Virus record (IMG/VR): IMGVR_UViG_3300036822_000078
Span: 1-30,247 of that record
DNA: 30,247 nt
Origin: a virus
Strand: one strand, 5' to 3'
Below are positions 1 to 30,247 of this stretch, in pieces. The position numbers and the translations under genes are program-made. The notes beneath the pieces are model-generated. The model was not told the DNA's origin. It worked only from the letters and a program-made list of their open reading frames with translations, and searched no databases. Numbering within the stretch: the first letter of the stretch is position 1; each line of letters starts with the position of its first letter.

Positions 1-1391
1 CCATCGACTGGCTCCGCGATCTTCAGCTTGGAGAATACCGCCTCGTACAAGTCTTCTTTTTTCTGCAAGGCCATGACCACGCGCCGGTCGAGCTCCGTCC
101 CGGCCAGGTCGATGTAAAGCACATTCTCGCCGCGCTGCCCGCGCCGGTGGATCCGGTCCTCGACCTGGGTGCGCGTATCGAGTGAATAGCTGTTCTCGAA
201 AAAGATCATCGTTGAGCAATGGTCGCGCGCGTCCTCGCCGCCCAGGAGCGTGTGGCCATACTTGGTCGATTCGCATTGTCCCAGGAGTAGGCGGCACCTC
301 GGATCGCCGTTGAACCGGGCCTTCTCCGCCTCCGTCTCCTCGGGCTTCATCTGGCCCTTGATGTACGCCGGGAAATGCGCATGAAGCGCGCTCGAGAGAA
401 TCTCGAATGAATAGCGATGCCGGTAGATAACAATCGCCTTGCCTTCGATCGTCTCCAGCGTCTCGATCAGCGCCGCCAGCCGCGGGTTCTTCCCAGGCTC
501 GACGAGAGCGCGCGGGATTCCCTCTTCGTTGAGGATGAAGCCGCACTGAATCTGGCTGAGCTTTTCGTATTTGGAGACGGCGACGTTGACTGTGACGATC
601 TCCTCGCTTGCCAGTTCGAGCAGAAATTCATCGCGCATCTGCTTGTATTGCGCCGCCTGCTCGCCCGACATTTCGTAATAGCGAATGGCGAAATCTTTCC
701 GCGGGAGAGCGGGGAGCCAGTCGGCTTTAAGCGCCTGAAATACCGCAGGAGCCATGATCTTCGCCAAGACCCCGGCGTTTTTTACCCCTATGACTTGCTT
801 GTTTTCCCAGCCGCCCATCACGCAAAACGTATTGCGAAAGGCCCAGAACTTCTGCCCTTCGAATAAGCCAATAGCGCGCAATTGCGGATAGAGGTCGTGC
901 GGCCCCTGGGTCTGCGGCCGGCCGGTCAGGAGACGGACGAGCTTCGCCTCTTTCGCCAAGGTCAGCGCCGCCTTGGTTTGCAGGGAATCGTGGGTCTTGA
1001 TCTGGATCGATTCGTCGAGGACCAGCATCGTCGGCTTGACCCGCATCCAGGCGATGACCTTGAGGAGCACGGCGGACGAGCGGATCGCCTCGTAATTGAG
1101 AATCAGGACGGGCGGGCGGTCGTAGCGCTTCGTCAGCCATGGTCCGTTCTTTTGGGAGCCCGAGACATAGACATGCGCGTCGAAGTTGAATCCGTGTTTC
1201 TCGATCTCGTCGGCCCAGCCCTTCTTGAAGCTGTTCGGCGCGATCACGACGAGGCGCGTTACGCTCTTGTTGAGCCCGAACTCCTCGAGCGCGAGCAGCG
1301 TCTTGCCGAGCCCCATCTCGAGGAAATAGCCGACGCCGCGTTTGCCGGCGCCGAACTTCAGCGCTTCGACCTGGACCGGATCGAGTTTCAC
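1..1391 (-). CDS. SNF2-family DEAD/DEAH helicase, C-terminus cut by window edge
   Basis: Superfamily 2 ATPase of the SNF2 type, common in phage replication modules, where it is thought to remodel or unwind DNA. The Walker A motif EMGLGKT is at residues 25-31, the DEAD-box equivalent LDESI near residue 126, a LLTGRP motif III follows, and the helicase C-terminal arginine-finger motif EDRIHRRGQ lies near residue 410. The GTG start at 1391 overlaps the TGA of the upstream gene as GTGA; an in-frame TAA sits at 1412-1410, so the start cannot be much earlier. The frame is still open at base 1, ending ...KIAEPVD, so little is probably missing. Identity of the family is seen directly in the motifs; the precise role is inferred. 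Confidence 0.9.
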   Translation of the reverse strand, partial: MKLDPVQVEALKFGAGKRGVGYFLEMGLGKTLLALEEFGLNKSVTRLVVIAPNSFKKGWADEIEKHGFNFDAHVYVSGSQKNGPWLTKRYDRPPVLILNYEAIRSSAVLLKVIAWMRVKPTMLVLDESIQIKTHDSLQTKAALTLAKEAKLVRLLTGRPQTQGPHDLYPQLRAIGLFEGQKFWAFRNTFCVMGGWENKQVIGVKNAGVLAKIMAPAVFQALKADWLPALPRKDFAIRYYEMSGEQAAQYKQMRDEFLLELASEEIVTVNVAVSKYEKLSQIQCGFILNEEGIPRALVEPGKNPRLAALIETLETIEGKAIVIYRHRYSFEILSSALHAHFPAYIKGQMKPEETEAEKARFNGDPRCRLLLGQCESTKYGHTLLGGEDARDHCSTMIFFENSYSLDTRTQVEDRIHRRGQRGENVLYIDLAGTELDRRVVMALQKKEDLYEAVFSKLKIAEPVD

Positions 1392-1762
1392 TTTACCAGC
1401 CGCCAGGTTTTATCGGGAAGCTTCTCGAGCACGCCTAGCCTCTTGAGCGCGTCGAGGCGTGAGCTCACCGAGTTCGCGGTGTAACCGCCCTTCTTGACCG
1501 CGGGTTCGAAATCGACGGCGTGCAGCGCTTTTCCGTTCTCGAGCATCTCGACGATAATCCGGTTGATGCCGGCCTTGAGATTTGGGCCAGGGTTGGCCCG
1601 CGGCTGGCGATGCTTTGTCGGCGTATGCGGAATTCTCGCCACCTCGGCCCGCGGCGGCGTAAGCTCCTCGACCGAGAGATTCCCAATTGGCAGCATCTTG
1701 GCGATCATGCTGAACAGGGTCTCGCCGTCGATGTCGAATCCGACGCGGAACTTGACACTCAT
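1388..1762 (-). CDS. Small protein with C-terminal winged-helix-like region
   Basis: A 124-residue protein whose function I do not recognise. The C-terminal half (from about residue 64) has the pattern of a winged helix: helices around IIVEMLENGKAL and SVSSRLDALKRLG followed by a strand ending KTWRLVK. The frame extends further upstream, but the ATG at 1762 overlaps the TGA of the preceding gene (ATGA) and the upstream extension is a shadow of that gene, so 1762 is chosen. It lies directly before the SNF2 helicase with a GTGA overlap, so the two are probably translated together. A DNA-binding accessory of the helicase is possible but unproven. Confidence 0.7.
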   Translation of the reverse strand: MSVKFRVGFDIDGETLFSMIAKMLPIGNLSVEELTPPRAEVARIPHTPTKHRQPRANPGPNLKAGINRIIVEMLENGKALHAVDFEPAVKKGGYTANSVSSRLDALKRLGVLEKLPDKTWRLVK

Positions 1763-2088
1763 CGCGCTCTCCGAATCTTCGCCATCCGGACGACATGGCC
1801 TACAGACGGGCCAGGGACGCTCACTGGCGGCCTTTCCGCGATCTTGGCCTCCTGGTATGGGACGAAGCCGAGCTTGTAGCCCAGCGCCCGCGCCACCGCG
1901 TTCAGCGTGGCGGCTTGCGGCCGGCGCGTCTTGCCATTGAACCAGGCGTACAGCGTCGGCGCAGTGACGCCGCTCTCCTCCTCGATCTGCTTGTACGAGA
2001 CGCCGCTCTCTTCGACGACGGTGCGGATCTCGTCGATGATCGGGTCTTTGTCGACGAACGAATAGCTCTTGTAGGTGAACCCCGGCAT
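1759..2088 (-). CDS. Helix-turn-helix (XRE/Cro-like) DNA-binding protein
   Basis: 109 residues. The segment from about residue 16 to 70 matches an XRE/Cro HTH: VSYKQIEEESGV as the first helices, APTLYAWFNGKTRRP as recognition helix plus following turn, and TLNAVARALGYKLGF as the last helix. Proteins of this type act as phage repressors or activators binding operator DNA as dimers. The start ATG at 2088 comes 3 bases after the stop of the upstream gene, and the stop overlaps the next gene by ATGA. Its position inside the helicase/nuclease operon rather than at the divergent control region makes it an uncertain candidate for the main repressor. Confidence 0.8.
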   Translation of the reverse strand: MPGFTYKSYSFVDKDPIIDEIRTVVEESGVSYKQIEEESGVTAPTLYAWFNGKTRRPQAATLNAVARALGYKLGFVPYQEAKIAERPPVSVPGPSVGHVVRMAKIRRAR

Positions 2089-2091
2089 GGC

Positions 2092-2415
2092 TTAGCCCTC
2101 GCCGTTTCTTGGCAGCGTCTGGACCATGCGATGAATCTCGCGCTCGAGGTCGCGCGGCGGGGGCTTGAGCTCGCGGCGCGCAAGGACGTCGAGCCTCGCC
2201 TGGCAAAACCCGACGATGTCCTCCCAATGCTTGCGGTGCTCGGACTCGCCGTAAACGATGCGGGCGATGCGGCTCACGATCTGGTCGAGTGTTTCACGTG
2301 AAACAGGATCGAGCCGGTCCTCGCCGGCGGCGAAATGAATCCGCTCCTTCAAGCCGGTCGCCAAGGTCGCGGCGAGCGCGAAATCGCCGTGCGTCGTTAC
2401 TTTGTCGTCTGCCAT
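2092..2415 (-). CDS. Hypothetical phage protein (107 aa)
   Basis: Not recognised. It is a mostly helical, charged soluble protein without signal peptide, membrane segment or metal-binding motif. The ATG at 2415 lies inside the last codons of the VRR-NUC-like gene, giving a 19-base overlap in another frame, which supports translational coupling. The predicted end PRNGEG is followed closely by the HTH gene. Placement between a nuclease and a regulator suggests a role in early DNA metabolism, but this is context only. Confidence 0.65.
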   Translation of the reverse strand: MADDKVTTHGDFALAATLATGLKERIHFAAGEDRLDPVSRETLDQIVSRIARIVYGESEHRKHWEDIVGFCQARLDVLARRELKPPPRDLEREIHRMVQTLPRNGEG

Positions 2416-2807
2416 CTAACTCCCCAATTCTCTCGGAAATGAAGCCACTCCTTCAACGTTTCAGCGTGATTCTTGAATCCGCCGCCGGGAGGAAAGGAAT
2501 TGGCTTTGTTTGCGACCTTGGCCCACTCGTGGACGAACATCGCTTTGGTTTTCGGATCCCAGCCGATGAGCGCGCAAAGTCCGCCGGCGGCTTCGTAGCG
2601 CCGGCCCTCTTCGTATTGCCGAAGCGTCGGGCCGAACGACTGATGCGGAACCAGCTTGCCCTCCGCCATCAGGTGCGGATGACCGGGAAACTTGATCGTC
2701 AGGTCGAGCAGCCCGATCGCGTAACGATCCTCGAGCCGGCGGGCGTAAGCGCCGAGCTTGCGGCACTCGGACGCGAGCTCCGTCTTGAGCTTGCTCTCGA
2801 GATTCAT
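2397..2807 (-). CDS. VRR-NUC-like PD-(D/E)xK nuclease
   Basis: 136 residues starting at the ATG at 2807, which overlaps the preceding stop as ATGA; the longer open frame upstream is a shadow. The core pattern fits the VRR-NUC family of small restriction-like nucleases: an N-terminal helix LESKLKTELA, then a catalytic Asp in GLLDLTIKFPG (about residues 32-42), then the AEGK signature (48-51) followed by a helix TLRQYEEGRRYEAAGG and a strand GLCALIGW. Such phage nucleases usually sit beside a SNF2 helicase, as here, and may process branched or recombining DNA. Family assignment is by motif; substrate is inferred from family knowledge. Confidence 0.75.
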   Translation of the reverse strand: MNLESKLKTELASECRKLGAYARRLEDRYAIGLLDLTIKFPGHPHLMAEGKLVPHQSFGPTLRQYEEGRRYEAAGGLCALIGWDPKTKAMFVHEWAKVANKANSFPPGGGFKNHAETLKEWLHFRENWGVRWQTTK

Positions 2808-3004
2808 TCGCCTTCGTCCTCGTCCTGATAATAGGCGAGGACTTCCTTGCGGAGTGCGTAGGCGTCGATCGCGCCGATCAGGAATTGAGCCTCGGGCAAG
2901 GCCTGGCGCCAAAGGTCTTCCGGCAAGAGCGTGCCGTTCGGATCCGCGAGGAGGTGCATCTTGCGCGCGGCGATCGCGCGAGCCAGGAACTCCTCGAGGC
3001 TCAT
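2804..3004 (-). CDS. Hypothetical protein (66 aa)
   Basis: Short acidic protein, not recognised, ending in DEDEGE. ATG at 3004 overlaps the previous stop by ATGA, and its own stop overlaps the nuclease start in the same way, so it is a tightly coupled member of the operon. No transmembrane or metal-binding features are visible. Confidence 0.65.
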   Translation of the reverse strand: MSLEEFLARAIAARKMHLLADPNGTLLPEDLWRQALPEAQFLIGAIDAYALRKEVLAYYQDEDEGE

Positions 3005-3597
3005 GGCTTCAGGAACATTTCGAGCGTGGTCTTCAGCGCCTGTGTCGCTTGCAGGACGTGCATCTTAATCAGCGCCGGCTGATCGTCCTTGCCCACCTCG
3101 CAGAGCTCACGCGCCGCCTCAGCATGCTCCACCACGAGGTCGAGCGCATCGCTCATCTGGTCGCGCTTGGCCGGCTTCATCGCCTCGCGAAGGTCCGGAC
3201 GCCCGTGCTCCTCGATCGCTTGGATGACGACCTGGCACTCGGATTCGATCACTGCGGGATGATCGCCGCGCGCCTTGGGATACTCAGCCATCGGCTCAGC
3301 GCCGCCGGCGAAGAAAGCCTCCGCGAGATATTTGCGCAAAGCCTCAGTCGGAATCGGCTTCGTCGTCGGGCGTAGCGTGCGCGCGTGCGGATCAGAGAGC
3401 CGGTGAAGACAATAGCTCGCGAGGTCTGTCTTGAACTCCTCTGGTAGATTACCGCCGCCTGGATGCGTTAGCGGCGCATAATAGGCCGCATCGTGCGCTG
3501 CGACCGCATAGCCATACTCGAGCTTCTGGAAGGCGATCGTCGGGGCTTGGCGCACCAGGTCGAGGAAGGCCTCGTCATCGATCTTTGCGATGATCAT
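3001..3597 (-). CDS. Hypothetical protein (198 aa)
   Basis: Not recognised. Predominantly helical and charged, with a Tyr/Ala-rich stretch (EYGYAVAAHDAAYYAPL near residues 27-43) and a C-terminal half of long helices. No signal peptide or membrane segment. The ATG at 3597 lies 23 bases inside the upstream 60-residue gene, and the stop overlaps the next gene as ATGA. Context is early DNA metabolism. Confidence 0.65.
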   Translation of the reverse strand: MIIAKIDDEAFLDLVRQAPTIAFQKLEYGYAVAAHDAAYYAPLTHPGGGNLPEEFKTDLASYCLHRLSDPHARTLRPTTKPIPTEALRKYLAEAFFAGGAEPMAEYPKARGDHPAVIESECQVVIQAIEEHGRPDLREAMKPAKRDQMSDALDLVVEHAEAARELCEVGKDDQPALIKMHVLQATQALKTTLEMFLKP

Positions 3598-3757
3598 CGA
3601 TTCTCTTCAGCATGCTTGGGTAAAATCGGTGATAGAGCGCTAGCTTCCGCTTGGCTGCTTTCCGGATCATCGGCTCCCCGCGATCGTCGTTGGCGAGCGC
3701 AATCAGCTTCTCGAGCCGCACTCGCGTAGGCCGATCGGGGGGTTCCGGCGTCGTCAC
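3575..3757 (-). CDS. Hypothetical small basic protein (60 aa)
   Basis: The frame is open to 3796, but the GTG at 3757 overlaps the TGA of the HNH gene as GTGA and has a GGAG sequence about 8 bases upstream, so that start is preferred. The protein is basic, with RKAAKRKLALYHRFYP in the centre, and has no recognised domain. The basic helix could bind nucleic acid; this is only suggested by composition. Confidence 0.6.
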   Translation of the reverse strand: MTTPEPPDRPTRVRLEKLIALANDDRGEPMIRKAAKRKLALYHRFYPSMLKRIDDHRKDR

Positions 3758-4068
3758 GTTGTGTGCTCCGCAACGTGACAAAGATGGCATAGCCACTTAA
3801 CTTCTAATGGCTTTGCGTAATCAGCATGATGCGCTTCAATTCGTTTCTGCTTACCGCATCGCTGACACTTTTTTGGTTTTACAATTTTGCCGTCGCGAAC
3901 AGCATTGCCAAGAGTGACGTGAGCCTTACGCTTCTCAGGATTGCGTTTGATCCAAGCGTATTTGATCCAATTGACAATCGCTGGATGAGCGACCTGATAG
4001 GCCGCTCGAGCAGCAACGCGATGAGGCAGAGCGTTCCGCATACGCTCATATTCCTTATGATATACCAT
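3754..4068 (-). CDS. HNH-type zinc-binding endonuclease-like protein
   Basis: 104 residues. The C-terminal third has the pattern CQRCGK ... EAHHADYAKPLEV.WLC..CH...H: two CxxC-type pairs and a His-His-x-Asp core, as in small phage HNH proteins that act as homing or nicking endonucleases. The N-terminal two thirds is basic, with a DNA-binding character. The gene is clearly lower in GC than its neighbours: at 3781-3900 I count 52 G/C in 120 bases, against about 60 percent nearby, which fits a mobile free-standing HNH gene. Its start codon is inside a 10-base-pair hairpin shared with the end of the SSB-like gene. Catalytic activity is not proven by sequence alone. Confidence 0.7.
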   Translation of the reverse strand: MVYHKEYERMRNALPHRVAARAAYQVAHPAIVNWIKYAWIKRNPEKRKAHVTLGNAVRDGKIVKPKKCQRCGKQKRIEAHHADYAKPLEVKWLCHLCHVAEHTT

Positions 4069-4087
4069 CTTCAGAACGGTATATCAT
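4057..4087 (-). promoter_or_regulatory. Inverted repeat spanning an end/start junction
   Basis: Arms ATGATATACC (4057-4066) and GGTATATCAT (4078-4087) are perfectly complementary, with an 11-base loop. On the minus-strand transcript the hairpin joins the last codons of the SSB-like gene to the first codons of the HNH gene; part of the HNH ATG (4068-4066) is in the stem. It may couple HNH translation to ribosomes finishing the upstream gene. Structure seen in sequence; function inferred. Confidence 0.6.
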
Positions 4088-5006
4088 CGTCGACGACGCC
4101 CGCTTTGCCTTGCGGCTCAGCCGGCGGGGCTTCCCAATGAGGCGTCGACGCGGCGCGCGGCGGCGCTTCGTCTTCTTCGCTCTCGTCGGCGGTGGCGAAG
4201 GCGACGTCCTTCCATTGCTGGAACAACGGCTCGGTGATGGTGCTGAGCGCCTCGTCGCAATAGCCGTCGCCGCGGTAGATGTAGCCGAAGTAGCTCTCGC
4301 CAGACGGTCCCGGCTTGCGCTGAGCGCAGATCCGGTAGCGCTGATTGAAAGCAGACACAGGCTTAGCGTCGACCATGGCGAACAGCTTCTTCGCCTCCTG
4401 CACGCCGCCGCGGGAATTGAGCGTGAGCGCCAGCGTGTTGTACTCGGGCAGGAACCAGAGCACTTCGAAGGTCAGTGTCGCCGCCGGCGTCGATTTCGGA
4501 TCGTCGGGACGCGAGGAGCCAAACAGGTCGAGGCCGCTCTCGCGCACCGTGCGCGCGGTCTTCCAAGTGTAGGTCTTCGGGTTCATCGGGAAGCGGACAT
4601 GGAAGACGCCATCGGGCGGATCCCAGTGAACAAAGTCGCGAGCGCGGGCGAGAATCCCGCCGTCCTGGCCAGGCACGCCGCGCGGCGTCCACAGGACATA
4701 GCTCTGGCGCCGCATGATCGGCACGCCAATGATTTCGGGGCCGAGCGAAGTGGTCAGCGTCGTATGCCAGAATTCGCCGGGGCGAGCCTCGCCGGGATAG
4801 TCGGCGCATTCGGGGTTGGTCGCCTGGAGAAGCTTGATGCGCGGCAGCATGCGCTGGCGTGGATCGATCTCGCCCCAGTTTTCCACCTTCGCTTTCCCTT
4901 GCAGATGAGCCGGCAGAGCGAACTTGCTCATCGCCGGCGTGATCTCTTGAGCCATGACCATCTTGCCTTCCTTGAGGATATAGCGGGGCTTGGTTGAGGT
5001 GTTCAT
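4071..5006 (-). CDS. Probable ssDNA-binding protein with SSB-type acidic tail
   Basis: 311 residues from the ATG at 5006, which overlaps the upstream stop as ATGA; the much longer open frame upstream is a shadow. The protein ends in VVDDDIPF, nearly identical to the conserved C-terminal tip by which bacterial SSB docks repair and replication proteins. This tip follows a Pro/Ala/Glu-rich linker (about residues 272-303), the same architecture as SSB: folded domain, flexible linker, acidic tip. The folded part (residues 35-265) has many strands and aromatic residues but I cannot assign it to a fold by eye. Working name is from the tail and from its place in the replication arm; direct DNA binding is inferred. 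Confidence 0.65.
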   Translation of the reverse strand: MNTSTKPRYILKEGKMVMAQEITPAMSKFALPAHLQGKAKVENWGEIDPRQRMLPRIKLLQATNPECADYPGEARPGEFWHTTLTTSLGPEIIGVPIMRRQSYVLWTPRGVPGQDGGILARARDFVHWDPPDGVFHVRFPMNPKTYTWKTARTVRESGLDLFGSSRPDDPKSTPAATLTFEVLWFLPEYNTLALTLNSRGGVQEAKKLFAMVDAKPVSAFNQRYRICAQRKPGPSGESYFGYIYRGDGYCDEALSTITEPLFQQWKDVAFATADESEEDEAPPRAASTPHWEAPPAEPQGKAGVVDDDIPF

Positions 5007-5497
5007 TTGGAACGCCTCAATGACACGCTGCGCGCGATCGAGGTCTTGAAGATATCGTCGGGCGGCTCGCGCCCCTTCTCTTCGGTTTCCTCGCGCGCCC
5101 AAGCGCCCAGCGTCGGGGCCGGCACGGTTTCGATGATCATGCCGCCCTGACCCGCGCCGCGCAGATAGGCGAATCCCTGCTCCTTGTTGAGCATCGAGCA
5201 CGACCAACGGCGCGTCAGGCCGACGAGGCCGTAGCCGGTGACGCGAATGTTTTCGATGCCGGCGCGATCGAACGAGCCGGGGATGATGTCGTAGGAGAGC
5301 GCCTGCTCCATTTTCGAGAAGCTCGCGACGGAATCGCGTAACGCATCGGCTTGCTCGCGCAAGTCGGCGTAGGTGCGAACCAGTGTGGCGGGATCGTCGG
5401 TGGAGATCGCCTCGCGGCCCTCGGCGTCGAGCAATGTGCGAGCGAGAGTGAGAGCGGATAGCGCGGCTTCGCACGCCGCGGCAGTGTCAGGTTTCAT
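5003..5497 (-). CDS. Hypothetical protein (164 aa), first gene of the SSB-like operon
   Basis: Not recognised. The N-terminal half is helical (AACEAALSALTLARTLLDAEG and a second helix with heptad spacing to about residue 68), and the C-terminal half is mixed strand with a WSCSMLNKEQGFAYLRG region. ATG at 5497 lies about 50 bases downstream of the -10 of a strong minus-strand promoter. The stop overlaps the SSB-like gene by ATGA, so it probably works with it. Confidence 0.65.
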   Translation of the reverse strand: MKPDTAAACEAALSALTLARTLLDAEGREAISTDDPATLVRTYADLREQADALRDSVASFSKMEQALSYDIIPGSFDRAGIENIRVTGYGLVGLTRRWSCSMLNKEQGFAYLRGAGQGGMIIETVPAPTLGAWAREETEEKGREPPDDIFKTSIARSVSLRRSK

Positions 5498-5546
5498 CGT
5501 TAGCCTCTTTGCTTTGCGAATTCCGTTCTTGGAACCGCTAAAGAGG

Positions 5547-5575
5547 CAGATACGAGTGAAACCCTATTTTGTCAA
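5547..5575 (-). promoter_or_regulatory. Sigma-70-type promoter for the SSB-like operon
   Basis: Minus strand: -35 TTGACA at 5575-5570, 17-base spacer, -10 TATCTG at 5552-5547. The -35 is a perfect consensus and the spacer ideal, the -10 weaker. The spacer contains CACTCGTAT, which resembles the CTCGATAA element in three other promoters of this arm. It lies in the only noncoding gap between 5498 and 5586. Confidence 0.6.
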
Positions 5576-5586
5576 CCCTGAAACTG

Positions 5587-6423
5587 TTAAGCGAAGCCGC
5601 TGTGCGCCGCAGCAAGCTGAATGGCGCGTTGGCGACGAATGTCTGCGGGCATGACCGGCGGCAGCGGCACTTTCCCGGTGAGGCCTTTCGTTCCGGCTTT
5701 GGAGAGCACGCCGCCGCTGACCGGCTGAGCGCTCGGGGGATTCATGTCGCTCGGCATCCCGAACATGCGCGAAAGATCGAGCGCCGTGCCCTGGCGCGTG
5801 CCGGGGTTCCAGCCAGTAGCTGAAAGGTTCTGCCGGTCGATTCCGCCAAAGGCTGGGCTGTAAGCGGTCGCAGGCGTTGGCGTCACGGGCCTGGCTGGCT
5901 GCACAGCCGCGGGAGCCGCGGGATAAGCGGTCGCGGGCGTCGGCGTAACTGGACGGCTGGGCGGCAAGGGAGCCGCTGGCGCAGCCGTCGGCACAGGCGG
6001 CGTCGGCCACATAGGGAAACGCATCGTCGAAGGATGAGCCGGCTGTTGGAAGGGAGGAGCCGCAGGCGGTGCGGCGTTGGGAGGAAGCGCCGTCGGGATG
6101 GTGGCAGCGCTTTGAATCGGCGCTTGAGGGCCGAGCGTCGGCGGCGCGTTGCTGCTTCTGGCGTTGCCGGCATTCAACTGAGCCTGCGCGTCTGCGATCG
6201 CTCGCGCTCGAGGATCGGTTATCGGCGGCGTAGGCGGATTGGAGCCAATCGGCGCAGGATTGCCGAACGGATACAGGTTCGGGTTCGACAGGCTCGGATG
6301 CAAGACTGAGGCGTTGGCTGAGCCAACCGGATTCACGTAGCCCAAGAGTCTCTGAAAGAGATTCGGATCGACGGGCTGCTGACTGGCGTTCGGATCGTCG
6401 TCGCCGGGAGCATAGACCGCCAT
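5587..6423 (-). CDS. Pro/Ala-rich low-complexity protein (278 aa)
   Basis: Not recognised. About half the protein (residues 55-200) is Pro/Ala/Thr-rich and unlikely to fold; it holds two copies of the decapeptide PVTPTPATAY about 25 residues apart. A LFQRLLGYVNPVG stretch near the N-terminus and a GGIDRQNLSATGWNPGTRQG segment near residue 200 are the only parts that look structured. ATG at 6423 directly follows the TAA of the upstream gene. Long disordered proteins of this kind are often virion-associated, but it is in the minus-strand arm away from the head genes, so that is speculative. Confidence 0.65.
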   Translation of the reverse strand: MAVYAPGDDDPNASQQPVDPNLFQRLLGYVNPVGSANASVLHPSLSNPNLYPFGNPAPIGSNPPTPPITDPRARAIADAQAQLNAGNARSSNAPPTLGPQAPIQSAATIPTALPPNAAPPAAPPFQQPAHPSTMRFPMWPTPPVPTAAPAAPLPPSRPVTPTPATAYPAAPAAVQPARPVTPTPATAYSPAFGGIDRQNLSATGWNPGTRQGTALDLSRMFGMPSDMNPPSAQPVSGGVLSKAGTKGLTGKVPLPPVMPADIRRQRAIQLAAAHSGFA

Positions 6424-6927
6424 TTAAGCCGCCCTGTGGTCCTCGAGGCGGCCCTGCGCGCCCTCGACCCTCGGATGCCCCTCCTTCTGTTCGCGCGTGC
6501 GCTCGTCGTGCTCCTCCAGCCACGCCTTGATGCCTTTTGCCTCCATGTCGGCCGAACGCCGGCGTTGCTCCTCCGCGATCGTGTCGGGATCGCGCTCGCC
6601 GTCCTCGATCGGTTCGCCCTTGACGCCAATCGTCGGCCTTTGGCGGTCGCGCTCCTCGTCGCCATGCTTGGTAATCTGTCCGCCCATGACGGCGGGCAGC
6701 TTCTCATCAGGATGCAAATCCTTGCCGTGCTTGTTGCCGGCCGCATCCTTGTGGTCCCGATCGTCGGGCGGCGGCTGCTGTGGCGGCGGCGGCTGCTGCT
6801 GCACACCAGGATGCGGCTGCTGGTGAGGAGGTTGCTGTACGCCGGGATGCGGCTGCTGCTGCGGAGGTTGCTGCTGCGGGGGCGGAGGCGTCGAAGGTCT
6901 GGGCGCCGGCTTCGGGGGCTGAGCCAT
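6424..6927 (-). CDS. Pro/Gln-rich N-terminus with charged C-terminus (167 aa)
   Basis: Not recognised. The frame extends to a GTG at 6957, but the ATG at 6927 has an AGAGG SD six bases upstream and is preferred. Residues 1-55 are an almost pure Pro/Gln tract containing two PHPGVQQ repeats; the rest is highly charged, with Asp/Glu/Arg/Lys dominating and a probable helix near ADMEAKGIKAWLEEHDERTREQ. Like its downstream neighbour it looks largely disordered. The stop is immediately next to the start of the Pro/Ala-rich gene, so they are probably co-expressed and may act together. Confidence 0.65.
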   Translation of the reverse strand: MAQPPKPAPRPSTPPPPQQQPPQQQPHPGVQQPPHQQPHPGVQQQPPPPQQPPPDDRDHKDAAGNKHGKDLHPDEKLPAVMGGQITKHGDEERDRQRPTIGVKGEPIEDGERDPDTIAEEQRRRSADMEAKGIKAWLEEHDERTREQKEGHPRVEGAQGRLEDHRAA

Positions 6928-6988
6928 GGGATCCTCTTGGATGAAACGGCCCGCCACGGGAGCGGCGAGCCGCCTTTACTTGGACGCG

Positions 6989-7303
6989 CTAACGTCGGTC
7001 TGCCGGGGGAGCATCCATTAAGTCGCGCAAGAGCGCAATGGCGCGGAGCTCGTCCGGACCCGTCTCTCCCCAAACGATATCCGCTAAGGACGGGATAGGA
7101 ATCTCGATCCGTTCCTGATTCGGTCTTGCCGGGGGTAGAACGTGTGAAATAGGCCGAGCAGGCGCGAGGGCGACATAACATCGTTGCCGCCAAGGATAGT
7201 GCCAATGTCTGAAAATGTGACATTTGGCGGTCGCGGGACTCGCTGCCAGAACGACCGAAAGCACTGTAGCGAGCCGGCTCAATACGGTAGCGAACCGGTT
7301 CAT
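6989..7303 (-). CDS. Secreted small protein with Sec signal peptide (104 aa)
   Basis: The N-terminus is a typical Sec signal peptide: MNRFATVLSRL with positive charge, a hydrophobic core LATVLSVVLAA, and a cleavage site after SPATA (about residue 26). The mature part starts KCHIFRHWHYPWRQRC, with two cysteines that could form a disulfide and many His/Trp/Arg residues, followed by a Pro-rich segment and a helical tail. The start overlaps the upstream stop as ATGA. It would act in the periplasm or envelope; a role in lysis, superinfection exclusion or host modification is possible but nothing identifies one. Confidence 0.65.
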   Translation of the reverse strand: MNRFATVLSRLATVLSVVLAASPATAKCHIFRHWHYPWRQRCYVALAPARPISHVLPPARPNQERIEIPIPSLADIVWGETGPDELRAIALLRDLMDAPPADRR

Positions 7304-7491
7304 ACCGGATGCTTATGTCGCTGCGCCTTGCTCATCGCGCCACGCTTTGCGCCGAGCTTGGTCGCGGTATTATGGCCTTTCTTGAGCTCGCCGGCTTTCT
7401 GCAGGGTCTTCGTCGCGATTGCAAAGGCGCTCGAGGTCGAGTGCCCTTTCGCTTTGATGCGCTTAACCGCGGCGTCCAAAATACGCGGCAT
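7300..7491 (-). CDS. Small basic phage protein (63 aa)
   Basis: Begins MPRILDAAVKRIKAKG and continues with AFAIATKTLQKAGELKKG, a pattern I have met as a short uncharacterised protein in many phages. Two amphipathic helices are followed by a basic tail ending AQRHKHPV. No function is known to me. It is 2 bases downstream of the previous gene and overlaps the next one by ATGA. Confidence 0.65.
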   Translation of the reverse strand: MPRILDAAVKRIKAKGHSTSSAFAIATKTLQKAGELKKGHNTATKLGAKRGAMSKAQRHKHPV

Positions 7492-7493
7492 AG

Positions 7494-7694
7494 CTAATGC
7501 TCCGTTGGAATGGACTGGAAAACTTCGACCGGGATCTCCTCGACCTCGCCCGTGTCGGTGCGCACGCCCTCCGCTCTGATTCGGCCCGATTTCAGTTCTT
7601 GCTTAAGCAGAGCCTCGGCTTGGCGGCGCGTTCGACCTGTCGTCTTCATCAGGTATTTGACGGCGTCGTTGAGAAGCACATGGTCATCGCTCAT
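7494..7694 (-). CDS. Hypothetical protein (66 aa)
   Basis: Not recognised. A possible small helical DNA-binding unit, LNDAVKYLMKTTGRTRRQAEALLKQ, followed by an acidic strand-rich tail (TGEVEEIPVEVFQ). The ATG at 7694 overlaps the stop of the Ig-like gene. An excisionase-like or small HTH role cannot be excluded but is not supported by any firm motif. Confidence 0.6.
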   Translation of the reverse strand: MSDDHVLLNDAVKYLMKTTGRTRRQAEALLKQELKSGRIRAEGVRTDTGEVEEIPVEVFQSIPTEH

Positions 7695-8278
7695 GCCGTC
7701 ACCGGGCCGATGGCGTTTGAGGTGATGCTCGTCGAGCCGCCTTTATTGCTCGCGGTGACCCGGCAACTCAGGTTGAATCCGACGTCGGCGCTGACCAAAA
7801 GGTGCGTCTGAGCGGTCGAGCCGAAGATCGGAGAGCCGGCGCGCAGCCACTGGTACGTGTATTCCGTTGGCGAGCCGTTCCACGTTCCGTTGGTCACCGT
7901 CGCGGTATTGTTGCCGGCGACCGACAGACCAGGCGAACTGGCGACCGGCGCGGCGGTGTTCGCCGGCGGGAGAAAGCCGGCGATGCCGTTGGTGATCGCT
8001 GTGCCCATCGCGGCGGGCGTCAGGTTGCCGCTCTTGCCTTTGTTGACGAGGAGATTCACCGCGTTGGTGAACCGGCTATGCGCCGGCGGGACCACGCCGG
8101 GATTCAGCGCGGCCGGCGGCGCCTGCATCTCGCGCGAGTGCGTCGTCGTGTCCGAGCCGAGCGCGGTCGCGATCGTGGTAAGCTCCGCCGAGCGATTCGC
8201 GTACCACTTATGGATTTTGCTGACCTGGGCGACATCCGAGGTGAAGTTGGCGATCGACATCATGGGTCTTGCGGTCAT
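7691..8278 (-). CDS. Protein with C-terminal bacterial Ig-like domain (195 aa)
   Basis: Residues about 112-195 form an immunoglobulin-like domain: repeated strands with TNGTWNGSPTEYTYQWLRAG, a central Trp, and FNLSCRVTASNKGG with the conserved Cys/aromatic spacing near the end. Such domains are common on phage surfaces and bind carbohydrate weakly. The N-terminal part (1-110) is helical and unrecognised. Start ATG at 8278 has a GAGGAG SD 8 bases upstream; an internal ATG pair at residues 6-7 is an alternative. Likely a virion decoration or adhesion protein, though it is encoded on the strand opposite to the head genes. Confidence 0.7.
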   Translation of the reverse strand: MTARPMMSIANFTSDVAQVSKIHKWYANRSAELTTIATALGSDTTTHSREMQAPPAALNPGVVPPAHSRFTNAVNLLVNKGKSGNLTPAAMGTAITNGIAGFLPPANTAAPVASSPGLSVAGNNTATVTNGTWNGSPTEYTYQWLRAGSPIFGSTAQTHLLVSADVGFNLSCRVTASNKGGSTSITSNAIGPVTA

Positions 8279-8281
8279 GGC

Positions 8282-8704
8282 TTAATCTCCTCGCAGAAGA
8301 GCGTCGGCTCGGCCTGGCACACAGGTGCAATGATGCCATTGGTTTTGCTGCGCCTGGCCAAGTCGGGACTGTTCATACAGCGCTTGACTAGCAAAGTTTT
8401 GCGCATTCATCGCCATCTGAGCATTCATCGCCGCTTGCATCTGCTGCGCTTGGGCCTGCATCAATTGACGGATTTGTCGATCCGCCACTCCCATGGCGAC
8501 GAGCTCGCGGTCGACAATCGGCGCAATGGCGCGCTCGTAGCGCTCCCGCCAGCTATCCGCCAATTTCCGCCAGCGCTCGCAATCGCTCTCGAGCTCACCG
8601 ATCCTCGCCTTGAGCTCGGCGATGCGATGATCAGGGGTCTGTTCCGGTTCCCGCCGCAATAAGAAGGGGGCGGCCAGGAATGCCAGAGTCGACAGTAAGC
8701 CCAT
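8282..8704 (-). CDS. N-terminally anchored coiled-coil protein (140 aa)
   Basis: Starts at ATG 8704, which has an AGGAGG SD six bases upstream; a GTG five codons earlier would place that SD inside the gene. Residues 1-16 are a short hydrophobic segment (LLSTLAFLAAPFLL) followed by Arg-Arg, a signal-anchor pattern. Residues 25-65 form a heptad coiled coil, and 80-120 are a Gln/Met/Ala-rich helix. The shape recalls an inner-membrane spanin (Rz-like), but no partner outer-membrane lipoprotein is nested here, so I call it only an anchored coiled-coil protein. Its start lies 74 bases inside the methyltransferase gene. Confidence 0.6.
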   Translation of the reverse strand: MGLLSTLAFLAAPFLLRREPEQTPDHRIAELKARIGELESDCERWRKLADSWRERYERAIAPIVDRELVAMGVADRQIRQLMQAQAQQMQAAMNAQMAMNAQNFASQALYEQSRLGQAQQNQWHHCTCVPGRADALLRGD

Positions 8705-9290
8705 TTTTGTCCTCCTCACGCCAGCTTATACGCGAACAGGTGAACGTGTCACCATGCCGTCGTTGCGGCCGGAAAATAAACCAGCCAAACGGCGCCGTCT
8801 CCGTTGTCAACCGTTTTCCCGTCCAGCCCTCGCGCTGGAACTTCGGCAAGCGCTCGATGCCGATGAAGACGTGGTGCAAATGCTGAAGGATGTCCGAGCG
8901 GTTCGCGCCCTCGAGGCTCATCAGGCGCAAGAGCACAATCACCGGCAGGCCAAGCGAAAGCCCCTTGCGGATGAAATCGTCGGCTTGGCGAAACGGCGGA
9001 TTGGTGACGATCGCCTGCACCCAATAGGTCCGTTCCGCCTTGAAGAAATCAAGGCCGCTATGGATGCGCTCGTCGGCGCCGGAATACCTGATCAGGTCAT
9101 GCGCCAGGACGCCCCAGCCGCCGGCTCTGAGCACGCGCGCGATCGCGCCGCGGCCGGCGCAGGGCTCAAAGAGAAATTCGAACGCATTGAGCGCGCCGGT
9201 GCGGATTAGCGCCCGCGTGGCGCAGGCCGGCGTCTCGTAGAGGTCGTCGCCGCGGTCGATCAGCTTGCCGCGATCCGCGCCCTGCCTCAC
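8631..9290 (-). CDS. DNA adenine methyltransferase-like protein (219 aa)
   Basis: Class I SAM-dependent methyltransferase of the amino-methylating type. Motif I is EPCAGRG (residues 42-48) and the catalytic motif IV is NPPF (97-100), which in this family methylates adenine N6 or cytosine N4. A preceding DLYETP segment is common in phage members. Start GTG 9290 overlaps the stop of the 50-residue miniprotein as GTGA. The last 24 or so residues overlap the next gene and look less conserved. It probably modifies phage DNA against restriction, or regulates; target sequence cannot be read from the protein. Confidence 0.75.
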   Translation of the reverse strand: MRQGADRGKLIDRGDDLYETPACATRALIRTGALNAFEFLFEPCAGRGAIARVLRAGGWGVLAHDLIRYSGADERIHSGLDFFKAERTYWVQAIVTNPPFRQADDFIRKGLSLGLPVIVLLRLMSLEGANRSDILQHLHHVFIGIERLPKFQREGWTGKRLTTETAPFGWFIFRPQRRHGDTFTCSRISWREEDKNGLTVDSGIPGRPLLIAAGTGTDP

Positions 9291-9439
9291 GGTCCTACGC
9301 CTCCGCTCTCAAGCCCACGTTTATAGCCGCGCGTGAATCCGTCGATATCGCCGTTGGCGCGTCCGATCAGGTAAGCGAGCCGGATCAATCCGGCGCTAAC
9401 GCCGATGAGGACACTGCCGAAGGCAATGCACCAGTTCAC
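9287..9439 (-). CDS. Membrane miniprotein (50 aa)
   Basis: A very short gene defined by 4-base GTGA overlaps on both sides: its GTG start (9439-9437) overlaps the stop of the primase/helicase and its TGA (9289-9287) overlaps the start of the methyltransferase. The protein begins MNWCIAFGSVLIGVSAGLIR, a single hydrophobic helix, and ends in a Gly/Arg-rich tail. This double coupling is strong evidence that it is translated. Function unknown; an inner-membrane location is predicted. Confidence 0.65.
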   Translation of the reverse strand: MNWCIAFGSVLIGVSAGLIRLAYLIGRANGDIDGFTRGYKRGLESGGVGP

Positions 9440-12033
9440 CACGTCACCTCGCCGTCGTCGCGCCGGTAGGTCTCATCGCGCTTGCGCCCCTTCCACGGCT
9501 CCAATGGATCCCCATCCTTGTAATCGTTCGGCCGATCGTCGTTCGGCTCGAGAGGCCACTGCGAGTGCAATGTGACGCCTAAATAGACTCCGTAGAGACG
9601 TTGGAGTCCAGCGATTTTCCACTTGAAAAGATACTCGCCGCCGGTCTCCGTCCGCCCCAGGATCCCGGCGTTGAAAAATTCGTTCATCACCGCCGTCGGC
9701 TGCAGGCCGCGAATCCCCATGTCCTTGGTCAAGCCCTGCACGCGTCCGTACATGTTCTCTTCACGGAAAGGCATCGAGATGTCGCGCTCGCTGTAAATCG
9801 TGCCGCTCTCTAAAATCAGCTTCGCCACCAGTTGCGCGTTGGTCAGGTGCGAGCGCGCCACGTCCTCGTCGCGCATGGCCGATTGGGTCACGTCTTCGAC
9901 CTCGCGGATCTTCTCGGGCGCGCAGTCGATCAGCATGCTGACATAGGCCTGGCGAACGGCGTCACGCTCCAGGAAAGTGGAAAAGCTCTCGTAGAACGGC
10001 GCGACCTCGTTCTTCATGCGCTTCTGGAAGTCGCTGGGCAGAAGGCCTTCGCTCGCCGACGTGATGCTGGTGACCTGGAACAGCCCGCGGTCGTCGCGGC
10101 CTCTCGAAATGCCGGGATTCAGTTCGTTCGAGGTGAACGCCAGCCGCGCGAAGATCGTATAGGTCGCCGTGTCGCGCCCCTTGATCTCGCCCGAAACGCG
10201 CGTGCCGCGAATCAGCGTCTTGAGAATCTCGCCGTTGTCGTAATTGGAGATGAACTCGTCGTGGCTGACCCAGAGCTTGCCGATGTAGCCGGCGATATAG
10301 AATTGCCCGTTGAGGGCGCGCACCGACGCCGTGTCGGCGTAGCGGCCGAAGACGGCTTGCGCGAAGGTCGTGCATAGAAACGTCTTGCCGGTGCCCTGAT
10401 CGCCGGTGCAAACGAGCGCCACCTGTTGCTTCTTGCCGGGATGCTTGAGCGTCCAGCCCATATGCGCCTTGATCCAGGCGATGCGCGCCGGCTTGCGATT
10501 GGTGACCAGGCTCAGCATGTAGTCGAGCTTCTCGGCGCACTCGGCTTTGAGTGCTTGATCGATGGTCTTGGCTGGACGGACATAGAGGCCGCGCCAATCG
10601 TTGAAGATCAGGCGCGAATGATCGGGCGCATAGTCGTTATCGGGAATCGACGCGCCCTCGCGGGTCACGCGAATGATCGCGCCTGGATCGTGGTCCGGAT
10701 GCGTCTCGACGTCGGTCACGTCCTGGCGCAGCTTCGACTTGGCGAAGATCGGGAACGCCTCGACCGGCTTCTTCTTGGTCATGATCTGCTGCGGCGCATG
10801 CCGAAGCGTCAGCTTGTCGCTCGGCATGATGAAGTTCGCCTGGCCCTCCTTGAAGGCCTGGCGGTCAATGAATTCGCTGCGGTTCTCGTGATACAGATAT
10901 CGCTCCGCGAATTCCTCGAGCAGGATTGAGTCGGCGCCGACGTTGAGAACGGCGCGGAACGCCCTCGACGCTTCCTCGCCAAAGATCCGCGCCACGCTGG
11001 CCCAGCCGGTGACGTCGAGCCGCGTCGGATCGGCCTCGAGTCGTTTGCGGGCGAACTGAAACGTCTCCAGACAGAAGCTCGTGGTCGAGGCGATCTCCGC
11101 CGGCGCGCAGCGATTCTGGCAGATCAGGCCAAGCAGCGCTTCGGCATGGTTGGGCTCGGCGACGATGGCGCGCGAGGCTTTCGAGAAAACGCTGTTGGCG
11201 TTGATCGCTTGCCCGTCGCGCACCACGCGGGCGAGCCACTCGGCAAAGGCGCGCGGCGCCATCTGGCCTTGCCAGAGCGGCGCCGGGATGATGGCGAGGA
11301 TCGAGGCGAGCGCGGCGGCGCGCACCAATTGGAAGAATTCAAGCGTCTGGATGCTGGTCCGTTGCGGCTTGCCAAGCTCTGCGCCGGTCTCTGAGCGCCA
11401 TTCGAGCGGATCGTAGGTCTTTCCATCCGGGCCCCACAAAAGCGAGCCAGGGAGTAGGCTTGTGACTTGGTGAGCCTTCGTGCCGCGTTTGATCGGCGGC
11501 GCGTACCGGACGACGATGCCGCGCCGCTCGTCGCCCAGAGTGAAGGCCTTCGGCCGGAAGCTCGCATATTCGTCGTCGAGCCGCTTGGCCTCGTCGTCGC
11601 GCAGCTTGAACAGGACCGAAGTGGCGAACGGGCGCGACCGCCGGCCGATGGCGAAGCGCGGCGAGATAGCGAGTCTGGCGCAGGCCTGGAAGAAACATTC
11701 GTTCAAGGTCTGATCGGGCCCGAAGAAGGTGACTTCGATCACGCCTTGCTGAAGGAAGATCGCAGCGTTGAGGCCTTGCTGGCGCGGGTCCAGGCGCCAG
11801 TCGGAGAGCTCGGGATCGGTGACGTGAAGCTCTTCGCCCTCGTCGTCATTGGCGGGCTTGTCGCCGCGTGGCAGGCAGTAGGTGACGGCCGAGCCGAGTT
11901 GGCGCCATGCGGTGGTGGTGTAGAGCCGCTGTTCCATGATCGGCGGCTTGTGCTCGTCTGGGATGTCGAGAAAGAACGGCTTGTCCGCTACGGGTTGAAG
12001 ATGCGGCGGCGGCGGATTAGAACCACGTGGCAA
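9436..12033 (-). CDS. Primase/helicase-type replication protein (865 aa)
   Basis: The largest protein of the left arm. A P-loop ATPase domain lies around residues 520-680: Walker A GDQGTGKT near 543, an acidic Walker B-like SHDEF near 590, LKTLIRG shortly after, and a sensor FTSNELN near 633. This order is that of the superfamily 3-like helicase domain found in phage and plasmid primase/helicases (DUF5906 type). The N-terminal 250 residues contain VIEVTFFG and an IGRRSRPFATSVLFKL segment that may be a degenerate archaeo-eukaryotic primase domain; this is uncertain. Start is TTG 12033 with an AGGA SD seven bases upstream; no ATG or GTG is in frame in the gap. Probably the phage replication initiator helicase. 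Confidence 0.8.
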   Translation of the reverse strand: MPRGSNPPPPHLQPVADKPFFLDIPDEHKPPIMEQRLYTTTAWRQLGSAVTYCLPRGDKPANDDEGEELHVTDPELSDWRLDPRQQGLNAAIFLQQGVIEVTFFGPDQTLNECFFQACARLAISPRFAIGRRSRPFATSVLFKLRDDEAKRLDDEYASFRPKAFTLGDERRGIVVRYAPPIKRGTKAHQVTSLLPGSLLWGPDGKTYDPLEWRSETGAELGKPQRTSIQTLEFFQLVRAAALASILAIIPAPLWQGQMAPRAFAEWLARVVRDGQAINANSVFSKASRAIVAEPNHAEALLGLICQNRCAPAEIASTTSFCLETFQFARKRLEADPTRLDVTGWASVARIFGEEASRAFRAVLNVGADSILLEEFAERYLYHENRSEFIDRQAFKEGQANFIMPSDKLTLRHAPQQIMTKKKPVEAFPIFAKSKLRQDVTDVETHPDHDPGAIIRVTREGASIPDNDYAPDHSRLIFNDWRGLYVRPAKTIDQALKAECAEKLDYMLSLVTNRKPARIAWIKAHMGWTLKHPGKKQQVALVCTGDQGTGKTFLCTTFAQAVFGRYADTASVRALNGQFYIAGYIGKLWVSHDEFISNYDNGEILKTLIRGTRVSGEIKGRDTATYTIFARLAFTSNELNPGISRGRDDRGLFQVTSITSASEGLLPSDFQKRMKNEVAPFYESFSTFLERDAVRQAYVSMLIDCAPEKIREVEDVTQSAMRDEDVARSHLTNAQLVAKLILESGTIYSERDISMPFREENMYGRVQGLTKDMGIRGLQPTAVMNEFFNAGILGRTETGGEYLFKWKIAGLQRLYGVYLGVTLHSQWPLEPNDDRPNDYKDGDPLEPWKGRKRDETYRRDDGEVTW

Positions 12034-12142
12034 GACCTGTTCCTCGCGGGGCTCGGGTTTTGGGGGAGCGTCTCGCTTTAGCGTTGGGCAAGATGCTCCC
12101 CAGCCCGCGCCAGCTTCAAGCCACCGAGAATCAGTTATCCCC

Positions 12143-12370
12143 TTAGTCGCGCGGCCCCACGAGCGGCGCGTACAATCCCATTTTGGCGAGCGCGATGACG
12201 CACTGCGCTTCTGTCTTTTGCGGGTAATCGAGCATCAACAACGCGAGCACGTCTTCATAGGCGTGATTCGGCCAATCAATGGTGCGCGGCGCGAGCTTGC
12301 GGCAGCGCTCCCAATAAAACCTGTGGTAATCCGATTTCCTACGCGGCGGGGCGCCGTTTGACGTCGCCAA
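12143..12370 (-). CDS. Hypothetical protein (75 aa)
   Basis: Not recognised; helical, with a Trp/His-rich middle (SDYHRFYWERCRKL). The frame is open to 12436, but most of that extension overlaps the 70-residue gene; the TTG at 12370 has GGAGA about six bases upstream and gives a 32-base overlap, so I prefer it. The start remains uncertain. A 109-base gap with a GGGGAGC/GCTCCCC inverted repeat (12063-12103) separates it from the primase/helicase. Confidence 0.5.
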   Translation of the reverse strand: MATSNGAPPRRKSDYHRFYWERCRKLAPRTIDWPNHAYEDVLALLMLDYPQKTEAQCVIALAKMGLYAPLVGPRD

Positions 12371-12551
12371 GCTTGGTCTCCGTCTCAGCCAGGCCCTCGC
12401 AAAACGCGTCCCACTTGTCGGCGAGATGCTCGTCAATCGGACGAAGCGCCTCCGCTCGGATCATTGCCTGTTGTTTGAGATACGTCAGGAGTTGCTCGGG
12501 CTCGTCGAGGGCGAGGGCTACGGCGATTGATCCGGCTATGTCGGCGGTCAT
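12339..12551 (-). CDS. Hypothetical acidic helical protein (70 aa)
   Basis: Not recognised. Almost entirely helical (SIAVALALDEPEQLLTYLKQ then EHLADKWDAFCEGLAETE). Start ATG 12551 has AAGGA 10 bases upstream, inside the preceding gene. Its codon pattern is more gene-like than the overlapping tail of the upstream HTH protein. Confidence 0.6.
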   Translation of the reverse strand: MTADIAGSIAVALALDEPEQLLTYLKQQAMIRAEALRPIDEHLADKWDAFCEGLAETETKLGDVKRRPAA

Positions 12552-12882
12552 TGAGAGGTTTTCCTTGCAAGAGTTTGCGCATGCCTTCGTTGATCGATTC
12601 GGTTTGCGCCGAGGTCACGATGTCGGCCCAGACCTTCTCCTCGCCCATTTGCTCGAAGGCGTTCTTGACGTTGTCATGCGCCGCCGTATGGGTCCAGTTG
12701 GTGATGTAATATATGGCGTTGGTGCGCACGCCGAAGGTGCGGGCGATCAATTTCGCCGGCACGCCCTTGAGATGGAACGCGTAGATCGCGATGCGCTCGG
12801 CGGTCGACAGTTTGCGCTCGCGCGAGGTGTTCTTCAGACCGGCGAGCGCGTCTTCATCGAGTAGGGTCATGAGCACAGACAT
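12433..12882 (-). CDS. Helix-turn-helix protein (149 aa)
   Basis: Residues about 22-55 form a clear HTH: STAERIAIYAFHLKGVPAKLIARTFGV followed by a recognition helix RTNAIYYITN, as in resolvase/sigma-like HTH units. The start ATG 12882 has GGAG only two bases upstream; the GTG at residue 3 is better spaced and is an alternative. The last 40 residues are Arg/Pro/Ser-rich and overlap the next gene by 119 bases out of frame, so the functional protein probably ends near residue 105 and the tail may be unselected. DNA-binding regulator by fold; target unknown. Confidence 0.65.
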   Translation of the reverse strand: MSVLMTLLDEDALAGLKNTSRERKLSTAERIAIYAFHLKGVPAKLIARTFGVRTNAIYYITNWTHTAAHDNVKNAFEQMGEEKVWADIVTSAQTESINEGMRKLLQGKPLNDRRHSRINRRSPRPRRARATPDVSQTTGNDPSGGASSD

Positions 12883-12887
12883 AGCTC

Positions 12888-13214
12888 CTACGAAGTCGAT
12901 TGCAAGTCGTCTGCATCGACACGCTCTTGTGCGCAACGATCGCATAGCCATTGGTCGTGACCATGCCCGGTCAGATCCTCGATGAGCACGGTTCCGATTC
13001 TCTCTTCGCAATCGGCGCACACGGGTTTCTCGGATTCTGCCTCGCGCTCTTCGGCACACGATTCGCACAAGTACTCGACAACGCCCTTCCATATGCCGCC
13101 GAACTCGTATGAGCCGGTGGCGCGGCGCGCTTCGCAATGCTCGCAGATGACGCGACCGCGGATGCGATCAGCTTCGTCTTCGGGAGTCTCGAGCTTCCAA
13201 TCGTCGTAGGTCAT
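12888..13214 (-). CDS. Double zinc-ribbon-like protein (108 aa)
   Basis: Contains four Cys pairs: CEHC (about 24-27), CESC (50-53), CADC (66-69) and CDRC (91-94), making two four-cysteine zinc sites. The spacers are strand-rich with an acidic linker EEREAESEK between the two units. The ATG at 13214 overlaps the upstream stop as ATGA; the longer open frame is a shadow. Zinc ribbons in phage proteins often bind nucleic acid or RNA polymerase, but no specific function can be assigned. Confidence 0.7.
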   Translation of the reverse strand: MTYDDWKLETPEDEADRIRGRVICEHCEARRATGSYEFGGIWKGVVEYLCESCAEEREAESEKPVCADCEERIGTVLIEDLTGHGHDQWLCDRCAQERVDADDLQSTS

Positions 13215-13405
13215 CGCGTTCGTTCCTTGGTTTGGAAGCCGTCCATCTGAGCGGCGTCGGTGAGGGCCTGGAGCCAGTTTTCGAGCGGCTCGAGGTCGAT
13301 GTTGGCGTCGGCTGCAGCGAGCGTCAGCGCGCCGCGCTGTGCGCGCATGAGCTCCCAGTCGGTGCGGTCGAACACGGTCTGCAGATTGTCCATGCAATTG
13401 GTCAT
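13211..13405 (-). CDS. Hypothetical protein (64 aa)
   Basis: Not recognised. Small acidic helical protein beginning MTNCMDNLQTVFDR. Start ATG 13405 overlaps the upstream stop as ATGA, and its own stop overlaps the zinc-ribbon gene in the same way, so coupling fixes both ends. Confidence 0.65.
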   Translation of the reverse strand: MTNCMDNLQTVFDRTDWELMRAQRGALTLAAADANIDLEPLENWLQALTDAAQMDGFQTKERTR

Positions 13406-13641
13406 CGCGCTTTCCTTCGTCGCCAGGTGACCGTGACCGGCCCATTGTCGTGAGCAATGAATTGCTCGGGACTGGTCAGCGAGAGCGCCCGAATCCGATC
13501 GATTGCGCGCCAAGCCGCCGGCTCATCGGGATAGTCGGCGTGGTAGAGGTCACGCGCCTCGCCATCGATGGGGAGAGCCATCTTACTGGCGTAAACGCGT
13601 CCAACGCGCCAAGCGCCCGAGGGAATCTGGTAGGCGTTCAT
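13402..13641 (-). CDS. Hypothetical protein (79 aa)
   Basis: Not recognised. Compact protein with strands (GAWRVGRVYASKMAL) then a helix (AAWRAIDRIRALSL) and a basic C-terminus WRRRKAR. Linked on both sides by ATGA overlaps. Confidence 0.65.
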   Translation of the reverse strand: MNAYQIPSGAWRVGRVYASKMALPIDGEARDLYHADYPDEPAAWRAIDRIRALSLTSPEQFIAHDNGPVTVTWRRRKAR

Positions 13642-13892
13642 CGCTCGGCTCCGTCATGGTTGGCGCGGGCGAGCTCCAGGCCGGCGAGATGCGCGGCGGT
13701 GAGCTTCATCGAAGAGGCGCCGTCGTAGTCGCCGGTGCGGCGCGCGTAGACGATGGCGTAATCGTCCATCACCTCGGCCAGCGTATGCACGATGTCGTCG
13801 GGCCCATGATTGCGCACCATGATGGCGAGCGCCTCGCGCAGGAAAGTGGCGCGGACGTTGGATAGATCCTGGATAACGGCGTTGTTAGACAC
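13638..13892 (-). CDS. Hypothetical protein (84 aa), first gene after a promoter
   Basis: Not recognised; helical throughout, with hydrophobic helices such as ATFLREALAIMVRNHG. Start is GTG 13892 with AAAGGA about eight bases upstream. It begins the run of small overlapping genes down to 12888 and is the first gene behind the promoter at 13964-13937, which carries the shared CTCGATAA element. Confidence 0.65.
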   Translation of the reverse strand: MSNNAVIQDLSNVRATFLREALAIMVRNHGPDDIVHTLAEVMDDYAIVYARRTGDYDGASSMKLTAAHLAGLELARANHDGAER

Positions 13893-13936
13893 GGGATTGT
13901 TCCTTTAGAGCAGCGAACCGATGCGCTCGAGGTTTT

Positions 13937-13964
13937 TATTTAGTTGTTATCGAGTATTTGTCAA
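13937..13964 (-). promoter_or_regulatory. Promoter with CTCGATAA operator-like element
   Basis: Minus strand: -35 TTGACA at 13964-13959, 16-base spacer, -10 TAAATA at 13942-13937. The spacer holds AATACTCGATAA, which is repeated exactly in the promoter at 17141. The gap 13893-13978 is noncoding and AT-rich, unlike its surroundings. Confidence 0.6.
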
Positions 13965-13978
13965 GGCGGAGTGTGGAA

Positions 13979-14305
13979 TTATCCCCTGGTTTTGATGGCG
14001 GTGAGAAGCTCGTGCGCGAGATCGAGGATCTCGTGCGCGTCGTCCTTGACGCAATTGGCGAGGTAGGCGGGCGAATCCCGATAAGCGGGATCCATGTCGG
14101 GAAAGGCGGCGTCCTTGGCGGCGCGCTGCAACCGAGAGCATGTCTTGACCAGCTTGATGAAAGCCGCCTCAACCGGCGAATCGGCTTTGCCGGCGTCGGC
14201 GCGGATGGCGTCTGCGATGTTCATGGGTTTTCGCTTTCCGAAATAGAATTCGTAGGAGGCCTCGAGCGCGGCCGCAGCGGCGCCGATGGCATAGCCGTCG
14301 GTCAT
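13979..14305 (-). CDS. Hypothetical protein (108 aa)
   Basis: Not recognised. Helical, with an Ala-rich N-terminus and EILDLAHELLTAIKTRG at the end. The ATG at 14305 has GAGGA about eight bases upstream; an internal ATG at residue 28 is an alternative that would remove a Tyr/Phe-rich N-terminal stretch. Confidence 0.6.
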   Translation of the reverse strand: MTDGYAIGAAAAALEASYEFYFGKRKPMNIADAIRADAGKADSPVEAAFIKLVKTCSRLQRAAKDAAFPDMDPAYRDSPAYLANCVKDDAHEILDLAHELLTAIKTRG

Positions 14306-14424
14306 GGGTTTGGTCCTCGCTCCCGCCCGTCCTGGGAGCGTTTGGCCTGACGTTGCGAGCCCTCGGCGCCGTTGATCGGCGCCTATGATGTTTGCGTTGG
14401 GGCTAGCCAGGTCGCGTTGTTGGG
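14306..14424. other. Noncoding gap with two hairpins
   Basis: Two stem-loops are visible: CGCTCCC/GGGAGCG with a 9-base loop near 14320, and GGCGCC/GGCGCC around GTTGATC near 14370. Neither is followed by a T-run on either strand, so they are not clear terminators. No gene is seen. Confidence 0.4.
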
Positions 14425-14598
14425 TTAGTGGTTGGCGAGATCCTTAGCGAGGACGTCGCGAATGGTCGCGGCTTGAGCGAGATAATCGGCATGCACGGCG
14501 CCGCGGGCACGATATTCGGTGGCGCGAGCAAGCACGCGAGCGTGTTGTCTGCGCTTGAATTCGACATACAGGGCGAAGGCGCGTTCGGCGGTTTTCAT
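14425..14598 (-). CDS. Hypothetical small basic protein (57 aa)
   Basis: Begins at ATG 14598; the longer frame would start upstream of the promoter's -10 and is rejected. One long basic helix, AFALYVEFKRRQHARVLARA, dominates. It lies about 30 bases downstream of the -10 at 14633-14628. No convincing SD is seen, so the leader is very short or the message weakly translated. Confidence 0.55.
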   Translation of the reverse strand: MKTAERAFALYVEFKRRQHARVLARATEYRARGAVHADYLAQAATIRDVLAKDLANH

Positions 14599-14627
14599 TA
14601 GTGTTGAACTCTGTTGTTGATAGAGTG

Positions 14628-14655
14628 AATATAGGGGGATTATCGAGGATTGCAA
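14628..14655 (-). promoter_or_regulatory. Promoter with CTCGATAA operator-like element
   Basis: Minus strand: -35 TTGCAA at 14655-14650, 16-base spacer, -10 TATATT at 14633-14628. The spacer contains CTCGATAA followed by TCCCCC, close to the GCCCC in the promoter at 17141. It faces the 57-residue gene at 14598. Confidence 0.6.
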
Positions 14656-14668
14656 GAGTGGGCTAAGA

Positions 14669-14905
14669 TTATTTTGTCGGTATTGCGTGGCCTATTTCGT
14701 GGTAACCAAGAAAGCGCTCGGGCGTCTCTTCACCTGGCCATTTGCCGGCGAAGAGCGCGACCGTGTGACGCAATTCGCCGTCTACGGTTGTACGCTGACC
14801 TTGGATGTAATCCTTTACTGGGTAGGGAATCCCGTCAATATCGATAACAACTTCGTTGCCTTGACCGAATCCCTTTAGCGCCTTGATGAGTTCTTCGATA
14901 GTCAT
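14669..14905 (-). CDS. Conserved hypothetical phage protein (78 aa)
   Basis: Begins MTIEELIKALKGFGQGNEV and continues VVIDIDGIPYPV, a helix-strand pattern often seen in short phage proteins of unknown function. A single alpha-beta fold is likely. It follows the 202-residue gene by 15 bases and is probably transcribed with it. Confidence 0.65.
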   Translation of the reverse strand: MTIEELIKALKGFGQGNEVVIDIDGIPYPVKDYIQGQRTTVDGELRHTVALFAGKWPGEETPERFLGYHEIGHAIPTK

Positions 14906-14920
14906 ACGTGTTGTGCTCCT

Positions 14921-15529
14921 TTAGTCGAGGGGTTGGAAGAGAGCGAGGCAGAAGCGGTAGCAATCGAGCGGATTAGCGAACGGATTGTCGTCGTCGTCGC
15001 CGCGCGGCTTGAGCTCCGCCCATTTCTCGGGCGGCCATTCCGGCTGGTCGAAATAGGGCTTCAGATTGCGCCACAGGAAGCCGTGCGGGCGGTGATCCTC
15101 GATGCGGAAGACAGCGGGAGTTCCATGCACGGTCTTCAGCCATCGATAGATCCGGCAATAGCGCATGTGGTTCGCTGGAATCCCGCCCATCGCCAGGCGC
15201 TTGGCGTCATGAGCGCGTTTCTTGGCGTCAATCGCCTCGATCAGATCGGCGCGCAATCGAGGGGTCAGATACCTGTGGACAAAGGCTTCATGCCCGAGCG
15301 CGTCATACTCGCGCGCCACTTTGGGATAGCGGACCTGCCCGCCACGCCTTTGCCCTGCGGCTTTTAAGTAAGTGGCGACCGAAGAACCGATTTCCGCAAC
15401 CTTTGCCACGATCTGCAGAGGGACGTCGGACCTAATTGCAGCGTAGTACCCACACTGTTCCTCAAACGTCATTCGACCGTAGTTTGGCATATTCAGACGA
15501 GCTAGAGCCTCGGCGAGGGGATTTTCCAA
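14921..15529 (-). CDS. Hypothetical protein (202 aa) behind an attenuator-like terminator
   Basis: Not recognised. The N-terminal 60 residues are helical and could hold an HTH (VPLQIVAKVAEIGSSVATYLKAAG), the middle is basic (EAIDAKKRAHDAKRLAMG), and the C-terminus is Trp/Pro-rich with an acidic DDDDNPF patch. Start is TTG 15529 with a strong GGAGG SD seven bases upstream; that SD directly follows the T-run of a minus-strand terminator (15571-15542), so expression may depend on readthrough. Confidence 0.65.
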   Translation of the reverse strand: MENPLAEALARLNMPNYGRMTFEEQCGYYAAIRSDVPLQIVAKVAEIGSSVATYLKAAGQRRGGQVRYPKVAREYDALGHEAFVHRYLTPRLRADLIEAIDAKKRAHDAKRLAMGGIPANHMRYCRIYRWLKTVHGTPAVFRIEDHRPHGFLWRNLKPYFDQPEWPPEKWAELKPRGDDDDNPFANPLDCYRFCLALFQPLD

Positions 15530-15541
15530 AGGAATGCCTCC

Positions 15542-15571
15542 AAAAAAGAGAGAAGAGCATAATTGTGCTCT
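15542..15571 (-). terminator. Rho-independent terminator or attenuator
   Basis: On the minus strand AGAGCA/TGCTCT pair around a 6-base loop (15571-15554), followed by a pyrimidine tract ending in six T (15547-15542). The GGAGG SD of the next gene begins right after the T-run, which is the layout of an attenuator. The stem is only six pairs, so efficiency may be modest. Confidence 0.55.
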
Positions 15572-15573
15572 AT

Positions 15574-15726
15574 GTTACGCAGTGAGTCAACATCCCTGGA
15601 TGCTACGGCTTATACGCGAGAAGAAATGAAAAGGGAAACGTACTCCAAATAAGGCAAGGAGTATGTACCAAAGAATCTTCTCGCGTGTAAGCCGTAAGGG
15701 GTGGTTGTGTAAGCTCACTGCGTGAC
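15574..15726 (+). ncRNA. Candidate rod-shaped structured RNA
   Basis: Four nested helices form one rod: 15574-15587 with 15713-15726 (14 pairs), 15588-15597 with 15697-15707 (10 pairs, one bulge), 15604-15624 with 15676-15696 (21 pairs), and 15638-15646 with 15658-15666 (9 pairs, 11-base loop). About 54 pairs in 153 bases. All five non-Watson-Crick pairs (for example 15613/15687 and 15640/15664) are G-U if the plus strand is transcribed but A-C on the minus strand, so a plus-strand RNA is favoured. A CATAAT -10-like box at 15558-15563 would start it just at the first helix; no good -35 is seen. Further hairpins follow (15730-15743, about 15747-15780, 15848-15861), so the transcript may extend to about 15865. 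No family recognised. The rest of 15727-15907 holds no gene. Confidence 0.5.
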
Positions 15727-15907
15727 TTTGTCAGCTATCTGACTAGTCGGAGCGGAGCAAAGCTCGAAAACGCCCGACAGGCAGTCAAGACCCGCAAGGC
15801 GAAACCGTCAAGCCCGCCTCGAACGGCAAACCATCAACGTGAACCGGCCAGCGCCGCTGGTTTGGCGCGCTGTGGCGAAGTTTTTCGCGTTGTCATAGTG
15901 TGGTTCC

Positions 15908-16009
15908 TCAGATGATTCCGGCCACGCCGGCGAGGAGGACGAGGCAGAGGGCGAGCGGCCAGAACAAGAGGCCGACGCAAAAGCAAGCTTGATTCGCGGT
16001 CATAGTCAT
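15908..16009 (-). CDS. Membrane miniprotein (33 aa)
   Basis: ATG at 16009 has an AAGGA SD about six bases upstream. The protein is one hydrophobic helix, running CFCVGLLFWPLALCLVLLAG after a short polar start, and ends in AGII. It is a predicted single-pass inner-membrane peptide. The SD, the perfect length of the hydrophobic stretch and the minus-strand orientation support it; no relatives are known to me. A 20-codon ORF (15896-15834) follows it. Confidence 0.45.
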   Translation of the reverse strand: MTMTANQACFCVGLLFWPLALCLVLLAGVAGII

Positions 16010-16063
16010 TTCTATCCTTCCGAAGTTTGGTAAATGTGGGACCAACCGTGGGACTGCCACGCC

Positions 16064-16098
16064 AATGCATTGAAAATGTTGTTGCATTTCAATGCATT
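16064..16098. repeat. AT-rich inverted repeat
   Basis: Arms AATGCATTGAAAATG and CATTTCAATGCATT pair over 14 bases with one bulged A and a TTGTTG loop. No T-run follows on either strand. It could be a protein-binding site, an RNA-stabilising hairpin, or part of a replication origin. Two GTGGGAC copies lie just to its left (16036-16053). Confidence 0.6.
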
Positions 16099-16107
16099 AG
16101 CTTGGTA

Positions 16108-16134
16108 GTTCGGTGCCTACGCGAGGCACCGAAC
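16108..16134 (-). other. Strong hairpin over the end of the gp88-like gene
   Basis: Arms GTTCGGTGCCT (16108-16118) and AGGCACCGAAC (16124-16134) are perfectly complementary with a 5-base loop. The stop codon of the gp88-like gene (16119-16117) is inside the structure. No T-run follows, so it is more likely a 3'-end stabilising or pausing hairpin than a classic terminator. Confidence 0.55.
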
Positions 16135-16881
16135 CACAAAGCCGCTTGTATCGGCTTTAGCCTTGCGACCCTTGGGCGATAGGCCGATAATCACGCCGCC
16201 TCTGGGGTCCAGGTGACGCAAGTCATGTTCGTCGCCATTCACTACTGTATAGCCCAAGTATTCACTTGGCATAGCGCCAGCAAAGACTACTGCGACATTG
16301 CCGCCGGCTTTCAGAACCTCGAGGCACTCGGATTCGTTGGTCTCCGAACGGCTAAAGGTCAGGTGATAGTTCTTCGGCAGTTGACCATTGCAGAACCTAA
16401 GCATACGCTTGAAGTTCTTAGTATAGTCAACAAACTGTACAGTAGGAAACAAGTCTATGATGCTGAACTGTTGATGTTCGCCTTGGATCTTGACTGATTC
16501 CCAACTGATATCCGTCGCGCCATTCGGGCGGACGCACAACGCCTTGCCCAAACGCTTCGCTAGACGAAGGCATGAGAGAATGCCAAGCCGCATGCATTGC
16601 AGGAACGCTTGCCGGTCGCGCATGAACATGCGAGACTTGCGCTCACGCGACTTGCGCGTTGCATTGCGTCCCGTCTCGAGCTCGGCATTGCTCAACATGC
16701 CAGCCTGGCCGGAATACCAGCCAAGGCATAGCGCTAAGCATCCAGGTGACGCATGTGGGCAGAGGTTGCCAACGCCAGCGGTGGCGGCAGGCGCCATGTA
16801 GTTGATGGCGTTAACATAACCGAACGCGTCGGCCTTAATGGCCTTCGGGCTATCGACTGAGAAGAAACGATCGGATTGCAT
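16117..16881 (-). CDS. gp88-like phage protein with conserved cysteines
   Basis: 254 residues from ATG 16881, which has GAGG nine bases upstream; the longer frame is a shadow of the leader gene. The motif NLCPHASPGCLALCLGWYSG (about residues 39-58) with its CPxAxxxC-type cysteine cluster, followed by a basic RNATRKSRERKSRMF segment and YTKN and FSRSE strands, resembles the phage gene product 88 family, widespread in actinophages and other phages. The function of that family is unknown to me; the cysteines suggest a bound metal. Base composition is more AT-rich than in adjacent genes, hinting at separate ancestry. It is the second gene behind the central minus-strand promoter. Confidence 0.6.
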   Translation of the reverse strand: MQSDRFFSVDSPKAIKADAFGYVNAINYMAPAATAGVGNLCPHASPGCLALCLGWYSGQAGMLSNAELETGRNATRKSRERKSRMFMRDRQAFLQCMRLGILSCLRLAKRLGKALCVRPNGATDISWESVKIQGEHQQFSIIDLFPTVQFVDYTKNFKRMLRFCNGQLPKNYHLTFSRSETNESECLEVLKAGGNVAVVFAGAMPSEYLGYTVVNGDEHDLRHLDPRGGVIIGLSPKGRKAKADTSGFVVRCLA

Positions 16882-16891
16882 AGCGGCGCCC

Positions 16892-17086
16892 TCACAAGTT
16901 TGCAGGACAGCCGCGCATCGGGTCGCGTTTCTCGCGATCGATAGCGCGCACAACCGCGGCCCAGAAGCCGCTTGTGTCGCGTGTTGCGCAGTGGCTTGCC
17001 CAAGCAAGAGCGTTGACCAGGCCGCGATCCTCGATCAGCGCAAGCGCGTGATCGATCGCGGCGTTTTGTTCGCGTTCGGATAGCAT
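16892..17086 (-). CDS. Hypothetical leader-proximal protein (64 aa)
   Basis: First gene of the left arm. ATG 17086 has a GGAG SD nine bases upstream; a TTG at 17110 is less likely. Helical protein (MLSEREQNAAIDHALALIED, then SGFWAAVVRAIDREKR). Not recognised. First genes of early phage operons often act on the host, but that is only a position argument. Confidence 0.6.
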   Translation of the reverse strand: MLSEREQNAAIDHALALIEDRGLVNALAWASHCATRDTSGFWAAVVRAIDREKRDPMRGCPANL

Positions 17087-17375
17087 TGTGATAAACTCCA
17101 ATGTGACCAATCACATATGGGGCTTATCGAGTATTAATCAAGGGCGATATCGAGACTAATAACGATGCGTCTTCATATCATTACTCGATATGCAATCGTT
17201 GCATGTCTTCTGCCTGGCAGAAATTTTTACCCCTCCCCCTCGATGGCTTTCGGGAGGGGGCCCCGCGCGCAGTCCCATCCCGGCTCGGTATCTCCAAAAC
17301 CAAACCACACCCCTCCAAGGGAATACCATTTAAAGCCTCTAGGAGGCCTCCTGGCGGGTCTGCTAGGCTTCGGGG
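17087..17375. promoter_or_regulatory. Divergent control region between the two arms
   Basis: Noncoding, 289 bases. Dyads seen from left to right: TGTGA-CCAA-TCACA (17102-17115), CATATC-N7-GATATG (17174-17192), ATGCAA-TCG-TTGCAT (17190-17204), and TCTGCC-T-GGCAGA (about 17210-17222). Copies of TATCGAG occur near 17125, 17148 and, inverted, 17184. Further right CCCCTCCC pairs with GGGAGGGG across a 14-base loop (near 17230-17260) and a 12-base palindrome AGGAGGCCTCCT lies at 17341-17352, close to terS, where packaging sites are often found. No clear plus-strand promoter is evident; TTGCAT near 17199 is a weak candidate -35. Confidence 0.5.
17112..17141 (-). promoter_or_regulatory. Central leftward promoter with CTCGATAA element
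   Basis: Minus strand: -35 TTGATT at 17141-17136, then AATACTCGATAAGCCCC, then TATGTG (17117-17112, 18-base spacer) or ATATGT (17-base spacer) as -10. The AATACTCGATAA is identical to that in the promoter at 13964. The dyad TGTGA-CCAA-TCACA lies over the -10 and start region, a normal place for a repressor. Confidence 0.55.
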
Positions 17376-17855
17376 ATGCTTCCGGCCTATCCCTGGTCCA
17401 CGCGTCCTGACGATCATCCTCTGACGGCGGACGAGGTCTGCGCTGCTCTTGTCGTCTCCGAGGGCGACATCCGCGCGGCTGCGGAGCGTCTCAAGGTTGG
17501 CTCCCTGATCCTGCGCAAGTTCGTCGAACGGTCCAGCCGGGCCCGCGCTGTGATTCGGGAAATGGCCCTTCTCCTGGCGGACGAGGCGCAACAGACCCTC
17601 AGAGAAGCCCTTCGCGACCCCGACGCCCGCCGCAAGGACTGGGCGATTCGGTTTATCCTGAACTCAAAGAACGCCCGCGGCCTAGGCTGGTCCAGCACGG
17701 ACGACGCGGCGGAGGCTCTCGGCCGTCCCTCGATCACCCTCACCCTGCCCGCCGTCTCCTGGGCCGACGGCACCCCTCTCACTGCTCCCGCGCAACCCGA
17801 GCGCGCCCTGATCGACGTCACCCCGCCCGCTGCGAAGCCCAATGACGGAGACTGA
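17376..17855 (+). CDS. terS: Terminase small subunit
   Basis: 159 residues. It recognises phage DNA for packaging and hands it to the large subunit. An N-terminal HTH-like region (TADEVCAALVVSEGDIRAAA then ERLKVGSLILRKFVER, residues 17-52) is followed by an oligomerisation helix (MALLLADEAQQTLREAL) and a disordered Pro-rich tail, as in many phage TerS proteins. The start ATG 17376 is the first in frame after a TAG at 17364; SD is weak. It overlaps terL by 14 bases. The name relies on fold pattern plus its position before terL. Confidence 0.75.
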   Translation: MLPAYPWSTRPDDHPLTADEVCAALVVSEGDIRAAAERLKVGSLILRKFVERSSRARAVIREMALLLADEAQQTLREALRDPDARRKDWAIRFILNSKNARGLGWSSTDDAAEALGRPSITLTLPAVSWADGTPLTAPAQPERALIDVTPPAAKPNDGD

Positions 17856-19170
17856 CTTCGACCTCGAGGACGCCCCGCCGCCCACTGAGACCTCGACGGT
17901 CATCCCTTACGTCCCGCGCCCGCATTTCCGCCCGCTGCACGCCAGCCAAAAGCGCTGGATTTTCGCTGTGGCGCACCGCCGCGCCGGCAAGACGGTCGCA
18001 CTCGTGAATCAACTCGTACGAGCCGCGCTGACCAATCCGCGCAAGCATCCCCCGCCGAGATACGCCTATGTCGGCCCCTCGTTCGACCAGGTGAAAGACC
18101 TCTGTTGGGGCTATCTCAAGCACTACGCTGGCAGCTACCCGGGCGTGCGTTTCCTCGAGGGCGAGTTGACCGTGATCTTCCCCTCGGGCGCCACGATCCG
18201 CTTATACGGCGGCGGCCAGGCGTACGAGCGCATCCGGGGGATCTATCTCGACGGCGCAGTCCTCGACGAATACCCTCTGCTGAACCCGCGCGCCTGGACC
18301 TCGGTCGTGCGTCCGACCTTGGCGGATTACCGCGGCTTCGCGATCATCTCGGGCACCTCGAACGGCGACGATCATTTCCACCAAATCAAACTCCGGGCCG
18401 AAGACGATCCGAGCTGGGACGTGTTCGACATCAAGATCACCGACACTGGGACGAGCGCGCTCACCCTCGAGGAGCAGGCCGAATTGACCCGCGACATGCC
18501 GGCCGACGAATACGCCCGCGAGATGCTCAACGCCTTCGATGCGCCGGTCGAGGGGGCGTATTACACCGAGGCGATGAACGCGCTGCAGGGCCAGCGCCGG
18601 GTCGCCAGCGTGCCGGTCGATCTGTCCTCCCCCCTCATCACCGGCTGGGACATCGGGATTCACGATTACACTTCGATTTGGATTTTTCAGATCGCCGGCA
18701 AGGAGATTCACTTCGTCGACTATCTCGAGGACCGCGGCCACAAAGGGCCGCACTATCTCGATCTGCTCGACAAAAAGGCCCGCTCCTGGGGCGTCACGTT
18801 CAAGGCCCATATTCTGCCGCACGACGTCGAGGCGCGCGAATGGGGTTCGGGCGAAAGTCGGAGGATCACGCTGATGGACGCCACCCCCGTTCCGGTTCTC
18901 ACCGCGCCGCGGGTCAACGACGCCGACGGGATCTCGGCCGTGCGCGGCGTCTTGGGTGTTTCCTGGTTCGACGAGCATCGTTGTCGCAGAGGCCTCGCCC
19001 GCTTGCGCGGCTACAAGCGATCGAAGTTCGGCACGCCGGTGCATGACGACGCCAGCCACGGCGCCGACGCGATGAAGACGGTGGCCACGGGCCTCTCCCT
19101 CGTGACCGCGCTCTCCTCGTCGCTCAGCCTCGGCGGCCGGTTGCGAAGACGGATTCGCGGGCTGGTATGA
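17842..19170 (+). CDS. terL: Terminase large subunit
   Basis: 442 residues, usual size for TerL. The ATPase part has Walker A HRRAGKT (45-51) and Walker B GAVLDEY (138-144), the latter with its catalytic Glu, then ISGTSNG as motif III. The RNase H-like nuclease part has the first metal-binding Asp in GWDIGIHDYTSIW (D270) and the last in HGADAMK (D409). It powers DNA translocation into the capsid and cuts the concatemer. All key residues are present. The stop overlaps the next gene as ATGA. Confidence 0.93.
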   Translation: MTETDFDLEDAPPPTETSTVIPYVPRPHFRPLHASQKRWIFAVAHRRAGKTVALVNQLVRAALTNPRKHPPPRYAYVGPSFDQVKDLCWGYLKHYAGSYPGVRFLEGELTVIFPSGATIRLYGGGQAYERIRGIYLDGAVLDEYPLLNPRAWTSVVRPTLADYRGFAIISGTSNGDDHFHQIKLRAEDDPSWDVFDIKITDTGTSALTLEEQAELTRDMPADEYAREMLNAFDAPVEGAYYTEAMNALQGQRRVASVPVDLSSPLITGWDIGIHDYTSIWIFQIAGKEIHFVDYLEDRGHKGPHYLDLLDKKARSWGVTFKAHILPHDVEAREWGSGESRRITLMDATPVPVLTAPRVNDADGISAVRGVLGVSWFDEHRCRRGLARLRGYKRSKFGTPVHDDASHGADAMKTVATGLSLVTALSSSLSLGGRLRRRIRGLV

Positions 19171-19787
19171 TGGCGCGTGTCGCTGCCCTTTTTGTCGACG
19201 AGGGCGGTTCCTATGCGGATTTGCCCGATGTCGATTTATGGCCCAAGGCGCGCGATGCGCGTTGCTATGCCGGTGCGTTGCCGGTTGTCGCGCATCCGCC
19301 ATGCGAGCGCTGGGGCCGTTATTGGGGTGGCAATCCGAAGACGTGGCCGCGGCTCAAGCTTGGCGACGACGATGGTTGTTTCGCCGCGGCTCTTGCGGCG
19401 GTGCGGCGATGGGGCGGGGTTCTCGAGCATCCGGAGGCGAGTCATGCTTGGCGGGCGTTTGGGCTGAATCCGCCGCCGCGCGCCGGCGCATGGGTTGTTG
19501 CGGATTGGCAGGGCGGCTGGACATGCTGTGTCGAGCAGGGCTGGTTTGGCCACAAGGCGCGCAAGGCGACGTGGCTTTACGCGTTCGGGGTTGAGTTGCC
19601 ATCGTTGCCTTGGGGCCGCGCGCCGGGTGATTTTGCTCGTTTGGATCAGGGCTTCCATTCGAAGGAGGAGCGCGCGTTGAGCGAGCAAAGCCGGCCTCGC
19701 CGGCGGATCAGCGCGATGGAGTGTGCAGCGACTCCGCCGGCATTTCGCGATTTGCTGATAGGGATGGCGATGAAGGCTTGCATGTGA
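19167..19787 (+). CDS. Cytosine-C5-methyltransferase-like protein (206 aa)
   Basis: A PPC motif (AHPPCERWG, about residues 42-50) resembles the catalytic Pro-Cys of C5 DNA methyltransferases, and GVLEHPEAS (about 84-92) resembles their ENV/ENP motif. EQGWFGHKARKATWLY near residue 122 matches a segment common in phage proteins of this type. The SAM-binding FxGxG motif is absent at the N-terminus, where VAALFVDEGGSYADLP stands instead, so it may not be a normal methyltransferase. Starts with ATGATG; the first overlaps the terL stop. Its location beside terL is common for small DNA-modifying proteins. Confidence 0.5.
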   Translation: MMARVAALFVDEGGSYADLPDVDLWPKARDARCYAGALPVVAHPPCERWGRYWGGNPKTWPRLKLGDDDGCFAAALAAVRRWGGVLEHPEASHAWRAFGLNPPPRAGAWVVADWQGGWTCCVEQGWFGHKARKATWLYAFGVELPSLPWGRAPGDFARLDQGFHSKEERALSEQSRPRRRISAMECAATPPAFRDLLIGMAMKACM

Positions 19788-19815
19788 CCGCATTCCATGC
19801 TTCCCTGAACCGGCA

Positions 19816-20019
19816 ATGAGTGTTCGTGGCGTCTCGATCCACAAGGTGACGATTAAATTCTCGGAGGACCAAATTGCCTGGCTCAACGAGAATTCCAAGC
19901 GGCGCAACGTCAGCGTTTCCGACATCATCCGTAGACTCATCGACGAGACGCGCGGCGCGTATCTGACGCCGGTCGACGCGCGTTTGGCGGAACATGAGGG
20001 CGTCACGAAAAGCCCGTAA
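19816..20019 (+). CDS. Ribbon-helix-helix DNA-binding protein (67 aa)
   Basis: Residues 9-45 match the Arc/CopG ribbon-helix-helix: strand HKVTIKFS, helix EDQIAWLNENSKRR, turn NVS, helix VSDIIRRLIDET. Dimers of such proteins bind DNA through the strand. Start ATG 19816 follows a 28-base gap; SD is weak. As the only regulator-like gene in the late arm it may control late transcription or form part of an unrecognised toxin-antitoxin-like pair, but no partner is evident. Confidence 0.7.
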   Translation: MSVRGVSIHKVTIKFSEDQIAWLNENSKRRNVSVSDIIRRLIDETRGAYLTPVDARLAEHEGVTKSP

Positions 20020-20029
20020 GGAGGGACAC

Positions 20030-20494
20030 ATGCCAACGGTCGTAAAGGTCATCAGCGGGTATCTTGAGGTCGACGTCGGCGGCACGGGCGGCCAGCCGCC
20101 CTATCCGAGCCAGGGGCCGGGATTCCCCACCCATCCGATCAGCCCTGGCGGCCAGCCGCCTAGCATTTGGGGCGGAGCGCCTCCGTATGTCGACATCGGC
20201 GGACCTGGTCAGCAACCTGGCGGCCCGCATCCGTCGCACCCGATCGCACCCGGTGGGCGCCCGAGCCATCCAATCGCTCCAGGCGGCAGCGGTGGCGAAG
20301 GCGGTCAACCCCCAGGAACGTGGGGCGGCACGCCGCCGATCTACATCGACATCGGGCCGCCGGGTCAGCAGCCGCCCCAGCCGCCCGAGGACGAGTCGAA
20401 GATCCAGTGGCACACTGGGTGGAGCTCGGATCAAGGCTGGATCGTCGTCGGCATTGTCACGCCGGAAGGCCCAGTTCCAACACCATCAACCTGA
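20030..20494 (+). CDS. Gly/Pro-rich repeat protein (154 aa)
   Basis: Starts at ATG 20030 with an AAGGAGG SD six bases upstream. The N-terminus MPTVVKVISGYLEVDVGG is followed by degenerate repeats of the type GGQPPxxWGGxPPxxxDIGxPGQQP (two near-full copies near residues 45 and 95) mixed with HPIxPGG units. Similar short proteins with the same N-terminus occur in many phages, without known function. The C-terminus returns to a strand-rich segment SSDQGWIVVGIVTPEGPVP. Probably an extended, disordered virion or accessory protein. Confidence 0.7.
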   Translation: MPTVVKVISGYLEVDVGGTGGQPPYPSQGPGFPTHPISPGGQPPSIWGGAPPYVDIGGPGQQPGGPHPSHPIAPGGRPSHPIAPGGSGGEGGQPPGTWGGTPPIYIDIGPPGQQPPQPPEDESKIQWHTGWSSDQGWIVVGIVTPEGPVPTPST

Positions 20495-20506
20495 AGGAGA
20501 GCGAAC

Positions 20507-21229
20507 ATGAATAGGGGGTTTTTAACGGCGGCGCTGTTCGCCGCGCTGGGCGCGACGTCGGCCGACGCCCGGCTGCAACTTTCGATCACCGCCAACGGAG
20601 CGACGTTCAGTTGTTTCGATGGCGAACTGGGCTGCGATCAATCGGGCGGAGCCAATAATCTTCTCCTGGTCAACACGAGTGTCGGCGGCGCGTTTGTCGA
20701 ACTCGCGCTGGCGCAGAGCACGTTTGGCAATCCGGATGTCCTTCAGCTTTCGTCGAGCAACATCATCAATAACTCGGGCGCGCCGATCACCATCGGCCTG
20801 GTGGCGAGCGACACGAACTTCGTGCCGCCGGTTCAGGCCATCTTCGAAAGCGGGAGCTTGACGTTCAACGACGCGGTTGGGTCCGCGCCGAGTTCGCTGA
20901 GCTTCTTTGCTGACCGGACCAACACGCAAGGGGCCAATCCGCTCAACACTCCCGGCACCTTGCTCGACACGGTGACGGGCACGCCGACGGCCAATCCGGA
21001 TTCGTTCGCCGGTTCGCTGTTGTCGCCGTTCGTCGCGTTCACGCCGTTCTCGCTAACCGAGAGCGCGAGTTTGAACTTGATTGCCGGCGGCTCGATCACC
21101 GGCTTCAACCAGAGCGAACAGTCGAGCGTGATTCCGGAGCCGTCGACTTGGTGTATGATGGGGCTTGGCTTCGCCATGCTTGGCTGGGTTGGATGGCGCC
21201 GCAATTCGCGGTTTTCCTTAACCCCCTAG
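20507..21229 (+). CDS. PEP-CTERM sorting-domain protein with signal peptide
   Basis: 240 residues. N-terminal Sec signal peptide MNRGFLTAALFAALGATSADA with cleavage after residue 21. The C-terminus is a full PEP-CTERM signal: VIPEPSTW (208-215), a hydrophobic helix (216-230), then an Arg-Arg cluster (231-232). In bacteria this tail is cut by a membrane exosortase and the protein is sent to the surface or matrix. The body (22-205) is Ser/Thr/Asn-rich, strand-like, with one cysteine pair FSCFDGELGCD. Good AAGGAG SD. Normally a host gene class; here it sits between a phage repeat protein and the portal region. Confidence 0.85.
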   Translation: MNRGFLTAALFAALGATSADARLQLSITANGATFSCFDGELGCDQSGGANNLLLVNTSVGGAFVELALAQSTFGNPDVLQLSSSNIINNSGAPITIGLVASDTNFVPPVQAIFESGSLTFNDAVGSAPSSLSFFADRTNTQGANPLNTPGTLLDTVTGTPTANPDSFAGSLLSPFVAFTPFSLTESASLNLIAGGSITGFNQSEQSSVIPEPSTWCMMGLGFAMLGWVGWRRNSRFSLTP

Positions 21230-21242
21230 AGAACCGCGATAA

Positions 21243-21287
21243 GGGATCGGACGTTGGCCGCAACACAAGTCTCCCTCGTCCGATCCC
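21243..21287 (+). repeat. Inverted repeat upstream of the Cys-rich gene
   Basis: GGGATCGGAC (21243-21252) and GTCCGATCCC (21278-21287) are perfect complements separated by 25 bases. The right arm ends eight bases before the ATG at 21295, where an SD would be expected; no SD is visible. May be a transcription end of the PEP-CTERM gene, though no T-run follows, or a translation control hairpin. Confidence 0.5.
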
Positions 21288-21294
21288 GCCTTCT

Positions 21295-21540
21295 ATGATC
21301 GGCGGCAAATATCTCACCGAAGAGACGGCCGAGCAGGGAATCACTTTCCCTGGCCAGGCGCATTTCGCCATTTCTGGCGCCACGCGGGTCTGCCGGGAAT
21401 GTCTGTACTGGAGCCCGCGGCATCAGGACGACACGCGGGCGATTTGCAAGAAGGCGGCGATGCTGACCTATCGTACGCAAACCCAGCGAGTTCCTGGCTA
21501 CGCCACGATCTGCAAGCACTTCGAAGATCGTCCGCATTGA
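21295..21540 (+). CDS. Small four-cysteine protein (81 aa)
   Basis: Not recognised by name. Two close pairs of cysteines, CRECLYWSP and ICKKA..., plus a final ICKHFE, suggest a zinc or iron site. The frame is open further upstream, but that part overlaps the PEP-CTERM gene; the ATG at 21295 is the first plausible start, although no SD precedes it. Start uncertain. Confidence 0.55.
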   Translation: MIGGKYLTEETAEQGITFPGQAHFAISGATRVCRECLYWSPRHQDDTRAICKKAAMLTYRTQTQRVPGYATICKHFEDRPH

Positions 21541-21556
21541 CCGCTTCAAGTGCGTC

Positions 21557-21676
21557 ATGGGCACTTGGACTTACGCCGTGGTTTACAGCCGCGCTTGCGT
21601 GCTTGGTTATTTCAAGTCCCGCGCCAAGGCGCAGGCGTTCGCCAGGGATTACCGTCGGCGAGTGGGGCGGCAATGA
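21557..21676 (+). CDS. Small basic protein (39 aa)
   Basis: Reads MGTWTYAVVYSRACVLGYF then a basic helix KSRAKAQAFARDYRRRVGRQ. The TGA (21674-21676) overlaps the ATG of the next gene as ATGA, the same coupling seen throughout this genome, which is the main evidence that it is real. No SD is obvious. Function unknown. Confidence 0.45.
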   Translation: MGTWTYAVVYSRACVLGYFKSRAKAQAFARDYRRRVGRQ

Positions 21677-21858
21677 AGAGCCGGGGGCGGGAACGGACTG
21701 AGGCGGAGATCGAGGCGCACAAACGGATCGAGGCGGAGATCGAGGCGCGCTGGCGCCGGCCCGCCGATCTGATCGGCCCTGTGGCGCCGCCGGGGTGGCT
21801 GTGGGCGCGCGATCGAGTGAAGCGGCAGCATTTGACGAAACCGAAAGATCCGGAATAA
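21673..21858 (+). CDS. Hypothetical small charged protein (61 aa)
   Basis: Starts at ATG 21673. The N-terminal half carries a tandem peptide repeat: EAEIEAHKRI followed by EAEIEARWRR, which looks like a short duplication at DNA level (21709-21755). The C-terminal half is Pro/Trp-containing. Not recognised; likely coiled coil at the N-terminus. Confidence 0.5.
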   Translation: MKSRGRERTEAEIEAHKRIEAEIEARWRRPADLIGPVAPPGWLWARDRVKRQHLTKPKDPE

Positions 21859-21886
21859 ATCCCGCGCCGGGGGTCTGGGGCCGGGT

Positions 21887-24382
21887 GTGGAACGGATCTT
21901 CGCCAGCTTTAAGGATTCCGGCGGTGCGAACACCGGCGTCTACGATCCCGACGATCCAGAGAGCTATCTTCACTACATTCAGGCGCTAATTGCCGACAGC
22001 CGGGATTACGAAGGCTCGACGCTCGCCGGCGACCGGGATTATGCACAGAAATATTATTACGGCCTTCTGCCGAGTTTAGAGGGCGACGACGACAATCCCT
22101 ATTCCGATACGACGATCGTTCAGGATCCCAACGCGACCTACAACGAGGTTTCCGGCGAGACGCAAGACTCGGTCAACCGATCGAAGTTCGTTTCGACCGA
22201 CGTGCGCGATGCGGTGATGCTGATGCTGCCGAGCCTGATCCGGCTGTTTGGCGCGTCGGAATCCCCGGTCGAGCTTGTGCCGCGCAGCGAGACCGAGAGC
22301 CTGATGGCGAGCCAGGCCACGGCCTATGTCAACTACACCTTCTGGAACGACAACCAGGGGTTCTTGAAGCTCTATGGCGCGTTCAAGGACGCGCTCACCG
22401 TTCGCACCGGCTTCCTCAAATGGTGGACGGACACGCGCAAGGAGTTCCGGCGCAAGACGTTCACCTACATCACCGCGCAACAGATCCAGCAGATCCTGAC
22501 TGAAGACCCGACGGCGAAGCTGATCAAGCTCGGCAATCCATTGCCGCCGCCGCCGCAAATGCAGCCGCCTCCTGGGCCTCCTGGCGTGATTCCCGGATTG
22601 GGCGGATCTCCTCTCGGCGGCGCGCCGCCACCTCCTGGGCCTCCTCCCGCTGGCCCGCCGCCGATGGGCCCGCCAGGACCGCCTCCTGGCGGTGCGGCGC
22701 CGCCTCCAGGACCGCCTCCGGGGGCGATGGGGGCTCCACCCCCAGGCCAGCCTCCAATGCCCCCGCAGGGCCCGCCTCCAGGTCCGCCGATGGGTCAGAT
22801 GCCGCCGATCGCGATCTACGACGAGGTGGTGATCGCCTACGAGGTGAAGAAGCCGCTGATCAAGATCGAGGGCGTGCCGCCGGAAGAGATGCGGCTCGAT
22901 CGCTATGCGCGGTCGTTCCAAGACTCGCGCATCGTCGGCCACGAGCGCGTGGTCCCGGTCGATGAGCTTATCGCGATGGGCTACGAGCGCGAGGACCTTC
23001 TCGACTACGTTCAATCGCAGTCGACGCCGGAATTCACCCAAGAGGCGCAACTGAGAAACCCAGGCCGGATCATGTCGACGCGGGTTGGCGACGGCGTGAA
23101 TTACGGCGAGTTTTACATCAAGGTCGACAAGGACGGCGACGGATTCCCGGAGCTTCGCCGGATCTGCACGCTGGGCGAGAACCACCGGATCGCCAGCGAC
23201 GAGCCGGCGAACCGGATCAAGTTCGCGCTGTTCTCGGTCGATCCGATCTCGCACACGATCGTTGGCGATTCGATTGCTGACTATGTGATGGACATTCAGC
23301 GGATCAAGACGAATTTGACGCGCGCTATGCTTGATTCAGCCGCTGAGTCGATCAATCCCAAGACGGTGATTAACGAGCTTAACGTAAATGTCGACGATGC
23401 CCTGAATGACGAGCTCGGGGCTGTCATTCGCGTCCGCGGTGATCCTTCGTCGGCGGTGATGTACACGTCGACGCCATTTCTCGGCAAGGACATGGCGCCA
23501 GTAGTTGAGCTCCTCAACGACGTGCTCCAGCGGCGTACCGGGCTGAGCGATGCGGCAAAGGGCTTGGATCCGAAAGCCTTGCAATCCTCGACGATGATCG
23601 GCGTCGAGGCGATCATAAACGGGGCTCAAGAGCGAACGGAGCTTGTGGCGCGCGTTTTGGCTGAGACGGGTTTCAAGGATCTCTTCGCAGGCCTCTACAA
23701 TGAGATCGTCGAGAATCCCGCGCAGCAACGGACTCTCAAGGTCAACGGTTCGTGGACCGATTACGACACCTCGACCTTCGACGCCTCGATGAGCGTAGAG
23801 GTCAACCCAACCCTCGGCAAAGGTAGCGACACCGTTCGCTTGATGACACTGCAGCAGATCAAGCAGGATCAGCAGACGATCGTAGCGCAAATGGGCCTCG
23901 CCAATCCGATTTGCGGATTGCCTGAGATGATGAACACCCAGACCGATATGCTGGCGATCGCCAACATCCGAAATCCACAGCGCTACTTCAAGATGCCGGA
24001 TCCGCAGGCGATGCAGCAATTGCTCAGCGCTCCGAAGGAGCCTGACGCGATGACGCTGGCGGCGCAGGCGCAGTACCAGAAGGTCAAGGCCGACGCGGCG
24101 GAAGCGCTGGGCAATCAGCAACTCAAGGAAACGCAGCAGACCCAGCAACACGAGCTCGCGCTGCAGCAGTTGCGCGAGAAGACGCTTTACGACCAGCAAA
24201 AGCTCGACGTCGAGCGCGACAAGATTCACGCTCAGCATGTCTCGACGCTGGGTCAGATGGCGGCGGACATCTTCAAGACCGCGCACGACGGCGCGATCGA
24301 CGTGCATACCCAGCAAATGCAGAACGACAGCGACCAGGCGATCGCCGCGGCGCAGCCTGACGATCAAGGAGGCGGCGCATGA
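21887..24382 (+). CDS. Portal protein with internal Pro/Gly-rich insertion
   Basis: 831 residues. Portal of the podovirus type, which forms the dodecameric ring at the packaging vertex. The N-terminal part (50-215) with VRDAVMLMLPSLIRLF and the central part (310-640) with DKDGDGFPELRRI, YVMDIQRIKTNLTRAMLDSA and LNDVLQRRTGLSDAAKG are typical. Residues about 219-307 are an almost pure Pro/Gly/Met tract, placed between two structured halves of the clip/wing region. The C-terminus (690-800) is a long Gln-rich coiled coil, like the barrel of long portals. GTG start 21887 has only a weak SD. The stop overlaps the next gene as ATGA. Confidence 0.88.
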   Translation: MERIFASFKDSGGANTGVYDPDDPESYLHYIQALIADSRDYEGSTLAGDRDYAQKYYYGLLPSLEGDDDNPYSDTTIVQDPNATYNEVSGETQDSVNRSKFVSTDVRDAVMLMLPSLIRLFGASESPVELVPRSETESLMASQATAYVNYTFWNDNQGFLKLYGAFKDALTVRTGFLKWWTDTRKEFRRKTFTYITAQQIQQILTEDPTAKLIKLGNPLPPPPQMQPPPGPPGVIPGLGGSPLGGAPPPPGPPPAGPPPMGPPGPPPGGAAPPPGPPPGAMGAPPPGQPPMPPQGPPPGPPMGQMPPIAIYDEVVIAYEVKKPLIKIEGVPPEEMRLDRYARSFQDSRIVGHERVVPVDELIAMGYEREDLLDYVQSQSTPEFTQEAQLRNPGRIMSTRVGDGVNYGEFYIKVDKDGDGFPELRRICTLGENHRIASDEPANRIKFALFSVDPISHTIVGDSIADYVMDIQRIKTNLTRAMLDSAAESINPKTVINELNVNVDDALNDELGAVIRVRGDPSSAVMYTSTPFLGKDMAPVVELLNDVLQRRTGLSDAAKGLDPKALQSSTMIGVEAIINGAQERTELVARVLAETGFKDLFAGLYNEIVENPAQQRTLKVNGSWTDYDTSTFDASMSVEVNPTLGKGSDTVRLMTLQQIKQDQQTIVAQMGLANPICGLPEMMNTQTDMLAIANIRNPQRYFKMPDPQAMQQLLSAPKEPDAMTLAAQAQYQKVKADAAEALGNQQLKETQQTQQHELALQQLREKTLYDQQKLDVERDKIHAQHVSTLGQMAADIFKTAHDGAIDVHTQQMQNDSDQAIAAAQPDDQGGGA

Positions 24383-24615
24383 GCGCAGAACGCGAAATGA
24401 CTTTTGGCGAGAAAGCTGTGGGGCTCACCTTCAATCCGAGCGGCGATGAGACGGTGAAAAAGCTCAAGGAGCTCTACGCGGAGATCATCGACATCTGCAA
24501 CGACAGCCGTAGCGGTGACAGTGATCAGAAGAACCGGCTCTGGTCGATCGCCATCACTGAGGCGCAGGGCGCGCAAATGTGGTCGGTCAAAGCGGCGACT
24601 TGGCGGGACGCATGA
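24379..24615 (+). CDS. Acb2/Tad1-type hairpin protein, probable anti-defence
   Basis: 78 residues. GEKAVGLTFNPSG near the N-terminus, a long helix TVKKLKELYAEIIDICNDSR, and a second helix with RLWSIAITEAQGAQMWSVKA resemble the small phage helical-hairpin family that includes Acb2 and related cyclic-nucleotide sponges. Known members bind signalling nucleotides of CBASS or Thoeris and block host defence. Family recall is from sequence pattern, not a search. ATG overlaps the portal stop. Location between portal and scaffold is common for this family in podovirus-like genomes. Confidence 0.6.
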   Translation: MSAEREMTFGEKAVGLTFNPSGDETVKKLKELYAEIIDICNDSRSGDSDQKNRLWSIAITEAQGAQMWSVKAATWRDA

Positions 24616-24884
24616 CCGACGACGTTGCCGAGCCAATCGAGCCGGCCGATTTGGCGGTCAAGCGAGAGCGCAGCGAAGAGGCTGAATCCCTCATCGATCC
24701 GAAGAGCGCGTTCATGCTCGGTGTGCGTGGCGTGCGGCAGCGTTGGTTCCAGCAATTGATGGAAGCAAAGGACAGAGAGACGAAGGACTACATCACCGCC
24801 AAGCTGCAAGTTCTGGATGAGGTGGCGAATTCGCTGAAGAGCTTCGTCATCGATTACAAAATGGCGTTAGGGAAAAAGCGATAA
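24612..24884 (+). CDS. Hypothetical protein between portal and scaffold (90 aa)
   Basis: Start ATG 24612 overlaps the preceding stop as ATGA. Acidic N-terminus (MTDDVAEPIEPADLAVKRE), then two helices (MLGVRGVRQRWFQQLMEAKD and LQVLDEVANSLKSFVIDYKM). Not recognised; position suggests a morphogenesis or accessory role. Confidence 0.65.
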   Translation: MTDDVAEPIEPADLAVKRERSEEAESLIDPKSAFMLGVRGVRQRWFQQLMEAKDRETKDYITAKLQVLDEVANSLKSFVIDYKMALGKKR

Positions 24885-26125
24885 TGGCCGACGGCGTCGA
24901 CTCAGCGGCTGCAGCATTTCAACAGGCGATCGATCCGGCGCAGACCGCGAACGAAGGGCCGCAGCGCGCACCGGCGCCGCGCGACACGAGCGGCCGATTC
25001 ACTCAGACGGCGGAGCGGCCGGAATCTTTGTTCTCGGTTCGCATGGTCGAGGGCGACCCGGAGACGGGCGACACAAGCGACGGCGGCGATAACGTCCGTC
25101 TTCGTCAACGCGAGAGGGAGATAGCAGATGGCCGGTTTGACGAGAGGCAAGACGTTCATACCGAAAGGCAATCCCGCCAAGCGCCCGCCGAAGCTGAAGG
25201 GGAAGGTGGCGAACGATCTCTGGCCGAACCCGGCGAGGAGCGCGGCAGGACCGCCGCCGACGACGGACACGCAAGAGCCGAGGATGAGCAGCAAGGCGTC
25301 GATGCCCAAGCCGCCGGCGATGAAGCGGGTTCCGACGAAGGTTCCGAAGACGCGGACGAAAATGCGCAATATGAAATCACCGTAGACGGCGAGCCACAGA
25401 CCGTCACGCTTGGCGAGCTTCGCGACGGCTACATTCGGACGGCGACGTTTCACAGCCGGCTGAACAAGGTCAATGAGCACAAGCAGGCGATCGAGGCGGA
25501 GAATCAGCGCGTCAGTCAGATGCGCGACCTCTACATCAACGGGCTTCAATATCTCGACGAGGACATCCGCGGGATTACGCCGCAGGAGCCGAATTGGGAC
25601 GAGGAGTACGCCAAGGATCCGCTCTCGGCGCGACGGCGGCAGAAGCAGTATCAGGAGATCTATGAGAAGCTGCATCAGATCCGATCGAATCGGGCCTGGG
25701 CGCTTCAGAACAAGCAGCAAGAGCAAGACCGCGCCAGCGCGCAATATGCGGTCGAGCAATTCACTCAATTTGTCCAAGATCACGCAAAGCAGATCAAGGA
25801 CGAACCATCTCTGCAGCGGGTCATCGGCGGCATGCGGAAGACCGCATTGGCCGAGGGATTCAGCGAGATGGAAGTCGCCGGCGTCTATGACAAGCGCATG
25901 CTGAATGTCTTGTTCAAGGCCTGGCTCTACGACCAAGGGATGGCGGTAAAGCCAGTGGCACAAGCGGCTCTCCCTGGTCCTAACGGCAAGTCATTGGCAC
26001 CTGGATCCGCTAGGCCCCTTTCGGGGAGTGCAGGACGCCGGAACGTCGATGAAGCCCAGCGGCAACTCGCCCGCACAGGAAAAATGGAAGACGCAGAGAC
26101 GTACTTTCATAGGCTTCTCAGATGA
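24884..26125 (+). CDS. Scaffolding protein
   Basis: 413 residues. Assembles the procapsid and leaves before maturation. Named by position directly before the coat gene and by composition: a disordered acidic part (95-165, with runs such as DEGSEDADENAQ), a central coiled coil (195-310, KVNEHKQAIEAENQRVSQMR and following), and a basic C-terminal tail that would contact the coat. YEITVDGEPQTVTLGELRDG (about 163-182) matches a segment frequent in phage scaffolds. ATG 24884 shares one base with the previous TAA. A second open frame with its own SD lies inside it at 25128-25385. Confidence 0.75.
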   Translation: MADGVDSAAAAFQQAIDPAQTANEGPQRAPAPRDTSGRFTQTAERPESLFSVRMVEGDPETGDTSDGGDNVRLRQREREIADGRFDERQDVHTERQSRQAPAEAEGEGGERSLAEPGEERGRTAADDGHARAEDEQQGVDAQAAGDEAGSDEGSEDADENAQYEITVDGEPQTVTLGELRDGYIRTATFHSRLNKVNEHKQAIEAENQRVSQMRDLYINGLQYLDEDIRGITPQEPNWDEEYAKDPLSARRRQKQYQEIYEKLHQIRSNRAWALQNKQQEQDRASAQYAVEQFTQFVQDHAKQIKDEPSLQRVIGGMRKTALAEGFSEMEVAGVYDKRMLNVLFKAWLYDQGMAVKPVAQAALPGPNGKSLAPGSARPLSGSAGRRNVDEAQRQLARTGKMEDAETYFHRLLR

Positions 26126-26141
26126 TCCGGAGTTCTAAACC

Positions 26142-27134
26142 ATGGCAAAAGTCACGAATGCTTTCTCGACCTATATGGCGGTCGGGAATAGGGAAGATTT
26201 AAGCAACGCGATCTACAATATAGACCCATTCGATACTCCAGTTATGTCCGCTATACGCAGACGTAACGTAAAGAATCGGCTGTTCGACTGGCAAACAGAG
26301 TTTCTTCCTCTCGTGAATCCTACGAATGCGCTCGAGGAAGGCTTTCTTCTTACCAACAAGCCGGCGCAACCGACGATCCGCAAGAACAACGTCACGCAAA
26401 TCTCGGAAAGAGATGCGACGGTCACCGGCTCGCAAGAAGAGAGCGATGCGGCGGGCAAAGGGTCCGAGATGGCTCACCAGATGGCGATGGCGAGCAAGGT
26501 CTTGAAATCCGACATCGAAACGATGGCGTGCAGCCGTCAGCAGCGGGTCGACGGCTCCGACGCCGGCGTGGCGCGCGTGACCGAGGGAATCGCTCACTGG
26601 CTCGGCCGCGCCACTGATCGCACCGGCGCGGTCGCCGGCGCCGTCGCGCCTGGCACCGTGACCACGGGTCTGCCGACGACCGGGGGGAGCGCCCCCGGCG
26701 ATGCGGCCTTCCCTGCGCCTGGCACGCCGATCGCATTGACCGAACAAATGTTGGGCGATGCAATGCAAAAGGCTTACACCAATGGGGCGAGCCCGACGCT
26801 TTGGGTGGTGCCGCCGGGGCCCAAGCGCACCGTCTCGACCTTCACCGGCCGCTCGACCACTCAGGTGCTCGTCGGCAAGACGGAAGTCGTGTCGACGGTC
26901 GACGTTTTGGCTACCGATTTTGGTCGCGTCAAATGCATTCCGTCACGCTGGATTCCCCCTGACGTCGGGCTTTTGATCGATCCGGATTACGCCGCGATCG
27001 CGTTTTTCAGAAGCTTTCGCCAGTATCTCATGGCCCGTGTCGGCGATGCAGAAAGTCGCATGATCGTGGTCGAATGGGGCGTGGAGATGCGGAATTCGTT
27101 AGCCCATGTCCTCTTTAACGGGATAACCGCATAA
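26142..27134 (+). CDS. Major capsid protein (SU10/DUF5309-like)
   Basis: 330 residues. HK97-fold coat protein of the type found in phage SU10 and relatives. Diagnostic features: AIYNIDPFDTPVMSAIRRR near the N-terminus, DWQTEFLPLVNPTNALEEG, the long-helix start GKGSEMAHQMAMASKVLKSDIE, and a C-terminal PDYAAIAFFRSFRQYLMAR. A Gly/Thr/Pro-rich loop (about 165-195, with a GTVTTGLPTTGGSAPGD stretch) may be surface exposed. ATG 26142 has GGAG 10 bases upstream. Together with scaffold and portal it fixes the morphogenesis block. Confidence 0.85.
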   Translation: MAKVTNAFSTYMAVGNREDLSNAIYNIDPFDTPVMSAIRRRNVKNRLFDWQTEFLPLVNPTNALEEGFLLTNKPAQPTIRKNNVTQISERDATVTGSQEESDAAGKGSEMAHQMAMASKVLKSDIETMACSRQQRVDGSDAGVARVTEGIAHWLGRATDRTGAVAGAVAPGTVTTGLPTTGGSAPGDAAFPAPGTPIALTEQMLGDAMQKAYTNGASPTLWVVPPGPKRTVSTFTGRSTTQVLVGKTEVVSTVDVLATDFGRVKCIPSRWIPPDVGLLIDPDYAAIAFFRSFRQYLMARVGDAESRMIVVEWGVEMRNSLAHVLFNGITA

Positions 27135-27175
27135 TATCAGGCACTTAGCGCCGCTCAGTGGGGTGTTGAGACGCA

Positions 27176-27301
27176 ATGATGACCGAAGACACTCAGCGCG
27201 ACATCCTCAGAGCGCTGCTTGAGCTCAGAGAGAGGCTCAAGCGGCTCGAGGCGCTGATGACGCAGATCGCCATTGCTCTTGGAGCGGACCCACATGGCTG
27301 A
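27176..27301 (+). CDS. Small coiled-coil protein (41 aa)
   Basis: Starts ATGATG at 27176; the stop is eight bases inside the next gene. The protein is one amphipathic helix with clear heptads (DILRALLELRERLKRLEALM). No clear SD. The overlap and leucine periodicity favour it being real. Function unknown. Confidence 0.5.
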   Translation: MMTEDTQRDILRALLELRERLKRLEALMTQIAIALGADPHG

Positions 27302-27590
27302 GCGTCAGCGGATCTATCGCGATTCCGCCGGGATCCGTCGCGTCCTGCACTGGAACGATGAGGATCCTAACCAGGTCACCGTCGAAACGATTCAGGACGT
27401 CGAGCCAATCCTCGAGAGCGCCGCGGCGCGGCGCGACAACCATGACCCGCGCAAGGATATGTGGGGCGTCGGTATGGTTCCGGTCGCCGTCTATGAGCGT
27501 GCCGTCCTCGAGCAATGGGACGAGGGCGACTGGAAGCGCTTTTGGAACGGCGAGGGGCGGCCGTTCCGCACCGCGCCGGGGTGGGTCTAA
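27294..27590 (+). CDS. Conserved hypothetical phage protein (98 aa)
   Basis: Starts MAERQRIYRDSAGIRRVLHW and ends RPFRTAPGWV, with VGMVPVAVYERAVLEQWDEG in between. I recognise the pattern as a conserved protein encoded after the coat gene in several podovirus-like genomes, without a known role. GGAG lies nine bases upstream of ATG 27294. Possibly a minor head or decoration protein. Confidence 0.7.
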   Translation: MAERQRIYRDSAGIRRVLHWNDEDPNQVTVETIQDVEPILESAAARRDNHDPRKDMWGVGMVPVAVYERAVLEQWDEGDWKRFWNGEGRPFRTAPGWV

Positions 27591-27591
27591 T

Positions 27592-27828
27592 GTGCGCGCG
27601 ATCCTTCTCGCTCTCCTGCTTGCCGGCTGCAGCGCTGACCTCAGACTGGGGCCGGCGTTCCGGCCGCAGCCGCCGATCGTCGTTCCGCCAGGCGACACAG
27701 TGGTGGAGACTCCCGACGAGACGGTTGTCACGCCCACCGCGCCGGTGGCGGAATGCTTTCAGCGCGCGCGGCACTTTTCCGGCTTGGTGCAGCGTCCCTG
27801 CGCCGATGTCGCGCGCGAGACGAGGTGA
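27592..27828 (+). CDS. Pro-rich lipoprotein (78 aa)
   Basis: Start GTG 27592 is one base after the previous stop. MRAILLALLLAGC is a complete lipoprotein signal with lipobox LAGC, lipidated Cys at residue 13. The mature part is Pro/Val/Thr-rich (PPIVVPPGDTVVETPDETVV), then holds two more cysteines in a helical C-terminus. Size and Pro content recall outer-membrane spanin lipoproteins (Rz1-like), but its position among head genes and missing partner leave that open; an outer-membrane phage lipoprotein blocking superinfection is another option. Confidence 0.65.
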   Translation: MRAILLALLLAGCSADLRLGPAFRPQPPIVVPPGDTVVETPDETVVTPTAPVAECFQRARHFSGLVQRPCADVARETR

Positions 27829-27831
27829 GCC

Positions 27832-28011
27832 ATGAGCCCGGTTGGTCTTGTCCTGGTTGTTCTCCTCGTCCTCATCCTGCTCGGCGGCGTCGGCGGGCCG
27901 TACATCGGAGCGCCGTGGTCGACCGGCTACGGTGGCGGTTACTGGGGAGTAGGCGGCATCGGCTTGGTGCTCGTGATCATCCTCATCCTCATTTTGATGG
28001 GGAGGTTCTGA
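27832..28011 (+). CDS. DUF3309-like small membrane protein (59 aa)
   Basis: ATG 27832 with GAGG six bases upstream. Two hydrophobic helices (VLVVLLVLILLGG and IGLVLVIILILILMG) flank a Gly/Tyr/Trp-rich linker with WSTGYGGGYWG. This matches the bacterial DUF3309 family of tiny membrane proteins, common in proteobacteria. It follows the lipoprotein by three bases; both are membrane-directed and may function together. Confidence 0.7.
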   Translation: MSPVGLVLVVLLVLILLGGVGGPYIGAPWSTGYGGGYWGVGGIGLVLVIILILILMGRF

Positions 28012-28637
28012 TCACCGACTTTTCCGATTTCAAAACTCAGATCCTGGAATGGATCAACCGTGAAGACTTCAGCGACACGCTCGTCACTTCGTTCGTTCGT
28101 ATGGCCGAGCGAAAGCTCAACGCCGAGCTCCGCATCAGCCGGATGATTCGGACAGCGACCAACAATGTGACGCTTCGTTGCGGGCCGTTGCCCGACGATT
28201 GGCTCGCGTTCGATTTGGTCTTGATTGCGAGCACGGTTGCGCCAGGCGGATGGACGCCAATCCGTTACAAGGCGCGCGACGAATTTTTTCAGTTGCCAGA
28301 CAAATGGTCGCAGAATTTCTACACGCTCGAGGGGCGCACGATTTTCTTCGGCGGCACGCCCGACGCGATCGAGGGCGTGCCGTTTCAGATCTACTATTTC
28401 GGTGAGGTTCCGGTCTTCGCTGACGACTGCGATTCCTGGGTCTACACCAAATATTCGGATCTCTATCTCTCGGCCGCTTTGATGTACGCGTACATGCATG
28501 CGGTTGGCGAAGAGGCGCAGGCGGCCGGCGCAAAGACGCTGACCGAAGATACGATCAGCAAGCTCAACGACGAATTCCGAATGGCGAGGTCGAGCGGCTC
28601 GAGGCTGACGCGGACGAAGACGCGGAGCTTCGGCTGA
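28011..28637 (+). CDS. Head-tail adaptor protein, non-standard start
   Basis: About 208 residues. The N-terminal pattern ITDFSDFKTQILEWINREDF...FVRMAERKLNAELRI is that of phage adaptor proteins (P22 gp4-like), which bind under the portal. No ATG, GTG or TTG is in frame near this N-terminus. A GGAGG SD (28001-28005) is five bases before ATC 28011 and two before CTG 28008, so an ATC or CTG start is proposed; ATC shares one base with the preceding TGA. Upstream in-frame sequence is the shadow of the DUF3309 gene. A sequencing error or frameshift is an alternative. Confidence 0.75.
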   Translation: MTDFSDFKTQILEWINREDFSDTLVTSFVRMAERKLNAELRISRMIRTATNNVTLRCGPLPDDWLAFDLVLIASTVAPGGWTPIRYKARDEFFQLPDKWSQNFYTLEGRTIFFGGTPDAIEGVPFQIYYFGEVPVFADDCDSWVYTKYSDLYLSAALMYAYMHAVGEEAQAAGAKTLTEDTISKLNDEFRMARSSGSRLTRTKTRSFG

Positions 28638-30247
28638 TGGCGAACGATTCATGGATCGTCGATGGCGTGCCGCTCGACGACGAGTGGGATCCTTCGTGCG
28701 GCTGCGCGCCGTCTGACAGCCGCACCTCGACCGTCGATAATCTCCTCATCACCGGAGCGCCTGGCGGAATCACCTCGAGTGTCAACGATCTGTCGAAATG
28801 GGCGGTGATCCTCAACGACGGCACGCCGGAAGTCGATTTTAAGATCGAGCGCTTCGACGATAGCGGGCAATTGATCGATGCGCCGATCACCATCGAGCGC
28901 GCCACTGGCATTGTGACATTTCACGATCCGGTGATGCTGTCCGAGGATCCGCAGCAGCCGCTCGAGGCGGCGACCAAGGAGTACGTCGACTCTCATCCCG
29001 GCACGCTGGGGCCTGAAGGGCCGGTGGGCCCTGTTGGGCCGACAGGTCCGACAGGTCCAACAGGACCGCAAGGAGTGACGGGTTCGCCGGGTCCGGTGGG
29101 CCCGGTGGGTCCGCAAGGCCCCGCGGGTCAAACCGCGATCATCGTCGGTCAGTTCGGCGCGTCGAAGACGCCGGCCAATCTACCGACGAATGGCGTCATC
29201 CCGGCGAACTGGGACGCCGCCGGCGTGCCGCCGGCTCAGTTGACCATGGGGCTGGGCCAGGCGCTTACCTACACCGTCAACGAGCATATTTGGGTCTTCG
29301 TCGGAACTGGCATGAATGCGGCCGGCTGGATCGATATGGGGGCTGCGCAGGGGCCGCAGGGACCGCAGGGGCCCGCTGGCCCGACAGGGCCGGCTGGGTC
29401 GCAGGGCGTGCCGGGATCGACGGGAGCGACCGGAGCGACCGGGTCGCCTGGCCCGACTGGGCCGCAAGGGATTACCGGAGCGCCGGGTCCGAGCGCGGTT
29501 AGCGCGGACGCGAACAATTCCGCGACGCTGGGCAGCGACAGCCTGATCTTCGTGCCGAAGACGGCCGGCGGCTCGAGCGTCACCGTCTCCGATACGGCGC
29601 CCGCTTCGCCCAAGGCGGGCGACCTGTGGTGGGACAGCGTCGGCGGCCAATTGTACGTCTGGTATCAGGACGCCAATTCGTCGCAGTGGGTGGTCGCCAA
29701 CAATGGCGGTCCGCCGCCTTCGCCGCCTATACTGAATTACCGCAACCGGATCATCAACGGCGACATGTCGGTCGATGCTCGCCACGGGGGCGCGAGTGGA
29801 ACAGCTACTGGTTATACTATTGATAGATGGGGGTTTAATACAGGTGTAGCGAATAAAGGTAATTGGGGACAAAATTCAGCCAGTCCAATAGCGGGCGGGT
29901 ATAGTTTAGGCTGGACTACAACTACTGCATATACGCCCGTACTAACTGATAGTTTTGTGTTTTATCAATTCGTTGAGGGCTATAATTTTAATGACGCTCA
30001 TTGGGGGACGGCGAATGCCCAGCCGGTGACGCTGGAATTTTGGGCTTATTCTTCGCTGACCGGAATGTTCAGCGGCACGCTTTTTAATAATAGCTATAAT
30101 CGAAATTATATTTTTACCTATACAATTTCAGTCGCGAACACTTGGACTAAATTTCGGCTTAATATCCCCGGCGATACTACAGGAACATGGTCTGTAGCTA
30201 ACAATACGTGGGCGGTACAATTAGCGTTTTGTTTGGGAGTTGGCACG
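28637..30247 (+). CDS. Tail fibre with collagen-like repeats, C-terminus cut by window edge
   Basis: 537 codons are present and the frame is open at the end. ATG 28637 shares a base with the previous TGA. Residues 1-120 form an N-terminal attachment-type part with [20 protein letters not shown] and a KEYVDS motif seen in phage fibres. Two Gly-x-y collagen-like blocks (125-164 and 239-285) flank a folded insertion with GWIDMG. From about 365 a [18 protein letters not shown] motif opens a C-terminal jelly-roll-like binding domain, rich in Trp, Tyr, Asn and Thr. It should bind the host surface. GC drops sharply from about 29790. Confidence 0.88.
29009..29128 (+). repeat. Collagen-like Gly-x-y repeat block 1
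   Basis: Forty consecutive codons encode Gly-x-y triplets such as GPT and GPV, with near-identical DNA units (ggtccgaca, ggtccaaca). In phage fibres such blocks form trimeric rods and are prone to length change. Confidence 0.85.
29351..29491 (+). repeat. Collagen-like Gly-x-y repeat block 2
   Basis: Forty-seven codons of Gly-x-y, richer in Gln, Ser and Ala (GPQ, GAT) than block 1, so the two blocks are not a recent exact copy. It links the inner folded insertion to the binding domain. Confidence 0.85.

Follow-up and report, generated by a model that had tools for sequence, protein, structure and literature searches.

A long hairpin with covarying arms lies upstream of a probable helix-turn-helix gene in a group of related phages

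The window analysed here covers positions 1 to 30,247 of an IMG/VR virus record, IMGVR_UViG_3300036822_000078. Its genes to the left of about 17.1 kb are read leftward, and the terminase gene at 17842 and later genes are read rightward. Among the leftward genes are a primase/helicase gene (9436-12033), a gene for which we use the label MENPL (14921-15529, minus strand) and a gp88-type gene (16117-17007). Between the gp88-type and MENPL genes, 44 nt from the MENPL start codon, lies a rod-shaped hairpin, hereafter the rod. The features of this region are as follows.

14921-15529, minus strand: MENPL gene, starting with TTG and encoding 202 aa; all rod-bearing relatives have a homologue downstream of the rod
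15537-15541, minus strand: GGAGG, ribosome-binding site of the MENPL gene, read from the sequence
15554-15571, no strand assigned: 18-bp palindrome AGAGCATAATTGTGCTCT over the -10 element of P2, followed by a T-rich run
15562-15590, minus strand: P2, leftward promoter-like TTGACT-17-CACAAT, at the rod edge nearest the gene
15574-15726, no strand assigned: the rod-shaped hairpin, from folding and homologous rods
About 15574-15597 with 15701-15726: outer helices of the rod
15604-15624 with 15676-15696: inner 21-bp helix of the rod
15611-15624, no strand assigned: CGCGAG-type arm of the conserved core, 5′ on the plus strand, pairing with 15676-15689; from the core alignment and pair counts
About 15638-15666: apical 9-bp hairpin of the rod
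15676-15689, no strand assigned: CTCGCG-type arm of the conserved core, 3′ on the plus strand; from the core alignment and pair counts
15755-15765, minus strand: small hairpin GAGC/GCTC between P1 and the rod; its equivalents in relatives pair with other letters (GAC/GTC in L004)
15768-15774, minus strand: GGCGTTT, close to where P1 is predicted to start; six of its bases do not vary in the core alignment
15783-15811, minus strand: P1, promoter-like TTGACG-17-TTGACT reading leftward into the rod; all 7 core genomes retain TTGAC at a similar position

RNAfold folds the plus strand of 15574-15726 into a single rod of -82.1 kcal/mol, against a mean of -37.1 for 200 dinucleotide shuffles, none of which was as stable (z -11.0). 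The helices, of 14, 10 (with a bulge), 21 and 9 pairs, are the four nested ones described by an earlier, sequence-only reading of this DNA, and RNAfold adds a 2-bp helix in the internal loop for a total of 56 pairs; the five G-U pairs of that reading are also visible by eye in the sequence. When the whole window was scanned as 804 segments of 153 nt, both strands included, nothing folded more strongly than the rod, and its 21-bp arms head the list of inverted repeats, confirming it as a real hairpin. Because the minus strand (-64.5, z -9.3) and the stretch treated as DNA (z -10.1) also fold stably, folding does not by itself point to one strand or to RNA over DNA. On the plus strand, second place in the window goes to 28801-28953 (z -9.1), in the structural-gene region.

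We gathered related phages by searches with gp88 and terminase, and inspected the DNA upstream of the MENPL homologue in those where tblastn or an HMM found one. Rods of 124-234 nt were present upstream of the homologous gene in ten uncultured phages and in one isolate, Ochrobactrum phage vB_OspP_OH, in addition to the window. Those of the window and the uncultured phages fall into a core clade of seven genomes (the window, L004, L016, L017, L097, L099/L100 and L105) and a more distant group (L019, L021/L022, L023 and L024). Among the 13 defined rods, for which z-scores were computed, all reached -4.9 or lower on both strands, with the sole exception of the leftward strand of L019 (-3.8). Usually there is one rod per genome, in the early region; vB_OspP_OH (L111, NC_070933.1) has two, at 748-981 and 1674-1824, both overlapped by annotated hypothetical genes (gp03 and gp06) that are probably not real genes. 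Its MENPL homologue is gp08, at 2034 (hhalign probability 98.3), which was the only strong Foldseek match in the viral library. The gap from rod to start codon is 2-44 nt in 7 of 7 core genomes, and the vB_OspP_OH rod ends 209 nt upstream of the gene. Every close MENPL homologue examined comes with a rod; this tie between the rod and the gene at 14921-15529 (minus strand) is the main relation of the locus, and it had escaped the sequence-only reading.

Beyond this set, annotated phages had no DNA similarity, and no convincing rod was found upstream of the more distant HTH proteins of L121-L126. In other phages with a gp88 homologue (L161-L164), an arm-alignment scan revealed no outstanding long hairpin, although the same scan places the weaker rods of the family (L016, L023, L024 and L105) below other repeats. 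A scan of IMG/VR for the core motif returned the known members and one weak hairpin in another 50-kb phage, and essentially nothing else. This hairpin (L144:4582-4652, z -4.8) has the same GCGCGAGAG/CTCTCGCGC core and lies ahead of the start codon for a small, unrelated protein whose N-terminus is hydrophobic; we attribute it to chance or convergence.

The MENPL product is a probable N-terminal helix-turn-helix (HTH) protein. Searches of Pfam, PHROGs, NCBIfam and PDB placed it in no convincing family, Foldseek against PDB gave weak LysR/LuxR-type HTH matches only, and gp08 of vB_OspP_OH matches an HTH family weakly. Another, shorter protein related to MENPL (E 1.7e-10) is encoded at 12436-13137, and L004, L016, L017, L099 and L105 have similar paralogues.

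Sequence similarity among the rods is slight and nearly lost, but their pairing is kept. In the alignable inner helix, where a GCGCGAG/CTCGCGC core recurs, 10 of 17 core pairs have changes on both sides, with 20 such cells against 7.7 in shuffles (0 of 500). Paired cells make up 84% of this core alignment, its covariation score of 0.50 exceeds the 0.23 of shuffles (0 of 500), and the signal is lost when partners are slid. The core arms were cut by hand, which tilts these figures towards structure; MAFFT misaligned the variable loops. This covariation shows that pairing is kept and strongly supports a structured element, as the sequence-only reading had supposed; RNA and DNA hairpins would look alike in such an analysis.

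The only clearly significant promoter signal at the rod is the leftward P1 of the core clade. P1-like blocks with a predicted start 22-49 nt upstream of the rod occur in 7 of 7 core genomes (p 0.003-0.027 each), with a combined Fisher value of about 1e-8 that overstates independence, since the seven blocks are homologous DNA; their -10 parts are poor. GGCGTT is kept 22-48 nt ahead of the core rods. In some genomes a leftward P2 also sits between the rod and the gene, with p values of 0.01-0.06 for the window, L019, L021 and L024, and the AGAGCATAATTGTGCTCT palindrome over it, judged by its sequence, may be an operator or a weak leftward terminator. L019, L021, L023 and L024 have no significant P1; they have terminator-like hairpins between the gp88 gene and the rod, which precede the rod in the leftward sense, and three of the four have a promoter-like site between rod and gene. 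Leftward transcription of the rod is doubtful in these four relatives, as it is in vB_OspP_OH. Two adjoining strong hairpins with AATGCATT in both arms, just past the 3′ end of the gp88-type gene (16053-16142), are probably a terminator or operator. In L005, where no MENPL gene was detected, several TGGCCATNNTGGCCA-like palindromes directly after the gp88 homologue (1214-1426) look like repressor operators.

Starting from what we observe, namely the rod, its fixed place, its covariation and the P1-like block, we tentatively propose that the rod acts in cis as a hairpin within the control region of MENPL and, in the core clade, as a leader RNA, a possibility that we favour while holding it somewhat short of probable. 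The rod would be a structure-conserved cis element controlling MENPL, one of the genes of the leftward early block. For the core clade, including the window, leftward transcription would begin at P1 and the rod would form the 5′ leader of the MENPL message, so that a near-perfect hairpin of 150-200 nt would set the expression of the MENPL regulator. It could do so by protecting the 5′ end, or by offering a site for cleavage by a double-strand ribonuclease and hence for processing of the message; MENPL may also regulate itself. Counted for this leader are the rod-to-start gap of 2-44 nt together with the TTGAC blocks in all seven core genomes, the kept GGCGTT, pairing maintained while sequence is not, and the presence of a rod beside every close homologue. 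Counted against it are wobble pairs that lean to the plus rather than the leftward strand (50:25 in all, though a neutral 9:7 for isolated mismatches), leftward-strand loops that are U-rich and G-poor, unlike those of most structured RNAs, the poor -10 parts of P1, the distant relatives without a significant P1 and the 209-nt gap in vB_OspP_OH.

Those strand leanings bear on an alternative that we consider unlikely, in which a separate plus-strand noncoding RNA, about 240-300 nt long and antisense to the MENPL operon, would have the rod as its 5′ part and could act by pairing or protein binding. The sequence-only reading had argued for a plus-strand RNA from its G-U pairs, all five of which fall on that strand, a split with a two-sided chance probability of 0.06 that alone is weak evidence. 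When all arm mismatches of the 13 rods are taken from arm-versus-arm alignments, this asymmetry stands, with 50 plus-type G-U against 25 leftward (p 0.04 after correction for loop composition), but it fades to neutrality among isolated mismatches with two matches on each side (9 plus-type, 7 leftward, 23 transversions). By genome, L019, L023 and L024 share the plus-type lean, whereas the opposite lean is seen in L004, L017, L021 and the gene-side rod of vB_OspP_OH; of the 13 rods, 9 fold better on the plus-type strand, and that of L004 folds better on the leftward one. On the plus-type strand, the unpaired bases of the core rods (A 0.44, U 0.24, G 0.22, C 0.10) have the A-rich, C-poor composition usual for RNA loops, and the flanks have no composition so extreme. 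Terminator-like hairpins of the distant group are found about 90-190 nt past the rod on the same strand. Plus-strand promoters at the rod edge, however, score no better than shuffles (Fisher 0.38 in the core, 0.19 in all), and the promoter signal that is present is leftward only. The evidence lines conflict, and no single strand explains all of them; the strand argument of the sequence-only reading is upheld only in part.

Mismatch types within the helices that look strand-neutral and random (7:9:23) would suit a DNA element, an inverted repeat acting as a cruciform or single-strand hairpin, for example as part of an origin or as a binding platform beside the gene of its own DNA-binding protein. 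The rods of the window and all uncultured relatives are AT-rich (GC 0.35-0.48, against about 0.6 for the genome), the linked gene is HTH-like, one rod per early region is the usual number, and a position upstream of MENPL, whether within or beyond a leader, holds in every genome. Against these points, the loops are strongly strand-asymmetric, in the core clade the rod is likely to be transcribed because of P1, a search for short direct repeats found none, and a literature search found no origin of such form; we give this reading rather little credence. Long inverted repeats with little sequence conservation can also be remnants of insertions, but chance or a mobile repeat is very improbable here, as the rod has the same place in 12 genomes and covarying arms, the window holds no second copy and the IMG/VR motif scan gave essentially this family only. 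A miniature inverted-repeat transposable element was rejected, with no near-identical copies at other sites in the window or in that scan.

Comparison with known systems leaves the rod without a family, as the sequence-only reading had it. At gathering thresholds Rfam has no match in the window or nine relatives, and for vB_OspP_OH nothing at E <= 1; relaxed searches gave only chance miRNA-like matches, at the gp88 terminator. The likeness to 6S RNA that had been noted, a rod with a central bubble, found no support, since no Rfam 6S match appears down to E 10 in 15400-16150, and the position of the rod is tied to one phage gene; 6S RNA was set aside as unsupported. T7-type early operons have RNase III processing hairpins of about 60 nt, with internal loops, between early genes. 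The rods likewise are internal-loop hairpins among early genes, close ahead of the next start codon, but they are 124-234 nt long, number one or two per genome and are known from sequence alone. By the measure of an RNase III site (an RNA helix of more than 20 bp on the transcribed strand, ahead of the next gene), the rods have long helices on either strand, and their transcription is a prediction. The put RNAs of phage HK022 are antitermination leaders, short, conserved in sequence and cis-acting; the analogy is one of position, that of a structured RNA acting in cis near the start of an early transcript, whereas in the rods it is pairing that is kept, with little of the sequence. The single-strand initiation hairpins of RSF1010, like comparable DNA hairpin elements, are fold-dependent inverted repeats of replication regions. 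The rod resembles them as an inverted repeat whose fold matters and differs in being much longer, in having no known nick or priming site and in belonging to a double-stranded DNA phage.

Taken together, the rod is a real and previously undescribed element, locked in position and conserved in structure, that goes with a lineage-specific, probable HTH gene. The structure described by the sequence-only reading is borne out and gains in significance. Elements of this kind escape sequence-based searches. Since vB_OspP_OH is an isolate with two copies of the rod, laboratory work could test its strand, molecule and role. It is conceivable, though we would stop short of calling it probable, that the rods of these alphaproteobacterial podovirus-like phages represent a new, structure-only class of element, in which a hairpin of 120-230 bases, constrained in fold and position while its sequence may vary freely, and a lineage-specific helix-turn-helix protein form a unit controlling early expression or replication. 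Selection seems to preserve a very long hairpin in these phages while its sequence drifts, and the hairpin is always next to one gene, probably for a DNA-binding protein.
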